This document shows, piece after piece, positions 1-64,000 of a DNA stretch of 64,000 bases. A model generated the notes under the pieces. The model did no database searches and had not been told where the DNA came from. It was given only the letters and a program-made list of their open reading frames with translations. Positions within the stretch are counted from its first letter, which is position 1, and each line of letters opens with the position of its first letter. The translations under genes and the position numbers were made by a program. This DNA comes from Isosphaeraceae bacterium (GTDB taxonomy: Bacteria > Planctomycetota > Planctomycetia > Isosphaerales > Isosphaeraceae), in the NCBI GenBank assembly GCA_025356475.1, contig JANXSX010000064.1, forward strand, positions 1-64,000, written 5' to 3'.

Positions 1-1289
1 TTCTTCTCGATCCCGAAAAGCTGATGGGGACCGACGTCGAGGGTAATCGTAGGGAGGTCAAATCTTCGGGAGAAGACGAGGACTTCGTACTCGAGATCCT
101 TCAACATTCGCAAAGTCACATACAAGAAATTGCCCGATCCGCACGCCGGGTCAAGCACTCGCACAGTCCGCAGCCTGGTGAGGAATGCGTCGATCTGGCC
201 TTTGGCCTCATCGCGTGCCGTCTTCGTAGAAGCCGGGAAGAGGGTCTCCCCCTTGTCTGAGTCCAGTGGGTCGGGTAAGAGGCTCTCGACCCTCGCTCGG
301 CAGGCGTCCCAATCTCTGCGCAGCGGGACCATGACGACCGGCTCAACCAGCGTCTTGATATCGGTAAACCCGGTGTAATGTGCGCCGAGTTCCGACCGCT
401 GGGCCGGGTCCATCACTCGCTCGAACAGGGTGCCGAAGATCGAGGGGTCCATTTCAGACCAATCGAGCGCGGCGGCTTTGTGGATATGCTCAAGCTCGAA
501 CGCGTCCAGAATCAGGTGATCGCTCTCGTCGAACAGGTTGCCATTGAACCACGGGATCGTCTCACCGTAAACATCTCCGCCGTGGCCCATCGCCTTGAAG
601 AGTTCGCCGATATCGTGACTGATCTTGGTGGCGTCGCGTGTCGCGTATTTCTCAACGATCCGCGTAAACACCTTGTTCGGAAGTAACCCAGCATCTTCAG
701 CAAAAAGGCAGAATACCAGCCGATCGAGGAAGTGAGCCACGCGCGTCGGATCTTGATGCTTCTGACGCACCGTGGGAGCGATTTCCGCCAGTTCCTTGGC
801 AGCCTCTTCCGTGATCTTCTCGATCGTCTTCTCAGGCCGCAGCGCCTCGAAATTGTGGAAGACGTTGCGCAACAGATTCAGGTTCTTCGATGCGGTAAAC
901 GTCGAGAGATCAAACTTGTAAGACTTCGTCGGGAAACCGGTGAAGTGGGTGCGGATCTCGATCTTGTCCATGTCGGAGACGACGAACAGAGGTGGGTTTC
1001 CGAGGTCACCGCTATATTGCAACAGTTGGGTGAACGCAGCTTCTAAGTCACCGCCCCGCTTCTTGTATTCCCAGGCGAAAAACCCTTCCTTGAATGCGTC
1101 GGCGTATCCCCGACCTCCGCTCGACTTCGTCACCTTCCGTTCCATCGTGAAAGTGAATCCGCGCGCGTCCACCTCTCCCGGCTTCGGGTGTTCAACAACC
1201 TCACAGAGATCCAAGAAGTGTTCCTGGGCGGCCGATCGCTCAGTACGTCGTGATTTCTTCCACTTCTCGACAAACGCAGCAGCGTCCAT
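1..1289 (-). CDS. MmeI-like type IIL/IIG restriction-modification enzyme, N-terminal part (runs off left edge)
   Basis: Reading leftward from an ATG at 1289, an uninterrupted frame of 429 codons reaches the window edge, so the C-terminal half is missing. The N-terminus matches the MmeI endonuclease module: D64, E74 and K76 (FAWEYKKRGG) sit at the D-x9-E-x-K spacing of the MmeI nuclease site. A helical spacer follows, then the SAM-binding motif DPACGSGNFL at about residue 380, the usual start of an N6-adenine methyltransferase domain. In this family one polypeptide both cuts and methylates DNA, with the specificity domain after the methyltransferase; that domain would lie outside the window. 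No separate methylase or specificity gene is seen. A BREX or DISARM methyltransferase is less likely because the EXK nuclease motif is present. Confidence 0.85.
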   Translation of the reverse strand, partial: MDAAAFVEKWKKSRRTERSAAQEHFLDLCEVVEHPKPGEVDARGFTFTMERKVTKSSGGRGYADAFKEGFFAWEYKKRGGDLEAAFTQLLQYSGDLGNPPLFVVSDMDKIEIRTHFTGFPTKSYKFDLSTFTASKNLNLLRNVFHNFEALRPEKTIEKITEEAAKELAEIAPTVRQKHQDPTRVAHFLDRLVFCLFAEDAGLLPNKVFTRIVEKYATRDATKISHDIGELFKAMGHGGDVYGETIPWFNGNLFDESDHLILDAFELEHIHKAAALDWSEMDPSIFGTLFERVMDPAQRSELGAHYTGFTDIKTLVEPVVMVPLRRDWDACRARVESLLPDPLDSDKGETLFPASTKTARDEAKGQIDAFLTRLRTVRVLDPACGSGNFLYVTLRMLKDLEYEVLVFSRRFDLPTITLDVGPHQLFGIEK

Positions 1290-1811
1290 GAAAACCAATC
1301 CATTGAGAGCCCAAGACGCAACAACTTACCGACTCTATCACAGTAACCCCAAGCCGCAAACGACCACGTGCCGTTTGGCCCGACTATCATTCAATCAAAC
1401 CAAGCGAAGGGGTCGTCCTTATGGTCAACCAATTTTGGACATTTGGGTAGAATCTTTACCTCTTCGGTGACCTCATTCTCAACTCTAGAGGAGCGCAATG
1501 AGGTGAAGGACGCAACGGGGACATCCTGGCGGCCCAAGCTAGGCTTGGTAGTCTGAGAATTTGAAGCGATCGGCGACACTCCAAGGCATTGTGGTATGCA
1601 AATTAAAATGGGGAGCATCTCAAAAAGCCTGGAGTTGGGCGACCTGGTGACCGAAGATTGACAGATGAGGCATCACCCTTTGGTTTGTTCATCCATACAG
1701 GCCCGTGACCTATGCGTCCAGGGGGTAAACTGAACGGACTTGCTGGTGACTAAACGAAGCCATTGGCAAGATGTAGGGGTTATCACGTGGACGATATTTT
1801 CAGGTGTGTAG

Positions 1812-2110
1812 TTCTCGGAACAAACCCAATGGTAGGATGTGCCGATTATGATGCTTCCGAGTCGGTGATTGCTGAATTACGAAACGAACCCAATGGTATT
1901 CTGTAGCGATTATGAGACCAAGACATCATCGCCCGTCTGAATTACGAAACAAACCCAATGGTATGATGTGCTAGTTATGATGGCTCCGAGTTGGTGAATA
2001 CTGAATTACGAAACGAACCCAATGGTATTTTGTAGCGATTGTGAGACCAAGACATCATCGCCCGTCTGAATTACGAAACGAACCCAATGGTATGATGTGC
2101 CGATTATGAC
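1812..2110. repeat. Alternating A/B tandem array, period ~64.5 bp (129-bp superperiod)
   Basis: A core close to GAATTACGAAACGAACCCA and its continuation ATGGTA recurs with ACCCAATGG starting at 1824, 1888, 1953, 2017 and 2082, so the spacings are 64, 65, 64 and 65. The ~40-bp stretches between cores come in two kinds that alternate. One contains GATTATGA followed by GGCTCCGAGTTGGTGA-like sequence. The other contains TGTAGCGATTRTGAGACC followed by AAGACATCATCGCCCGTCT. The first copy is degenerate at its left side. Because the inter-core sequences repeat, this is a minisatellite-type array and not a CRISPR. Confidence 0.9.
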
Positions 2111-2206
2111 GGCAGATCCAGGATAGTTTGGCCTCCCTGTAACACCTGCCGTTGAGCCGACCTTCCAGCAAAGCTCTCCTCAATCGCTGACTCGGACGTT
2201 GACTGT

Positions 2207-2230
2207 CCTCTCCCGGCAAGAGGGGAGAGG
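2207..2230. repeat. Short palindrome CCTCTCCC...GGGAGAGG
   Basis: An 8-bp perfect stem (CCTCTCCC / GGGAGAGG) with an 8-nt loop. Similar C/T-rich palindromes occur at 26765-26780, 56743-56772 and near 60857, all intergenic, which suggests a dispersed REP-like family. No associated gene is visible. Confidence 0.5.
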
Positions 2231-2501
2231 AATGGGCAGAATGGGTAAGCTCTAGATTTCGCGACCATGTGGGATTTCCAGATCCGGTTGCCAAGGGGCA
2301 CGGGATTCCTTATAATGTCCGATTCTGTGTGGCCCAACCCGTAGCGTGGCGGGATGGGCTATTTTTTCGGATTTGTCTCCTTGCCGAAGGCGAACCCTCG
2401 CTCGCGTCGTCCACGCCACGAGCTTGGTTATTCCGGCGCCTCCACGGTTGGCTCTCTCGCAGACGGCGCGGGTGGCCCCATGATGGAAACACTTACCTCT
2501 T

Positions 2502-4559
<2,058 letters not shown>

Positions 4560-4588
4560 GCTCCCGCTCAGATCGTCGATCCCAAAAA

Positions 4589-4633
4589 GACCAGGCCGCC
4601 GACCCCGATCACTCGGAGTTGGCGGCCTGGGTC
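4589..4633. terminator. Hairpin terminator between rpsA and the convergent FAD oxidoreductase
   Basis: GACCAGGCCGCC (4589-4600) pairs with GGCGGCCTGGGTC (4621-4633) with one bulged G, forming a 12-bp GC-rich stem and a 20-nt loop. An A-run precedes the left arm, giving a U-run on leftward transcripts. The + side has only a weak T tract. It could end transcription from both sides. Confidence 0.6.
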
Positions 4634-4777
4634 GTTGTACGGTGTGGGTGCGAAACTCATTCTCAAAGGCCAAGGCCGAACATATCAGGTGAAGGTCACC
4701 CGAGATTGGTTGCAGAATCTCGAGTGCCTATTTCGGTGCCGCGCGCGACTCGGGCCCGCCGTTCTTCTCCTCAGGCA

Positions 4778-7609
4778 TTAAGGCAACTGGACCGTAAGCG
4801 ATGTGTGGAAGACATCGTTAGGATCGACTTTCTTCTTCAACTGCTGGAGTCGAACGTATTTACCAATGTCGTCATAATAGAACTTTTGGACCGAGGTCTC
4901 TCTCATGTCGGTCTCTCCGAAGGAGCCCCAGAAGAGCCGCTGCTCTTGCCCCGGGCTGAATTCCGTATTGACGATCCCTTGCATTTCCTCCTGGAGTTGC
5001 TCAGCCACTTCCATGAAGCCGTCGGCGTAGAAGACGTCGAAAACGAAGCAGAAGACGAAGTCTCGTCGTGGCATCGAAGTCTGTTCCCTGCGATGCGATT
5101 TTTGGAAGGCACCGCCTCCGATCATCATCTGAAAGACGAGGTAGACACCGTCCGTGTTGACGACCTTATCCACCATGTCGACAAATTTCTTGAGAAAGGC
5201 GTCAGTCATCGCGATCGTGGTGCAGTTGACCCGTTTCTTGTAAGGGTACTTGAACTCACGCCCGTCCACGGTCGTACTCGGAAAGCGACGCACGAAGAAA
5301 TCGGACCAGAACGAAAGCGGCTTGGTGCCCTTTGTCGTTGTTAGCAACCCGAATGAATCCTCATCAGAAGCCTGGATGATCGATTTGAACACCTCTTCTC
5401 CCTTGACGGTTTCGCCCAGCCCACCCAGATTCGAGTGGACCATCTCGACGAGCAGGAGCGGGAACGGGTTCAGGCCAGCGTTCGACTCGACGGTCACCGT
5501 GAAATCGATGCCTGCGGGCTTCGTACCGGCTTTGACTTCTTGGGTCCAGATCTGGACCTGCTTCATCAGGTTCGTGTATCGTTCCTTCCCGTAGATCCGG
5601 GTCGCAGCGTAGCCGTAGGAATGGGGGTGCTGTTGGTCGAGGACGCACTCGATCTGAAATTGAATGACGATACCAAAGGAGCCTGCGTTTCCGCCTAGCA
5701 CACCCCAGAACAGTTCATCGTTCTCCGTCGTGGGTGTACCTTCGGGGCGATTGACGGTGCGGACGGTGCCGTCCGCCAGCACGATCGTGAAGGACACAAT
5801 GTAGTCAATCGCCAGTCCGAATCCACGGAGGAGATGCCCGAAACCGCCGGTCTGTCCGTGACCTCCGATGTTTACCAACGGACACTCACCGTGCGGAATG
5901 GTAATTCCTAGCGACTTGAAATCGGCCGCGAAATCAGTTAGCCGAACAGCCGGTCCCAGCTCGACGATGTTCTCGGTGACCTTCTGGAATCGATTGAACG
6001 CGTCCATCGCGAGAACGATGGTCGAGTTACCGCCTGAGGACTTGCCGCAGTATTGGTGACCACCGCTACGTGCAGCGATATGTTTATTCTTCGCTCTCGC
6101 GAACTTGAGTGCCGCCTTGATATCGTCCACGTCCTTAGGATAGGCCACCATGAACGGGGTCATGTCTTCCACCGGGAAGGACGAGGTCGCGTACTGGTTT
6201 GCGTACGTCCTGAACAACCAGTCCGATGGTCTGTAGACTTCCCCCTTAAAGCCGGGAATAGGTGGTTCAGACACCGGGAAAAGACCAAACGCGGTCGCAG
6301 AGATCTCAGTAACCACCGTCGCAGAGACTTCAGTAACCACCGTTGCGGAGGCTTCAGCAAGCACGGTCGCAGAGGCTTCAACAACCACCGTCGCGGAGGT
6401 TACAACGGAGACCTCCGGGGTGGCCTCAAGAGTTAGCGAGTGAGGTGTCGGCGTCGAAGGGACCGAAGTCAGAGAGGCAAGACGAGTGGGAAACGAGGAG
6501 CTCGCGTCCTTGCGCATGTAAGCGAGGCCGCTGAGTTCGAGCCGATCGTCGCGGTTCAGTTGAAGACGAAGGAACAGGCTCAGGTCGATGTCGATCGCGC
6601 CCGTACGGTCATCCTTGGCACCAAGCCCACGATCGACGTATCCGGTCACGAGGTCCAAGATCTCGTTCACATTATCATTCTGCTCGACGATCCGGGGGAT
6701 TCGGTGAGTGTCGATCTGAGGATCGAGAGGTATGCCGAACCCCGTGTTAGCGATGGTTTTTATGACATCCGAACCGTGGAACGGCTTAACCTTGGTGATC
6801 TGGTCGAAGCTCGAAGGCAGGCTGGCGAGGGCGGCCTTGACGAGTTGCCCTAGAGTCAACTCGTCTTCCTTGACGGAGCCGAGGGCTGTGACCTGGACGA
6901 GCGCAATCCCGTGTCTGCCGGTGAAGGCGTCGAGCACGAGATCGGACTTCTCCGGGATCTTCGCATTCAAGAAGAGGACCTTGGCGATGGCCGAAAACTG
7001 TGCTTTTCCTGGATAGGGGAAGGTTGTCCGAACCATCCACAGGTTCTTGGCCGATGCGGGTTTAAAGTCGAACTCAGTGATCACGGCCTTCAAGTCGCGT
7101 GATTCCGACAAGGCCGATGCACCTGTGAGGGTCATCGCCTGGCCGTCTGGGGTCACAACGTTGAGCGAGGTAATGTAGTCGGGGAGCCGGCCTAGGGTGC
7201 GCATCAGACATGACGGCTCGTCGAAAATGACGTTGGACGCGATACTCTGATACCGGTTCTCGCCGAGAGGAAGCGCGAACATGTCTTTTGCCAGCTTCTT
7301 CCCTACCTCTTCAATCGTCGCCGCCACCTCGGCTTTCAGAACGCCGTTATCGATGTGTATGTTCTTTAGCTCAGCGAGGTTGAGGACGGTGCCGCCGGCT
7401 GCGTCGACCATGTCCGTCACGGCTGTGGCCTGCGTTCCGCTCCTCACAAACATCTTCTGGATCCGAGGTCGTGCGATCGCAGTAGCGACATCATCCTGGG
7501 ATATAGGGAACCAGACCTCGCGCGCGTGCTTAAGCCCGTGAGCGGCGGCCAGAGCTTTGAGTGGGTGGATGACCCTACCCTGAAACGTGGGGACATTTTC
7601 ATCAACCAT
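4778..7609 (-). CDS. Double-module FAD-binding (PCMH/berberine-bridge-type) oxidoreductase
   Basis: About 943 residues from the ATG at 7609, chosen for the AGGAG 9 bases upstream. The C-terminal ~490 residues form a full berberine-bridge-enzyme-like flavoprotein. RSGGHQY (His near 516) and HGECPLVNIGGHG (Cys near 575) match the two residues that bind FAD covalently in this family. The end, with DPNDVFH, resembles the BBE C-terminal segment. The N-terminal ~390 residues look like a second, degenerate FAD-binding half: FVRSGTQATAV and YITSLNVVTPDGQ match PCMH landmarks, but the His/Cys anchors are absent. The halves are joined by five 8-residue repeats of the SATVVTEA type. Such enzymes oxidise sugars or secondary alcohols using O2 or another acceptor; the substrate is unknown. 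No signal peptide is seen. It stands alone, convergent with rpsA. Confidence 0.8.
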   Translation of the reverse strand: MVDENVPTFQGRVIHPLKALAAAHGLKHAREVWFPISQDDVATAIARPRIQKMFVRSGTQATAVTDMVDAAGGTVLNLAELKNIHIDNGVLKAEVAATIEEVGKKLAKDMFALPLGENRYQSIASNVIFDEPSCLMRTLGRLPDYITSLNVVTPDGQAMTLTGASALSESRDLKAVITEFDFKPASAKNLWMVRTTFPYPGKAQFSAIAKVLFLNAKIPEKSDLVLDAFTGRHGIALVQVTALGSVKEDELTLGQLVKAALASLPSSFDQITKVKPFHGSDVIKTIANTGFGIPLDPQIDTHRIPRIVEQNDNVNEILDLVTGYVDRGLGAKDDRTGAIDIDLSLFLRLQLNRDDRLELSGLAYMRKDASSSFPTRLASLTSVPSTPTPHSLTLEATPEVSVVTSATVVVEASATVLAEASATVVTEVSATVVTEISATAFGLFPVSEPPIPGFKGEVYRPSDWLFRTYANQYATSSFPVEDMTPFMVAYPKDVDDIKAALKFARAKNKHIAARSGGHQYCGKSSGGNSTIVLAMDAFNRFQKVTENIVELGPAVRLTDFAADFKSLGITIPHGECPLVNIGGHGQTGGFGHLLRGFGLAIDYIVSFTIVLADGTVRTVNRPEGTPTTENDELFWGVLGGNAGSFGIVIQFQIECVLDQQHPHSYGYAATRIYGKERYTNLMKQVQIWTQEVKAGTKPAGIDFTVTVESNAGLNPFPLLLVEMVHSNLGGLGETVKGEEVFKSIIQASDEDSFGLLTTTKGTKPLSFWSDFFVRRFPSTTVDGREFKYPYKKRVNCTTIAMTDAFLKKFVDMVDKVVNTDGVYLVFQMMIGGGAFQKSHRREQTSMPRRDFVFCFVFDVFYADGFMEVAEQLQEEMQGIVNTEFSPGQEQRLFWGSFGETDMRETSVQKFYYDDIGKYVRLQQLKKKVDPNDVFHTSLTVQLP
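6294..6413 (-). repeat. In-gene tandem repeat, 5 x 24 bp, linker of the FAD oxidoreductase
   Basis: Five 24-bp units (on the + strand beginning GTCGCAGAGRCTTCAGTAAC) at 6294, 6318, 6342, 6366 and 6390 encode the octad repeats SATVVTEI/V/A of the inter-module linker. The outer unit at 6390 is the most diverged. The repeat keeps frame and so changes linker length only. Confidence 0.9.
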
Positions 7610-8081
7610 GGTCAAATTCTCCTGCATTAGGGCCATCACGTATCGCTGTGGTATCGCCTACCTTGGACAGCCTACAAAGCCAACGCATAATTAAGCTAGA
7701 GACAAGCCAACAGGATCGTAGCAATCCTCGTTCTCGGCAGTGCAAATGGTAGTAGCCTTGAGTGCTTCAGTCCGATCGACCGAGGCATTCGCCGACACGT
7801 GGGAGTCGCAACGCCTGCGGTTTCTGCTCGAACAGCTCAACCATTTGACACCCGGCGGCTTGGCCTCGCCCCGAGACATTCCAGAGCGAATGCTGAACCT
7901 GCCATATGTTCGATGTCTCTATAGGCTTGTCACCCCTGGCCCAAGAACGTCTACCGACAAGGTTGTAGGGTCGAACTTAAGACCTTAAGATGTTATGCTC
8001 TCAGATCGGGAGCATGCGACTCTCGCCCGATAGATCTGGACGCATTTACACGACGTTACGCTAACGCTAAGGACCATCGCC
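7610..8081. other. Intergenic region upstream of ilvB
   Basis: This divergent gap should contain the promoters of the FAD oxidoreductase and ilvB. Two overlapping short frames at 7691-7988 have no recognisable protein features and I do not call them. ATGCTC and GAGCAT at about 7995-8016 could form a short stem ahead of ilvB. No T-box or leucine/valine-rich leader peptide is apparent. Confidence 0.4.
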
Positions 8082-9854
8082 GTGGCCACTACTGACAGTC
8101 GAACGAACACGCCGACCGCGCGGAAACCTCAGACTGGGGCCGATGTCCTGGTTGAGTCGCTGGTAAGGCATGGTGTCGACGTCGTATTCGCCTATCCCGG
8201 CGGCGCTAGCATGCCGATGCATCAGGCGCTGACTCGGTACCGCGACAAAATCCGCACGATCCTTCCCCGGCATGAGCAAGGCGGGATCTTCGCCGCCGAG
8301 GGTTACGCCCGAGTGACCGGCAGACCTGGGGTCGTGATGGCGACCAGTGGTCCAGGGGCCTTGAATCTCGTCACCGGACTGGCCGACGCTAAGATGGATT
8401 CGCTGCCGATCGTGGCGATTACCGGCCAGGTCCCCACCCACGTCATCGGCACAGACGCGTTCCAGGAAACGCCGATGGTTGAGGTCTGCCGGGCGATCAC
8501 CAAGCATCATTACCTGGTCCAATCGGCCAAGGATGTGGCTCGGGTCGTCAAAGAGGCGTTCCACATCGCATCAACAGGTCGGCCTGGCCCTGTTCTGATC
8601 GACATGCCCAAGGATATTCAGAACACCTTGGTCGCTGATCCCGACTACGATGTCGCCATGGACTTGCCTGGCTATCACGTCCCCGGGCCTCCTTCGGCGG
8701 AGTCGATCAACCGCGCTCTCGACCTGATTCGCAAGGCTGAGCGCCCGATTATTTACTGCGGTGGCGGCGTGATCGCCAGCGATGCCGCTGCGGAATTGAG
8801 GAGGTTCGCCGAGGCCACTGGCATCCCGGTCGCAATGACCTTGCAAGGGCTGGGATCGCTCCCTAGCGACCACTATCTGTCGTTGAATATGCTGGGGATG
8901 CATGGGACGGTGTACTCGAACCTGGCGATCAACGAGGCTGATTTGCTGCTGGCGCTCGGGGTCCGGTTCGACGACCGGGTGACCGGCAAACTCAGCGAGT
9001 TCGCCAAGCACGGCAAGATCATCCATGTCGATATCGACGCGTCGGAGATCAACAAGAACAAGACTGCCTTGGTACCGGTGAATACCGACGTCAAGCAGTT
9101 CCTGAACGCCGTGAATCCGGTGGTTGTGCCCGGCGACTATCGCGACTGGCTCCGGCAAGTCGACTCCTGGCGCGCCTCCGAGCCGATGACCTATTCCGAT
9201 CGTGACGATGCGATCTTGCCCCAGTATGTCCTGGACGAGTTCTCAAAACTCACCAAGGGCGAGTTCCTGATGACCACTGGTGTGGGCCAGCACCAGATGT
9301 TCGCTGCTCAGTGGACCAAGTTCACCAAGCCTCGGACCTGGGTCACCTCCGGGGGGCTTGGCTCAATGGGTTTCGGGCTGCCGTCGGCCATGGGGGCCCA
9401 AGCGGCGTTCCCGGACGCCTTGGTCGTCGATATCGATGGCGATGGCTCGTTCGTCATGAACATCCAGGAACTCGCAACCCTCTACTGCGAGAGCCTACCG
9501 ATCAAGATGATTGTGCTCAATAACCAGCACCTGGGCATGGTGGTTCAGTGGGAGGACCGGTTCCACGCCGGTAACCGGGCTCATACGTATCTCGGGCCTG
9601 TCGATCACCCCGAGGCGATTGGCAAGGGCGACGGTGAGATGCCGGCGGTCACCTATCCCGACTTCGTCGCGATCTCCAAGGGGTTCGGCATCAAGGCTCG
9701 TCAGATTCGCAACAAGGCCGACGTGACCGGGGCCCTGGCCGAGATGATCGCCCACAAGGGGCCGTATGTGCTCGACGTCCTGATCCCCTACCAGGAACAC
9801 GTCTTGCCCATGATCCCCGCAGGCGGGACGGTCAAGGATATCATCAAGAGCTAA
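8082..9854 (+). CDS. ilvB: Acetolactate synthase, large (catalytic) subunit
   Basis: A 590-residue thiamine-diphosphate enzyme that condenses two pyruvates, or pyruvate and 2-oxobutyrate, in the first common step of valine, leucine and isoleucine synthesis. The catalytic Glu lies in [15 protein letters not shown] at residue 65. The ThDP/Mg motif GDGSF (near residue 450) ends at NN about 30 residues later. The central FAD-binding region contains [11 protein letters not shown]. The start is GTG at 8082, giving a short N-terminal extension before GADVLVESL. No small regulatory subunit (ilvN) follows, so it must be elsewhere. A hairpin at 9868 closes the gene against the convergent DUF2203 gene. 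Confidence 0.95.
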
Positions 9855-9867
9855 TCTGAGATTGGAG

Positions 9868-9897
9868 CTGGCATCAGGTGAATTCACCTGGTGCCAG
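9868..9897. terminator. Bidirectional terminator hairpin between ilvB and the DUF2203 gene
   Basis: CTGGCATCAGGTGA (9868-9881) is followed at once by the near-perfect complement TTCACCTGGTGCCAG, leaving a 30-bp palindrome with one mismatch pair. ACTCATTTT follows on the + side. It lies just after the ilvB stop and 35 bases before the end of the opposing gene. Confidence 0.7.
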
Positions 9898-9931
9898 ACT
9901 CATTTTACGCCGAGGTCGAAGCCGTCCGGCC

Positions 9932-10399
9932 TTACTTCCGGTCGGCGAGCGTGCCCAATGGCTTTCGACCGGCGACCCCGGTATGAAGTTCATGCCAGTG
10001 GAGGACCTCGGGCTCGCCGAGCCTCCAGCAGAGGTACACTTCACGCCCTTCACGGATGCTGGGGAAGTCGCACAGGCCATCCGAAGGGCCTTTCAGCTCG
10101 ACCCCTAACGCGGTCAGCTCGTCGATAAAGGTGACAAGCTTCGCCTCTTCGGTATCGAGTTCAGCGCGGCTGTGGACGACTTCCTCGGTATAGAGATCGT
10201 CCGACTTACGGCGGCGGCGGTCCCCACTGACCGCAGTGAGCCTCTGCCCCAGTTCGTTCACGACCTGGAACTGCTTGACGATATCGCCGACGATCGCCTT
10301 CACCAAGGGCAGGGCCCGGTTGGCTTCTTCCACGCTGAAGTATTTGCGCTTGGCATCGGCAGGGGCCGGCGATGAAGATGAGGAAGCAGAGGATGCCAT
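9932..10399 (-). CDS. DUF2203 family protein
   Basis: About 155 residues from the ATG at 10399. A TTG at 10405 with GGGG upstream is an alternative start adding two residues. After a Ser/Ala/Pro-rich N-terminal stretch, KYFSVEEANRALPLV is the hallmark opening of DUF2203. A helical central part follows, then the conserved end with LCDFPS, REVYLCWRLGEPEVLHWHELH and GVAGRKPL. The family's biochemical role is not known. It is a single gene convergent with ilvB. Confidence 0.85.
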   Translation of the reverse strand: MASSASSSSSPAPADAKRKYFSVEEANRALPLVKAIVGDIVKQFQVVNELGQRLTAVSGDRRRRKSDDLYTEEVVHSRAELDTEEAKLVTFIDELTALGVELKGPSDGLCDFPSIREGREVYLCWRLGEPEVLHWHELHTGVAGRKPLGTLADRK

Positions 10400-10649
10400 G
10401 TTCAAGATATCCCCACGGGGTCGGCAGATCCGGCTCGACCGAGGAGGTTAGACCACGTCCCGCCGATGCGGTTCGTGAGTCGCCCCGGACGCAAAGCTCT
10501 TATCGAATCGATGAAGAGGGCCAACCCGAAACAACGATGCGGAACGGGATCGCCGACCGGCTGTACCGCATCGTCTTCACTAGATGATTATAGAACGTGG
10601 CTGACCTGCCGCAAGGGCTGGTCCTTAGAGATCGACGAGAGCACCGCCC

Positions 10650-12374
10650 TCAGACCGGGCGATGCCTGGCAAAAGCAGCCTCGACTTCAGAGCTTGAACG
10701 CGTGTTGAAGACATCGGCGGCAGTCAAATTTGCCCGCCGGGCCACTCCGATCCCATAGTCAAGGTCGTCTAGCCCACCTGTCGAGTGGGCATCGGGGTTG
10801 ATCACCAAAAGCATCCCCAAGGCCTTGGCACGCCGGCAGTGTTCGTCATCTAGGTCGAGTCGATGGGGGTTCGCGTTGATTTCAATCATCGTCCCGCTCT
10901 TGGAGCAGGCCTCGATCACAGCCTCAAGGTCGATTGCGTAGCCGTCGCGAGCCAGCAAGAGGCGGCCCGTCGGGTGTCCCAGCATCGTGACGTAAGGGTT
11001 CTTGACGGCGGCGATCACCCGGTCGGTCATGACCTCCCGACTCAGCCCGAAGAGTGAGTGGACACTCGCGACCACGTAGTCGAACCCCGCCAGGATCTCA
11101 TCGGGGTAGTCAAGCGACCCGTCGCCCAAGATGTCGCACTCGGTTCCTTTGAAGATCTTGAAGGTTTGACCGAGCTTCGTGTTCAAGGCATCGATCGCGG
11201 CCCACTGCTTCCTGACTCGCTCGATCGATAGGCCGCCTGCGTAACCCGCCGAGCGCGAATGGTCGGCGATCCCCAGGTAGGTCAGGCCTCGGGCCCTCGT
11301 GGCTTCGACCATCTCATCCAAGGTCGCACCGCCGTCACTCCAATCAGTGTGGCAGTGGAAGGTCCCAATAAGGTCCGATCGGGTCACCAGAGTCGGGAGC
11401 GGCCCCCTTTCGGCGGCTTCGATTTCGCCCCAATCTTCACGGAGTTCGGGTTCGATATAGGCCAGGCCCAGTCTCTCGTAGATCTCGGCCTCCGAATCGC
11501 AGGGCAGGGGACCTTCTGGTCCATCCAGACTGTACTCATTGAGTTTCCAGCCTCGGGCGATCGCGCGACGACGCATCGCGATGTTGTGTTCCTTTGATCC
11601 CGTGAAATAGTTCAGAGCGAACGGAAACTGAGTGAGGCTGACTCCTCGGAGATCGCACTGGACCCCTTCGGCAAGTCGAACACTCGCTTTGGTCGGTCCC
11701 TGCGCAAGGACTGCCGCAACTTCGGGGCGGTGAATGAAGCCATCGAGCACGGGAGCGGGATCGCTGGAGGCGAAGAGGATATCCAGGTCACCGATCGTCG
11801 CCTTCTGGCGCCTGAGTGAACCGCAAGCCTCGGCCTTGATCGTCGCGGGCTGGGCTCGAACCCAGTCCAAAATCGGGCCGATCTGTCTCCGAGCGGTACT
11901 CTGCAAAATCCGGTCGCCGACCGACTCGATGAAGTTGATCCCTTCCAGAATCTTGGCCTCAGTCTTGGTGCCGAATCCCTTGAGCGAGGCGACCTGGTTC
12001 GATTCGGCAGCCTGGCGAAGGTCCGCCAAACCTTCGATTTGCAGTTCCTCACGCAGGACCTTGATTTTCTTGGGACCCAGGCCGGGGACCCGAAGCAGGG
12101 CAACCAGGCCAGGGGGGGTCGTCTGGCGAAGTTGCTCGTAGGATTCCAACCGGCCCGTCGTGGCGAGTTCAACCACCTTGGCCAGCATCGACTTGCCCAG
12201 GCCGGGAGTCTCCCCCAATTGGTTCGACGCGATGAGCTCCGAGAGATCCGGGGGGAGCGCCTTCAAGGCCTGTGCCGCATTATGGTAAGCCCGGCAACGG
12301 AAGGCATCTTCGCCCCGGGCTTCTAACAACGTACCCATCTCGTCGAGCACTTCGGCGATCCGTCGCGTATCCAT
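10650..12374 (-). CDS. polX: DNA polymerase/3'-5' exonuclease PolX
   Basis: A 574-residue bacterial family X polymerase with a PHP domain. The N-terminus has the helix-hairpin-helix parts (TPGLGKSMLAKVVELA and VPGLGPKKIKVL) that bind DNA backbone. The nucleotidyltransferase core has GSLRRQKATIGDLDIL, where DLD gives the metal-binding aspartates. The C-terminal PHP domain begins GTFHCHTDWSDG and contains ADHS, GTECDI and GHPTGR metal ligands. Family members fill gaps in base excision repair and have Mn-dependent 3'-5' exonuclease. The length matches the bacterial family (about 570). Short gaps on both sides leave it monocistronic or weakly linked to the DUF4214 gene downstream. Confidence 0.95.
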   Translation of the reverse strand: MDTRRIAEVLDEMGTLLEARGEDAFRCRAYHNAAQALKALPPDLSELIASNQLGETPGLGKSMLAKVVELATTGRLESYEQLRQTTPPGLVALLRVPGLGPKKIKVLREELQIEGLADLRQAAESNQVASLKGFGTKTEAKILEGINFIESVGDRILQSTARRQIGPILDWVRAQPATIKAEACGSLRRQKATIGDLDILFASSDPAPVLDGFIHRPEVAAVLAQGPTKASVRLAEGVQCDLRGVSLTQFPFALNYFTGSKEHNIAMRRRAIARGWKLNEYSLDGPEGPLPCDSEAEIYERLGLAYIEPELREDWGEIEAAERGPLPTLVTRSDLIGTFHCHTDWSDGGATLDEMVEATRARGLTYLGIADHSRSAGYAGGLSIERVRKQWAAIDALNTKLGQTFKIFKGTECDILGDGSLDYPDEILAGFDYVVASVHSLFGLSREVMTDRVIAAVKNPYVTMLGHPTGRLLLARDGYAIDLEAVIEACSKSGTMIEINANPHRLDLDDEHCRRAKALGMLLVINPDAHSTGGLDDLDYGIGVARRANLTAADVFNTRSSSEVEAAFARHRPV

Positions 12375-12431
12375 CGGAAGCTCCAGGGCAGGTATAACGG
12401 ACTGGCACCGGTCGCTGACACTCGTATCGCC

Positions 12432-13178
12432 TCAAACGGCCGCAAAACCCGTCGAGTCGATCAGCGCTAACCTCAGTCCCCAGCGATGGCCCCGGGCGAT
12501 TGTCGCGAATGCCGAGGTCTGTTGCGCCCTCGTCGCGGTCGTACTGAGATAATCGGTATAAAGCGTGTCAATCTGATTCACCAGTGAGTCATGCGAGGTG
12601 ATGATCGTCTTGGCCACTTCGGCGGAATTCTCCTGGCCCGAGTCGAGCTGCTTGACGAACGCTGTGGTTTGAGCGGAGGTCAAGGTCACGCCCGAGTCAC
12701 TCGCGACATTGTTCACGAATGTCGTGTTGTTGGTGATCGAACTGACGGTCCGGTACTCGGTTGTCCCGTAAATGTGGGCGCTCAGGGCGTTGAGCGAACC
12801 GTGCTTGCCCGCCAAGAACGAGACTCCGGCGTTGAGCTGAGCCGTCGTCGGTGGGGCTCCGTTTACCGCCATATACGTCTGGTTGACCAGGTGCGTGAGA
12901 TCCTCCTTACTGTTCAGCACGCCGAGCGAGAGCTCGTTGCGGGTGATCTTGCCCGAGGCAAGCCGGTGCGTGATGTCGGTCAGTTCGACCGCGCCCGGGC
13001 TCCGGCCCAAGACAACTTGGAAGACCTGATCCACAAACGCCGAATTGGTCGACGTAGATGTAGATCGGGTTGTCGCCAGTGCGTTGAGCTGGCCAGTAGC
13101 GCCGACCGCAAGTAGGGCTCGCCCTTCAAGATGATCGAACGTCGGGGTTCCGTTGGCACGTCGGGGTGAGTTCGGCAT
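12432..13178 (-). CDS. DUF4214-domain protein with LEPR-XLL-like N-terminal motif
   Basis: 248 residues. The N-terminus lacks a classical signal peptide but has FDHLEGRALLAVGA, resembling the LEPR-XLL motif found near the start of many secreted planctomycete proteins. Residues ~48-110 and again further on match DUF4214-type helical repeats (FVDQVFQVVLGRSPG and TGATEYR-like YGTTEYRTVSS). DUF4214 proteins are usually extracellular and often occur in large surface proteins; this is a short one. It lies between polX and the RuBisCO-like gene, all leftward, with gaps of 57 and 143 bases. Confidence 0.7.
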   Translation of the reverse strand: MPNSPRRANGTPTFDHLEGRALLAVGATGQLNALATTRSTSTSTNSAFVDQVFQVVLGRSPGAVELTDITHRLASGKITRNELSLGVLNSKEDLTHLVNQTYMAVNGAPPTTAQLNAGVSFLAGKHGSLNALSAHIYGTTEYRTVSSITNNTTFVNNVASDSGVTLTSAQTTAFVKQLDSGQENSAEVAKTIITSHDSLVNQIDTLYTDYLSTTATRAQQTSAFATIARGHRWGLRLALIDSTGFAAV

Positions 13179-13321
13179 AGGTGTTGTCTCGTTGATGGGC
13201 TCACCGAGTGGGTCAAGCCCACCCCGGTGAGGTCATTCGTTCTAGGATGTCCGCTATTTTCATCGAACTTAAACTTAGACTACCAAAGGCGTCAATCTGG
13301 AGTCAAACTGGCGAAAATGGG

Positions 13322-14752
13322 TCAATTGACCTGTCCTGGGTACCGCTGCTTCAGGCACTCGACGAGCGCCTTTTTGCCGTCACGCTTGGCGACTTTGACA
13401 AGTGCATCAAGATGGCCGGCGATCGGCACGTCGCGCAGTTCTCCGGAATGATGGATGTCGATCGCTTCGAGCATCCCATCGAGCCCGACCTTGGAGTCGT
13501 ACTTGCCTGCCGAGTTCTTGGTCGAATTGAGGGCCGATCCCGCGAGATACAAGACGTTCGAGGTCAGGCCGCGACTCTCGACGTCCATCATGTTGAGGAT
13601 GATATTCCCCTGGTCGAGGGCTCCAGCCCGAGTGATCATGGTTGGCTTGGCATTGCCGATCGGGCGAGTGAGTGCATCCTCGGACGCGAGCCACTCTTGA
13701 CCGTAAGGACGAATGTAAGGCGCACCGGTCCGGACGGGGGCCGTCTGTCGGAAGTCGATCCCATCAAGCCTGGCGAGGAGGTCGACCACCTCGCGGAAGA
13801 TCGCGCCATTGGTCTTGGAGCCGATCCCCGCGTTATGGCCATAAATGGCTGGTGGGGTCGCGAGCGACTTGGTCGCCTCGCGGACCATCCGCACGGTTCC
13901 GCCAGCATATGTCTCGCTGAACATCACCCCTGTCGCACCCGCATCGATTACGGCCATCACGGTGTCGACGATCTCGTTGGGCGCACCGCTCACGTGAGGA
14001 GCGAAGACCAACCCCAAACCACCACGCTCATTCTTGGCCCGGGCGATCGCGGCGACGGCTCGTTTGGTCCGTTCGGCCACCGGGGAGTAGTCGAGGTTCG
14101 GATAGAGATCCTCATCTTCTTTGATGAACATCAACAGTTGGCTACCCGCGATATCGCCCACGATCCGCTCAACATCATCGGGGGTGATCCCGGCGGTCGG
14201 CTTCAAAATTGTGCCGAACGCAGGCTGGTCGGCGGAGAAGCCCGCGAGCTTGCGGACACCGAGCGGCCCGTGAGCGGGGCCGGGGAAGGTCTTCAAAACA
14301 TCGTCAGGAATCGTCAGTGCGACGAGCCTGGCATCTTGATTCTCGTACATATCGAAAATGACGGCACCGGCGACGGTGTGGAGCAGGTCGCACGACGTCA
14401 GGTGCCCATCGGGCTGGCGCATCATCTTGAGTGGGAATGCGACGTGGAGGATACCGATCCGACCTGTGGAATCGAAGGGATCGTACCCCGCCTGTTGCGC
14501 CGAGCAGGCGGCCAGCAACGAGCCTGGGGGCGGATCCTTGATGCCACTGGTGGCGTGGTAACTGATCTCAGCGACCGCTTTACTGAGCGTGTTGGTCCGA
14601 AAGGCGAAGAAGTAGCTGGCGACGACATGGTCATCGACCTTGGGAGGCGGATTCTCGGCCAGTCGCTCCGTGACCGCAGCCCGGAGGGCGACCTCACGAG
14701 CGTCGTGATCATGCCAAAGCATCGCTATTGTTGCGGAATCGACAGGTTTCAT
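13322..14752 (-). CDS. RuBisCO large-subunit-like protein (form IV or related)
   Basis: 476 residues with the RuBisCO fold signature. FGTILKPTAGI gives Lys184 (RuBisCO K175). FIKEDED gives Lys211, Asp213 and Glu214 (the K201/D203/E204 Mg ligands). GHNAGIGSKTNG gives His306 and Lys313 at the same 7-residue spacing as H327/K334. The region that should supply His294 reads MFSETYAGGTVRM and has no histidine, so CO2 fixation is unlikely. RuBisCO-like proteins include enolases and isomerases of methionine salvage and decarboxylases/transcarboxylases acting on 3-oxo sugar acids; the intact lysine set favours an enolising enzyme. No phosphoribulokinase, small subunit or salvage genes are nearby. Confidence 0.85.
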   Translation of the reverse strand: MKPVDSATIAMLWHDHDAREVALRAAVTERLAENPPPKVDDHVVASYFFAFRTNTLSKAVAEISYHATSGIKDPPPGSLLAACSAQQAGYDPFDSTGRIGILHVAFPLKMMRQPDGHLTSCDLLHTVAGAVIFDMYENQDARLVALTIPDDVLKTFPGPAHGPLGVRKLAGFSADQPAFGTILKPTAGITPDDVERIVGDIAGSQLLMFIKEDEDLYPNLDYSPVAERTKRAVAAIARAKNERGGLGLVFAPHVSGAPNEIVDTVMAVIDAGATGVMFSETYAGGTVRMVREATKSLATPPAIYGHNAGIGSKTNGAIFREVVDLLARLDGIDFRQTAPVRTGAPYIRPYGQEWLASEDALTRPIGNAKPTMITRAGALDQGNIILNMMDVESRGLTSNVLYLAGSALNSTKNSAGKYDSKVGLDGMLEAIDIHHSGELRDVPIAGHLDALVKVAKRDGKKALVECLKQRYPGQVN

Positions 14753-14869
14753 GGAGAGCTAGCCTTGAGGTCGGGACTGAGACGATCCGGGGCATTAATC
14801 TAACCAAACCCAGGCCCGTTCGCACAAGGCTACCGAACTCTGGTGTTGAATGGATTTGGTCCAAGATTC

Positions 14870-14965
14870 CGTTTGCAAGTGGATTCCGAATTTGAAAAAA
14901 ATGGGGTATATGAGAGCATTATTAATAATAAAAGACACATAACTTTTCAAGAACATACGTGAATT
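14870..14965. promoter_or_regulatory. AT-rich upstream region of the sensor kinase
   Basis: This stretch is strikingly A/T-rich compared with its surroundings (for example TTATTAATAATAAAAG at 14922-14937) and directly precedes the ATG at 14966. It probably carries the kinase promoter. I cannot fix the -35/-10 boxes. Confidence 0.35.
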
Positions 14966-15805
14966 ATGTCTGATCTTACCCAGGGGCAAATGCCGTTTCC
15001 GCAGAATCCGGAAGTGATCCTTGATGAGCAACGTGAGTGGCTGCGTGTCACGCTTGGGAGTATCGGCGACGCTGTGATCACCACCGACGCAATGGGCCTA
15101 ATTACGTTCTTGAACCCGGTGGCCCAGGCACTCACCGGTTGGACTCCGGACGAAGCGGCAGGACTGCCGATCGAAGAGGTCTTCCGGATCGTCAGTGAAG
15201 CAACACTGAAAACGGTCGAGAGCCCGACAGTCCGTGCGTTGCGTGACGGTGTGGTGGTCGGACTTCGCAATCACACTCTACTCATCGACAAACGCGGTGT
15301 TGAACATCCCGTAGATGATAGCGGCGCACCAATCCGCAACAAGGCGGGGGTAGTGGCCGGCGTTGTGCTTGTCTTCCGCGACATCACGGAATGGAGGCGG
15401 CACGAGCTCTCGGTCCAAAATGCGCTCGCGTACGCTGAGGACATCGTCTCACACATTGATATTCCGTTGGTCATTCTTGAAGCTGGTCAACGCATCCGCT
15501 CGGCGAACAGTGCCTTTTATGACGAGTTTCGGGTCACTCGTGAGGATACCGAAGGGCAATTGCTGGGTGTCCTTGGTTCGGCTCAGTGGAATAACGGCTT
15601 ACTCCATGAACTCCTCAATCGGGTCTTTGAGGAAGATCACCAGTTCGAGAAGTTTGAATATCAAAGTACGTTCCCGGAAATCGGCCTGCGGATCATGTCG
15701 CTTACCGCCCGCCGACTCTCGGCACGGATGGATCGGCCCGTACTGGTCCTGCTCAGCATCGACGATATCACGGATCGCAAGAATGCCAATGCGTCCATGA
15801 AATAG
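14966..15805 (+). CDS. PAS-PAS fragment of the split sensor kinase (segment 1)
   Basis: 279 residues from ATG 14966 to the first TAG. It contains two PAS folds: AVITTDAMGLITFLNPVAQ opens the first, which ends with FRDITEWRRHE. The second begins PLVILEAGQRIRSAN and ends SIDDITDRKNANASMK. There are no transmembrane segments, so the sensor is cytosolic. Alone it could bind a ligand or dimerise but has no catalytic part. Confidence 0.6.
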   Translation: MSDLTQGQMPFPQNPEVILDEQREWLRVTLGSIGDAVITTDAMGLITFLNPVAQALTGWTPDEAAGLPIEEVFRIVSEATLKTVESPTVRALRDGVVVGLRNHTLLIDKRGVEHPVDDSGAPIRNKAGVVAGVVLVFRDITEWRRHELSVQNALAYAEDIVSHIDIPLVILEAGQRIRSANSAFYDEFRVTREDTEGQLLGVLGSAQWNNGLLHELLNRVFEEDHQFEKFEYQSTFPEIGLRIMSLTARRLSARMDRPVLVLLSIDDITDRKNANASMK

Positions 15806-15811
15806 TCGGAA

Positions 15812-16099
15812 TTGCGCTATCGCAGTCTGTTCCAGTCCGCGAAGGATGGAATTCTCATCCTGGAGAGCGAATCGGGACGGATCGTGGATGCGAATCCGTT
15901 TATCTGTGAACTTCTTGGTTATACCCACGCCGATTTACTTGGCAAAGAACTGTGGGAGATTGGCCTGTTCCGAGACGAGGACGAGAACCGATCGGCGTAT
16001 CAGACTCTACGTGAGAAGAAGTATATCCGTTATGAGCACCTGCCCCTCAAGTCCAAGGGGGGCGAAGTGGTTGACGTTGAGGTTGTGAGCAATATCTAG
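15812..16099 (+). CDS. PAS fragment of the split sensor kinase (segment 2)
   Basis: The frame between the two TAG codons; the only early start is TTG at 15812, six bases after the first stop. It encodes 95 residues of a third PAS domain (LFQSAKDGILIL, VDANPFICELLGY) cut off before its PAC end. The lack of a ribosome-binding site suggests it is not made as a separate protein. Confidence 0.35.
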   Translation: MRYRSLFQSAKDGILILESESGRIVDANPFICELLGYTHADLLGKELWEIGLFRDEDENRSAYQTLREKKYIRYEHLPLKSKGGEVVDVEVVSNI

Positions 16100-16231
16100 A
16101 CGGTTGGACATATTCAAGTCGCCCAATGCAATATTCGCGACATCACCATACGAGTCCTGCTGGAGCAGAAAACACAGGAGCAGGCCGAAGCCCTTGCCGA
16201 TCTCAGCCGCCGCAAGGACGAGTTTCTGGCG

Positions 16232-17341
16232 ATGCTCTCGCACGAGTTGCGCAATCCCCTCGCACCCATTCTCAACGCGGTCCATTTACTCCAGATGGCT
16301 GGGAGCGAGGATCCCTTCCAAAGACAAGCCTGCCTGATCATCGAGCGCCAGGTCGGCCAACTCTCTCGACTGGTGGATGACTTGCTCGAGGTCTCTCGTT
16401 TCACCAGCGGGCGGGTACACCTTCAGCTCGAACGGACCGATCTCCGGAGCCTCGTCGAGCGAGCGGTCGAGTCGGCCCGCCCACTCATCGACCGTCGTAA
16501 ACACATACTCAACATCGACTTGCCTGGCCAACCGATCTGGATCAATGCCGATCCCACACGCATCGAGCAAGTGATTGTCAACCTGCTCAACAACGCCTCA
16601 AAGTTTACGGACGATGGAGGCCAGATCTGGGTTGGGGCTCGACCCCATGGGGCGTTCGCGGTCTTGATCGTTCGTGACACCGGCGTCGGCATCAGCCCCG
16701 ACCAGATTCCCCACCTCTTCGACCTCTTCAGCCAAGGCGAACGCTCGCTCGACCGCGCTCAAGGAGGGCTCGGCATCGGCCTTTCGCTGGTGAAGCGTCT
16801 CTCGGAATTGCACGGAGGGACGGCAACAGCGCGAAGCGAAGGGATCGGCAAGGGGAGTGAGTTCACCGTTAGCCTTCCCCTGTCCGACCCCCCAAGCTCG
16901 TCGCTCCCAGCCCAGGTCCCAGCGACCACCGAGTCGAACGCACGGGCCATGAAAATCTTGGTGGTTGATGACAACTTCGACTCAACCACAGCTCTAAAAA
17001 TCCTGTTTTCAAAATTGGGCTATGAGGTTAAGGACGCCTACACCGGTCCGACTGCACTCCAGATCGCCGCAGAGTTCCTGCCCGATGCCATCCTCCTGGA
17101 CATTGGTCTCCCGGGACTAAATGGCTTCGAGGTGGCGCGAAGGATTCGCCGAGACCCGAACCTGGCTCAGGTCTTTCTGATCGCAATGAGTGGTTACGGG
17201 CAAGAGACCGACTTGGAGCTTTCGCGTCAGGCGGGGTTCGATGACCACTTGGTCAAGCCGATGCCCTTTGAGAAAGTGCGCGACTTGCTCGCTCAAAGGT
17301 TCGAAAGCCGAGAGACGAAAACGGCTCCACCGGGACCTTGA
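16232..17341 (+). CDS. HisKA-HATPase-REC fragment of the split sensor kinase (segment 3)
   Basis: The frame is open from 16100, but the first ATG is at 16232, at the H-box itself (MLSHELRNPLAP, phosphoacceptor His4). Starting there would remove the front of the first HisKA helix. ATP-binding N, G1 and G2 boxes and a C-terminal CheY-like receiver with D-D-K residues are intact. If translated, this 369-residue piece might be a soluble unregulated kinase. No response-regulator gene with an output domain is adjacent. Confidence 0.5.
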   Translation: MLSHELRNPLAPILNAVHLLQMAGSEDPFQRQACLIIERQVGQLSRLVDDLLEVSRFTSGRVHLQLERTDLRSLVERAVESARPLIDRRKHILNIDLPGQPIWINADPTRIEQVIVNLLNNASKFTDDGGQIWVGARPHGAFAVLIVRDTGVGISPDQIPHLFDLFSQGERSLDRAQGGLGIGLSLVKRLSELHGGTATARSEGIGKGSEFTVSLPLSDPPSSSLPAQVPATTESNARAMKILVVDDNFDSTTALKILFSKLGYEVKDAYTGPTALQIAAEFLPDAILLDIGLPGLNGFEVARRIRRDPNLAQVFLIAMSGYGQETDLELSRQAGFDDHLVKPMPFEKVRDLLAQRFESRETKTAPPGP

Positions 17342-17874
17342 AGGCTTGGCAGAATGTGAAGGGGCGTTTGAATCATTCGGGTTGACACCCCCCCGATCTT
17401 GAATTAAAGTTCCGTCCGCTGTGACCCACCCGTCATGGTCGATGGGTTGGGTCTCCTCGCAGTCGTCCGCTCGATCCTTGGATCGGGGCGTCATTTGCGA
17501 GCCAATGTCAGTGGAAGGATGAGATCGAGCGGAAGGAATCATCGCCTCGAATCGGAATGGAATCCGGACGGACTGTCATCTGAAGGGATGGCGGCCCCAT
17601 CGAACTCGCACCACGAAATCGCCCCGTCCGAACCCCAGTCCGACCGAGCCGTCGAGATCTTCCCAGATCCTTCGACCATGGCCCCGGCTTGCTGATGTCA
17701 TGCCCAGTACCACGGGGCCGAGCCCGAACCCAGACGACGCGTGCTTTCACAACTGCGCGTGGCTTGGAGCCAGGTTCGGTTTCTAAGGTGTGAGTGGGTC
17801 GAAGTGAGTATGTGTCGGCTTGTTTCCGCAATCGTCGAACGGACTCGGAAACAAGCATCTTGGGAGATTTTCTA
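17342..17874. other. Intergenic region before the first PEP-CTERM gene
   Basis: About 530 bases without a credible gene. Short frames on both strands lack protein features. It includes a perfect hairpin just before the ribosome-binding site of the PEP-CTERM gene (17818-17856). No other signal was recognised. Confidence 0.5.
17818..17856 (+). promoter_or_regulatory. 5'-UTR hairpin upstream of PEP-CTERM gene
   Basis: GCTTGTTTCCG (17818-17828) and CGGAAACAAGC (17846-17856) form a perfect 11-bp stem with a 17-nt loop. It ends 19 bases before the ATG at 17875, just upstream of the GGGAGA ribosome-binding site. It has no U-run, so a protective or regulatory leader hairpin is more likely than a terminator. 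Confidence 0.45.
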
Positions 17875-18624
17875 ATGCATCGGATGCGCCGCTTCCTTGT
17901 CTCGGCCGGATTGGCCCTGTTTGTTCTGACCGCTTCGGGCAGCCTAGCGACCGCCGGTTTGCTCCGGCCGGACGCCGGCCAGGCTTACCCGGACATCATC
18001 GGCGCTTCCGCCGTTGAGGGGTCACAAAGCTACACCTATGATGCAGCCGCCGGCAAAGGCCTGTTCTCGGCGACAACTCTGCCCCTGCACATCTGGGGCG
18101 GAACCGACGGGACCAGCGGTTACGACATCAGCCCCGACGCCAACGGCCAGCGTTTCCAGACGGTGACCGCCGCCACCGACTCGACGGGCAAGCTGATCAT
18201 GAACGACCCTAGCAACAGCTTCCAGATCTGGGGCTCGGTCGTCGCCAAAGGCCAGACCTACACGGGGCTTTTGCTCCAGGGTACCCCGACCGCCATGGGT
18301 TCACAGAACCTGGCCAGCCTCGACTCGTCGCTCAAAGGGAAGGCCCTTTACGACATGGACCTGAAGGTCACCGGCGGTGCGCTCAAGGACTTCTTCGGCA
18401 AGGATGCTTACCTCTACGTAAGTGCCGAGACCGGAAGTACTTTCAGCGGCGACTTCACCAAGAACTTCTCGGCGACCAAGGTCACCACGAACACCCGTGG
18501 TTACAATTCGCCCAAGCCGTTCCCAGCCCCCGAGCCCAGCACCTTGTTGGTCCTCGTCACGGCCGGCACGGGTCTGCTGTACAAGAGCCGCCGTCGCATC
18601 ACCAATCGCGACCTCGGTGCCTGA
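17875..18624 (+). CDS. PEP-CTERM sorting-domain secreted protein
   Basis: 249 residues from the ATG at 17875, chosen because GGGAGA lies 8 bases upstream and the protein then begins with a signal peptide (MHRMRRFLVSAGLALFVLTA, cleavage near ATAG). The C-terminus has APEPSTLLVLVTAGTGLLYKSRRR: a PEP motif, a hydrophobic segment and a basic cluster, the signal handled by exosortase in envelope sorting. The middle (Gly/Ser/Thr/Asp-rich) matches no family I recognise. Surface or exopolysaccharide-associated location is inferred from the tail. It is followed by a strong terminator. Confidence 0.85.
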   Translation: MHRMRRFLVSAGLALFVLTASGSLATAGLLRPDAGQAYPDIIGASAVEGSQSYTYDAAAGKGLFSATTLPLHIWGGTDGTSGYDISPDANGQRFQTVTAATDSTGKLIMNDPSNSFQIWGSVVAKGQTYTGLLLQGTPTAMGSQNLASLDSSLKGKALYDMDLKVTGGALKDFFGKDAYLYVSAETGSTFSGDFTKNFSATKVTTNTRGYNSPKPFPAPEPSTLLVLVTAGTGLLYKSRRRITNRDLGA

Positions 18625-18660
18625 ACCAACCCGTTAGGTTGAGGTTATGTTGAACCAAAA

Positions 18661-18700
18661 AATCCTCCGCAGCTCGAACGAATTCGAGCGGCGGAGGATT
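18661..18700. terminator. Bidirectional terminator between PEP-CTERM gene and sigma factor gene
   Basis: AATCCTCCGCAGCTCGAA and its inverted partner AATTCGAGCGGCGGAGGATT make a nearly perfect 40-base palindrome, flanked by ACCAAAA on the left and TTTCTCGTATTA-like sequence on the right. It sits between two convergent stops and can serve both genes. Confidence 0.8.
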
Positions 18701-18729
18701 TCTCGTATTATCGCGTGAAGATTCCAGCC

Positions 18730-19671
18730 TCAGTCCGCAGCGAAGGTGGCCGAGAGCTTACCGAGAGCTTCATTCTCGATCTGCCGGACCCGTTCGCGGG
18801 TCAGACCGAGGGACTCGCCGATCTCCTTGAGCGTCTTGGGAGGAGCGTCGCTCAGGCCGAACCTCATCCGCAGGACGGTCGCCTCTCGCTTGTCCATTTC
18901 ATCAAGACGGTGCAACACGAGCCGAAGGTTATCGGCCTCCACCATCTCGACATCGGGGGGCTTGGTCCGCTCATCCATGAGCATCTCGCCCAGGCTCCAG
19001 CCGTTCTCGGGCTGATCGGTCTGGGGGACAAGGTTATAGACCTTGATGGCTTTCTTGACGATCGCCAGCTTTTTCTTAGGGATTTCCAATCCATGCGCGA
19101 TCTCTTCGACCGTAGCAGGGCGGCCGAGGCTATCTTGCAGGTCGGCGGCCATCCGCCGCCACTTGCAGAGCAGCTCAACCATATAGGCTGGGATGCGGAT
19201 TGGCTTGGCCGTATTGACCAGAGCTCGTTTGATCGATTGCTTAATCCAATAGCTTGCATACGTGCTGAACCGAGTCCCGACCATTGGGTCGAAGCCCTGA
19301 ACGGCCCGTAACAGGCCGAGATTACCTTCTTCGATCAGGTCTTGAAGTGGCAGGCCCTTACCGACGTAGCCCCTCGCGATATTGACCACCAAACGAAGGT
19401 TGGCACGCACCATCCGTTCGCGGGCGGCCTTGTCGCCCTTGGCGATCCGGTGGGCCAGCATCTTTTCCTCGTCGGCGGTCAACAAAGCCACTTCATTGAT
19501 TTCCCGGAGATACGTCTCCAGGGGGCTTTGGACCGTGTCTCGGCGGTGTCGGCGAATGCGGGCCATGAAGTCCTCGTCGGGCAGGTCATTCCGAGGTCTT
19601 GTCGTCAGAAATAGGTCGCGTCGGGGTTCTTCGTAGCGCTCAGACGGGCGGAATCGCCCGGCCGAGACCAC
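18730..19671 (-). CDS. RNA polymerase sigma-70 family factor (RpoD/RpoS type)
   Basis: 313 residues from a GTG at 19671; an ATG at 19566 with GAGG five bases upstream is an equally good start, giving 278. Region 1.2 is seen as DTVQSPLETYLREINEVALL. Region 2 has RMVRANLRLVVNIARGYVG, LPLQDLIEEGNLGLLRAV and FSTYASYWIKQSIKRAL. Region 3 and region 4 (TLKEIGESLGLTRERVRQIE) are complete. Region 1.1 and the long non-conserved insert of housekeeping RpoD are missing, so it is probably a group 2 alternative sigma factor. Its regulon cannot be deduced here. No anti-sigma gene adjoins it. Confidence 0.9.
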   Translation of the reverse strand: MVSAGRFRPSERYEEPRRDLFLTTRPRNDLPDEDFMARIRRHRRDTVQSPLETYLREINEVALLTADEEKMLAHRIAKGDKAARERMVRANLRLVVNIARGYVGKGLPLQDLIEEGNLGLLRAVQGFDPMVGTRFSTYASYWIKQSIKRALVNTAKPIRIPAYMVELLCKWRRMAADLQDSLGRPATVEEIAHGLEIPKKKLAIVKKAIKVYNLVPQTDQPENGWSLGEMLMDERTKPPDVEMVEADNLRLVLHRLDEMDKREATVLRMRFGLSDAPPKTLKEIGESLGLTRERVRQIENEALGKLSATFAAD

Positions 19672-20255
19672 GCCCCAACGCCTCCGTCACGGGGGTTTGC
19701 TCCGCATTCAGAAACAGTCCAGGACCTCCAAGCCAAGTCGCCAGGGCATTCCGCCCCCCGACCCAGCCCACCCGGTACCGCCGCGCAACTCCGCCGCGCC
19801 CAAGACGTTCCGACCTCAAGAGCCAACTTGCCCCACAGGCAAATCCAGCCCTCGCCTCCTCGTCGGGGTGTCCCAGTCACACTCGATATCGGTCTGTTCG
19901 CTCTGTCAACTTAACTCGTCATGGAAATTTAGGGGGTTTCGGCGATTTGAGCGTTTTGTGGGATAGAGGGGAAGGGAGTACTACGGGGAGTTGTTGGAAT
20001 GGGTAGGTTGATCATGAGTTTGGCGGACAAGTCGGACGACCAAATACGCGGATGTCAAGTGCCTCCGGCATTCGGGGCAGGACCTCGCTCGCATGACTAT
20101 CTAGGTGAGCTAACCCGAAGACTCACACAATCAGGGAATACCTGTCGCTACTTGACGCAGATTACGGAATGAGCGACTGAGTGAATGGAGTTGGCCAGAC
20201 CGATCCGAAGGCTCGCGTTATAGTATCATATAATGTGTTATTTTTGAGTACTATT
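19672..20255. other. Intergenic region upstream of the sigma factor
   Basis: Nearly 600 bases without a supported gene. The left half is GC-rich and should carry the sigma-factor promoter. The right half is more AT-rich toward 20220-20255. No tRNA, small-RNA or repeat signature was recognised. Confidence 0.4.
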
Positions 20256-20582
20256 ATGCCTTTTTGCCAGCAAGTGATCACTTCTACATTCCTAGCGAGT
20301 ATCGGTATCTTCCTTCAAGCCTTTAGCGCTTTGGGAGCGGACTCCGAAGCGAAGGATTGCTTCCTCCGCGAATTTCCGGAAGCGTGTGCAAAGCTTGAAG
20401 AACGCTTTGCCCAGATTCATGGAAGTGGGCGATCATTTGTGGAGTTGACGCCTCCAAACGGCCTAGCGGAATCGAGATCATCCACAATTCGGTTTTTCGT
20501 AAGCGCTCGGCTGTTGGTGCGCAACAATGGGAAGTCTGGAGCGGTTGAGATAGGCAATGGGGGCCATTTTACTCCCCAATAG
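20256..20582 (+). pseudogene. Truncated secreted protein, interrupted by an inverted-repeat element
   Basis: From the ATG at 20256 the product starts with a signal peptide (MPFCQQVITSTFLASIGIF, cleavage near ALGA), followed by EAKDCFLREFPEACAKLEER. The last ~27 residues and the stop are supplied by the inverted-repeat element that begins at 20500. The natural gene was therefore probably longer. The original family is not recognised; the charged D-C-x-R-E-F-P start resembles small secreted planctomycete proteins, from memory only. An upstream in-frame ATG at 20181 would precede the signal peptide and is less likely. Confidence 0.5.
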
Positions 20583-20605
20583 CGCGCACCATCTGCCGAG
20601 CGGTA
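20500..20605. mobile_element. MITE-like inverted-repeat element, copy 1
   Basis: AGCGCTCGGCTGTTGGTGCG at the left (from 20502) is inverted at the right end as GCGCACCATCTGCCGAGCGG (to 20603). TA dinucleotides flank both ends (20500-20501 and 20604-20605), as expected for an IS630/mariner-type target. The 106-bp element has no transposase. A second element with matching ends lies at 51641-51786; the interiors differ. Confidence 0.6.
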
Positions 20606-20779
20606 GGAAAAAAGCTCCTCAGCAGAGTCTGTGCGTGTGAATTCCGTTGCGAGACTCGGCACCATCTCGGCAGACCGGGAGGCCGAAGTCCATGCGTGAT
20701 TTCCCACCGGCACAGATTCGACGAAGGTTGTTTGTCGGAATTTGTGCTCACAACTGAGGAAACTGAGTTTTGGTTTGTC

Positions 20780-21556
20780 TCAGCAAGGGCGGCGACGGCG
20801 CACAGCGAGGGCGGTGATACCCAACGCCGTCAAGGCTCCCGCGAGACTCGTGGGCTCGGGAACGACACTCGGGTCTGTGAACGGAATTGTGCTTACCCTT
20901 ACCTCGGACACTCCGACGAAACCGTTGCCAGAACCGGCGTAACCCCCTCCAAGACCGATGAGCCGGACCCCAGTCGCCCCCGCCACCGCCGTGCTGGTTT
21001 GAAAAGTGACGTCAGATGTGGTTTGAAACGCCGGTGACAGGCCGCTCAGCGTAGCAATGTAGTTCGAGGTCGAACTGACGGTGGTCCAGGTCACTCCGTC
21101 CGAGGTCACCTGCACATCGGGAGCCACCAAGTACTGAGTGATTGGATCACTGCTTAGCCCCTTCGCACCGAACCAGCCGCCGTCAATGAAAAGATGGAAG
21201 TTGACGTCGATCGCCAAGCCCTGACTTGAGGAGATCGCCGACGAGAAGCTGGCTAAACCAAAATAGCTATAGGCGTAATATCCTGAAAAACCGTAATATG
21301 TATCGTCGTAAGTTGATGTATTACCATCGTGGATGTTGATGGGGTTGTTTGATTCGAAGTGCGAGTACACAACGCCAAGGGTGGAGAGCGAACTCGTGTC
21401 ATGCAGCCCCATGATCGGCGAGCCCACGACAAGCCCACCTTGACTAGGTGAGACCGCCAGCATTAGCAGAGCAAGCCCGGCAATCAGTGAGATGCGAGAG
21501 AGAGACGAACTAGAACGGCCAAGTCGGTCAAGCGTCGTCGTCAATATGTTGCTCAT
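20780..21556 (-). CDS. PEP-CTERM sorting-domain secreted protein
   Basis: 258 residues with an N-terminal signal region (SLSRISLIAGLALLMLAVSP, cleavage near SQGG). The C-terminal signal is VPEPTSLAGALTALGITALA followed by RRRRPC. The body is Ser/Tyr/Gly-rich. VTSDGVTWTTVSSTSNYIAT and the final GVSEVRVSTIPF look like a discoidin-type β-sandwich, a fold often used to bind polysaccharide. Its job is probably in the extracellular matrix; that is inferred from the sorting tail. It stands alone, leftward, facing the truncated gene at 20256. Confidence 0.85.
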   Translation of the reverse strand: MSNILTTTLDRLGRSSSSLSRISLIAGLALLMLAVSPSQGGLVVGSPIMGLHDTSSLSTLGVVYSHFESNNPINIHDGNTSTYDDTYYGFSGYYAYSYFGLASFSSAISSSQGLAIDVNFHLFIDGGWFGAKGLSSDPITQYLVAPDVQVTSDGVTWTTVSSTSNYIATLSGLSPAFQTTSDVTFQTSTAVAGATGVRLIGLGGGYAGSGNGFVGVSEVRVSTIPFTDPSVVPEPTSLAGALTALGITALAVRRRRPC

Positions 21557-22596
21557 GTGAGACTCTCGTGTGTGTAGAAAAGGCGGAGCGGTCGGGAAGT
21601 GTCCCGGTCTGAAATTCCGCCAGATCAGCGTCCTCGATTCGGCTTAAGTGGGAGAAATTTTAAGATAGCACGTATCGGTTGAGAAATCGACTCCGGAATT
21701 GTAAAAATCCCGACACATATCGGCAATAAGCCTCCTGCTTAGAATCTAGACCTGCCGCAGTTCTCTATAATAGGGATTACGCAGTAGGCTTAATTTCATA
21801 GATGGGCTTTGATCGGGAAGCGCGCACTGCCTCTCGGACAATTGCAGTCTCCGCTTCGTACCAACTGACCCCTGTTGTGTGGACATTTCAGGACAGTCGC
21901 ACAAATGCTCGGATCGCCATCCCAATATGCTTGCGTTGAGCGCGGGCCGAGCGAGCTTGGCATCGCTCCACGTTGCAGCATTGCTTCAATGCCCGATGAT
22001 ATTCTTCGACCGACCAAACCTGTTCAGCCAACACCAGTCGCTGCACCTCATCCATCGCTATACTCCGCGCGGAACTGGGTGAGCTTTTTCTGCTCCGGAC
22101 GTTTGTGGTAAATTTGTGATATTAGCGGCAGGGACGTTGATACAACTGGTTTCGGATCGCGCGGACGTACACCATGGCTTGGCTTCGTTTATGAGATGAA
22201 ATGAAAAAACGACCTTTTCGGGTCGCAAATCACCTACGAGAGTGATAACAAAAGATCTTATTTGCCAAAGCAAGTTGTTCTTGTTACGAGACGCTCCAAG
22301 AAGACATTCGAGTTTCTTGATGTCGCCTTCGGTCCCTTACCTCATGATACGTTCATGCTCGCCTCCGCAGGAATTCCCGACCTAGAAAAGCCTGCGGTTT
22401 CCCAGAGTCGATCCCCTCAGAGTCCCTAGCGGATCGTCTTCGCGGGTTTGATAGCGGTCGTTGCTATGCTGGTTGTCGTGCGCTCGCGACGATCGAAAAG
22501 CTAAGATATGAATCTTTGCGAATGATGTCAGCGTTTAGGACTTGTGCCACGTCAAGTCTAGGCGATGAGGCGGATGCGATCCTTGCGTAAGCAGTT
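21557..22596. other. Kilobase gap with a transposase relic
   Basis: Apart from the transposase remnant at 21777-22076 no gene is supported. The left part (21640-21780) is AT-rich and should contain the promoter of the leftward PEP-CTERM gene. A small stem CGACC-TTTTCG-GGTCG lies at 22210-22225, next to an A-run. The rest (22280-22596) shows nothing recognisable. Confidence 0.5.
21777..22076 (-). pseudogene. C-terminal relic of a DDE transposase (IS4/IS701-like)
   Basis: Reading leftward, about 99 codons in one frame ending with TAA at 21777-21779 give WSVEEYHRALKQCCNVERCQ, ARSARAQRKHIGMAIRAFVR, one internal TGA, then TGVSWYEAETAIVREAVRAS. This is the end of a DDE transposase, with the third catalytic Glu and the Y-x2-R-like context in VEEYHRALKQ. 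The N-terminal two thirds with the two Asp residues are missing, and no terminal repeats are visible. It is a dead remnant. Confidence 0.75.
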
Positions 22597-23397
22597 CTAA
22601 ACCATAAGTTTTAATCGGGTCGTCACGTCGTGGCCATCAATGAGCAGGTGAAACGTGTACCACCCAGCCTTGATCTTGGCACCCGGGAGATTGGCTTTGC
22701 CATCCCACTGAATTGAGACCTGACGCGATGCACCCGGCGGAAGATTCCCCTTGAAGGTGGGTAGCAGTCGAAGGTCGTGATACTGCCAGACTGGATGGCC
22801 TTTGCCATCGCGCAGTGCCGCTGCAACGATCCCGGCGCCATCATTGATGGTCGCGGCGGTCGTCCCGATGTTGGTTTCGGTCAGGGTCAGGAGGATCGGT
22901 TGGCCAACCTTGGCGGCGTGGTGATCGAGCTGAACCGCGAGAGTCAGCTTCGCCCGACTGGTTTTCGGGCTAAGTCGAGTGCCGCCCCCGACCTCGATCG
23001 TCACGGGAGCCGCCGACTGACCATCCACCTGGACCTGGCTGGCTACTTGGAGGCTGCCGATCGGTGGGGCGGGGGAACTCGAATCGCCTGTCCAAACCGC
23101 AGTTCGCGTCAGCGATTGGTGCGGGGCGAGGGTCTCGACCACCTGGTACATCGGATTCATGCCCGCGTTCGAGCGCCAAAGCTCGGTGCCATCTTTGGAG
23201 ACCAAGAACCCATCGGTGCTCGGGCCATGACTGACAGTCACGTCATGATCGGAGAGATTGGTCTGAGTGAGCGTGATGACCACAGGCTGGCCTGGGGCAT
23301 ATTCCACTCGGTCGGTCGTGATCGTCAGGCCCATAACGGACGTGAGGACGATACGACCTTCGAGCGATTCCACCACGAGCAGGGTTCGGCGAAACAT
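22597..23397 (-). CDS. BsuPI-related (intracellular proteinase inhibitor-like) double-domain protein
   Basis: 266 residues from the ATG at 23397, which has AAGGAG seven bases upstream. The N-terminus MFRRTLLVVESLEGRIVLTS carries an LEPR-XLL-like motif, pointing to export. Two similar β-rich domains follow (about 30-135 and 150-266), each with PxxITLTxTN (VVITLTQTNLSDHDVT and ILLTLTETNIGTTAAT) and an end like GxYTFHLLI. This matches the BsuPI/PF12690 fold, often found in envelope proteins where no protease inhibition has been shown. The second domain ends the protein. Confidence 0.75.
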   Translation of the reverse strand: MFRRTLLVVESLEGRIVLTSVMGLTITTDRVEYAPGQPVVITLTQTNLSDHDVTVSHGPSTDGFLVSKDGTELWRSNAGMNPMYQVVETLAPHQSLTRTAVWTGDSSSPAPPIGSLQVASQVQVDGQSAAPVTIEVGGGTRLSPKTSRAKLTLAVQLDHHAAKVGQPILLTLTETNIGTTAATINDGAGIVAAALRDGKGHPVWQYHDLRLLPTFKGNLPPGASRQVSIQWDGKANLPGAKIKAGWYTFHLLIDGHDVTTRLKLMV

Positions 23398-23558
23398 CGG
23401 TGGCTCCTTGCCCAGTATCTCCTCGGATCGCGGGAGATTGACCACTGGTCACTTAAAGGTCATTCTTATCGATCTCGCCGATTCCGACAAGCGAGATCGC
23501 GGACGGGGTATAGGACGAGTGGCTCGAGCATGGCAAATTGGCTGAGGCAGACCGACAT

Positions 23559-24365
23559 ATGACGAAGCTTCAAACCGCCCTTGTGACAGGTGCTTCGGCG
23601 GGGATTGGTCGAGAAATTGCGAGGATTTTGGTCCGTGAGCGAGGTATGAACGTGGTCGCGACAGCCCGGAGGCTCGATCGGCTCGAACAGCTTCGCAACG
23701 AACTTCCCGAAGGGACGCTGTTTCCGATCGCTGGGGATCTTGGCGATAAGGCGTTCCGCCAGCGGCTCTGGGACGAGTCGATCACACACACGTCGAGCAT
23801 TGACGTATTGATCAATAATGCAGGGATCGGCCTCCGGGGTCCGTTTTTGGACCAGTCGATGCTGGACATTGAGCGGCTCCTGAACCTGAATGTGGTCGCG
23901 CTGATCGACCTGACGCAGAAGGCCGCTCGGCACATGTCGGAGCGCAAGCATGGTCAAATTGTGCAAGTCTCATCGATTGTCGGAGCCTTCGGGGTTCCTT
24001 ATTCGGCGGTCTATGCGGCGAGCAAGCACGCGGTCGATGGTTTGGTGAAGTCACTTCGACCCGAGTTGCGCGGGACCGGCGTGCGGGTCTGGGCCGCTCG
24101 ACCGGGACGCACGGCGAGCGAGTTCTACAACCTCGCACTGGGAGGGAATGTTGCCCCGGAACACATTCCACCCGCTCGGTCGGCGGAGAAGGTGGCGAGG
24201 GCGATCGTTGCAGGCCTCGACCGTAATAACGCTTTTCTGGCCCCAACGATCGACGCCGCACTCCTGGTCGGACTTTGTCGGTGGTTACCAGGATTCGAGA
24301 GCCTGATGGGGCGAGTCGCCAAACATGTCTTCGATAAGGAACTCGCCGCTGCGAAGCAGGGGTAG
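23559..24365 (+). CDS. Short-chain dehydrogenase/reductase (SDR)
   Basis: 268 residues from the ATG at 23559; a TTG at 23538 in the same frame is less likely. Classical SDR features are seen: TGASAGIGREIA for the NAD(P) dinucleotide-binding loop, NNAGIG, catalytic Ser in VSSIVGAFG, and Y-x3-K in YAASKHA. The C-terminus, with a long helix after the Rossmann core (LVGLCRWLPGFESLMGRVAK), suggests the DltE/YqjQ-like subgroup that often works on hydrophobic substrates. The substrate is unknown. It is divergent from the BsuPI-like gene (162 bases apart). Confidence 0.9.
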   Translation: MTKLQTALVTGASAGIGREIARILVRERGMNVVATARRLDRLEQLRNELPEGTLFPIAGDLGDKAFRQRLWDESITHTSSIDVLINNAGIGLRGPFLDQSMLDIERLLNLNVVALIDLTQKAARHMSERKHGQIVQVSSIVGAFGVPYSAVYAASKHAVDGLVKSLRPELRGTGVRVWAARPGRTASEFYNLALGGNVAPEHIPPARSAEKVARAIVAGLDRNNAFLAPTIDAALLVGLCRWLPGFESLMGRVAKHVFDKELAAAKQG

Positions 24366-24403
24366 GCGGCAGGGGGGGTGGCACGGTCGATCAGCCCCAG
24401 TCC

Positions 24404-24730
24404 TCAGTCGAGCGGACCGCGCCCCGGATGGGGATGGTCGATCGGCTCCTTGACCTGGCGGACGAAATGAGCGTCCTTGGTCTTAGCCTTGAGGGCAGCG
24501 GCGTGAGCTTCGGCCTCGGCCTTCTTGGGGAAGTCGAACGTGGCCACGGTCCGCCCTCCCAGGTCGCACACGGCCCAGACGACGCGCATCCTCTGGGTGG
24601 GCTCAGGGCGGGGACGGTTTGGCTCGCGGGGTGTTCGGGGCCGGCTCGGCTCTGGAGTCGTGATCCCGAGCGCTTCGGCCGCCTCATGGGCTGCACGAAG
24701 CTCGTGGCGGTTGAGAGGGCGACGGCTCAT
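24404..24730 (-). CDS. Small conserved hypothetical protein
   Basis: 108 residues. The N-terminus (MSRRPLNRHELRAAHEAAEA) is helical and basic, followed by a Pro/Arg-rich linker. The C-terminal half, RVVWAVCDLGGRTVATFDFP then KKAEAEAHAAALKAKT, reads like a small α/β domain. No named family is recognised and no catalytic motif is visible. The frame has the codon bias of its neighbours and fits exactly between the SDR stop and the isomerase-like gene, both supporting a real gene. Confidence 0.6.
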   Translation of the reverse strand: MSRRPLNRHELRAAHEAAEALGITTPEPSRPRTPREPNRPRPEPTQRMRVVWAVCDLGGRTVATFDFPKKAEAEAHAAALKAKTKDAHFVRQVKEPIDHPHPGRGPLD

Positions 24731-24775
24731 GGCGTTCTCACATCAATCGGTAGCGTCGGAGTCCGTTCGGTTCCC

Positions 24776-25810
24776 TTATTCTACGACCGATGACGAGCTT
24801 GGCGAGTCCAACCCGTCCGTCAGTTTCTGGAGTTGGGGGACCAAGGCCCGCAAATAGCCCAGCGATTGGGCGATCCCATCAAGGTCGCGCTGGCCCCAGG
24901 GGATCGCCTCGACCACCTCGGGACGCGGGAGAGTTCCTTCGGAGAAGTGCCATTCCGCTTTGGTGGCGAGCGCAAGAATTGCCGCCATATTATGGTGCGG
25001 AAAGTGGGCAAGCCAGCTTGGGTCGCGGATCGGCAGGTCATAGGTGCGTGGATGAAGCTCAATCGAGAAGTTGAGGTCGGGATTGGCGCGTATCAGCGTC
25101 GAGAGCAGATCCGCCATCGGCAAGACCCCTGCACCTACAGGCCGAGCCTGCCAGCAGAGGCCCCGCTCCGTTCTCGCCAGGACCGCATCCTTGACATGGG
25201 TTGTCAGAACTCGGGGGGCCAGTTGCTCAACACTCTTCACGGGGTCGTCGAGCAGCATCGCAAGATTCCCGGTATCGAGAGTCACCCCCATGACGTCCTC
25301 GGGCAGAGCGTCTAGAAGCCTCAAGAGCTCATTGACCGTGATGTCCGCGTGGGTCTCGATGGCGATCTTGAGGCCTAGATCGCGGAGAGTTGGGACAAGA
25401 CGCTTAAGAACCTCCAACGTCGCGCCAAGCTGCCTCGTCCAGTTGGGGTCGGTCCGAAACCGATCGTGTCGATCACCAATATACGCTCTTGCATGCTTGC
25501 AACCCATCATCGCGACAGCGTTCAGATCGGGCACAAGATCCCGTGCATGCTCATCGGCAGTGACATCCCGCGCTTCGGCTCGGGCTTTTCGTGTGGGATT
25601 GGGGCAGGGCAGGCCGATCTCGAGGTAGAGCCCCAGTGCCTGAGCCTTGTCCACCACGGCCTGCAGCCTGTGTGGGTCGAGTCCAGCGTCGATCGCCGCC
25701 GGTTCGAGGAACTGGACGCCGTCGAGCTTGTGCTCGCATGCGAACTCCAGTGTGGCCTCGGGAGAAAGGCCTCGGTGAGCGATTGTATAGTGGTCCAGGC
25801 CGATACGCAT
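24776..25810 (-). CDS. Sugar phosphate isomerase/epimerase-like TIM-barrel protein
   Basis: 344 residues of the xylose-isomerase-like AP-endonuclease-2 superfamily. The start (MRIGLDHYTIAHRGLSPEAT) and the segments LEIGLPCPNP, IAIETHADITVNELLRLL, GVTLDTGNLAMLLDDP, THVKDAVL and FSIELHP supply the Glu, His and Asp residues that bind the divalent metal in this fold. Family members interconvert sugars or inositols or cleave C-C bonds; the substrate cannot be assigned. It is leftward, upstream of the small hypothetical gene with a 45-base gap, so the two may be cotranscribed. Confidence 0.85.
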   Translation of the reverse strand: MRIGLDHYTIAHRGLSPEATLEFACEHKLDGVQFLEPAAIDAGLDPHRLQAVVDKAQALGLYLEIGLPCPNPTRKARAEARDVTADEHARDLVPDLNAVAMMGCKHARAYIGDRHDRFRTDPNWTRQLGATLEVLKRLVPTLRDLGLKIAIETHADITVNELLRLLDALPEDVMGVTLDTGNLAMLLDDPVKSVEQLAPRVLTTHVKDAVLARTERGLCWQARPVGAGVLPMADLLSTLIRANPDLNFSIELHPRTYDLPIRDPSWLAHFPHHNMAAILALATKAEWHFSEGTLPRPEVVEAIPWGQRDLDGIAQSLGYLRALVPQLQKLTDGLDSPSSSSVVE

Positions 25811-26449
25811 GACGAGCGACCCCCCCTTCCTCTAGAATGCGGGATGAACCACGTGTCCCAACACCATCTCAGACCCAAGCCCTGCCTTGCAAGCGGTTGA
25901 GTTGCGCCGTGAGCAATCGCCGCAAGGCTATGTCTGATAACGTCGAACGCCAGAACGAACAAACCGACGCGACTCCCTGCCGAAAAAAGTTTGGGAAAAG
26001 CCCCCGAGAAGAGGTTGACTGACCTCGAAACTGCGACTATCTTGGCGTCCGTCATGAGGGTAACGAACACCGCCTAAGACACTGGCCGCTACGGTTCGAT
26101 ACTCTGCTCGCTCAACCATCTTTGTATGATGGCCCTCCTTCTCGACACTCCCTTGATCCCCACGTTCGGCGTGGTCCACGGATCAAGGTTTTGACTGAAA
26201 TATGCCGGAAAAAAAGAGCGGTTCGAACTCTGAGCGACATGGATGTGCGCATTCAGACTAGACCCTCGCCACGTCGGACCCAGTACCAACTGGACCTTCG
26301 TTAGATGGCCATGCGGCCTGTGTTTCACCTCATCAGGATGACGGGGCAGCACAGGTCGTAAATGGCCACCTTTTCGTTAATTAAGCGATCTGCGATCAGT
26401 TTGCCCGCAACCTCGCGAGCGGAACGGGGTCTCGACCCGATCCTGCGAT
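25811..26449. other. Intergenic region with an orphan terminator-like hairpin
   Basis: About 640 bases with no supported gene. A strong hairpin followed by TTTT lies at 26151-26188. Short frames on both strands show no domain or signal-peptide features. The promoter of the isomerase-like gene must be near 25811-25900. Confidence 0.4.
26151..26188 (+). terminator. Orphan terminator-like hairpin
   Basis: CCTTGATCC (26151-26159) pairs with GGATCAAGG (26180-26188). Inside, CCACG pairs with CGTGG around a TTCGG loop. TTTTGAC follows, as in an intrinsic terminator for + transcripts. No + gene ends upstream, so it may terminate a small RNA or be a relic. Confidence 0.5.
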
Positions 26450-26662
26450 TTACTGTAAGGGGCCGGCACCAAACCCACCCTCAGTCTGAGGACGGAGGAT
26501 CACCGAGTCAGGCACCCCCTTGCGCGAGAAGCGGGGGATCGCCGGACCTTCTTCGTCGCCGCCGCGTTGGAGACGAGGCTCGACGGACCTGCAGCCCGAC
26601 TCGATCACAGCGAGAGACGCGAGCGTAACAATCACGAGGCGAACGGGCAGGCGTCTTCTCAT
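26450..26662 (-). CDS. Small predicted lipoprotein
   Basis: 70 residues from the ATG at 26662. The N-terminus has a basic start and hydrophobic core followed by a lipobox (VTLASLAVIESGC), so the mature protein would begin at Cys and be lipid-anchored. The rest is short, charged and without a recognised domain (RKGVPDSVILRPQTEGGFGA). Upstream in-frame starts at 26716 and 26738 are possible but precede the signal peptide. No neighbour is close enough for an operon. Confidence 0.6.
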   Translation of the reverse strand: MRRRLPVRLVIVTLASLAVIESGCRSVEPRLQRGGDEEGPAIPRFSRKGVPDSVILRPQTEGGFGAGPLQ

Positions 26663-26737
26663 AGGTCGGATCCTTCCATGGACGTTCGAGGCAAGGCAAC
26701 CTAGCCTGCGAGCCAAACCAGGTCAACCCGAACAACA

Positions 26738-26785
26738 TGAGAGTTGCAAAGGTGTCTCGCTCCCTTCTCCCTCGGGAGAAAGTGC
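26738..26785. repeat. Dispersed repeat GAGAGTTGCAAAG + CCTTCTCCCTCGGGA (copy 1)
   Basis: GAGAGTTGCAAAG is followed about 12 bases later by CCTTCTCCCTCGGGAGAA, in which TTCTCCC/GGGAGAA can pair. The same two blocks in the same order and similar spacing recur at about 60831-60873. Both copies are intergenic. Confidence 0.6.
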
Positions 26786-26858
26786 CCGCACGACTTCAAT
26801 TCTGCTATTTGCCCTGCCCATGCTGACTCTACCTCCGGGTGGGAAGGCATGGTGACAA

Positions 26859-27308
26859 GTGTACTCCGGTCAGATCGTGTTTGCCCAATTGATGGAACTC
26901 CTGCCTCGTCACGAATTCGATACCTGCGTCAGACGCGACGACGGCGAGTTTGGAGTACGAGGCTTCTCCTGCGGAGATCAATTTCTCTGCATGGCCTATG
27001 CGCAACTGACGTACCACAAGAGCCTGCGCAACACCGAGATTTGCCTCTGCTCCCACCGGCCCAAACTCTATCATGCAGGTTTTCGTGGGCGGATCGCACG
27101 AAGTACTCTTGCCGATGCAAATCGATCGCGAGACTGGCGTATCTATGCTGACTTCGCACAGGTGTTGATCAGTCGTGCTCGGCATCTCTTCGCCGCCGAC
27201 AACTTCGGCCTGTGTCTGCGTAGGTTTCCCGAGGCAGCTCAGCTCTGGATTGACATTGTGATGAGGACCTGGCTCGAAAGAGATTGGAGCCTGGCGAGCG
27301 GGGTCTGA
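26859..27308 (+). pseudogene. N-terminal relic of an IS4-family transposase (DUF4372-type)
   Basis: The first ~122 residues match the N-terminal DUF4372 region of IS4-family transposases: FAQLMELLPRHEFD, FSCGDQFLCMAYAQLT, SLRNTEICL, KLYHAGFRGRIARSTLADAN and WRIYADFAQVLI. The sequence then breaks after FAADNFG, at or just before the point where the first catalytic Asp should appear, and a short unrelated tail follows. No DDE core, partner gene or terminal repeats are seen. The frame itself is intact, so the loss was probably a single deletion. Confidence 0.75.
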
Positions 27309-27466
27309 GGCCCCTCGCTGGGCGGGTTCGTCGGAGATCTCGACCCTTCCCAAGTTCGCCGAGCGGACTGCCAGGCGGTTGTCGGCCTCGGTCGGGCCCG
27401 TTATCTTCGATACTTTCGTATCGGGTTGCCCGATACCCATGCCCACGATCTCGGAGTCTCCGCCAG

Positions 27467-30118
27467 ATGGCCGTCCGATTGCGACCTTACGGGCTCGCGT
27501 TTTTGAGCAGCCTGTGCATTATGATCCTCGAACTCGTCGCCAGCCGGTTGGTGGCTCGTCACGTGGGAGGCTCGTTGACTGTTTGGACCAGCGTGATCGG
27601 CATCATGCTTGCGGGTATCTGCCTGGGAAATATCCTGGGCGGGCGGCTCGCCGACCGAGCTGAGCCGAGCCGAGTTGTCGGTCCATTGTTCGCCGTGGGG
27701 ACCTTCCTGACACTCGGGAGCCTCTGGGTCAACGCGTATGCGGGGGTGATCCCTGATTTTGAGTCGCTTCCCTGGCTCCGGACAATCCTGGTCGTGATCG
27801 CCGACTTCCTCATCCCGACGACGGTTCTCGGGATGGTTGGCCCCGTTGTCGCCAAGATGGCCGTCGAGCAATCGACCAAGTCGGGCACAGCGGTCGGCAA
27901 CGTTTACTTCAGCGGGGCCGTCGGCTCAATCGTAGGGACGTTCATCGCCGGTTTCTACCTGATTTACTGGTCGACGACGACCACGATCGTCAACGTGGTT
28001 GGAGCGGGCCTGGCCTTCCTCTCGCTCTTGATGCTGGCTGGACCGTTTGCCAAGATTGTGGGTGGATTAACGGTGATCCTGCTGGCGCTGGGTTCGATCT
28101 CGCCGATCACTGCGAATCTGCCTGCCATCGGGGTGAATCTGGGTTCGACCCCGATCAATCCATTGATCCTTGCCGGACACTTCGCGTCCCTGGTGCTGGC
28201 GATCGTTGGCCTTGTCCAACTTGCGAAGGCTTGGCAGCCGTCCGACCTCGCGTTTGCGGATCTCGACGATGATGGCGCGGGGGTCAAGCCGACGTTGACC
28301 GACCTGGCAATCCTCTCATTTATGGCGAGCATGGCCTTCATGGCTCTCGAAATGGTCGCCGGTCGGTTGGTCACGCGTCACCTCGGTTCGAGCATCTACG
28401 GCTGGACGAGCGTGATTGGTGTCTTGCTGGGTGGGCTGAGCATTGGGAATTGGCTGGGGGGCCAGATCGCCAACAAGGTGACGAAAGAGACGCAGGCAAG
28501 CTGGCTCTTCATGGTTGCCTCGGCCATGGTTCTCACGATCCTCTTCCTGGAGACCCCTCACGAGAAGCTCGGGCCGTTGTTGCTGGGCGGCTCCGACATT
28601 CCCGTCCTCAGCCGGGCGATCACTTTGACGACCGTGCTGGGCTTTCCTGCCACCTGGCCTTACCGTGTCTTGATCGTCACGACCCTCGTGTTCCTGCTCC
28701 CGGCAATCGCGATGGGAACCTTCAGCCCCGTCGTGGCGAAGCTCGCAATCGAACGGATGCGGAAGTCGAAGCGAACCGGTCGCGCGATCGGACAGGTCTA
28801 CGCGTGGGGGATCGTCGGCAGTATCCTCGGGACCTTCCTGACCGGTTTCTTCCTGATTGACCTGCTGGGCACCAAGGGTGTCCTCCTGGCGTTGGCCGCC
28901 ACCATGGCGTTCGCGGCTACCTATCTCGGCTCGGTTTGGCATGCCGCTTGGGCGGGTATCCCCCTCGGCCTGTGCATCATTGCCTTCACACCCGCCGCAT
29001 GGTTTGAGCAGCAGGGGGTCAAGTGGGGCATCCGCGAGGAGAAGGGGAACCTTGAGAAAGAGGATGCCGAGAACGCCTGGGTCCATGAAAGTAATTATTA
29101 CTACATCAAAGTCACGAATGAACGCGTTGCGGAAGGCAAGAAGCGAACGTTGGTCCTCGACAACCTGATCCATGGCTACTTTATCCTCGACCACCCGGAA
29201 CGGCTCGACTATGATTATGAGCATATCTACGCTCTCGTTGCCGACCGTGTGATCCGCGCCAAGGCGAAGAAGGCCGCCAAAGGTGATGTGCCGCCGCCGG
29301 TCGAGGGGAAGGTCGATACCAAGGGTTTCGGGGTCAACACGATGTTCCTTGGTGGTGGTGCCTACACCTTCCAACGCTACATGCAGTTCCAGTATCCCGG
29401 GACGAATGTCGATGTCGCTGAGATCGACCCTGCGGTCTTGAAGGCCAACCAGATGGCCACTGGCCTTCCCAAAGACACGACGATCCAGACCACCTTGGGG
29501 GATGCCCGCGCGTTCGTTGAGCGCAACCAAGGCAAGAAGCAATATGACGTGATCTTCGGCGACGCCTTTAACGACTTCTCGGTTCCTTGGCACCTGACCA
29601 CCAGGGAATTCAACGAGAAGTTGGGCTCGATGCTCGCCCCGGAAGGCGTCTACATGATTAACATTATTGATGTCTACGAGAGTGATGCCCACGCAGCTCG
29701 TGAGGCTGAGAAGACGATCGAACTTGGCAAGGACAAACGTTCGCCCGATGCAATCAAGGCTGCCGAACTCGCGACCGCCCACGAGTATGGCGGCTTTCTG
29801 GGAGCGTGGGTCAAGACCGCCAAGCTGACGTTTCCTCATGTCTACGTGTTCGGCACGACCGAGGTTCCCGGTGGTGGCCAGCGTGAGACGTTTGTGGTGG
29901 TTGTCAGCAAGCAACCGCTCGACCTGGATAGCTTGGGGGGTCGAGACGAAGACCCACGCTTCTTCGAGAACGACAAGCTCTTCGAACCAAAGCCGTTTCC
30001 CGCTGCGGATATGGCTGAGATCGAGGTTCGCTCGCGTGGGATTATTTTGACCGATGACTACGCCCCGGTCGAGAACTTGCTCGCGCCGGTGGCCAAGACC
30101 CGTGGCAACGAGTATTGA
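27467..30118 (+). CDS. Fused polytopic membrane / spermidine-synthase-like protein
   Basis: 883 residues from the ATG at 27467 (MAVRLRPYGLAFLSSLCIMI). Residues 1-240 and ~285-530 are two similar blocks of six or so membrane segments. Each begins ELVASRLVARHVGGS / EMVAGRLVTRHLGSS and SVIGIMLAGICLGN / SVIGVLLGGLSIGN, an internal duplication. The C-terminal ~330 residues form a Rossmann methyltransferase-like spermidine synthase domain: FLGGGAYTFQRYM, VAEIDPAVLKANQ, LGDARAFVE, DVIFGDAFNDFSVPWHL. Such fused proteins are common in planctomycetes. Polyamine synthesis is possible but unproven, and no SAM decarboxylase is nearby. It is coupled to the thioredoxin-like gene three bases downstream. Confidence 0.85.
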   Translation: MAVRLRPYGLAFLSSLCIMILELVASRLVARHVGGSLTVWTSVIGIMLAGICLGNILGGRLADRAEPSRVVGPLFAVGTFLTLGSLWVNAYAGVIPDFESLPWLRTILVVIADFLIPTTVLGMVGPVVAKMAVEQSTKSGTAVGNVYFSGAVGSIVGTFIAGFYLIYWSTTTTIVNVVGAGLAFLSLLMLAGPFAKIVGGLTVILLALGSISPITANLPAIGVNLGSTPINPLILAGHFASLVLAIVGLVQLAKAWQPSDLAFADLDDDGAGVKPTLTDLAILSFMASMAFMALEMVAGRLVTRHLGSSIYGWTSVIGVLLGGLSIGNWLGGQIANKVTKETQASWLFMVASAMVLTILFLETPHEKLGPLLLGGSDIPVLSRAITLTTVLGFPATWPYRVLIVTTLVFLLPAIAMGTFSPVVAKLAIERMRKSKRTGRAIGQVYAWGIVGSILGTFLTGFFLIDLLGTKGVLLALAATMAFAATYLGSVWHAAWAGIPLGLCIIAFTPAAWFEQQGVKWGIREEKGNLEKEDAENAWVHESNYYYIKVTNERVAEGKKRTLVLDNLIHGYFILDHPERLDYDYEHIYALVADRVIRAKAKKAAKGDVPPPVEGKVDTKGFGVNTMFLGGGAYTFQRYMQFQYPGTNVDVAEIDPAVLKANQMATGLPKDTTIQTTLGDARAFVERNQGKKQYDVIFGDAFNDFSVPWHLTTREFNEKLGSMLAPEGVYMINIIDVYESDAHAAREAEKTIELGKDKRSPDAIKAAELATAHEYGGFLGAWVKTAKLTFPHVYVFGTTEVPGGGQRETFVVVVSKQPLDLDSLGGRDEDPRFFENDKLFEPKPFPAADMAEIEVRSRGIILTDDYAPVENLLAPVAKTRGNEY

Positions 30119-30121
30119 CCG

Positions 30122-30706
30122 ATGTCGATCCCGACCGAAGTGAAGAACGATAATCGTGTCTGGATTCGTGTCGGGTTGGGCTTCGTCGTTGCCTGGATCG
30201 CCTATCTCGTGTTCTTCGGACCACGCGACGACCCAGGCGGCCTAACGCCGCCCGACCTGGCCCGCTCGGGCCACAATGTTCCCGTCGACTACGAATGGAC
30301 CGTGGAGGATCTTGAGGGAAAGCCCGTCAAGCTCTCTGCGTTCCAAGGCAAAACGATCTTCCTCAACGTATGGGCCACCTGGTGTGGTCCTTGCCTCCGA
30401 GAGATGCCCGCGATCGAGAACCTGGCCACGAACGGCAAGTGGAAGGATAGGGATATCGTCTTTCTGGCGATCTCAACCGACATGAAAGCCGATACGCTCC
30501 GCCGGTTCGTCAAGGACCGGCCGATGACTGGGCTGACTGTCCTCCGAACGACCACACCGCCGCCGCTCGCTCTTGATAGTGATGGAATCCCAGCGACGTT
30601 CGTGATCGATCGCGCTGGGAAAGTCGTGGTCTCTCAGATCGGGTCCGCTGCGTGGGATGACGCATCGGTGGTCGATTATCTCGACAAGCTTACGGCTCAG
30701 AAGTGA
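30122..30706 (+). CDS. TlpA/ResA-type membrane-anchored thioredoxin-like protein
   Basis: 194 residues with one N-terminal membrane anchor (VGLGFVVAWIAYLVFFG) and a periplasmic thioredoxin fold. The redox motif is WCGPC in ATWCGPCLREMPAIE; cis-Pro context follows in DGIPATFVIDRAG. Such proteins reduce disulfides for cytochrome c maturation or other envelope targets. The start is 3 bases after the stop of the spermidine-synthase-like gene, so cotranscription is near certain. The partner reductase is not in the window. Confidence 0.9.
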   Translation: MSIPTEVKNDNRVWIRVGLGFVVAWIAYLVFFGPRDDPGGLTPPDLARSGHNVPVDYEWTVEDLEGKPVKLSAFQGKTIFLNVWATWCGPCLREMPAIENLATNGKWKDRDIVFLAISTDMKADTLRRFVKDRPMTGLTVLRTTTPPPLALDSDGIPATFVIDRAGKVVVSQIGSAAWDDASVVDYLDKLTAQK

Positions 30707-30718
30707 CGCATCGGTGGT

Positions 30719-31618
30719 CTACACCTTGATCTCGACAGGAGCCCCACCGTTGGCCCCGCTCTCGCGAGCCCCTTCGATAAACGCCACGATCTCAAGGGTC
30801 TCGCGGAGGTCGATTGGGAGTTGCTTGGTCTCGAACAGGCTCACGATTTTCTTGAGCAGTTCTCGATAGATGTACTTGGTGCTCACACCTTGGGTAACCA
30901 CCCCCTTGGTGCCGAAAAGGGTGAACCCGTACTCGCCGGATTTGCCCGCTCGTAGGCCCCGGACGCTGGCAACTCGTCCATCGCTCCAGAGGCCGGTCAC
31001 AACCTCGCCCCCCTCGGTGTACAGATTCGTCACCTTCACACAACCAGGACCCATCAGGGTGAAGAGCATCTCTACAGGATGAATCCCGTAGTGGAACAGA
31101 CCGGGATTGCGAGGGTGGGTCGGGGCCGGTCCATACGTGGTGACGCCGATGATTTCACCCACGGGGCTATCTTTGCCTCGTGCGGCGACGACTTCTGGGG
31201 CGTATCGCAAGCTCGAACTCGACATCAGCGGCACATGCTTTCGCATAGCGATGTCAATCAGCGCCTTCGCATCCTTGAGTGAACACGCAAATGGCTTATC
31301 GATATAAGTAGGAATGCCCTTCTCCAAGAACGGCAAGGCGCGGTCGAGATGCACACTTCCGTCGACACTCTCGATCAGGACGGCATCCACCTTGCCGACC
31401 AGTTCTGCGGGATCATTCAGGATCGTCAGGCCATATTCTTTGAGCTTCTCCAGGTTCTTGGGGATCACCTCTGGCGAGATCTGCGAGGTCCCAGGAACTC
31501 CGAACAGGACTTTGGCTCCATCGACCCACTGGTCTTCGGCAATGTCGATATGATTGAGACGTTTGGTGAACTCGACGGCGTGACTGGTGTCGAAGTCGAC
31601 AATTCCGAGCTTGATCAT
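30719..31618 (-). CDS. Gfo/Idh/MocA-family oxidoreductase
   Basis: 299 residues from the ATG at 31618 with GGGAG 9 bases upstream. The N-terminal Rossmann part (KLGIVDFDTSHAVEF, DAVLIESVDGSVHLDRALPF, GIPTYIDKPFACS) keeps the EKP-like motif as DKPFA, where the Lys is catalytic. The C-terminal α/β domain lies around YGIHPVEMLFTLMG, which resembles the His-containing substrate-site motif. The loop GIVDFDTSH replaces the common GxGxxG. Sugar or inositol derivatives are usual substrates. It converges on the thioredoxin-like gene with a 12-base gap. Confidence 0.85.
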   Translation of the reverse strand: MIKLGIVDFDTSHAVEFTKRLNHIDIAEDQWVDGAKVLFGVPGTSQISPEVIPKNLEKLKEYGLTILNDPAELVGKVDAVLIESVDGSVHLDRALPFLEKGIPTYIDKPFACSLKDAKALIDIAMRKHVPLMSSSSLRYAPEVVAARGKDSPVGEIIGVTTYGPAPTHPRNPGLFHYGIHPVEMLFTLMGPGCVKVTNLYTEGGEVVTGLWSDGRVASVRGLRAGKSGEYGFTLFGTKGVVTQGVSTKYIYRELLKKIVSLFETKQLPIDLRETLEIVAFIEGARESGANGGAPVEIKV

Positions 31619-31718
31619 GAGGTTCACTCCCTGATAGACGTTCAGTCACTCGTACGCCAAAAATCGTGATCCTCGAAGATTAACCTGCACGAGACACATT
31701 CGCGAGAGCCTTCCGCCT

Positions 31719-32336
31719 CTAGCGGACCCTCAGGCCAAGTATCAGCCAGAAGATCAGGAGCAGGAGCACGAACCCGAGCGTTACTCCCTCACGGATCGCG
31801 TCGGTCAAGAGACGGACCGGACGGAGCTTGGGGGTCCGACGAACAACGTCTCGATACTCGGGTGAGAAGACCAAGGTGGCGGCGGGTGTGGCAGTCAGCC
31901 GGATCAGCCACCAAGGGATCGCGCTTGTGGCAAGGAGCAGGAGCACACGCCCCGCCGAGGCCCTGCCAATCGATTGAACGATCCCAAACAGGAGCAAGCC
32001 CATGAAGACCGCAGAGCCCGCGAACACCACCAGTCGAGCCCATCCACGAAGTCCTCTCAGAGCCATGCCAATGGCCCCGGAGCCGACCGACCCTATCAGC
32101 ACAACGAGACCGATCCAAGGACCGTCCAGATCGAAGATCAACACCAGACCCGCTGCGCCAAGGAGTCCACAAAAGACGAGGAAGTATTGCGAAACCGCTC
32201 GAACCTGAATCTCGTGAGGTAAATACTCGCGCCTGATGGTCGCCAACGCATCCTCACCGACAGGGGCCTCACGACCCGAGGCGGTGACGTCGGTTTCCGG
32301 CGGAGCGAAGTAGTTGGTCGGCTCCTCGTGATTCAT
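31719..32336 (-). CDS. Small multi-pass membrane protein, paralogue of the next gene
   Basis: 205 residues from the ATG at 32336; an ATG at 32378 in the same frame gives 14 more residues. A short cytosolic N-terminus with YFAPPETDV and EDALATIRREYLPHEIQVRA precedes four or five membrane segments and a final hydrophobic helix (LGFVLLLLIFWLILGL). The 32501-33157 product has the same plan (NPYGAPQADL, EIEAIRRKYLSHEASVKS). The shared N-terminal IRR[EK]YL-HE-VKS block marks an unnamed family. It is the last gene of the long leftward run. Confidence 0.7.
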   Translation of the reverse strand: MNHEEPTNYFAPPETDVTASGREAPVGEDALATIRREYLPHEIQVRAVSQYFLVFCGLLGAAGLVLIFDLDGPWIGLVVLIGSVGSGAIGMALRGLRGWARLVVFAGSAVFMGLLLFGIVQSIGRASAGRVLLLLATSAIPWWLIRLTATPAATLVFSPEYRDVVRRTPKLRPVRLLTDAIREGVTLGFVLLLLIFWLILGLRVR

Positions 32337-32500
32337 GAAAGTGCTCGGCAAGGGATCACTTTCGCTGTTAAACCTCATCGAGGGGTCGCATGGGAATGTT
32401 CGATCCCACGATGAGATGCTGAATGATGGCCGTCGGTTAGTGGTGACCCGCTAGAGGACAGGCCTCGCGGATCACGCTGGGAGTGAAGCCAGCTATGACG

Positions 32501-33157
32501 CTACCTTCGCCCACCGATCAGGAAGCCCAAGACTCCTACGCAAATAACGGAGATGACCAATGCCAAGAGGAACTTGACCAGACACCCCGACTTGTACTTG
32601 ATGTGGGGGGTGAGCCGGATGATCTCTTGGTAGGAAGCAGAAAAGACATATGAGCCTTTGGCCGAGACCAGCAAGTAAAGCACATAGGAGACGATCAGTC
32701 CTGGGATCAGTAGGCCTGCGAAGGCGGCACCGGCCTGCTCGGGCCCCGACTGTCCAGAGAGGATCAACTGGACGAACGCGATCACAAAGTAGAGACAGCC
32801 GAATACCACCGCGACCCACCTTGCCCATGTTTTCAGGTGGGTCAAGCCGTATCCCAGCGAGAAGTTGAGAACAGCAAGACCGACGTAAATCACCAGCACA
32901 AACACGAAAGTGCCAGCCATGTTCAACTGATTCGCCGCGATCGAATACCCTAGAGCAATGCAACCCATGATGAGCAAGATACCACTCAGATAATAAAGCG
33001 AGCCGATCGATTTGACGGACGCCTCATGACTCAAGTACTTGCGACGAATGGCTTCGATTTCGCCGAATTCGGGATGAACCTCATGGGCAGGGGCAAGATC
33101 GGCCTGGGGTGCGCCATAGGGATTGAATTCTTCGGGAGGTCCGGGATTGATCGGCAT
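32501..33157 (-). CDS. Small multi-pass membrane protein, paralogue of the previous gene
   Basis: 218 residues from the ATG at 33157, supported by AGAAGGG eight bases upstream. After PYGAPQADLAPAHEVHPE comes EIEAIRRKYLSHEASVKSIG, then about five hydrophobic segments. A C-terminal stretch (IKYKSGCLVKFLLALVISVI) ends in a short basic tail. The gene follows the DUF58 gene by 23 bases and is followed 164 bases later by its paralogue. Tandem duplication is the simple explanation. Function is unknown. Confidence 0.7.
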   Translation of the reverse strand: MPINPGPPEEFNPYGAPQADLAPAHEVHPEFGEIEAIRRKYLSHEASVKSIGSLYYLSGILLIMGCIALGYSIAANQLNMAGTFVFVLVIYVGLAVLNFSLGYGLTHLKTWARWVAVVFGCLYFVIAFVQLILSGQSGPEQAGAAFAGLLIPGLIVSYVLYLLVSAKGSYVFSASYQEIIRLTPHIKYKSGCLVKFLLALVISVICVGVLGFLIGGRR

Positions 33158-33180
33158 TGAGGCGTCCCTTCTTATGGACA

Positions 33181-34566
33181 TTACAGTAAGTGTCGGGCTT
33201 TGATATCTAGGTACTGGTTGACCAGAGGAGCGGTCAGGTCCGTTGGATCGACGTCCAGGGTCATGATACCTCGTTTCCGCAGCGATGACAGCGCTGTCTC
33301 ACGCCAGTTGAGCATCCCCGCTGCGGCGGCCCCCTGGTACATCTCCAAACCATGTTCAGGAGCCCGGTCGGCGAGTCGGAACAGGTCCTGATCGCGAAGA
33401 AACACACCCAACGGCAGGTGCTTGCCAACCGTCCGGCCCAGTTGATCGGCGACGATCTGGGCGTTAACGTCGTCCATCACACTGGTCATCAGCACCACCA
33501 ACGAACGCTTGCGGCACCGTTTCTCAAGTTCTATAAACGCATGATCATAGCGTGGTTCAACGATCTCGGGGAATATGTTATGGACCGCATGGATCAACCG
33601 AGGTGTCCGGTGCGGGCCACCCATGGGAGGGACAAAGGCGCGGACCCGATCCGAAAAGACCATCAGCCCCACCTGGTCGCCCCGAATCAATGCGACGTGG
33701 GCGAGCATCAGCATGGCGTTAAAAGCGTGATCCAGAGGTGAGAGCCCACCCCCGGTGTTGCCGGCCATCATTCGACCGCAATCGATCAAGAAAATCAAGC
33801 GCTGGGATTGATTGACTTGATGGGCCCGAACCGTCAGTTTACGTCGACGCGCGGTGGCCCGCCAATCCATATGTCGGGGCTCATCACCTTCGCTATAATC
33901 ACGCAACCGCTCAAACTCATTATCGGTCCCGAGTTGTCTCGACTGACGCACCCCCAATGCGCTGAGCTTGTCGCGCCTCGCGAGCACTGTATAGCGCGAA
34001 AGCTGGCGAACGTCGGGGTAGACCTTCACTTCGCTCGTCGCCTCGATCTCGACTTGACGGCGCCAGAACCCCAGACGACTTTGCACCAATGTGTCGACCC
34101 GTTCGAATCGATACGAGCCCCGACGCAGTGGTTTCACGTGCGATACGAGGATTGTGCGACCGCCCCGACCCGGAATCTTGGCCTCAAACTCCACCGGGTC
34201 CGCCAAGAAGGTCGGTGGCAGATCGTCGCGAAGTTTGACGATCCGTTGGCTCCAACCCATGTTGGTAATCGTCAACTCCACATCAAACGGCTCGCCGATG
34301 GAAGCCACCGACGTGCAGGATCTCTCTGCGATCCAGCGATCGGCACCAATGAGCGTTAGCAGATCAATCATTGCAACTAATGCGATTGCTGCGTCGAAGA
34401 GGATGATCCATGGGCGGAGCCAATCGATCACGAGAAGACCCAGTGAGAGCAACACCGGAAAGACCATGAGCATCACCAGCGGTCGCCCCGGCCAGATCTT
34501 GGGGAGGCGAAACCAACGGACTTTGGCTCGGGTTGTGGGCACGATTCTCGTCGCGACAAGCGTCAT
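33181..34566 (-). CDS. DUF58 domain-containing protein
   Basis: 461 residues. Two N-terminal membrane segments (PLVMLMVFPVLLSLGLLVID and IILFDAAIALVAMIDLLTLI) are followed by a β-rich part and the DUF58 signature GTDNEFERLRDYSEGDEPRH plus MDWRATARRRKLTVR. A von Willebrand A-like domain starts at LIFLIDCGRMM; DxGxM is close to the MIDAS DxSxS but lacks the serines. DUF58 proteins are coupled to MoxR ATPases, which act as chaperones on them. It overlaps the MoxR gene by 4 bases, so translation is coupled. Confidence 0.9.
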   Translation of the reverse strand: MTLVATRIVPTTRAKVRWFRLPKIWPGRPLVMLMVFPVLLSLGLLVIDWLRPWIILFDAAIALVAMIDLLTLIGADRWIAERSCTSVASIGEPFDVELTITNMGWSQRIVKLRDDLPPTFLADPVEFEAKIPGRGGRTILVSHVKPLRRGSYRFERVDTLVQSRLGFWRRQVEIEATSEVKVYPDVRQLSRYTVLARRDKLSALGVRQSRQLGTDNEFERLRDYSEGDEPRHMDWRATARRRKLTVRAHQVNQSQRLIFLIDCGRMMAGNTGGGLSPLDHAFNAMLMLAHVALIRGDQVGLMVFSDRVRAFVPPMGGPHRTPRLIHAVHNIFPEIVEPRYDHAFIELEKRCRKRSLVVLMTSVMDDVNAQIVADQLGRTVGKHLPLGVFLRDQDLFRLADRAPEHGLEMYQGAAAAGMLNWRETALSSLRKRGIMTLDVDPTDLTAPLVNQYLDIKARHLL

Positions 34567-35576
34567 GACAAGGGCACCTCGACCGATCGGAGCAACTCGT
34601 TGAGCAGCTCATCGACACCCCGACCTTCGACTTCTGCTTCCGGGGTCAAGATCACGCGATGCCGAAGGGCGGGGATCGCGACTTCCTGAACATCGTCGGG
34701 CAGTGCGAAATCCCGTCCTTCGAGGGCTGCCACAGCACGCGAGGCACGCAACATCGATACGCCGGCTCGGGGCGAAGCGCCCAGGGAGAATGTGGGCCAC
34801 TGCCGGGTCTTTCGGACGATCAGGGAGATATAATTGATGACCCGATCATCGACCGTGACTGACTCGCAGGAACGCTGGGCTTCGAGCACTTCGGTAGGGC
34901 TAGTCACTTGCATTAAGTTTGAAGCATGGAGCACATCCGTGCCGAGAATGCGTGTGTGCAGCCTGAGGATGCTTGCCTCTTCGTCCGCCGACGGATAATC
35001 GACCACCAGCTTGAACAAGAATCGATCAAGCTGTGCCTCGGGCAAGTGGTAAGTTCCTTCCTGCTCGATCGGATTTTGGGTCGCGAGTACGAGGAAGGGT
35101 CGCTCGATCGCGTGCGAAACCCCGTCGATCGTGACCTTGGTCTCCTGCATGATTTCCAGCAAGGCGGAGTGCGTTTTGGCGGGGGCGCGGTTGATCTCGT
35201 CGGCCAGCAAGAGCTGTGTGAAGACCGGCCCAGGCCGAAACCGGAAGTCACCTAATTTCTCGTCAAAGATCGGGGTACCGGTGACATCGGAGGGCATCAA
35301 GTCCGGGGTGAATTGGATTCTGTTGAAGGCACATCCCAAGACCTTCCCGAGTGCTCGGACCAGCAAGGTTTTGCCCAGTCCGGGAACGCTTTCGATCAGA
35401 ACATGGCCATCGGCGAGCAGTGCGATCAGCACGCTGCGTGTCAGCCGTTCCTGACCAACAAACACGGTGTTGACCTCTGCGAGAACGCGCTCTGCCCAAC
35501 CGGAGACGCCGCTCGATCGGGGTGTCGTCTCGTCTTCAACGTCGAAGTTGTCGGGCAGTTTCTCAAACTCGCTCAC
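34563..35576 (-). CDS. MoxR-family AAA+ ATPase
   Basis: 337 residues from a GTG at 35576 with AAGGA upstream; a TTG at 35621 would add 15 residues. Walker A is GLGKTLL in ESVPGLGKTLLVRALG, Walker B is LLADEINRAPAKTHSALLE, and sensor/arginine-finger regions follow in ATQNPIEQEGTYHLPEAQLD. The C-terminal lid has SPRAG in GASPRAGVSMLRAS. MoxR ATPases work with vWA or DUF58 proteins on maturation of membrane or periplasmic enzymes. The order MoxR-DUF58 with a 4-base overlap is the canonical arrangement. Confidence 0.92.
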   Translation of the reverse strand: MSEFEKLPDNFDVEDETTPRSSGVSGWAERVLAEVNTVFVGQERLTRSVLIALLADGHVLIESVPGLGKTLLVRALGKVLGCAFNRIQFTPDLMPSDVTGTPIFDEKLGDFRFRPGPVFTQLLLADEINRAPAKTHSALLEIMQETKVTIDGVSHAIERPFLVLATQNPIEQEGTYHLPEAQLDRFLFKLVVDYPSADEEASILRLHTRILGTDVLHASNLMQVTSPTEVLEAQRSCESVTVDDRVINYISLIVRKTRQWPTFSLGASPRAGVSMLRASRAVAALEGRDFALPDDVQEVAIPALRHRVILTPEAEVEGRGVDELLNELLRSVEVPLS

Positions 35577-35621
35577 AGTGATAGATCCTTGGTTGAAGTT
35601 GTCGATAGATATGGTTTGCAA

Positions 35622-36794
35622 TCACATGCTTGTTCGTCTCGGTCGCCGAGATCGAGGGGCTGCGCTGCGCCAGAGACGGTAAGTTGCCAAGATCTCGCGA
35701 GCTTGCTCGGGCGGGACCGATCGTTTCATCAAGCTCCCTAATGCTTCCGGGTGGGCCGCCGGCCGATCGGCATCGCGGGTTGAGATCGGGTCGCGAGCTC
35801 GACCAAGCCGAGGGGCCAGCGCGAACGCACCCAGTAGCGTCAAAACCAACATGTGAGCCAAGATCCAATCAAATGGCGGAGTCTGAGCCAGGTCGTACAG
35901 GCCTCGTTGCGGTGGTTCCTGCTCGCTGACATAAAACCCCTCAACGGACGCAATCTTGGTGTTCGTTCCGCGTTCGTCGATCCAATCAAGAACGCGCTCG
36001 GTGAGGGGGCGTCGTGCCTTGTTCAAGAGCGTCCCGTTCAAGAGGAACGAGCCGTTGGCAATCACAAGAACCTGGCCTCCCTGGTGGAGACTCCACGCGA
36101 TCGCCAGGGCTTTGCCATCCGCCTCCAAGAGGATCTCTGGAGGGTTCTCATCCGGGATCTTGAAGTGTCGGCTCAAATAGATGGCCGCCTTGCTGGCGTC
36201 GACCCCCTCGGACCAGGGGGCTTCCAATGTCTTGGCGGTGCCAGGTCCGTTCCCCTCGACTGCTTCAAACCAGACTGCGGGATCGGCCGGGCCGTCATCG
36301 ACTTCATCCCAAGGGTTCTTGGGTTTCGCCTTGGCCTTTGTCGAGAACGGGCGAATCTTGGGCTTGGAACTCGCCAGATTGCGTTTGGTTGTGGCTCGTT
36401 GATGGTCGGTGACGGTGAGAGTGGTCTTGAGCAACTCGTCCCAGTAATCGACCTCAGCGCTATAATCGTTGAGCACATACACCAGCAGCCGTCCTGGTCT
36501 GCCCTGAAGCCAGCGCGAGTACCAGGCTGCCTCCATGTTGCGGAGTCCTCCTGTGTCGGGTGTGAACCGTACCAACACATCGGCCCAGACTTCGAGTTCG
36601 GGGGTGAGCCTGAGGGCGGGCTTTGTTGGGTGTCCTCGCTGGCGAAGCAGCTCCATAAACGTGCCGATCCCGTTGACGCTGACGCCGCGACTCCGTCCAT
36701 ACGATGTCTCGATCGATGAATCTCCGCAGCCCATGAGACTCGTTGCGACGACGATCCCGAAGAATAGGGCGTTCCGGCATCGAAGCTGGTTCAT
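35622..36794 (-). CDS. DUF4350-domain lipoprotein/membrane protein
   Basis: 390 residues beginning with a lipobox-type signal (VVATSLMGCGDSSIE). DUF4350 is recognised from VNGIGTFMELLRQRGH (substrate-like binding domain) with DVLVRFTPDTGG and the ASVEGFYVSEQEP segment that follows, then a C-terminal membrane helix (WILAHMLVLTLLGAFALAP). The gene is part of the RDD-to-DUF58 cluster and overlaps the DUF4129 gene by 4 bases. Its molecular role is unknown; in such clusters DUF4350 is thought to be part of an envelope complex. Confidence 0.8.
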   Translation of the reverse strand: MNQLRCRNALFFGIVVATSLMGCGDSSIETSYGRSRGVSVNGIGTFMELLRQRGHPTKPALRLTPELEVWADVLVRFTPDTGGLRNMEAAWYSRWLQGRPGRLLVYVLNDYSAEVDYWDELLKTTLTVTDHQRATTKRNLASSKPKIRPFSTKAKAKPKNPWDEVDDGPADPAVWFEAVEGNGPGTAKTLEAPWSEGVDASKAAIYLSRHFKIPDENPPEILLEADGKALAIAWSLHQGGQVLVIANGSFLLNGTLLNKARRPLTERVLDWIDERGTNTKIASVEGFYVSEQEPPQRGLYDLAQTPPFDWILAHMLVLTLLGAFALAPRLGRARDPISTRDADRPAAHPEALGSLMKRSVPPEQAREILATYRLWRSAAPRSRRPRRTSM

Positions 36795-37666
36795 CGCGAC
36801 CCCTCACTCGTCGCCACATGACGCTCAAAGGCAGCAGCTTCTGCCCAGAGCTTCTCAATGTCGGAAGCCCTGGGAGATTGGTGGCCGTAGATTGCCGCTT
36901 CAAAGAGCCGGAGAGTCAAGCTCGCCGGTCGTTTCAATTCCAGATCGGTCACCGACCGGACAAACTGACGACCGGTCCGGCCCGGCACGAGTCGGATCTG
37001 TTGGATCCGATCAAGAGTGAGCAACTGATGAGCAAAGAGGGCGATGATGGCCCCGATGTGATCTCCACGGTCACGCAGTCGTTGGGCTTCGACCCAAGGG
37101 TCGGAGCTCTTGGGCTGGATGTCGGCGGGGAGTCCCTCAATCCGACCCAGACCGGAATGCCGATGATCCTGCATACTCTTTTCGGCGGCCGAGGGTCGAT
37201 AACGCCGCCAGAACTCGACGAGAACCACCATCAGGATCGCCAGCCCGAGCATGATCAGCCCCTGGAAGATCAACTCGGCAGGATCGGACCAGTTGAGGTT
37301 CCAACCAGCCATGGGCCGGCGTGGTTGCTGGTTGAACTTGAACCAATCGTCGAGCCAGCTCCAATCCGGCCCAAGGACTGAGCGAGGGGCGTCCTTCGTT
37401 GCGTCGTACCAGGGGTATTCTCCACGCGACAGAGCGTCTGGAGGGGAACTCTCACCGAGTATCGGAATCAGGCCAAAACGACTTCCTCGTAAGTTGACTC
37501 TCGTCTCTAGGAAAAGCGGGGAAGTGTTTCGTGAGCGTCCCGAGGTGGTATCGTCATGACGCTTTCCGATCCATGGTTTCAATCCCGGGTACGCGCAGGC
37601 GATCAGGTCGAGGAACGCGGGTAAAACATTGTCCTTAAGACAGATATGGACAAGTTGGTTTACCAT
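36791..37666 (-). CDS. DUF4129-domain membrane protein
   Basis: 291 residues. A soluble N-terminal part without clear signal is followed by one membrane segment (ELIFQGLIMLGLAILMVVLV). The conserved DUF4129 C-terminal domain contains DPWVEAQRLRDRGDHIGAII and the end region GRTGRQFVRSVTDLE, FEAAIYGHQSP. It overlaps the upstream membrane-protein gene by 7 bases (ATGG/TAA arrangement) and the DUF4350 gene by 4. Short overlaps imply one polycistronic transcript with coupled translation. Confidence 0.85.
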   Translation of the reverse strand: MVNQLVHICLKDNVLPAFLDLIACAYPGLKPWIGKRHDDTTSGRSRNTSPLFLETRVNLRGSRFGLIPILGESSPPDALSRGEYPWYDATKDAPRSVLGPDWSWLDDWFKFNQQPRRPMAGWNLNWSDPAELIFQGLIMLGLAILMVVLVEFWRRYRPSAAEKSMQDHRHSGLGRIEGLPADIQPKSSDPWVEAQRLRDRGDHIGAIIALFAHQLLTLDRIQQIRLVPGRTGRQFVRSVTDLELKRPASLTLRLFEAAIYGHQSPRASDIEKLWAEAAAFERHVATSEGSR

Positions 37667-38439
37667 CCTCGGGCCTCCTCCATCGCCTGGCCTGCGAGCT
37701 TAAGGCGAAGTTCGACTTCCCAGCCCTCAAGCCTGATCCGTTGATCGATGTAGGAGAAGAATCGAACAACCGCGCCGAAGCCGATCGCGATCCAGAGTGG
37801 AATCTGAACGCGTAGGCCTGTGAGATCGGCGAAGTCCGGTTCCTCCCAGGTGAGATTACTGTCAAATATTGAGTTCAAAATTGTACCTGAACCGACATAG
37901 CAGCAGACGATGAATACTGCAGAGGCGATCACATATGCCAGGAACTGACCAAAGAGATCACCCCCGCGACGGTCGCGGAGAGTTCCCGCGCGGCGGAAGC
38001 TCTTGAAGACGGATTGTCGTTCGAGCAGCAAGACTTCATTCATGAATCCCAAGCGGGTCGGAATCAATGGGCTCGTGACGATCATGAGCAGAAGGATGGC
38101 CCGGAGGATGAGTTGAAAGAAGATCAGTGATGGCAGAGAGCCGAAGAGTCGCTTGGCCGTTCGACCGAACGAGATTTTTTCACCAAACATCAGACGGGCC
38201 AGAACAACTGTAAGCGGGGCAGTCGCCCAGGGAGCTTCGAGAGGGATAAGTAAGATCAGGAGACCGTCGAGATCGTCGAGACTGACAACCCAGGCGTTGA
38301 GAACGAGGAATGGCACGATCCCAACAATCGCAGCAGGTGCGATGAGGTTGAACCGCTTGCGGGTCACCACGACCGCGAGGTCGAGCAAGTCGGGGAAGGA
38401 TCGTTCCCGAATCTTCACCAGAGTTCGATCAAACTTCAA
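37660..38439 (-). CDS. Multi-pass membrane protein of the MoxR/DUF58 cluster
   Basis: 259 residues from a TTG at 38439; longer in-frame starts exist but would overlap the SpoIIM-like gene. The TTG has GGGAGGG nine bases upstream. Five or six hydrophobic segments are visible (APAAIVGIVPFLVLNAWVVS, LIFFQLILRAILLLMIVTSP, AYVIASAVFIVCCYVGSG). EGWEVELRLKLAGQAMEEAR forms the cytosolic tail. The layout resembles glycerophosphodiester-phosphodiesterase-type membrane domains, though I do not assign it. It sits between SpoIIM-like and DUF4129 genes. Confidence 0.75.
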   Translation of the reverse strand: MKFDRTLVKIRERSFPDLLDLAVVVTRKRFNLIAPAAIVGIVPFLVLNAWVVSLDDLDGLLILLIPLEAPWATAPLTVVLARLMFGEKISFGRTAKRLFGSLPSLIFFQLILRAILLLMIVTSPLIPTRLGFMNEVLLLERQSVFKSFRRAGTLRDRRGGDLFGQFLAYVIASAVFIVCCYVGSGTILNSIFDSNLTWEEPDFADLTGLRVQIPLWIAIGFGAVVRFFSYIDQRIRLEGWEVELRLKLAGQAMEEARGW

Positions 38440-38491
38440 GGGAGCGTGCCCTCCCGAATCAAGACGACTAGCAAGTAGGTTCGGGGGGCCA

Positions 38492-39490
38492 TCACGCGTC
38501 CTCCTCGCCGATCGAGATCGCTTGCTGGCGACCTCCGAGCAGTAAGTACGCGAGCAAAGCCGTCGTGCTGAATAGGGCGATGCTAAACTTGATCGAGTAG
38601 GGGATTGGCGATGCCGAGATAAACCCCTCAATGAACGCGGCGAGGAAGAATAATACCACCGCAGCCCCCACCGTGGGCATGGCCGCTTGAGCCTCACGAC
38701 GGAGCGAGCCCAGCCGCGACTGTCCTTTGGTCACAACCAATCCCCAGCCCATTCGCAGGCCCGCCGCTCCTGAAAATACGACTGCGGTCAGCTCAAACGG
38801 TCCGTGGGCGGTCACGAAGGTGTAGAAGTTCTCAGCCTGCGGGACGGTAGCCATATGGCCGAAGACCGTGCCAAGCGTGATCGCGTTCGAGGCCATCACG
38901 AAGACACTTCCAATGCCCAAGAAGATCCCCCACGCGAAACAGCGGAGGCCGATCGTCGTATTGTTGAGGATGTAGAAACCCGCCATCATCGAGTCGTTGC
39001 GCTGGGAGTCCTGGCTGTTAGCGGATCGGTCGGTGATCGGAATTTCGTACATATGCTCCATCTGTTCAAGCTGAGCCTCGCCAACGACTTTGTTGGCAAA
39101 CTCCGGCCTCCCAGCCGCGAGGAGCGCGAACAGCAAGAACAAACCATAGAAAATGAGAAGAGCAAACCGAAGTGCGGGGTCGTTGCGGAGTTGCCTGGGG
39201 GCGGTCATGAGCACTGCTTCGGCGAGATCCTTGAACTTGAACCCTTGAACTCGATAGACAGCATTGTGGGCTCGACCGACGAGGGCGTGGAGGTAGCCGA
39301 CCGTCTCGGCGGGGAGATCATACGATTCCGCGAGCATCAAGTCGGTACAAACCGAGCGGTAGAGCTCACCGAGTCGGAGGACCTTGGAGGCATCGGCCGG
39401 CTTCCACTTCAAGTCTTCGAGGGTAAGGAGCAAATCGTCAAGTTCGCGCCAGGTGGACTCGCGTTTCGCCAGCCGTTCAACGACACGCAT
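38492..39490 (-). CDS. Stage II sporulation protein M (SpoIIM/DUF95)-like membrane protein
   Basis: 332 residues. The N-terminal cytosolic part has ESTWRELDDLLLTLEDLKWK and ends before VGYLHALVGRAHNAVY, the latter a family signature. Several membrane segments follow (RFALLIFYGLFLLFALLAAG, CFAWGIFLGIGSVFVMASNA). The conserved FVTAHGPFELTAVVFSGAAG block is the SpoIIM hallmark. The organism need not sporulate: this family is common in RDD/MoxR clusters of non-sporulating bacteria. It starts 6 bases after the RDD stop. Confidence 0.85.
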   Translation of the reverse strand: MRVVERLAKRESTWRELDDLLLTLEDLKWKPADASKVLRLGELYRSVCTDLMLAESYDLPAETVGYLHALVGRAHNAVYRVQGFKFKDLAEAVLMTAPRQLRNDPALRFALLIFYGLFLLFALLAAGRPEFANKVVGEAQLEQMEHMYEIPITDRSANSQDSQRNDSMMAGFYILNNTTIGLRCFAWGIFLGIGSVFVMASNAITLGTVFGHMATVPQAENFYTFVTAHGPFELTAVVFSGAAGLRMGWGLVVTKGQSRLGSLRREAQAAMPTVGAAVVLFFLAAFIEGFISASPIPYSIKFSIALFSTTALLAYLLLGGRQQAISIGEEDA

Positions 39491-39496
39491 TGCAGC

Positions 39497-40270
39497 TCAC
39501 TCCCCGAGGAAGGCACGGTGGTAGAGAGCACACAAGACGGCGTCGGCTGTACTTCCTGCGGGGAGCCCATAACGGAGTCGAATGGGGCGAGCCAGGGGTT
39601 CGGCCATCTCTTCCCGACGTGCTTTGCCAAATCGACTCCGGACCTTTACGTAATCGGCAAGCGCCCGCGAGAGTTCGGATCCAGCACCAACGCGGAGTGG
39701 GACCCAGGGGAGCAGGGCGGCGACCTCGGGCTCTTTGTCCGTTCGCTCAATTCTTGGCCGCCAGGTCTTCTCCTCGACGATCACCATCGTTCCCGCTGCG
39801 AGGTCGCCTAACCTCTGAAATCGATTCGTGAGCAGCATCGAAGCGAGACCCGTCAGGTAGCAGAAGGGGATCAGCCCATCCACCGCCCCAACCGTGTTTC
39901 GAATCACCGCCTGTGTCGCTGAGATTGGCAGCCCATCTTCCGTGACAACTCGCAGGCCAAACATTCGTTTTCCGGGCGTTCGACCGTTGAAGAGTCCTTC
40001 CCAGAAGATCCCGTACCCCCAGAGCATCAGGAAGTAGGCCGCGAGCGCGGGCCCAAACCCAAGCGTCGTCTGAATCGACAGTATCAACGCCAGGACAAAG
40101 ATCGCCAGGGCGAGGGCCGTCTCAAGGATCATGTCGATGAGATAAGCGATTGCACGTCGAAACGGGCCGGCCAAGGGGTAGAGGAAGACGATGCGCTCGG
40201 GGGTGACGAGACGAATGGTTGTATCAAGGCCGGTCAACTCCGAAGAACTGCTCAGCGAGGACATGGACAT
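39497..40270 (-). CDS. RDD-family membrane protein
   Basis: 257 residues from the ATG at 40270 with GAGGG seven bases upstream. RDD family features are TPERIVFLYPLAGPFRRAIAYLID (Arg and Asp residues of the name), WEGLFNGRTPGKRMFGLRVV and IRNTVGAVDGLIPFCYLTGL, with three to four membrane segments. A soluble C-terminal tail follows. It is first in the leftward cluster and probably owns its promoter in 40271-40479. RDD proteins are proposed transporters or anchors. Confidence 0.88.
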   Translation of the reverse strand: MSMSSLSSSSELTGLDTTIRLVTPERIVFLYPLAGPFRRAIAYLIDMILETALALAIFVLALILSIQTTLGFGPALAAYFLMLWGYGIFWEGLFNGRTPGKRMFGLRVVTEDGLPISATQAVIRNTVGAVDGLIPFCYLTGLASMLLTNRFQRLGDLAAGTMVIVEEKTWRPRIERTDKEPEVAALLPWVPLRVGAGSELSRALADYVKVRSRFGKARREEMAEPLARPIRLRYGLPAGSTADAVLCALYHRAFLGE

Positions 40271-40479
40271 GAACCAACCCTCGGAACAGGCTTAACTTAA
40301 GGTCAGTGCATTGCGTATGGGAGAATGCTAACCGAGAGCATGGTCGATCGCAATCGTGCCCTGACCCCAGCCGGAGCCCATCGAATCGGGTTGCAGTCCG
40401 AATTTGATCGGGTTAAGATAGATAAGTAATCAATGCAATCATGAGGCCAGGGACGAGCCAGCGTGGGAGTCCTTCCTCT

Positions 40480-41649
40480 ATGTCTCTGCTCAGGTCAAGC
40501 TTCGTCCTGATGTGGCTACTAGGTCTCACGACCGGAACCCTTTCTCGTGCCGACTTTATGGTTCATGACCTCGGTCTATTGACGGGCGGTACGTTTAGCC
40601 GGGGGCTGGGGATCAACTCCACTGGGCAGGTTGCCGGAGTCGGTGACGTCCAGGTCGCCTCTGTCCTCGTCCAGCATGCACTGCTCGCCCAAAAAGGCTT
40701 CCTTCCGATCGACGTCTCGATCACAACCGGGACGCATTCGAGCATCGGTCGAGGGATCAACGACGGGGGTGCGATCGCAGGCTCGACTCAGGACGTGGGC
40801 GGTTTGCGAGCTGCGAGGTTCGACGGCGGAAGTGTGACCATTATCACCTTGTTGCCGGGCGGCGTATCGTCACAGGGCTACGGGATTGACGGCGCGGGGA
40901 ACGTGGTTGGTTCGGTCACTTTAGCGGGTGGGGTGACTCATGGATTCAGATCCGACGCGTTGGGAGGGATGAGCGACCTCGGTGTGATCGCCCCCGGCCA
41001 GTCCAGCGAGGCTCTCGCGACAAACGCCGCAGGGGTGACTGTCGGTGATGCGATCGACGGCACTGGGCGGATGCGCGGGGTCCGCGCGGGGGTCGGTGGT
41101 GGGTTCGTCCTACTGCCGGCTCTGCTTCCGGGCGGCTCATCAAGTGCAGCAACCGGGATCAATAGCCTCGGTCATATCGTCGGGTTCGCGGACCGGTTCG
41201 GCAGTGTCCGGGCCGTCTTCTTGAAAGCGGACAATACTTGGCAAGAGCTTGGTCTTCTCTTCGGTGGAACGACCGCTCGTGCGAATGCGATCAACACCTC
41301 GGACATGATCGTGGGGCAGGCCGACTCTGGGGCAGGGTCGCGTGCCTTCCTCACCGACGCCACAAGTGGCGTGATTGTGGACCTGAATACGCGAATTGAT
41401 CCGTCATCAGGTTGGACCTTGACCTCAGCGACGGGGATCAATGACCAAGGATTCATCACCGGGGTCGGCCAAATCAATGGTCAAGATCGTGCGTTTCTGT
41501 TGACTCCGACGACGATTCCTGAGCCGGCGAGTCTGGTCTTGCTCTTCATGGGTGGGCTACTTCTTGCCGGTTCGCGAATCGCTCTCAAACGCGGACGTAG
41601 CACGGGCCGGGGAGTCGCCGGATCAGCCGTCGCATCTCGAGAAGGCTAA
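40480..41649 (+). CDS. HAF-repeat PEP-CTERM secreted protein
   Basis: 389 residues from the ATG at 40480 with GGGAG ten bases upstream; an ATG at 40441 would add 13 residues. A signal peptide (SFVLMWLLGLTTGTLSRA) precedes HAF-type extracellular repeats of the GIN-x-x-G-x-x-V/A-G kind (GLGINSTGQVAGVG, GYGIDGAGNVVGSV, ATGINSLGHIVGFA, ANAINTSDMIVGQA, ATGINDQGFITGVG). It ends with a PEP-CTERM signal (IPEPASLVLLFMGGLLLAGS) plus a 27-residue basic/Gly tail. The last 65 bases overlap the end of dprA on the other strand. Confidence 0.85.
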   Translation: MSLLRSSFVLMWLLGLTTGTLSRADFMVHDLGLLTGGTFSRGLGINSTGQVAGVGDVQVASVLVQHALLAQKGFLPIDVSITTGTHSSIGRGINDGGAIAGSTQDVGGLRAARFDGGSVTIITLLPGGVSSQGYGIDGAGNVVGSVTLAGGVTHGFRSDALGGMSDLGVIAPGQSSEALATNAAGVTVGDAIDGTGRMRGVRAGVGGGFVLLPALLPGGSSSAATGINSLGHIVGFADRFGSVRAVFLKADNTWQELGLLFGGTTARANAINTSDMIVGQADSGAGSRAFLTDATSGVIVDLNTRIDPSSGWTLTSATGINDQGFITGVGQINGQDRAFLLTPTTIPEPASLVLLFMGGLLLAGSRIALKRGRSTGRGVAGSAVASREG

Positions 41650-42700
41650 GGGTTGACATCACCAAAGACGGCTTCCACTGACTCTCAAGGATCAACGCAT
41701 CCACTGGCTTAGGTTCGTCGCCAAGCATGTCGAGTAACTTGCGTTCCTCGTCGGACAAGCTCAGTTCGACTACCGGTCGAGTGGCAGGTTCCTCGGCGAC
41801 CGACTTCCTCCGGCCGACGAGAGGCCCGAGTTCTTCGAGAATATCATCGACCGTTTCCACCAGCTTGGCCCCATCGCGAATCAGGCGGTGGCAACCTTGA
41901 CTTGCCAGGCTATCGACTGGTCCCGGCACGGCGAAGACCTCACGATTCTGTTCCCCTGCGTGCCTGGCCGTCGAGAGCGCCCCACTTCGAGGTGCGGCCT
42001 CAACGACGACGATCCCCAGGCATAAACCGGAAATGATCCGATTGCGCTGCAGAAACAGGGCGGCGATCGGTTCTTGGGTCAGGGGGGTCTCGCTGATGAT
42101 CGCGCCCTTGGCGGCGACCTCGGCGGCTAGCTCATCGTGTTCCGGAGGGTAAACGCTTGCAAGTCCGTTGGCCACAACGGCCAGCGTCCGCCCTCCGGCT
42201 TTCAAGGCCCCCCGATGCGCAGCCGCATCGATCCCGCGAGCAAGCCCCGACACGACGGTGATCCCGACCCTGGCCAGTGAGGCCGCCAGTTTCTCGGCGA
42301 TCCGGATGCCGTAAGGGGTGCATTTTCGGGAGCCGACCAGCCCTACCGCGAGCTGGTCGCTCGGTTCATAGGTTCCCCGCACATAAAGCAGTGAAGGGGG
42401 GTCGGGGATCTCTTCGAGCGACGGGGGGTAAGCTGGATCTCCTCGGGGAATGAGTGTCACACCCGCGCGGCGGCATTTGGCCAGCTCGGCCATTGGGTCG
42501 TTGTCCGCCCTGGCCGTAACAATTTTGTCGGCGAGCTTGGGGCCAACTCCAGGGACGCCTTTCAGCTTGAAGATCGACGCATCGAGAACTTTGGAAGCAG
42601 TTCCGAACCGCTCAAGGAGGGCTTGGCAAGTGATCGGACCCACGCCCGCGACCATGGTCAGACAGAGCAGGTCGCCTAAAGCGTCGGAGTCGTCATCCAT
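41585..42700 (-). CDS. dprA: DNA-processing protein DprA
   Basis: 371 residues from the ATG at 42700 with GAGGG seven bases upstream. The N-terminus has helix-hairpin-helix elements (GPITCQALLERFG, LKGVPGVGPKLADKI). The Rossmann-like core starts VGLVGSRKCTPYGIRIAEKL and contains GLARGIDAAAHRGAL and the NRIISGL segment. A C-terminal winged helix follows (SLLEMRRLIRRLPGPCYVRV). DprA protects incoming single-stranded DNA and loads RecA in natural transformation. The gene lies ten bases after aroB, so the pair is likely cotranscribed. Confidence 0.93.
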   Translation of the reverse strand: MDDDSDALGDLLCLTMVAGVGPITCQALLERFGTASKVLDASIFKLKGVPGVGPKLADKIVTARADNDPMAELAKCRRAGVTLIPRGDPAYPPSLEEIPDPPSLLYVRGTYEPSDQLAVGLVGSRKCTPYGIRIAEKLAASLARVGITVVSGLARGIDAAAHRGALKAGGRTLAVVANGLASVYPPEHDELAAEVAAKGAIISETPLTQEPIAALFLQRNRIISGLCLGIVVVEAAPRSGALSTARHAGEQNREVFAVPGPVDSLASQGCHRLIRDGAKLVETVDDILEELGPLVGRRKSVAEEPATRPVVELSLSDEERKLLDMLGDEPKPVDALILESQWKPSLVMSTLSLLEMRRLIRRLPGPCYVRV

Positions 42701-42710
42701 CAGAATACCC

Positions 42711-43844
42711 TCATTCAAATGCTTCAACCTGTGTCATCTCGTTAAGCACTGCCCGGACTTGATCAGAGGTGACCTCGCTGGTCATTTCGACGTGACCGAT
42801 TCTCCTGGGCAGGACGAAGCGAATCTTGCCAGCCTGATTCTTCTTGTCACGCCCCATGGCATCGATCATGCGTTCAATCGACAACCCCGGGGCTGAGACT
42901 GGGAGTCGGCAGCGCTTCAGAAGCTTGATCAAACGATAGGTCACGTCTGGCGTGATCCAGCCAATTCGCTCGGCAAGCCGGCATTCGGCGACCATGCCAA
43001 CGGCAACGGCCTCACCATGTTCGAAGTGCCCGCCGTAACCGGCGACCGCCTCAATCGCGTGACCAATCGTGTGTCCGAAGTTGAGGACTGCGCGAAGACC
43101 GGTCTCTTCCCGTTCGTCTTTTGAGACGACATCGGCCTTGAGTTCGCAGCTTCGTTGCACGACCCGGCACAACGTCTTCTGGTCGAATGCGAGGACAGCT
43201 TCGACGCTCTGCTCAAGGTCGCTGAAGAACGAGGCATCCAGGATCATGCCGTACTTGACAACCTCGGCAAGTCCACACCGCACCTCGCGTTCGGGGAGTG
43301 TGTTTAGAGTGGCTGTATCGATCCAAACAGCGATCGGTTGGTGGAATGCTCCGATGATGTTCTTAGCCTTGGGGTGGTTGATTGCGACCTTCCCCCCAAC
43401 CGAGCTGTCGACCATCGCCAGCAGGCTGGTCGGAACCATGATCAAGGGAAGTCCTCGGGCATAGGTGGCCGCGATATAACCGGCGAGGTCGCCGATCACC
43501 CCCCCGCCAATTGCGACGACACAGGTGTGTCGATCGGACTTGCGTTCGACCAGGCGATCGAGGAGCAACCTCGCAGACTCGAAGGATTTCGATGCTTCAC
43601 CCGGCTCGATCACCGCGAGTTCGCAGTCAAGCCCGATCGAGCTCAGAATCTCCAAGAACGATTCGCCATGAGCTCGGACATTGTGGTCCGTGACCACGAA
43701 TGCCGATCGACACGACTTACCCGCCCAGGACGCCTTGAGCGTTGACTGAATGAAGTTGGCGAATTCCTCATTCTGACCGGAGACGATACGGATGTCGTAA
43801 GAGCGATCTGCCAGCGCGACTCGGACACAAAGTTCAGTCGACAT
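42711..43844 (-). CDS. aroB: 3-dehydroquinate synthase
   Basis: 377 residues. The NAD- and zinc-dependent cyclisation of DAHP to 3-dehydroquinate, step two of the shikimate pathway. GGGVIGDLAGYIAATYARG is the nucleotide-binding region. PTSLLAMVDSSVGGKVAINH holds substrate-site residues. Zn ligands are seen in ECGLAEVVKYG-like CGLAEVVKYGMI (Glu), LNFGHTIGHAIEA (His) and GGHFEHGEAVAVGM (His). Length is typical. It is the first gene of the aroB-dprA pair and is divergent from the M50 protease gene. Confidence 0.95.
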   Translation of the reverse strand: MSTELCVRVALADRSYDIRIVSGQNEEFANFIQSTLKASWAGKSCRSAFVVTDHNVRAHGESFLEILSSIGLDCELAVIEPGEASKSFESARLLLDRLVERKSDRHTCVVAIGGGVIGDLAGYIAATYARGLPLIMVPTSLLAMVDSSVGGKVAINHPKAKNIIGAFHQPIAVWIDTATLNTLPEREVRCGLAEVVKYGMILDASFFSDLEQSVEAVLAFDQKTLCRVVQRSCELKADVVSKDEREETGLRAVLNFGHTIGHAIEAVAGYGGHFEHGEAVAVGMVAECRLAERIGWITPDVTYRLIKLLKRCRLPVSAPGLSIERMIDAMGRDKKNQAGKIRFVLPRRIGHVEMTSEVTSDQVRAVLNEMTQVEAFE

Positions 43845-44028
43845 ACGTAGATCGCTCGTGGGCAGGCGGAATTGTAGGGGTCGAACTGACTCTAGCGGCC
43901 CCGTGAGGAGTCGGTCAAGTCGTGAGCTTGCTTCGCTAGCAGTCCGCGCCTATGCTGAATAGGTTGAAGTTTCAGGGAAGGTGGAAGATGGAACGACCTA
44001 CGCCGAAACCTGTTGCGGGTGTCTTGCG

Positions 44029-45126
44029 ATGACCGATCCCCTCAACTCTTCTGTCGCAGTGGGGCGTTGGTTTGGCATTCCCCTCCGGTTGCATGCGACG
44101 CTCCTGATCTATGCGTGCTATCAGCTTCTCAACAGTGCGCTCGAAAAAGAACAGTCGGTTCTCCAGACGGCTGGCTGGCTGCTTCTCCTGCTCCTTGCAC
44201 TTTTCGTGCATGAGCTCGGGCACGCGCTTGCCAGGTCCTGGTACGGTGAGGAGCCTGACGTTATCCGACTCTGGCCACTCGGTGACTTCCAACTCCCCTC
44301 TCGTTCGCTGGCGAATCTGGGTGAGAACGCCTGGAGGGTCGCTTTGGCGGGTCCGCTCCTGAATGTTGCGGTGGCGCTAGCGATCGCGGTCGGACTCTAT
44401 GCGTTTGCAGACGCAACCTTCATCTTCAATATCTTCGGCAACGCACAAGGGACAGGTGCTCCTCTCGTCGCATCAAAAGTTGCGGGTGGGGCTCGCTCCA
44501 TCGCGCAGGCTTTTAGCGTTGTCTGGGTGCTCGGCTGGTTTGGGTACTGGAACTGGATCCTATTCATCGCGAACTTGATTCCAGCACTTCCATTCGATGC
44601 GGGTGTCGTGCTGCGTTCGCTGACGTCACGAGCGAATTATGGGTCGAGTCGGAACTCGATTTTCATACCGATGGCTGCGCGGACGGCAGGTGTTTTGCTT
44701 GTCGTGGTCGGCCTTCTGAAGATGCTCTACGGCCATTTCGACGTGGGAGTTAGGCTCTGGGTGCTCGCGTTCCTGATCGAGTGGATCATCCGAGCCGAGT
44801 CGCGACAGGATGAAGAGGCCGGCTTCTTTGACGATACCGTCTTTGGTTACGACTTCTCCGAAGGCTATACCAGCCTCGAAGCGGGCGCGGCCACGGTTCG
44901 TCCCATTCAGGAAAGCGCGATCAAACGCTGGCGCCGCCGCCGTTCCGACGACCGCCGGCTCCGTCGCCAAGCGCGCGAATCCGCCCAGGACCGACGGATG
45001 GACGAGATCTTGGATAAGCTTCATCGGGAGGGCAAAGCATCGCTTACGGACGAGGAGACCCGCTTCCTGAACCGGGTTAGCCGTCTGATTCGCGATCGAC
45101 CCAAGTCGACCCCAAAAGACCGATGA
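44029..45126 (+). CDS. M50-family (site-2-protease-like) membrane metalloprotease
   Basis: 365 residues from the ATG at 44029; a GTG at 43981 in frame has no spaced ribosome-binding site. HELGHALARSW (His-Glu-x-x-His, near residue 61) lies in a membrane helix, and LIPALPFDAGVVL gives the third zinc ligand Asp. Membrane segments flank both. No PDZ or CBS domain is present. The C-terminal tail RRMDEILDKLHREGKASLTD, EETRFLNRVSRLI resembles the short cytosolic tail of DUF6576-type rhomboid/site-2 proteins. Substrates could be anti-sigma factors, by analogy only. First gene of a nine-gene run; its stop overlaps the next start by 4 bases. Confidence 0.88.
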   Translation: MTDPLNSSVAVGRWFGIPLRLHATLLIYACYQLLNSALEKEQSVLQTAGWLLLLLLALFVHELGHALARSWYGEEPDVIRLWPLGDFQLPSRSLANLGENAWRVALAGPLLNVAVALAIAVGLYAFADATFIFNIFGNAQGTGAPLVASKVAGGARSIAQAFSVVWVLGWFGYWNWILFIANLIPALPFDAGVVLRSLTSRANYGSSRNSIFIPMAARTAGVLLVVVGLLKMLYGHFDVGVRLWVLAFLIEWIIRAESRQDEEAGFFDDTVFGYDFSEGYTSLEAGAATVRPIQESAIKRWRRRRSDDRRLRRQARESAQDRRMDEILDKLHREGKASLTDEETRFLNRVSRLIRDRPKSTPKDR

Positions 45127-45950
45127 GCCGATTCCACGACGTGCTCAGCTTGGGCTCAGTCCTGGTCCTGGACTCGGGCCAGGGAACCCGTTTGATCGCC
45201 CGAGGACTCGATCTGGCGATTGATGATCCCTCAACCTGGGTTCTTGATCACCCCGATGAGGTCGCCCGGCTCCACGCGGAGGATGTCGCTGCGGGTGCCG
45301 ACATCGTTCTGTCCTGCACCTTCGGAGCGAATGCAACGACCCTCGCGCGTTATGGTCGAGCGAGCGACGTCGAGGCCGTGAACCGGACCGCCGTCGGACT
45401 CGCGCGTGATGCGGGTCCGTCCTTGGTTTTCGGCTCGGTGGGACCCAACCCGGTCGCGGGCTCGGTTTGCCTTCGTCAGGTCAAAGCCCTTTGTGACGCG
45501 GGGGTCGACGCCATCTTGCTGGAAACCTATCAATTTCTGCCGGCATGCGTGGCGCTCAGCCAGATTGTTTCCGCAGTCGGTCCGGTTCCGGTGCTCGTGT
45601 CTCTCTGGAATTGGACCGGGATCGACCCGGCCCGCCTGGTCGAGTTGGGGGCGTCCGGGCTTGGGATTAACTGCATGGGGATCGAGAACGCTCTCGTGAC
45701 GCTCCAAAGCTTCGTCCCGACTTCGACCGTTCCGTGGCTCTTCAAACCTGACGCAGGTTGCTTACTCAGTCCACCAGTATCCTCGGAGAACTTCACGCGG
45801 GCGGTTCACGAAGCGCAAGGGCTTGGCGTTCGGATGATTGGCGGATGCTGTGGAACGACTTCGGAACACGTCGCTCTAATTCGTCGGGCTGTTTCTTCGA
45901 AACGGGATTCCTGTTCCAATACGGGAGACCTTGCCCCTTTCACCTTTTGA
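45123..45950 (+). CDS. Homocysteine S-methyltransferase-domain protein
   Basis: 275 residues overlapping the protease stop as ATGA. The TIM barrel of the homocysteine methyltransferase family is seen: DSGQGTRLIARGL near the start, DIVLSCTFGANA, LLETYQF, and zinc-binding cysteines in GINCMGIENA and GGCCGTTSEHV. This module uses zinc to activate homocysteine and takes methyl from S-methylmethionine, betaine or, in larger enzymes, folate. No other methionine synthase domains are attached. The exact donor is open. Confidence 0.85.
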   Translation: MSRFHDVLSLGSVLVLDSGQGTRLIARGLDLAIDDPSTWVLDHPDEVARLHAEDVAAGADIVLSCTFGANATTLARYGRASDVEAVNRTAVGLARDAGPSLVFGSVGPNPVAGSVCLRQVKALCDAGVDAILLETYQFLPACVALSQIVSAVGPVPVLVSLWNWTGIDPARLVELGASGLGINCMGIENALVTLQSFVPTSTVPWLFKPDAGCLLSPPVSSENFTRAVHEAQGLGVRMIGGCCGTTSEHVALIRRAVSSKRDSCSNTGDLAPFTF

Positions 45951-45959
45951 GAGTCATCC

Positions 45960-46454
45960 GTGGCTGTCGCCCAAAAGACCTCGAAGAAGAAGCAAATCCC
46001 GCGCGATCAGTTGAAGCCGGGCGACTGCCTGTGCGACCACTGCGTCGGTAAGTGTTGCCGCTACTTCTCGTTGCCGATCGAAACCCCAACCGAGTGGGAC
46101 GATTTCGATGCGATTCGCTGGTATCTCGCGCATGGGCAGACTCTGGTTTACCTCGAAAAAGGGACCTGGTACCTGGTCGTGATGACCAAATGCAACTACC
46201 TCGACGACAACGACCGATGCCGGATCTACCTGAGTCGTCCCAAGATCTGCCAGGAATACACAACCGACGGTTGCGAATACGACGAGTCCTGGGTCTTCGA
46301 GAAGGTGTTCGAGACTCCGGAACAGCTTTGGGAATACGCAGAGGCCTTGCTCCCTCCTAGACGTCGCAAAGGCAACATCCCAGCGCCGATCACCTTCGTG
46401 AATGTCGATACCCTCAAGAAGCCTCCATTGAACCCAACTCCGGGAGCAGAGTGA
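45960..46454 (+). CDS. YkgJ-family cysteine-cluster protein
   Basis: 164 residues from a GTG at 45960. The metal-binding cysteines typical of the YkgJ/UPF0153 family are present: CLCDHCVGKCCRY near the start, then KCNYLDDNDRCRIYLSRPKI with CQEY and DGCEYD, together eight or nine Cys. A zinc or iron-sulfur site is expected. The family's function is not known. It lies 9 bases after the methyltransferase-type gene and its TGA overlaps the next ATG. Confidence 0.88.
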   Translation: MAVAQKTSKKKQIPRDQLKPGDCLCDHCVGKCCRYFSLPIETPTEWDDFDAIRWYLAHGQTLVYLEKGTWYLVVMTKCNYLDDNDRCRIYLSRPKICQEYTTDGCEYDESWVFEKVFETPEQLWEYAEALLPPRRRKGNIPAPITFVNVDTLKKPPLNPTPGAE

Positions 46455-46771
46455 TGGATGAGACTGGAAATCGCCGGTTGGCTCGACTTGAGAAGAGTGC
46501 TCGGCTCTGGCGATGGTTCGGGCTGGCTGCCGTTTTGCTCGCTGTGGGGAGTCTTGGGGTTCGACCTCTCGTCGCCCAGCAGTCGAAGACGGCCAAGGCG
46601 GCGATGGAATACCGCCAGTCGGCATGTCTGTGGACGAGCATCAGCTCGGTCGCGAATGATTGGGAGGGGAAAGGCTGGGAACTTTTCCAGGTGGTGCCAA
46701 TTCACCCTGAGAACCCGGGCGCGGGTGCCAAGATGCAGGTGGCCGTAGTCTTCCGCCGTCCAAGTAAGTAA
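46454..46771 (+). CDS. Small membrane-anchored hypothetical protein
   Basis: 105 residues. One N-terminal membrane helix (WFGLAAVLLAVGSLGVRPLV) follows a short basic cytosolic start. The exported part has YRQSACLWTSISSVANDWEG and KGWELFQVVPI-HPENPGAGA ending MQVAVVFRRPSK, resembling the small DUF4177-type β-domain (GWELxxVxP). The start is ATG 46454, overlapping the YkgJ stop; a GTG at 46451 is also possible. It belongs to the operon by spacing. Confidence 0.7.
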   Translation: MDETGNRRLARLEKSARLWRWFGLAAVLLAVGSLGVRPLVAQQSKTAKAAMEYRQSACLWTSISSVANDWEGKGWELFQVVPIHPENPGAGAKMQVAVVFRRPSK

Positions 46772-46780
46772 ACTGCGTGT

Positions 46781-47347
46781 ATGGCCAGACGCTCAAATCA
46801 CTACGAAGCGGCTTTTGAGGGGTACATTCGTGCCAAGCGAATCCCTTGTGTCGCCGTGGACGAGGCCAAACGGAGTTTTTTCGGGGACGAGGGGCTAAAA
46901 AATCCCGACTTCATCCTTTATCCTAAGTACGGTAAGAATCTTGTCGTGGAGGTCAAAGGCAAGCGGGGCAAGAACGCCAAGGGACGGAGGGCCTGGGAAA
47001 ACTGGGTCACGACGGACGACCTTGAAGGCTTGACTCGCTGGCAAGAGATGTTCGGGCCTGGGTTTCAGGCGGTCCTGGCGTTCGTATACGCGGAGTCACC
47101 CCCGGAGTTCCCGCTCCCTCCCGGCGATGGCTCGTTTGAGTTTCGCCGCTACTCGTATCGGTTTTGGGCTGTGGCGTTGGACGATTATGTCGCACATCTC
47201 ACGTCGCGAGGCCCTGCGTGGAGGGCGGTTGCGATGGCTCGATCCGCCTTCCGCCGCCGCGTCAGACCCCTTGATGAATGGTTGCCGATGACCCCGACCG
47301 CCCCGCAACGACCGTTTCCTCTCCCTCTCAAGGAGCTTGATCGATGA
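46781..47347 (+). CDS. PD-(D/E)XK nuclease-like hypothetical protein
   Basis: 188 residues. HYEAAFEGYIRAKRIPCVAV, GLKNPDFILYPKYG and LVVEVKGKRGKN supply a Glu helix, Asp and E-x-K in the order of the PD-(D/E)XK nuclease fold used by resolvases and restriction enzymes. The C-terminal half (YSYRFWAVALDDYVAHLTSR and onward) is not recognised. The gene starts 9 bases after the preceding stop. Its end overlaps the next start by 4 bases. A DNA-repair or processing role is inferred; it may simply be a housekeeping nuclease. Confidence 0.7.
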   Translation: MARRSNHYEAAFEGYIRAKRIPCVAVDEAKRSFFGDEGLKNPDFILYPKYGKNLVVEVKGKRGKNAKGRRAWENWVTTDDLEGLTRWQEMFGPGFQAVLAFVYAESPPEFPLPPGDGSFEFRRYSYRFWAVALDDYVAHLTSRGPAWRAVAMARSAFRRRVRPLDEWLPMTPTAPQRPFPLPLKELDR

Positions 47348-47586
47348 GCCGGAAATTCCGCTCCATCGCCTTCGCCTTCGCGATGTTGACCCTCGTGGGG
47401 ACCTATGCCTCAGCCCAGGCAGTGAACCCCGCCCAGAAGGATGTTACCGACGGCTTCTTCGACATGCCCGTCAAAGACGATCCCGATGGTGGCAAGGGGA
47501 ATGCCGTTCCCGGCTACCTGATCACCTCGCTCCTGAGTGGAGTGGCCTTGTATGCTCTCTGCAAGTCGTCCCGCCGTGGGGCCTGA
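47344..47586 (+). CDS. Small exported/membrane protein
   Basis: 80 residues. A signal peptide ([20 protein letters not shown]) leads to a short Asp/Gly-rich loop ([15 protein letters not shown]) and a C-terminal membrane helix ([20 protein letters not shown]) with a basic end. The ATGA overlap with the nuclease-like gene shows coupling. No family is recognised, and no cysteine cluster or catalytic residue is seen. Confidence 0.65.
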
Positions 47587-47617
47587 TGGTTTCCCAGGAT
47601 TTGAGGCCCACGCTGCC

Positions 47618-48586
47618 ATGAAGGCTATCGACGAACGTTGGACCCGTGAGCAGATTGCGGCGCTATACCACTCGCCCGTGCTCGATCTGATCGGTCGAGC
47701 CGGCGAAGTGCATCGCCGCCATCACGACCCCAGCTCAGTTCAGGTCTGCGTCTTGCTCTCGGTGAAGACCGGCGGCTGCCCCGAGGATTGCGCGTATTGT
47801 CCCCAAGCCGCCAGGTATCAGACCGCCGTCGAGGCCGATCCCCTGATGGCCCTTGATGATGTGCTGGCCGCCGCCCGGAACGCCCGTGAGTCGGGGGCAA
47901 CCCGTTTTTGCATGGGGGCGGCCTGGCGAGAAGTCAAGGATAATAGCCAGTTTGATCGAGTTCTCGACATGGTCCGAGGTGTCAAGGATCTCGGTCTCGA
48001 AGCGTGCTGTACCTTGGGAATGCTCTCGGGGGCTCAAGCACGTCGCCTCAAAGATGCGGGGCTCGACGCCTACAACCACAACCTCGACACATCGCCTGAG
48101 TACTACGGCGAGGTGATCTCAACCCGTACTTATGACGATCGGCTTGAGACGCTCCAGCATGTCCGTGATGCCGGGATTACCGTCTGTTGTGGCGGAATCG
48201 TCGGACTCGGTGAGAGTGACGACGACCGGATCGGGATGCTCCACACGCTGGCCAACTTGCCCGAACCCCCCGAGAGCGTCCCGATCAATGCCCTGGTCGC
48301 CGTCGAAGGAACTCCACTTGCCGAGCGCCCTCCCGTGCCGATCTGGGACATGGTCCGCATGATCGCCACCGCGCGGCTTTTGATGCCCGATGCTATGGTT
48401 CGTCTCTCTGCCGGTCGCCTGAACATGACCGAGTCTGACCAAGCGCTCTGCTTCCTCGCAGGGGCAAACTCGATTTTTGCCGGTGATAAGCTCCTCACGA
48501 CCCCGAACCCTCAAGTCGATCAAGACGCTCGAATGTTCAAGACCCTTGGTCTCAAATCGATGCCGGCTGCCATCCCCGTCGGTTGA
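47618..48586 (+). CDS. bioB: Biotin synthase
   Basis: 322 residues from the ATG at 47618, giving [20 protein letters not shown]. The radical-SAM cluster motif is CPEDCAYC in [17 protein letters not shown], preceded by QVCVLLSVK. Further family features are [22 protein letters not shown] and [17 protein letters not shown]; Arg in RLSAGRLNM belongs to the auxiliary cluster site. It inserts sulfur into dethiobiotin. It is part of the same run and is followed by a ketoacyl synthase and bioF. No bioA or bioD is in the window. Confidence 0.95.
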
Positions 48587-48682
48587 GGGCTCGCGGGCCC
48601 GCTAACACCACGGCTGTGTTGATTGACGCTGCCCTCAGGCTTATCCCTCCCAGGTTGGGAGGGACCCACGACGGTCCTCACG

Positions 48683-49891
48683 ATGTGCTGTGAAAATGTG
48701 GATGTCGTTGTTTCAGGGATCGGATTAGTTACGGGGCTAGGCGCGACTCGGGAACAGACCTGGTCAGCCGTTCGGTTGGGGTCTTCTGGGATCAAGCTCC
48801 TTGTGCCTTCGGGAGACCTGGGAGCTGCCGGGCCAACGCTCGCTTGCCAGGCTGCCGCCCACCTGACTGGGCCTGATGTCGCCGAGCCGATTTTCGCACT
48901 CCTGGACGCGACCCTTGCTGAAGCACTCGCCGACGCAGGTGACCCCCTCCACGGAGTTGACTCCGACCGGGTCGGGGTCTTGATCGGCCTAAGCAAAGGC
49001 TGTGTTCGCAGTCTGGCGAAGGCCATTCCTACCCTTGATGGCCTGCGATTCTCCACGAGTTGGGCGAGCGCAGGCGCGAGTTATGTCTCGACCAAGGTCC
49101 AGGCAACCGGCCCGTGCTTGGCCCCTGTGGCGGCGTGTGCGACAGGTGTCGTCTCGGTGCTCCAAGGTGTCGAATTGATCCGTAGCAATGTCTGCGACGT
49201 GGTGATTGCTGGTAGTGTCGATGCCTCGCTCGAACCACTCATGCTTGCTGCGTTCCGCTCGCTCCGAGTTCTTGCACACGCCGACGATCCTCGCCAGGCC
49301 GTTCGTCCCTGGGATCGAGCCCGGTCGGGTTTCGTCGTCGGGGAGGGGGGGGCCGTCCTCATCCTTGAGCGCAGGGACAGGGCTCGATCTCGTGGTGCCA
49401 GGGCTTACGCAACAATCCTGGGTGGAGCCCTCGGCGGGGACGCTTACCACGTAACGGGGGTCAATCCTGACCCGACCAACCTCGCCAAGTTGATCGGAAG
49501 GGCCATCGGCTGTTCGCATATCGCGCCAACAGTAATCGATTATGTCAATGTGCATGGAACAGGAACTCGGGGGGGTGATCCAGTCGAGTGCCAAGCGATT
49601 CGCCAGGCTCTGGGTGCTCACGCGGACCACGTGAGTTGCTCGGCCAATAAGTCACAAATCGGACATTTGCTCGGAGCGGCCGGCTCGGCGGAGCTTGCCC
49701 TGACTTGCTTGGCCTTGCGCGATGGGTTTGTCCCTCCAACCCTAAATCTGACCGATCCTGACCCCTCGTGCGACCTCGACGGCACGCCGCTTGTGGGTCG
49801 GTCGCGAGAGATCCAGGTCGCTCTGAAGTTGTCGATCGGCTTCGGTGGGCATCTGGCCGCTGCGCTGCTCCGGAGGCTGGATCATGGCTGA
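48683..49891 (+). CDS. Beta-ketoacyl synthase (FabF/KAS-II type) inside the biotin genes
   Basis: 402 residues from the ATG at 48683; a TTG at 48623 would add 20. The Cys-His-His triad is complete: Cys in AACATGVVSVLQG, His in NVHGTGTRGGDPVE and His in KSQIGHLLGAAGSAE. The glycine-rich end FGGHLAAALLRR is the KAS C-terminal landmark. It elongates acyl chains by condensing malonyl-thioester onto an acyl group. The gene lies between bioB and bioF and overlaps bioF by 8 bases, so it may supply pimeloyl precursor. A general FabF that happens to sit here is the alternative. Confidence 0.88.
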   Translation: MCCENVDVVVSGIGLVTGLGATREQTWSAVRLGSSGIKLLVPSGDLGAAGPTLACQAAAHLTGPDVAEPIFALLDATLAEALADAGDPLHGVDSDRVGVLIGLSKGCVRSLAKAIPTLDGLRFSTSWASAGASYVSTKVQATGPCLAPVAACATGVVSVLQGVELIRSNVCDVVIAGSVDASLEPLMLAAFRSLRVLAHADDPRQAVRPWDRARSGFVVGEGGAVLILERRDRARSRGARAYATILGGALGGDAYHVTGVNPDPTNLAKLIGRAIGCSHIAPTVIDYVNVHGTGTRGGDPVECQAIRQALGAHADHVSCSANKSQIGHLLGAAGSAELALTCLALRDGFVPPTLNLTDPDPSCDLDGTPLVGRSREIQVALKLSIGFGGHLAAALLRRLDHG

Positions 49892-50999
49892 TCCTCTGTC
49901 CTGGATCGACGACGAATCCGCAGACTGGGCCTCGCGAGGCTTGGTGCGGACGCTTTCTGTCCTTGATCGGGGTTTGGTGAACTTCGCCTCGAACGACTAC
50001 CTCGGCTTGGCGGCAGACCCGCGTCTCCTCGAGGCTGCCTCGGCGGTGACGGCCTCGTTCGGGACCGGTGCCTCGCCTTTAGTCAGTGGCTGGACCGAGT
50101 ACCATCAGAGGCTCGTTGAGGACCTTGCTCGATTTGAGCAGACGGAGAGTGCTGTCCTCTTTTCCAGTGGGTATGCCGCCAATCTGGGAGCGATCTCAGC
50201 CGTGGTCGGCAAGGGCGACGCGGTCTATCTCGATCGGCTCAACCACGCCTGTCTGATCGACGGGGCCAAACTCTCGGGAGCCACTCTGCGTGTTTATCCC
50301 CACAACGATGCCGACCGACTCGAGCACGTCCTCAAGCGCGATCGAGGTCGATTCCGTCGATTGCTGATCGCCACGGACGGCGTCTTCAGTATGGATGGAG
50401 ACCTCGCTCCCCTGGCGGACCTGGTCAGCCTTGCCGATGACCACGACGCGATTCTGCTCGTCGACGAAGCGCACGGGACGGGCGTCTATGGACCCGATGG
50501 CCGAGGGGCAAGTTCCGTTTACGGGGTCGCGAACCGAATTCCTATCAAAGTCGGCACGCTTTCCAAAGCGATTGGCACCTTAGGCGGCTTCGTGGCAGGT
50601 TCGAACCGACTCTGCGATTGGCTTATCAACCGAGCCCGGCCGTTGATCTATTCCACTTCGCTCCCACTCCCCGTCGTAGCGGCGGCCTCACGAAGTCTCG
50701 CAATCATCCAGGACGAACCCTGGCGGCGAACTCGACTGCTTGAATTGTCGGCCCGGTTGAGAACGCGGTTAGGCATCGGATCAGAATCCTACGGGCCGAT
50801 TGTTCCCTGGATGGTCGGGTCATCGGAGGCGGCCATGGATCTATCGAGCCGACTCCGAGCCGAGGGCTTCCTCGTCCCGGCAATCCGCTCACCGACCGTG
50901 CCCAGTGGGACCGCACGGCTGAGGATCACGGTGACAGCGGCTCACACCGAAGGCCAGATCGACAAACTGAGCGCGATCCTGATTCGCGAATCCCGATAG
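49884..50999 (+). CDS. bioF: 8-amino-7-oxononanoate synthase (KAPA synthase)
   Basis: 371 residues from the ATG at 49884, with GGAGG seven bases upstream inside the ketoacyl synthase gene. A class II PLP enzyme of the alpha-oxoamine synthase family. Landmarks are NDYLGLAADPRLLEAA, GTGASPLVSGWTEYHQRLVE, DEAHGTGVYGPDGRG and the PLP lysine in GTLSKAIGTLGGF. It condenses pimeloyl-thioester with alanine to make KAPA, the first dedicated biotin-ring step. Coupled translation with the ketoacyl synthase suggests that the two act together. Confidence 0.93.
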   Translation: MADPLSWIDDESADWASRGLVRTLSVLDRGLVNFASNDYLGLAADPRLLEAASAVTASFGTGASPLVSGWTEYHQRLVEDLARFEQTESAVLFSSGYAANLGAISAVVGKGDAVYLDRLNHACLIDGAKLSGATLRVYPHNDADRLEHVLKRDRGRFRRLLIATDGVFSMDGDLAPLADLVSLADDHDAILLVDEAHGTGVYGPDGRGASSVYGVANRIPIKVGTLSKAIGTLGGFVAGSNRLCDWLINRARPLIYSTSLPLPVVAAASRSLAIIQDEPWRRTRLLELSARLRTRLGIGSESYGPIVPWMVGSSEAAMDLSSRLRAEGFLVPAIRSPTVPSGTARLRITVTAAHTEGQIDKLSAILIRESR

Positions 51000-52273
51000 A
51001 CCTGCCTCGCGCCGTTTACTCGTTTGGCTCGGATCCGAACGCCTTGGTGTCCGATTCGAGACGGAACACCTCCACACGGCGACGCTGCTCTTTGGCACGC
51101 TTTTTCAGATCAGGGTAGTCTGATGTTGGCGGGCAGAACGTTCTGCGACGGCGAGGAATCGATCTACGTATTAACCCACGAGGGGTGCGAACGCAGGGCC
51201 GAACTTCTGGCTTGCGCGCAGGAAGCCGTCTCATCGGATGGGTATGATGGTAGGCGGCAGGAATAGCGAGCGTGGATGCATGCGCCACTGATGGGCAATG
51301 AACAGGGTTTGCCCTGAGTGGGTCCAATTCCGATCCACAGCGCTTTACGGCTCGGGTGGTGCCGGGTAACAGAAATCCGCCCTACCATTCCATCGACTTC
51401 AGAATTCGCCTCGCTTCATCTCTGCTGGGGAGACGGGATTGCCCGAATATCCCCGCCATCCGCGCCACCACATTCGGCATGAATCATCGCGGGATGCTGA
51501 CCATTGGCCTCGGTTCTACGACTCCATGTCCCTGCAACTGATGTGCCTCGATCACGCGTCCGTGCTCGCGGTCGATTAGCTGGCACCCGTTGTTGCGGAT
51601 CATGCGTAGGGCGAATTCCTTTTGAGATGCGATTCGTCCCTAGCGCTCGGCTGTTGGTGAGCGAATTTGGGTAAAGATTACTGTCTGGAAAGGTATTCTA
51701 TGGCCTGAACTGGTAGTTCGGGGTGTCCTGGAGGCCTTGAGCAACTCCGGACGAATTCGGACGCACACACCAACTGCCGAGCGCTAGCGGTTTTTCGCCC
51801 CAATTCGGTCGATTCCACTTGACACAATCGTGTCGTACCGCGATTTGAAAAGGAGTGTCAATGCTCAACGGACGGACGAACCGGATAATCGGTCCGAAAG
51901 TGACTCATTAGCCTATCAAATGCAAATACTAGAAACATAATTATTATGGAACATAGCTAGAATTTCAATTGTTGTAATGACATAAAATTCTTCCATATCA
52001 CGGATTAAGCGTTCCCAGAAATTTGGAGTTATTTCCCCGAAATGTGCGGTAAGGGAGTTTGATCGCCGAGAGAAAACACCTTGAAAGGGGTGGGCAGCGT
52101 AACGTATGGTCCAGCCGGCACCACCGAACCGAGTCTGAGCCAATTGAGAGCGGGCATCGTGCGAGGCGAAGCCTCCCAGACCTGTGGGATCTTGGTAAGT
52201 GTCTCGCAACCGTTCTCGGGCTCGGGTAGACTAACGCTTTTCATCGCGATGGAAGTCTGTTCGAGATCGCCCC
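51000..52273. other. Non-coding region with an inverted-repeat element
   Basis: About 1.27 kb with no supported gene. It contains the second inverted-repeat element at 51641-51786. On the minus strand 51016-51125 reads as a plausible coding tail (SDYPDLKKRAKEQRRRVEVF) and 51490-51630 as SQKEFALRMIRNNGCQLIDR plus more, but neither has a beginning or a known family. 51910-52000 is AT-rich and may hold the promoter of the SPFH gene. Confidence 0.5.
51641..51786. mobile_element. MITE-like inverted-repeat element, copy 2
   Basis: TAGCGCTCGGCTGTTGGTG at the left and CACCAACTGCCGAGCGCTA at the right are perfect inverted repeats except at one position, with TA at the outer edges. The ends match copy 1 at 20500-20605, and the interior (~108 bp) is unrelated. 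No transposase is encoded. An IS630/mariner-type family is inferred from the TA flanks. Confidence 0.65.
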
Positions 52274-53197
52274 ATGCTCAATCTTGGCTATTTCAAGGGT
52301 CAACCGACGGAGTATATCCTCAAGTATTCGGGGGGAAAGCTCGCCCGTGAGGGGCAGGGGCTCGCCTTCTATTACTTGCGGTTCAACACTCAGATTCTGG
52401 CTGTGCCTACGTCGAGCATGGACGCGAACTTTGTGTTTAATGAGGTGACACGGAACTTCCAGGCGGTCACAATTCAGGGCCAATTCACCTATCGGATCAA
52501 GAGCCCTCAGGAAGCCGCTAAGCTCCTGAACTTCACAATCGACCCACGAACCCATGTCTATCTCTCGAACGATCCCGACCGCCTGGCGCAGCGGATCACC
52601 AACGTAATCCAGATGGAAACGCGGGGCGAGTTGCAGAAACTCACGCTCGAAGAAGCACTCGGTTCGTTCGAGTCGATCGCGACCAAAGTGGAAAACAGCA
52701 TCAAGAGTGGCATACCTCTGAGCGCGCTCGGCGTTGAGCTGATCAGCATTTACTTCATTTCCGCCAAGCCAACTCCGGAAGTTGGCCAAGCACTGGAAGC
52801 CGAGTACCGTGAGACCTTGCTCCGCAAGGCGGATGAAGCGATTTATGCACGTCGGTCGGCTGCGGTCGAAGAAGAGGGGAAGATCAAGGAACGCGAGTTG
52901 AATTCGGAAATCACCCTGGAACAATCTCGACGGAAGCTGATCGATCTGAGAGGTGAGAATGAGTTGCTCGAAGCCGAGAATCGGGGCAAGGCCCAGGAGA
53001 TTGAGGATCGGCACCGGATCGATTCCAAGAAGCTCGAATTGGGGCTCTATGCGGGCCTAGAACCGAGGGCAGTCCTGGCTCTGGCTCTCAACGAGATGGG
53101 GGTCCACTCGGAGAAGATTGGCAATCTGACGATCACCTCCGAACTGCTCGCTTCGCTAATGAATGGGCCTGGTGTTTCCCGATCTGGTGAGGTCTGA
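52274..53197 (+). CDS. SPFH/Band 7-domain protein
   Basis: 307 residues. The β-rich SPFH core covers about residues 15-190 (AVPTSSMDANFVFNEVTRNF, QFTYRIKSPQEAAKLLNF, ALGVELISIYFISAKPTPEV). A long charged coiled coil follows (AEYRETLLRKADEAIYARRS, EEEGKIKERELNSEITLEQS). There is no N-terminal membrane helix, so association with membrane would be peripheral. SPFH proteins build ring-shaped scaffolds. The stop lies one base before the start of the NAD-kinase-like gene, within its ribosome-binding context GAGG. Confidence 0.88.
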   Translation: MLNLGYFKGQPTEYILKYSGGKLAREGQGLAFYYLRFNTQILAVPTSSMDANFVFNEVTRNFQAVTIQGQFTYRIKSPQEAAKLLNFTIDPRTHVYLSNDPDRLAQRITNVIQMETRGELQKLTLEEALGSFESIATKVENSIKSGIPLSALGVELISIYFISAKPTPEVGQALEAEYRETLLRKADEAIYARRSAAVEEEGKIKERELNSEITLEQSRRKLIDLRGENELLEAENRGKAQEIEDRHRIDSKKLELGLYAGLEPRAVLALALNEMGVHSEKIGNLTITSELLASLMNGPGVSRSGEV

Positions 53198-53198
53198 G

Positions 53199-54185
53199 AT
53201 GCCAGGCCTCGACAAGATCGTGGTCATCACCAAGAAGTCAGCGCTCGAAGAATTGATCGAGCGGTTCAATACGCGCGACCAGGCTCGATTCTATATCGAG
53301 CATATGGGAGGCTCTTTCGAGTGGTACGAGTCCGCCCACCAGGCCTATGTCAACGCGGTCGCAACCCTCCGAAAAGCGATGCCTCGTGAGGTCCGTTCTC
53401 ACTGGATCGAGCGTTCGTTCTTGCCGACCTTCACGTTCGGACCTAACGATTTGATCGTTACGCTCGGCCCCGACGGCCTAGTCGTGAACACCGCGAAGTA
53501 TCTACAAGAGCAGCCGTTGCTGGCCTTCAACCCGGATCCAGAACGTATCGACGGCGTTCTGAGCGCGTTCCCGCTCGATGGAAGCGCCTCGACTTTGCTC
53601 GCAGCTTTGTCTTTCCAGATCTTGATCCGACCGATTACGATGGCGCAGGCGACCCTCAATGACGGGCGGTCAATTCTTGCCGTCAATGATCTGTTCATCG
53701 GGCAAAAGACACATGTCTCGGCTCGGTACGTTCTCTCGCATGCACAACGAGAGGAAACCCAATCGTCAAGCGGAATCATCGTTTCGACTGGTGCAGGATC
53801 CACAGGCTGGTATCGGTCGATTCTTGCGGGGGCAGTCGGCGTCGTGCGGAGTGTCTTAAACGACGCGTCAATCGACCGAGCTCGATCGCGTTATCAGTTC
53901 GATCCTGAGTCCGAGCGCTTGATCTTCAATGTGCGGGAGCCGTTCGTCAGCCGGACTACTACTGCCGATGTTGTCCATGGAGAGATTACGCCCGAGACTC
54001 CTCTCGTACTGACCTCTCAGATGCCGCGTAACGGTGTCATCTTCAGTGACGGGGTCGAGGAAGATTATCTCCCCTTCAACAGTGGCTCGATCGCGAATAT
54101 CGGCATCGCCCAGCGCAAGTTGATGCTCATCAGCGGGCTGCCTCAATCCCAACCTACCCCCGAGCATCTGGTAGAGCGTCGGTGA
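53199..54185 (+). CDS. NAD-kinase-like protein
   Basis: 328 residues from the ATG at 53199 with GAGG six bases upstream. The ATP-NAD kinase fold is seen as LIVTLGPDGLVVNTAKYL, where LGPDG replaces the usual GGDG, then LLAFNPDPERIDGVL, AVNDLFIG (NE/D motif) and SSGIIVSTGAGSTGW. The long N-terminal helix EELIERFNTRDQARFYIEHM and the C-terminal part fit the PpnK-like family. The changed first motif may lower or alter activity. A distant diacylglycerol-kinase-type lipid kinase is the alternative. Coupled to SPFH upstream and to the zinc-ribbon gene by GTGA. Confidence 0.78.
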   Translation: MPGLDKIVVITKKSALEELIERFNTRDQARFYIEHMGGSFEWYESAHQAYVNAVATLRKAMPREVRSHWIERSFLPTFTFGPNDLIVTLGPDGLVVNTAKYLQEQPLLAFNPDPERIDGVLSAFPLDGSASTLLAALSFQILIRPITMAQATLNDGRSILAVNDLFIGQKTHVSARYVLSHAQREETQSSSGIIVSTGAGSTGWYRSILAGAVGVVRSVLNDASIDRARSRYQFDPESERLIFNVREPFVSRTTTADVVHGEITPETPLVLTSQMPRNGVIFSDGVEEDYLPFNSGSIANIGIAQRKLMLISGLPQSQPTPEHLVERR

Positions 54186-55468
54186 CCTGTTGGGCGATCG
54201 GTTCTGATCGAATGTGTCGATTCCAGGTTGCTTTGCATGAAAATATGAAGGGATTACACGTGTTAGCATGGTTGTCAAAGCAAAAAGTCATCTTTACATG
54301 CCAAGGGTGTCAGCAAAAGCTGCGAGCCCCTGTTTCCACGCTGGGTCGAAAAGCGATTTGCCCACGGTGCGGGGGTCGGCTCTTCGTTCCCATCCTGAGC
54401 ATCATTCAGTCGTTGAGGACCGCAATTACATCGCTGCCGGCTGCGGCTCGGACGCAGAGTCAGACTGGGGTTGGCATGAGTCGTCGTGGGTTGGCGCGAC
54501 TGATGTCGAACAAGGCCGCGACTGGTGCGGCGAGCTTGTTCGTCTTTGGGGCTGCCTATCAGTACTATCGGACGAAACGCGGTATGACCTGGTTCCCCGA
54601 CCCAAGAATTAACACGCCGATCCACAATTTTCGACCGTTCCCACCCGATAATCCCTGGAATCAGGTCGTGGCGGATGCACCGCTCGACCCACTCTCTGAA
54701 GTCATCATGAATTCGATCGGTCGTGACAAGCCCCTGCACCCCGACATCGGCTGGGGTTGGAGATATGGACCGACAGGTTACATCTACATGACTGTTGGTA
54801 ACGATGATCCGCTGATGCAGGTCGTCACAGAAGCATATAGTTATGAAAGTGACCCCGGACCCTATCGGATCCCCTTGGATGCACCGATCGAAGGAGGACC
54901 GAATGGCACCGGCGACCGCCATGTGATTGTGGTCGACACCGATAACTGGATGCTTTACGAGCTATTTAATGCGCGAATCAAAAATGAGACCTGGCATGCC
55001 GACAGCGGAGCGATTTTCGACCTTAAAGTGAACAGTACGCGTACTGCCGGTTGGGGATCTGCCGATGCTGCGGGCTTGCCGATCTTTCCCGGACTGGTTC
55101 GTTATGAAGAAGTTCACGAAGCGAAGGTCATTCCTCACGCCCTTCGATTCACGGTCAAACGTTCACGAAGAGCTTATGTCCCGCCCGCAAGCCAATTCGC
55201 GAGTCCCCATAAGGATGTGACACTCCCACTGATGGGGATGCGGGTCCGGCTCCGAGAATCGTTTGAGATGTCGAAATTTTCCGAGCCGATGCAGGTGATT
55301 CTCACCTGTTTGAAGCAGTATGGAATGCTGCTTGCCGACAATGGTGGAGATATGTTTCTGAACGGAGCATATCATGAGGACTGGAGTATGTCAGACTTGA
55401 AGACGCTCAAGAACGTCAAGGCTCGTGACTTTGAGGTGATCCGTATGGACGGACTGGTGCCGGGCTAG
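54182..55468 (+). CDS. Zinc-ribbon protein with an unnamed C-terminal domain
   Basis: 428 residues from the GTG at 54182, overlapping the preceding stop by 4 bases; an ATG at 54245 would remove 21 residues. CQGCQQKLRAPVSTLGRKAI followed by CPRCGG forms a four-cysteine zinc ribbon near residues 40-65. A weakly hydrophobic stretch (AATGAASLFVFGAAYQYY) follows. The rest carries NPWNQVVADAPLDPLSEVIM, NSIGRDKPLHPDIGWGW, GDRHVIVVDTDNWMLYELFN and PHALRFTVKRSRRAYV. I know similar sequence from bacterial hypothetical/secreted proteins, but not a named fold. Third gene of the trio. Confidence 0.65.
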   Translation: MTCWAIGSDRMCRFQVALHENMKGLHVLAWLSKQKVIFTCQGCQQKLRAPVSTLGRKAICPRCGGRLFVPILSIIQSLRTAITSLPAAARTQSQTGVGMSRRGLARLMSNKAATGAASLFVFGAAYQYYRTKRGMTWFPDPRINTPIHNFRPFPPDNPWNQVVADAPLDPLSEVIMNSIGRDKPLHPDIGWGWRYGPTGYIYMTVGNDDPLMQVVTEAYSYESDPGPYRIPLDAPIEGGPNGTGDRHVIVVDTDNWMLYELFNARIKNETWHADSGAIFDLKVNSTRTAGWGSADAAGLPIFPGLVRYEEVHEAKVIPHALRFTVKRSRRAYVPPASQFASPHKDVTLPLMGMRVRLRESFEMSKFSEPMQVILTCLKQYGMLLADNGGDMFLNGAYHEDWSMSDLKTLKNVKARDFEVIRMDGLVPG

Positions 55469-55492
55469 CCTGGGAGGATCGATTCCAAATCG

Positions 55493-56704
55493 CTATCGAT
55501 ACACAGAACCACCATCGGCAGACCTGCAGATATGCACGTTCGGTCGAGTCCCCGTCTGTTTGAGGTAGCCTTCCATCACGCTCTCGGCAAAGGGTTCAGC
55601 CTTGTCGGCTTCGACGAGGTTCACCGTACAACCGGCCCATCCTGCCCCTGAGAGTTTCCCACCCAGAAATCCGGGCGCGTTTTCGGCAGCCTCGACCAAG
55701 GTATTGAGTGCGGGCGAACTGTTCTCAAAATTATCGCGACTCGATGCATGGGACGCTGACATGAGTCGACCGAACTCGGCCACCTCTCCCTGCTTTAACG
55801 CGACTGCGCCGGCGGTCACGCGAGCGTTCTCGGTCAGGACATGGCGAGCCCGAAGTCGTCCGACAAGGTCTAACTCCGCCCAGTGGGCTCGAAGCATGTC
55901 GGCAGTCACGTCGCGGAGACTCGTGATATTCGACGTTTCGACATGACTTTGGAAATAGGAAACGACCGATTGGCACTCCGCTCGTCGGAGGTTATACATC
56001 CCATCGGCGAGCTTCCGTGAGGTCATGGTGTCGCAAACAATGAGCGCCGGGGCAGGGCTCCCTAGTGGGACTCGGGCATAGTCGAATGAGCGACAGTCGA
56101 GTGTCAAGGCATGGTCGGCACGCCCAAAAAGGGTGGAGACGTGATCGAGTAATCCGGAGTTCACACCAACATATTCATTTTCTGCGCGACGGAGCAGCTT
56201 GGCAAGATCCATACGCGAGGCATCATCTCCGACCAGGTTTGGCCCATTGATCAGTCCTGCGGCTCCGATTGCGATCGCGACTGTAGCTTGCAGGCTTGCC
56301 GAACTCGACAGACCGGCACCGAGCGGGATATCGCCGGCGATCACCATCTCGAAGCCAGCGGAAAGGGGTCCGTAAGCCTGTGCCAATGCCCAGCTCACCC
56401 CAGCGACATACGAAAGCCAGGAGCCGTTCCCAGAGTGGGGGATCTCCTCGCCGACCGAAAACCGCTTGTGCTGGTCGAGGTTGACCGAACGAACGTGGGC
56501 AACCTTGTGCGATCCCCGAGCAGGGCGGATCGCAACAACGCTGGCCCGGTCGATCGCTGCAGCGAGGACAAGCCCGTCATTGTGATCGGTGTGGTTGCCG
56601 AGGAGTTCAACCCGTGCCGGTGACAGGGCGAGCACTAATGGCTCGCCACCGAAACAGGTCGAAAACGCACGAAGTGTCGATTCGATTAGGGGCGATCGTT
56701 GCAT
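55493..56704 (-). CDS. galK: Galactokinase
   Basis: 403 residues from the ATG at 56704; a TTG at 56710 is two codons earlier. The GHMP kinase signature occurs three times: VELLGNHTDHNDGLVLAAAI (sugar site), PLGAGLSSSASLQ (ATP-binding glycines) and GGKLSGAGWAGCTVNLV (motif 3). It phosphorylates α-D-galactose at C1 in the Leloir pathway. Length is typical (about 390). galT and galE are not in the window. The stop is TAG, a normal stop in this genome. Confidence 0.93.
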   Translation of the reverse strand: MQRSPLIESTLRAFSTCFGGEPLVLALSPARVELLGNHTDHNDGLVLAAAIDRASVVAIRPARGSHKVAHVRSVNLDQHKRFSVGEEIPHSGNGSWLSYVAGVSWALAQAYGPLSAGFEMVIAGDIPLGAGLSSSASLQATVAIAIGAAGLINGPNLVGDDASRMDLAKLLRRAENEYVGVNSGLLDHVSTLFGRADHALTLDCRSFDYARVPLGSPAPALIVCDTMTSRKLADGMYNLRRAECQSVVSYFQSHVETSNITSLRDVTADMLRAHWAELDLVGRLRARHVLTENARVTAGAVALKQGEVAEFGRLMSASHASSRDNFENSSPALNTLVEAAENAPGFLGGKLSGAGWAGCTVNLVEADKAEPFAESVMEGYLKQTGTRPNVHICRSADGGSVYR

Positions 56705-56742
56705 AGACAATCGCTAGCTGGAGAGAGAATCTGCAAATCGAA

Positions 56743-56772
56743 ACCACCCCTCTTCCCGGAGGGAGAGAGGTG
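56743..56772. repeat. Short palindrome CCACCCCTCTTCCC...GGGAGAGAGGTGG
   Basis: CCACCCCTCTTCCC and GGGAGAGAGGTGG are imperfect inverted repeats around GGA. It lies between galK and metK and resembles the palindromes at 2207 and 26765. It could act as a weak terminator for metK. Confidence 0.5.
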
Positions 56773-56789
56773 GGCTCGGAGATCAAGAA

Positions 56790-57962
56790 TCAGAGCCCGG
56801 CGGCCTTCTTAAGCGTTTCGGCCTTGTCGATCTTTTCCCAGGTAAATTCGGGCTCACTACGACCGAAGTGGCCACCGCTCGCCGTCTTCTGATAGATCGG
56901 CCGACGGAGGTCGAGGTGTTTGATGATCCCCGAGGGGGTCAGAGGGAACGTGGCGCGGATCAGCTCGGCAATCTTGCTATCGGCGATCTTGCCGGTCCCT
57001 TCGGTATCGACGTGAACGCTGACCGGCTCACTCACGCCAATCGCGTACGCAAGCTGAATCTCGCAGCGCTCGGCAAGACCGCCGGCCACCACGTTCTTGG
57101 CCACATAGCGAGCCATGTACGCCGCAGAGCGATCGACTTTTGTGGGATCCTTGCCGCTGAACGCGCCGCCGCCATGCCGACCCCGACCGCCGTAGGTATC
57201 GACAATGATCTTCCGACCAGTCAGGCCGGCGTCACCATGCGGTCCGCCAACAACGAACCGTCCGGTTGGGTTGATATAGTACTTGGTGTTCGCGTCGATC
57301 ATGTTCGCCGGTAGGACTGGCAATATCACCAGTTCCTTGACAACCTTGCGAATCTCTTCGATCGGCACGTCTTCGGTTTGGGTCGAGAGCACGACCGTAT
57401 CGATGCGGACCGGCTTATCGTCCAGGTACTCGACGGTGACCTGGCTCTTGGCGTCCGGACGGAGCCACTTGATGGTGCCGTTCTTCCGCAACTCTGTGAT
57501 ACGATTGATGATCCGATGTGAGAGCGCGATCGGCATCGGCATCAATTCTTCGGTCTCGTTCGTCGCATAGCCGAACATCAGCCCCTGGTCACCCGCGCCG
57601 ATATCCTTACCGGCGTCGGAGTCCTCATTGACCCCCTGGGCGATGTCGGGCGATTGCTTACCAACTGCGATCATGACCGCGCACGTCTTGGCGTCGAAAC
57701 CCATATCGCTGGAGGTGTAGCCGATCTCTTCGACCACACGACGAACGATCGTGGGGTAATCGACGTGCGCCTTCGTGGTAATTTCGCCCGCGACGACGAT
57801 CAGGCCGGTCGTGAGCAGAGTCTCGCACGCGACACGCGAGTAGGGATCTTGGGCAAAAATAGCGTCGAGGATGCCGTCGGAGATCTGGTCGGCCATCTTA
57901 TCGGGATGGCCCATCGAGACCGACTCGCTGGTGAAGAAGTAGCGACTGCTGGCTTGCGACAC
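56790..57962 (-). CDS. metK: S-adenosylmethionine synthetase
   Basis: 390 residues from a GTG at 57962 with GAGGAG nine bases upstream; frames open further upstream would add 35 residues that do not match the family. [20 protein letters not shown] holds the N-terminal His and Asp ligands. [12 protein letters not shown] and [20 protein letters not shown] are the classical signatures. The enzyme makes SAM from methionine and ATP. No recognisable SAM riboswitch is seen in the 270-base leader. The gene stands alone between galK and the divergent aminopeptidase. Confidence 0.95.
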
Positions 57963-58229
57963 GGACGAATTCTCCTCGGTTCCCGACGACCAACCGTCCC
58001 AAGACAGTCGGTTGACAATACAGATCCGCCACCGAGACGGTGGCACTGGAAATAAAGATTGTAGCAACTACGTCGATGGGGTGTAAAGAATTCGCGAGTC
58101 ATTTGATTCTGACCACGAGAAATCACGCAGGATCGGGCCGGTTCTGAAGCCTGTTCCCTCCGTACGTCTCGTCCGTTACGATGAAATTCTTCACACCTGA
58201 CGGCTTTCCCGCCCGTCGAAAGGAAACGC

Positions 58230-59699
58230 ATGCATCTCATCTCGCGGCATCGATTTGTTCTCGGTCTCTCGCTCGGCTTGGTTGTTCTGAACTCGACCTT
58301 CGGGGCTGAGTTGCCGTCGCTCATGGAACAGCCCCGAGCGGACTTCGCCACTCGACGTCGCGAGCTGGCGAAACTCGTCAAAGACGCGGAGGCGAAACGG
58401 CCAAACCTTGGCGGCATGCGGGGGGCGGCAACCAAAGCTGAGGGGGGCGAGCCGAGAGCTTCCGAGCCAATCGTGGTGCTGATCGGTGACGCCGGCAACG
58501 AAGAGGGCAAGTTCCGGCAGGAGAACAACTTCGCCTACCTGACCGGGGTTGATGTTCCGGGCTCAGCCCTGATCCTCTTCCCCGATGGGACGGAGACCCT
58601 GTACCTCCCGCCCCGCGATCCTATGAGCGAGCGCTGGAACGGGAAAACGATCGGTCCGGACACCGAAACCGCCGAACTGGTCGGTTTCTCGAAAGTTGAG
58701 TCGACCGAAGCCTTCCTTGCCGACCTCTTCCGCGCGGCGAGCGATCCTCGTAAGCGGACTCGACGCAGCAAGCTTACTTCCTTCTATATGGTTGCCCCGG
58801 AAGGTCGGATGGGTGGAACTCCCAAGGAATCGGACTTCTTGAAGTTCGTCAAGCTCGGTGCGCCAAACACCCCGGTGCGTGACGTTTCGACGCTGATCCA
58901 CGAGTTGCGAACCATCAAGACCGAGGGCGAGGTCGCGCTGCTTCGCAAGGCGATCGCCATGACCGGCGATGCCCAGACCGATGTCATGAAAATCATTAAG
59001 CCTGGTATTGCTGAGTATGTCCTTGAAGGGACGATCCTGGGCGCATTCATGCGTGGTGGCTCCGATCGGCCGGGATTCCCATCGATCGTGGGGTCGGGAC
59101 CAAACTCTTGCATCATGCATTATATGGCGAACCGACGGATGATCGAAGATGGAGAACTCGTCGTCGTGGATATTGGCGCGGAATATATGAATTACACCGC
59201 CGATATCACACGAACCTACCCCAGCAGCGGCAAGTTTTCCCCTCGCCAACGCGAGATCTATCAACTTGTGCTTGATGCCCAGAGCGGTGCCGCCGCACAG
59301 TTCAAGCTTGGTGAGACAAGTCAGCCTATCCTCAACCGTTGGGTCCATGACTTCTTCAAAGCGAGCTCCCTGCGTGCCAAAGACCTCGAAGGGGTTGAGC
59401 AAACCATGGATCACTTCTTCGCCCATGGGCTTGGCCACTCGCTCGGCATGGATGTCCACGACGTCGGTGATAGCCGCCGACCCCTTAAACCGGGCGAAGT
59501 CTTCACGATTGAGCCTGGTATCTACATCCAGAGCGAGTCGCTTGGCGTCCGGATCGAGGACGACTACGTCGTGAATAAGGATGGAACGCTTGAGAAGATC
59601 TCGAAAGGAATCGTCAGCGAAGTCGACGAGATCGAACGGGCGATCGCCGAGTCCAAGACCAGTCGATCGATCGGAACCAAGGCGGCGAGCAATCCATAA
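58230..59699 (+). CDS. Secreted Xaa-Pro aminopeptidase (M24B)
   Basis: 489 residues. A signal peptide (FVLGLSLGLVVLNSTFGA) directs export. The N-terminal creatinase-like domain spans ~25-230 and the M24 pita-bread domain the rest. Metal ligands are Asp in VVVDIGAEYMNYTADITRTY, His in HGLGHSLGMDVHDVG, and Glu in FTIEPGIYI and IRIEDDY-like VRIEDDYVV. It removes an N-terminal residue before proline. Planctomycetes often encode secreted versions for peptide uptake. The gene stands alone, divergent from metK. Confidence 0.92.
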   Translation: MHLISRHRFVLGLSLGLVVLNSTFGAELPSLMEQPRADFATRRRELAKLVKDAEAKRPNLGGMRGAATKAEGGEPRASEPIVVLIGDAGNEEGKFRQENNFAYLTGVDVPGSALILFPDGTETLYLPPRDPMSERWNGKTIGPDTETAELVGFSKVESTEAFLADLFRAASDPRKRTRRSKLTSFYMVAPEGRMGGTPKESDFLKFVKLGAPNTPVRDVSTLIHELRTIKTEGEVALLRKAIAMTGDAQTDVMKIIKPGIAEYVLEGTILGAFMRGGSDRPGFPSIVGSGPNSCIMHYMANRRMIEDGELVVVDIGAEYMNYTADITRTYPSSGKFSPRQREIYQLVLDAQSGAAAQFKLGETSQPILNRWVHDFFKASSLRAKDLEGVEQTMDHFFAHGLGHSLGMDVHDVGDSRRPLKPGEVFTIEPGIYIQSESLGVRIEDDYVVNKDGTLEKISKGIVSEVDEIERAIAESKTSRSIGTKAASNP

Positions 59700-59789
59700 A
59701 CCTTTGGGTCAGATGTCGCACGTTGTCGTGGAGCAAGGAACCGACTACTTTAGGGGTGTTCCGATTTTGATTTGTGGGAGACCAGACCG

Positions 59790-60755
59790 ATGACGAGCCT
59801 CAGTCGCTTCCTTGCTTGCGCGATCGTACTCTCGATTCCGGCGATCGCGCCGGGCCAGGCTGTCCCGAGCCCGGCCAACAAACCGGTTCGTGCTTCGATC
59901 TATGACGCCAAGGCCGATGCCCGCGAGCAGGTCAAGGTGGCCTCGGCGCTGGCGAAACGCGATGCGAAGCGGGTGCTTGTGATGTTCGGTGGCGACTGGT
60001 GTGGTTGGTGCCACAAGCTACACGCACTCTTCGCCAGTAACGCTGAGATCAAGAAGATGCTCAGTACAGAGTATGTTCTCGTGATGGTCGACACCGAGGC
60101 ACCCAACGCCCGGGCCCTGCTCGCTGAGTGTGTAGGGGATCTACCCCCAGTTGGCTTTCCGTTCCTGGCCGTCCTCGATCGCCAAGGTCAGATTGTGACC
60201 CGTCAGAGGACGGACCCGCTCGAAGAAGGGGACCACCACGACCCGGTGAAGGTCAAGGAGTTCCTCGGTAAGTGGGTCGCCCCCAAAGCCGATGCCGTCA
60301 AAGTTCTCGAGGATGGTCTAGCCAAAGCACGGAGCGAGGATAAGGCCCTCTTCCTCCACTTTGGTGCCCCGTGGTGCGGCTGGTGCCACCAGCTCGATGC
60401 GTTCCTCGCTCGTGCCGATATGTCGGAAATCCTGGGCAAAGAATTCGTTGATCTCAAGATCGATACCGAACGGATGATCGGTGGAGACGCGATCCTCGCC
60501 AAGTACAATGCCGAGAAGGCGGGCGGAATCCCCTGGTTTGTCTTCCTCGACACCAGCGGCAAGCCGATCGTCAACTCCGAGGGTCCCAAGGGGAATATTG
60601 GCTACCCTGCCTCTCCCGAGGAGATCGACCACTTCATCCATATGATCAAGAAGTCCGCACGCAAGCTTGACGCCTCGCAGATCAAGACGATCGAAGACGT
60701 ACTCAAGCTCGAAGCCAAGAAACTCGAGCAGGCGCGGACCAGCCCTGCCAAGTAA
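59790..60755 (+). CDS. Secreted protein with two thioredoxin-like domains (CGWC x2)
   Basis: 321 residues from the ATG at 59790 with GGGAG nine bases upstream. A signal peptide (SLSRFLACAIVLSIPAIAPG) is followed by two thioredoxin-like domains. The first has DWCGWCHKLHALF, the second PWCGWCHQLDAFL, each followed by a metal-like K-x-x-L-x-x-E/D region and cis-Pro GxPxFVFLD. The domains are tandem and similar; a helical tail (EDVLKLEAKKLEQARTSP) closes the protein. CGWC occurs in the thioredoxin_7/DUF255-type family. Redox maintenance of exported proteins is likely. Confidence 0.85.
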   Translation: MTSLSRFLACAIVLSIPAIAPGQAVPSPANKPVRASIYDAKADAREQVKVASALAKRDAKRVLVMFGGDWCGWCHKLHALFASNAEIKKMLSTEYVLVMVDTEAPNARALLAECVGDLPPVGFPFLAVLDRQGQIVTRQRTDPLEEGDHHDPVKVKEFLGKWVAPKADAVKVLEDGLAKARSEDKALFLHFGAPWCGWCHQLDAFLARADMSEILGKEFVDLKIDTERMIGGDAILAKYNAEKAGGIPWFVFLDTSGKPIVNSEGPKGNIGYPASPEEIDHFIHMIKKSARKLDASQIKTIEDVLKLEAKKLEQARTSPAK

Positions 60756-60830
60756 AGGGCCCGTCGACGGAGGAATAGGGACAGTTCGCGAATAACTCCT
60801 CAAGATCCCATAGGAACTCGAACCCTCCAG

Positions 60831-60873
60831 GAGAGTTGCAAAGTCCTCATCCATTCCTTCTCCCTCGGGACAA
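60831..60873. repeat. Dispersed repeat GAGAGTTGCAAAG + CCTTCTCCCTCGGGA (copy 2)
   Basis: GAGAGTTGCAAAG is followed about 14 bases later by CCTTCTCCCTCGGGAC, matching the copy at 26738-26785 in order, spacing and sequence. Both copies are in gene-free DNA. Confidence 0.6.
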
Positions 60874-61089
60874 GGGACCGAGTTTGCAATCCTCCTATCA
60901 GTCCATCAAGCAGCTCGAGTGGTCGAGGCATCGAGCCCTTTTTCATCTGAGAATTTCCGTTGACAAATTCTCAACTCGAGTCGCTCCTGAACGAGATCGA
61001 ATCTGATCGGCTTGAGCGTAAGAGGTGATGGCGTCCATCGAAACACTCCGTATTTGCCCGTCTTGCCGTCCAATCGTGAGTAAAAACGA

Positions 61090-61121
61090 GCGACCCAACG
61101 CGAGCTTGCACGTTGGGTCGC
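61090..61121 (-). terminator. Intrinsic terminator of the DUF1501 gene
   Basis: GCGACCCAACG (61090-61100) and CGTTGGGTCGC (61111-61121) form a perfect 11-bp stem with a 10-nt loop. On leftward transcripts it is followed by TCGTTTTTA, a good U-run. It lies 18 bases past the DUF1501 stop. Confidence 0.85.
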
Positions 61122-61138
61122 CAATGGGGGGCGTTCGC

Positions 61139-62614
61139 TCAAACGAAGAGCCGACCGACGGCTTCGGCTTTGACGAGTTCTCGGGGCTGCTTGAGGTGGT
61201 TGTACACGATCGTGGCGGGGTCGATGCCCAAGGCGTGATAAATCGTGGCGAGCAACTCGCCGGGATGGACTGGGTCCTCGATCGGGGCGGAGCCGGTCTT
61301 GTCGGACTTGCCGTGGATGTTGCCTCGCTTGATCCCGGCCCCAGCCATCATCGCGGTATAGCAATATGGCCAGTGATCACGTCCATCAGCGCTGTTGCCG
61401 TTACCAGAGGTGCTGACACCTTTTTGCGGGCTGCGACCGAACTCGCCAACAGCGACGACGAGGGTGTCTTTGAGCATGCCTCGCTCGTCAAGGTCGGTGA
61501 TGAGCCCAGAAAGGCCGGCGTCGAGCATTGGACCGGACTGGTCCTTCATCCGTTTGCTGAGGTCGACGTGGTGGTCCCATGAGTGGTTGTCGGAGTTGGC
61601 GACCTTGGGCCAGACGACCTCGACAACGCGTGTACCAGCCTCGACCAGGCGGCGGGCCAACAGGCAGCTCTGGCCAAAGGTGTTACGACCGTACATGTCG
61701 CGAATCTTTTCGGATTCTTGCGCAATGTTAAATGCTTCACGAGCACGGCCTGAGATCACAAGGCTGAGTGCCTTGTCGTAATACTCGTTGAGGTTGTAGT
61801 CGGCGACGGCCTTCTCGATTTCGGGCATGCCCGCATCGATCGCCTGACGGAGCTTGGCCCGGCGTTCCAGGCGCATCGCGAAGACCTCGGGGCGAAGCTG
61901 GAGGTCGTCGACCCGGATCTTGTCCATCTTGGCGAGGTCCATGTCATCGCCATCAGGGTAGAGCGTATAAGGGTCATACGCCTTGCCGAGGAACCCCGCC
62001 GAGCCCCCCTTGCCAACGACATTCGACTCCTGGAGCGGGCGCGGGAGCATGACAAACGGGAGCATCGGCTCGGTCGGCGGCTTGAGGCGGACGATCTGGG
62101 AGCCGAAGTTGGGGAAATCCTTAGCGTTGGGGGGTTCAAGCTGGCCCGACGGACTGACCTTATCGGTCGTATAGCCGGTCATCATTTGATAGATGGCCGC
62201 CGTGTGATTGAACAGGCCGTTGGGGGTGTAGCTCATCGACCGGATCATCGTCAGTTTATCCGTGACCATTGCCAGCTTGGGCAGGATCTCGGTGAACTGG
62301 AGGCCGGGGACCTTGGTATCGATCGCTTTGAAGGCGCTTCGGACGTTGTCGGGGACATTCTCTTTGGGGTCCCACAGGTCGAGGTGGCTAGGCCCCCCCT
62401 GGAGATAGACCATGATGATGCTCTTGGCTTGGCCCCAGCCTGCGGTCGGTGCAGTGACGGCGGCGGCCCGCGCCGAGACGGCCTGAAGCTCCAACAGTGT
62501 GCCAAGGGACATGCCGAGGAGCCCCGAACCACCCACCCGCAGGATGTCGCGTCGGGTCACCCCAAGGCTTCGATCGCACAGGTCCTTGCCAGCCTGACCG
62601 GGAACGATGATCAT
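61139..62614 (-). CDS. DUF1501 protein (exported sulfatase-like)
   Basis: 491 residues. The N-terminus has a twin-arginine-like signal ([20 protein letters not shown]) followed by the DUF1501 body. Landmarks are [73 protein letters not shown] and [19 protein letters not shown]. The family has the alkaline-phosphatase fold and is almost always encoded next to DUF1553 proteins in planctomycetes, as here. Function is unproven; polysaccharide or cell-surface roles are suspected. The terminator at 61090 ends it. Confidence 0.92.
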
Positions 62615-62715
62615 CTCGCGGCTCCTCAGAGAGAAGGTAGGGGGAACTTGATCGCAGCGTAATGTAATCTCGTGTCTGAGGGATGTGAATATCCCTCAAG
62701 TTGTCCATAGGGGCA

Positions 62716-64000
62716 TTAGTGATTGAAGAGGAAGGCCGGGCTATTGATGAGAGCCCAGACGATGTCTTGCGCCGCAGTGAGCCGACGCTCGACCGACTGC
62801 TTGACACTCATCTCAATGTCCTTCCGCAACATTGCCAGGCGAGGATCAATGGCGAGTGGCTTGCTAGCTAACTCAACCCGATCCTTGAGGGCTTTAATCC
62901 GAGGATCGACCGGCAGAGGGGCCCGGCTTGCGTTCAAGGTGTCAACTCGCTTGCGATACTCGGGGTCGATCGCTCGGTGGAACCCTAAAAGCAGGTTGCT
63001 CTGGGGTTCCGTGCGGATCTCGGGTGCAGTGGCAAGAATGGACCGGTAGTCTTCGGGGAGTCCCAGACCGATCGGCTTGGCGACCCGCGTCACGGCTAGC
63101 CGGAACCGACCGATGGTATAGGGACCATTCGCCCCACCAAAGTAATGCGCGAGCTTGATCGTGAGGACCGTTCCACCCGCAACGCCCACGGGTTCGGCGG
63201 TCTCGAAGGTCGCCCAATGGGTCACGCCGACTGCCGGCGAGACAGCCCAGCCGGTCCCCTGGTTGGTTCGGTCGCCGTCGATCGCGGCGGTGATGGGAAG
63301 GTTCGCCTGATTGAAGCTGGCCAGTGCATTCTGGAGCTTCACAGGTTTGACCTGGGCGAGATCCGCCTTCGGTGCGGCGGAAATCTCGAACTCGGTCAGG
63401 ACGAAGTTACCGTCGACGGCCCGGCCCGGGCCTTTGTTGGGAAGCTTCTCGTCGATCAAGACCTCGAGCCGAACTCCGGAGATATCGGTGAGGTCGGTAT
63501 CAACAACCAGAACATATTCGCCGTTCTTGTTTGGTCCAGTCGCGGTGATCGACCCATCGGCCGAGGCGGTCAGGGTTGCGCCACTGGTCGCTTTGAGATC
63601 TCTCGGCACGAGTGGAACCCAGCGGACGGCAGTCGATTGCGCCTTCTCCCAGTCGGCAACCTTGGTCGCGAGTAAGGGTTCGTAGTCTTTGAGATTCTTT
63701 TCGTTGGTCGCGATCTTGGCAACACGCTCCTTCTCACGCTCAAGGATCTTGGGAGCGACTTCCGCCTCATAAGCGGCGAGTGCATTCTTGGCGGTGAGCA
63801 GGTCGGCTTCCCGGATCTGTTCGAGTTCGGGGCGTTTGAGCGCGAACTCGGTCTCACGCTTACCCAAAGCATCGGCCAGGCGCAAGTGATCCGACTGAAT
63901 TTCCGCGAACTCAAGGATACACTGATCGATCTCTTCTGGAGTCGCTGGACGGTTCAAGATCCGGATGAAGAGTTCGTCGATCACCTTCCGATTATCGGCC
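62716..64000 (-). CDS. DUF1553-family protein, C-terminal part (runs off right edge)
   Basis: Over 425 residues of frame reach the window edge. The N-terminal cytochrome and DUF1549 parts of such proteins would lie outside. IDELFIRILNRPATPEEID is the characteristic DUF1553 segment, and QDIVWALINSPAFLFNH ends the protein, as in the family. Between them lie a coiled region and a discoidin-like β-domain (NFVLTEFEISAAPKADLAQV and AHYFGGANGPYTIGRFRLAV). It precedes the DUF1501 gene by 101 bases in the same direction, forming the familiar pair. Confidence 0.9.
   Translation of the reverse strand, partial: ADNRKVIDELFIRILNRPATPEEIDQCILEFAEIQSDHLRLADALGKRETEFALKRPELEQIREADLLTAKNALAAYEAEVAPKILEREKERVAKIATNEKNLKDYEPLLATKVADWEKAQSTAVRWVPLVPRDLKATSGATLTASADGSITATGPNKNGEYVLVVDTDLTDISGVRLEVLIDEKLPNKGPGRAVDGNFVLTEFEISAAPKADLAQVKPVKLQNALASFNQANLPITAAIDGDRTNQGTGWAVSPAVGVTHWATFETAEPVGVAGGTVLTIKLAHYFGGANGPYTIGRFRLAVTRVAKPIGLGLPEDYRSILATAPEIRTEPQSNLLLGFHRAIDPEYRKRVDTLNASRAPLPVDPRIKALKDRVELASKPLAIDPRLAMLRKDIEMSVKQSVERRLTAAQDIVWALINSPAFLFNH

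Follow-up and report, generated by a model that had tools for sequence, protein, structure and literature searches.

Proteins of the SPFH superfamily, such as HflK/C, stomatin, erlin and prohibitin, combine an SPFH domain with a long helix, and most SPFH subfamilies have an N-terminal membrane anchor. According to the available part of Hinderhofer 2009 (PMC2636767), the soluble subfamilies SPFH8 and SPFH9 are without an N-terminal transmembrane segment, and NfeD and FtsH are given as partners of SPFH proteins. None of the words kinase, Nudix or NAD occurs in the main text of that paper as available, nor does NAD or Nudix occur in the available part of the main text of a 2026 paper on Pseudomonas aeruginosa SPFH proteins (PMC13086221). 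For NAD kinases, the available part of PMC8553519 states that the GGDG motif occurs in all of these enzymes, that its Asp takes a proton from the 2'-hydroxyl of NAD, and that the residues of the NE/D motif are vital.

SPFH, NAD kinase and operon were not found together in the open-licence literature. Among the matches listed from that literature, no title or count pointed to an SPFH/kinase pair, and none of those listed for prohibitin or STOML2 contained NADK2.

The locus and its SPFH protein

The window, a stretch of 64,000 nucleotides from an Isosphaeraceae bacterium (contig JANXSX010000064.1), had been annotated initially as carrying a coupled trio at 52274-55468 (Table 1). The first two genes of that trio form a real pair, while the zinc-ribbon gene is no member of it. 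The one-base spacing described between the SPFH and kinase genes is present, with the SPFH stop ending at 53197 and the kinase ATG at 53199.

Table 1. Genes of the SPFH/kinase locus, with positions in the window
Feature	Position	Strand	Basis or remark
SPFH/Band 7 protein, 307 aa	52274..53197	+	Band_7 match, predicted model, Foldseek, hydropathy
NADK2-like kinase, 328 aa	53199..54185	+	profile match to human NADK2, AF2 model, VIA-align
Zinc-ribbon protein, mere neighbour	54260..55468	+	alternative start GTG 54182; outside conserved cassette

A 4-base overlap between the kinase and zinc-ribbon genes had been taken as a further sign of coupling. GTG 54182 can open the zinc-ribbon ORF and produces this overlap. 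Judged by eye, GTG 54260 is the likelier start: it is preceded by GAAGGG seven bases upstream, and for the zinc-ribbon part relatives align from residue 3-12 of the shorter form that begins there. The overlap is thus probably a start-codon artefact, and starting at GTG 54260 puts 74 bases between the kinase stop and the zinc-ribbon gene. When 74 loci were compared, the zinc-ribbon gene adjoined the pair in the window alone. Relatives of its main domain in two other pair-carrying genomes (G017 and G023) lie on another contig or megabases away, and its best relatives in other genomes are without the ribbon. As it is not conserved with the pair and its relatives are located elsewhere, a trio that includes the zinc-ribbon protein was ruled out.

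The SPFH ORF matched Pfam Band_7 (PF01145) with an E-value of 2.9e-19 (70.2 bits, cut-off 23.6). Its predicted model (mean pLDDT 87.4) has a beta-rich SPFH domain followed by a helix of about 90 residues (168-260), as in the superfamily at large, and HflK/C, stomatin, erlin and prohibitin were the top Foldseek matches. Unlike most SPFH subfamilies, the window protein has no N-terminal transmembrane segment by simple hydropathy, the peak lying at residue 146; only 8 of 63 SPFH members exceeded a hydropathy of 1.6, and their peaks were at residue 144 or later. The membrane complex suggested by the initial annotation is therefore unsupported as stated. In this trait the protein resembles SPFH8 and SPFH9 as described in the available source, a likeness that does not amount to a subfamily assignment.

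Conservation of the SPFH and kinase genes

We compared 68 loci, duplicates removed, in which the profile detected a kinase. An SPFH gene was present in 66 of them, always on the same strand (66/66), and it came first in every pair (69/69, three duplicates included). The gap was 50 bases or less in 57 of the 66 pairs and larger in the other 9, reaching 1421 bases. At locus L035, from a Thiomargarita-labelled MAG, no SPFH match was found and a VWA protein was encoded directly upstream of the kinase. A later profile survey gave an SPFH gene in the same order at 24 of 24 full-length kinase loci, 16 of which were new; L092 equalled L016 by sequence and so was not counted as new.

The pair was found in Planctomycetota, Heimdallarchaeota, Clostridia, Proteobacteria and others, so that synteny extends far beyond a single genus. 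Among 59 relatives, members of the SPFH subfamily (E <= 1e-20) and strong kinase matches occurred in the identical 11 genomes, and the SPFH and kinase trees were correlated (r 0.72 for 56 pairs, compared with 0.18 for the best of 999 permutations). Linkage by chance or to a housekeeping gene, with no joint role for the two proteins, describes the zinc-ribbon gene well. For SPFH and kinase it is already contradicted by a gene order and orientation shared among many phyla, by the co-occurrence and by the correlated trees, and we give it hardly any credence.

In our best explanation, the two genes form a cassette that moves from one lineage to another. Its distribution is patchy (22 of 294 genomes of the planctomycete phylum) and it was present in 72 plasmid-collection records, a spread that would suit an anti-phage or mobile-element defence pair acting through NAD pools. 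However, neither SPFH nor kinase had a PADLOC match (an NrtR relative gave one weak match, E 8e-4), PHROGs gave no match, nothing was found in phage records or viral contigs, and the recognisable recurring neighbours are NAD-metabolism genes. A defence system was thus unsupported by any of these resources, and we regard such a role as very unlikely. A distant blastn of 1940 bases found no E. coli that carries the Providencia pair.

The kinase and its altered GGDG loop

In the AF2 model of the kinase (mean pLDDT 90.2), the predicted NAD kinase fold spans the full chain. A profile search matched the kinase to human NADK2 with an E-value of 3.7e-17 (65 bits), compared with about 21 bits for the best canonical NAD kinase. 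By VIA-align, the model matched NADK2 structure 7r4l with Z 28.5 (297 residues aligned, rmsd 2.6); the best bacterial NAD kinase, that of P. aeruginosa, reached Z 22.7. Among solved structures the kinase, as modelled, is closest to human mitochondrial NADK2 (PDB 7r4j-7r4m, 7n29), by profile and by fold. Both proteins have SSG where the aligned canonical enzymes have SDG or ADG, and both have a Trp after the GS stretch, plus a REP stretch. They share 20% identity and differ in the loop, which is GGDGT in NADK2 and G[QRP]DG[LM] in the kinase family, and in the distance between two matched stretches (about 75 residues in NADK2, about 35 in the kinase profile). The kinase also has an SPFH partner gene, unlike NADK2.

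Canonical NadK enzymes (PF01513; e.g. 7qvs, 2an1, 1yt5) have the same fold, with Z 20-23 against the kinase model, and the catalytic Asp and NE/D-type motif are common to them and the kinase family. Their Pfam model nevertheless misses most kinase members: it gave no match on the window kinase and reached 2 of 36 members at E < 0.01, weakly (best 0.00072). Of 33 genomes, 30 had a match above the cut-off of the same model, some of them weak, indicating that most also encode a canonical NAD kinase. The window genome has a separate canonical copy with GGDG on another contig, which rules out the window kinase as its only NAD kinase. The gene is therefore not a lone housekeeping NAD kinase that landed beside SPFH by chance. 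Given this second enzyme and the wide, cross-phylum synteny, the initial annotation was right to associate the SPFH protein with a nucleotide-kinase-like enzyme.

The window kinase carries LGPDG at 89-93 (GPDG loop 90-93), N163-D164 and STGAGSTGW at 196-204; the earlier reading of LGPDG in place of GGDG, with NxD and the GAGSTGW part retained, was accurate. Aligned by profile with solved NAD kinases, the GPDG of the window kinase lines up with their GGDG loop. The loop types in 66 kinase rows were GQDG (39), GRDG (19), GPDG (6), GLDG (1) and GQDR (1), so that the second Gly was replaced by Gln, Arg or Pro (Leu once) in all 66. The residue after the loop was Leu or Met, and G90, D92, N163 and D164 were kept, in 66/66 rows as well. 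On the evidence of this alignment, the altered GGDG is a hallmark of the family and not a quirk of the window kinase.

As the second Gly of a motif said to occur in all NAD kinases is replaced throughout, activity could be altered or lost. A pseudo-kinase that binds NAD(P) and senses cofactor state for the SPFH assembly, making no NADP, would fit both the replaced Gly with its following Leu or Met and the usual presence of a canonical NAD kinase, in the window genome among others. However, an alignment of 36 members shows no variation at D92, N163, D164 and 39 further positions, and a mere binder needs no catalytic Asp; moreover, some NAD kinases that carry GGDGM are described as active (PMC8553519, available part). 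We consider such a sensor pseudo-kinase rather unlikely.

NAD-metabolism neighbours and a proposed role

Elsewhere, the recurrent third partner was an NrtR-type regulator: 24 of 65 loci have such a gene close to the pair, which recalls the NrtR regulons of NAD metabolism. The NrtR_WHD domain was detected in all six NrtR-type genes scanned. Of 40 well-flanked loci, 22 yielded no NrtR, and the window genome has none. Some NrtR targets in Proteobacteria that RegPrecise or Rodionov 2008 reportedly include may be unnamed genes. PncA, PnuC, NadR-like or NadE genes lay near the pair in a few loci; L036 has the order NrtR-PncA-SPFH-kinase-PnuC-NadR-like, and L059 carries NadE. For the 94 other neighbours, Isochorismatase was the Pfam family seen most often (4/94), and most of these neighbours were unrelated to NAD. 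Large upstream ORFs in Clostridia and others, considered as NAD synthetases, were actually methyltransferase-like, tRNA synthetase, WD40 or unmatched.

Operator-like repeats of the form GTGTC-N5-GACAC were present 5' of SPFH in three gammaproteobacterial loci, with 2 sites in L075, 3 in L076 and 4 in L077 when up to 2 mismatches were allowed. At each locus 0 of 500 shuffles reached these counts, for a motif that had been picked out by visual inspection of these three loci themselves. The repeat was absent before SPFH in Rhizobium locus L078, so that 3 of 4 divergent loci examined have it. A scan 5' of the window SPFH gene gave one 16-base near-palindrome with no clear meaning.

The changed phosphate loop, together with the salvage genes that adjoin in a few loci, could also point to an active kinase of another acceptor (e.g. 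a product of NAD breakdown or salvage) or one that uses another phosphate donor. We think this unlikely: it is an NAD kinase that matches the model best in structure, with 297 residues aligned, and neither the NE/D-type motif nor the STGxGS/A motif has been lost.

Because the pair is conserved widely, and often lies beside a regulator or NAD-metabolism enzymes, we interpret it as a cofactor-control module. Our best explanation, which we hold to be somewhat probable, is that an accessory NADK2-like enzyme is held on a soluble SPFH oligomer and tunes the NAD/NADP balance. The long helix of the SPFH protein would mediate its assembly into a ring or cage, on which the kinase would dock. With its activity, donor and acceptor all putative, the kinase would phosphorylate NAD(H) as an enzyme of NADK2 type, with GxDG (x = Gln, Arg or Pro) as its phosphate-binding loop. 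Alongside the housekeeping NAD kinase, the assembly would provide an accessory route from NAD to NADP that is under regulation, and it may respond to NAD turnover. NrtR, a Nudix-type regulator of NAD metabolism, would control the pair in many lineages; as none was found in the window planctomycete, control there must differ. More speculatively, and doubtful as a whole, a soluble SPFH cage with a rebuilt-loop NADK2-type kinase might constitute a prokaryotic NAD/NADP control compartment in bacteria and Heimdallarchaeota.

Where the eukaryotic NAD kinase clades come from is described as uncertain, and no prokaryotic clade is consistently their sister (PMC6675116, available part). A prokaryotic NADK2-like family would make this origin testable. 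On the more speculative reading of a control compartment, the pair may help to explain how NADK2 arose, as its kinase is NADK2-like and the prokaryotic origin of NADK2 is described as uncertain, and also why NADK2 and SPFH scaffolds are both found in mitochondria. If our best explanation is true, bacteria would gain a second, regulated NAD kinase of mitochondrial type, one group of unstudied soluble SPFH proteins would acquire a concrete biochemical partner, and the family would show, as an experiment of nature, whether catalysis or the choice of donor depends on the second Gly of GGDG.

The SPFH-kinase pair and its neighbours

The SPFH gene and the NADK2-like kinase gene form a real association. 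Kinase loci were collected from two sources: a pattern scan with the kinase-like protein over a collection of 84,980 species genomes from bacteria and archaea, a kind of scan that favours nearer relatives, gave 61 confirmed loci, and a set of 59 relatives, the window's genome included, gave 12 matches, one of them weak. The best relatives were Planctomycetota and Isosphaeraceae records, plus one labelled Abditibacteriaceae, and the window's genome is accordingly planctomycete-like. With the locus of a canonical NAD kinase (L001), the set comprised 74 loci, and in 69 of these an SPFH gene lay upstream of the kinase on the same strand. For a profile-based count, three duplicates were taken out, leaving 68 loci with a detectable kinase; three loci where the profile detected none (the canonical L001, L013 and L074) are outside this count. 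SPFH was present in 66 of the 68, with a gap of 50 bases or fewer in 57 of the 66 pairs, counted on longest ORFs. At one exception (L052) the contig starts just ahead of the kinase; at the other, in a Thiomargarita-labelled MAG (L035), a VWA-domain protein occupies the usual SPFH position directly upstream and no SPFH was matched.

A second survey, with a profile of 36 kinases (A1), found the family to be patchy: 22 matches in 294 genomes of the window's own phylum, and five, four full-length and one a 40-residue fragment, in 99 genomes from the phylum to which a Heimdallarchaeota MAG belongs. All 24 full-length matches with locus DNA (16 kinases new, eight repeats of the earlier set; two planctomycete matches without a locus not counted) were preceded, on the strand of the kinase, by an SPFH match. 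Of the 59 relatives, 11 had a strong kinase match, and the same 11, with no others, had the SPFH subfamily (E ≤ 1e-20). The SPFH and kinase trees were correlated (r = 0.72, against a maximum of 0.18 in 999 permutations; 56 pairs). The initial annotation held that synteny confined to one genus would reduce the linkage to chance; the pair was found in planctomycetes, Heimdallarchaeota, Proteobacteria, Thermodesulfobacteriota, Spirochaetota and Bacillota. A real break or a sequencing error divides the kinase gene into two ORFs in Clostridium ljungdahlii and in a Clostridiaceae MAG.

Coordinates of the pair, its neighbours and selected loci
Feature	Position	Strand	Remark
SPFH ORF	52274-53197	+	Band_7 match
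NADK2-like kinase gene	53199-54185	+	ATG at 53199, one base past SPFH ORF end; GGTGAGG stretch ahead of ATG
Zinc-ribbon ORF	54260-55468	+	GTG start preferred by eye; GAAGGG seven bases upstream
Three ORFs upstream of the pair	47537-50999		Resemble BioB, ketoacyl synthase, AONS/BioF-type enzyme (translation read by eye)
VWA-domain protein directly before kinase gene, Thiomargarita-labelled MAG	L035:5009-5974		
NAD gene row, Omnitrophota	L036:2-4783		
Cassette, Moraxella plasmid	L076:8927-10841		
Cassette, pAST2	L079:7693-9610		
Split kinase gene, C. ljungdahlii	L028:5983-6921		
Split kinase gene, Clostridiaceae MAG	L046:1493-2431		

The same annotation had joined the three genes by a one-base gap and a four-base overlap. 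The gap stands; the overlap can be obtained by opening the third ORF at GTG 54182, but GTG 54260 is the better start by eye, and the zinc-ribbon part aligns with relatives from residue 3-12 of this shorter form onward. The zinc-ribbon gene does not belong to a trio and is a bystander of the pair: among the 74 loci compared, it was matched at the window's own locus only. Other planctomycetes carry relatives of its main domain; in two genomes with the pair (G017, G023) these lie megabases away or on a different contig, and contig C163 of the window's genome encodes a second copy. The best matches of the 402-residue protein start at residue 112 or later, leaving out the ribbon, and short matches covering the ribbon alone fell in other proteins. 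The ORF belongs to a planctomycete family; the N-terminal zinc ribbon is present in the window copy and absent from the best-matching relatives, and the main domain had no match in Pfam. The three ORFs upstream of the pair may form a biotin cluster, judging from their resemblances.

The kinase-like and SPFH proteins

The window kinase had no Pfam match and matched NCBIfam NAD kinase models far under cut-off; across the family, Pfam NAD_kinase picked up just 2 of 36 members, weakly. Human mitochondrial NADK2 was the top solved protein by single-sequence and by profile search (profile, 65 bits against 21 for the best canonical NAD kinase). The AF2 model (mean pLDDT 90.2) was compared with solved structures, Foldseek also being run, and aligned with NADK2 across 297 residues (Z 28.5), compared with Z 20-23 for other NAD kinases. 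In profile alignments NADK2 and the family share two features not seen in the aligned canonical enzymes, a Trp following the GS stretch and SSG at the position of the canonical SDG or ADG; the REP stretch of NADK2 also aligns with the family, while the canonical alignments shown stop before it.

The LGPDG noted earlier in place of GGDG proved to be a family trait, the second glycine being replaced across 66 aligned rows (GQDG 39, GRDG 19, GPDG 6, GLDG 1, GQDR 1). The following residue was Leu in 63 rows and Met in three, and the loop Asp and N163-D164 were kept in all 66. A review (PMC8553519) reports GGDG, NE/D and region II motifs in all NAD kinases, describes their residues as vital, assigns removal of the 2'-hydroxyl proton to the Asp of GGDG, and correlates the residue following GGDG with the phosphate donor. 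The family therefore lacks the second glycine but still has the residue that takes the proton.

A second, canonical NAD kinase with GGDG, whose presence the initial annotation had asked about, is encoded on contig C147 of the window's genome. Across the 33 pair-bearing genomes searched, out of the 61 pattern-scan loci, PF01513 matched at E ≤ 0.001 in 32 and over cut-off in 30, a few of these 30 being weak (some below 31 bits) and perhaps other kinases; the three genomes without an over-cut-off match may be incomplete MAGs. By these counts the NADK2-like protein is usually an addition to the canonical enzyme.

The window SPFH protein matched Band_7 (E 2.9e-19), and its model comprises an SPFH beta domain and a helix at 168-260, with HflK/C, stomatin, erlin and prohibitin as best fold matches. 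Its hydropathy peak lies away from the N-terminus, at residue 146; hydropathy exceeded 1.6 in 8 of 63 members, every peak at residue 144 or beyond. Two SPFH subfamilies without transmembrane segments are described by Hinderhofer et al. 2009 (PMC2636767), whose main text contains none of the words kinase, Nudix or NAD.

Spread, NAD-metabolism context and proposed role

In a kinase tree built by a quick method with no outgroup, Heimdallarchaeota grouped with planctomycetes, and Proteobacteria, Thermodesulfobacteriota, Spirochaetota and Bacillota were intermixed; taxon titles are the MAG submitters' own, with binning errors possible. The family occurred in 72 plasmid-collection records, 42 of them Rhizobium, and phage records and viral contigs gave no match. 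The simplest reading appears to be that the two genes move horizontally together, as one unit. The kinase gene of the cassette adjoins tetR-tet(H) on the Moraxella plasmid and on pAST2; the pAST2 record lists the gene ahead of the kinase as a hypothetical protein of shorter length.

A NUDIX/NrtR-type family was found by clustering near the pair in 24 of 65 loci, or 18 of 40 where the flank was sufficient, and all six NrtR-type proteins scanned had NrtR_WHD and NUDIX domains over cut-offs. NrtR responds to ADP-ribose. Plasmid annotations from Methylomonas, Moraxella, Providencia and Rhizobium show a NUDIX gene divergent to SPFH. The Omnitrophota locus carries, in a row, NrtR, nicotinamidase (PncA), SPFH, the kinase, PnuC and a NadR-like gene, the last under its curated cut-off. 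NrtR and NadE lie past the kinase in Ruminococcus (L059), probably with an Isochorismatase-type gene between them, judging from the neighbour-family tally. Isochorismatase was the commonest family among other neighbours (4 of 94, out of 248 listed), the majority of the 94 being unrelated to NAD. GTGTC-N5-GACAC-like sites (two mismatches or fewer) before SPFH numbered two, three and four at L075, L076 and L077, counts matched by 0 of 500 shuffles each, for a motif picked from these same regions; the corresponding region of L078 had none. NrtR_WHD had no match in the window's own genome.

The reading that best joins these facts, from sequences and models, is an accessory NADK2-like step that would sit on a soluble SPFH assembly and, in many hosts, be coupled to NAD supply.
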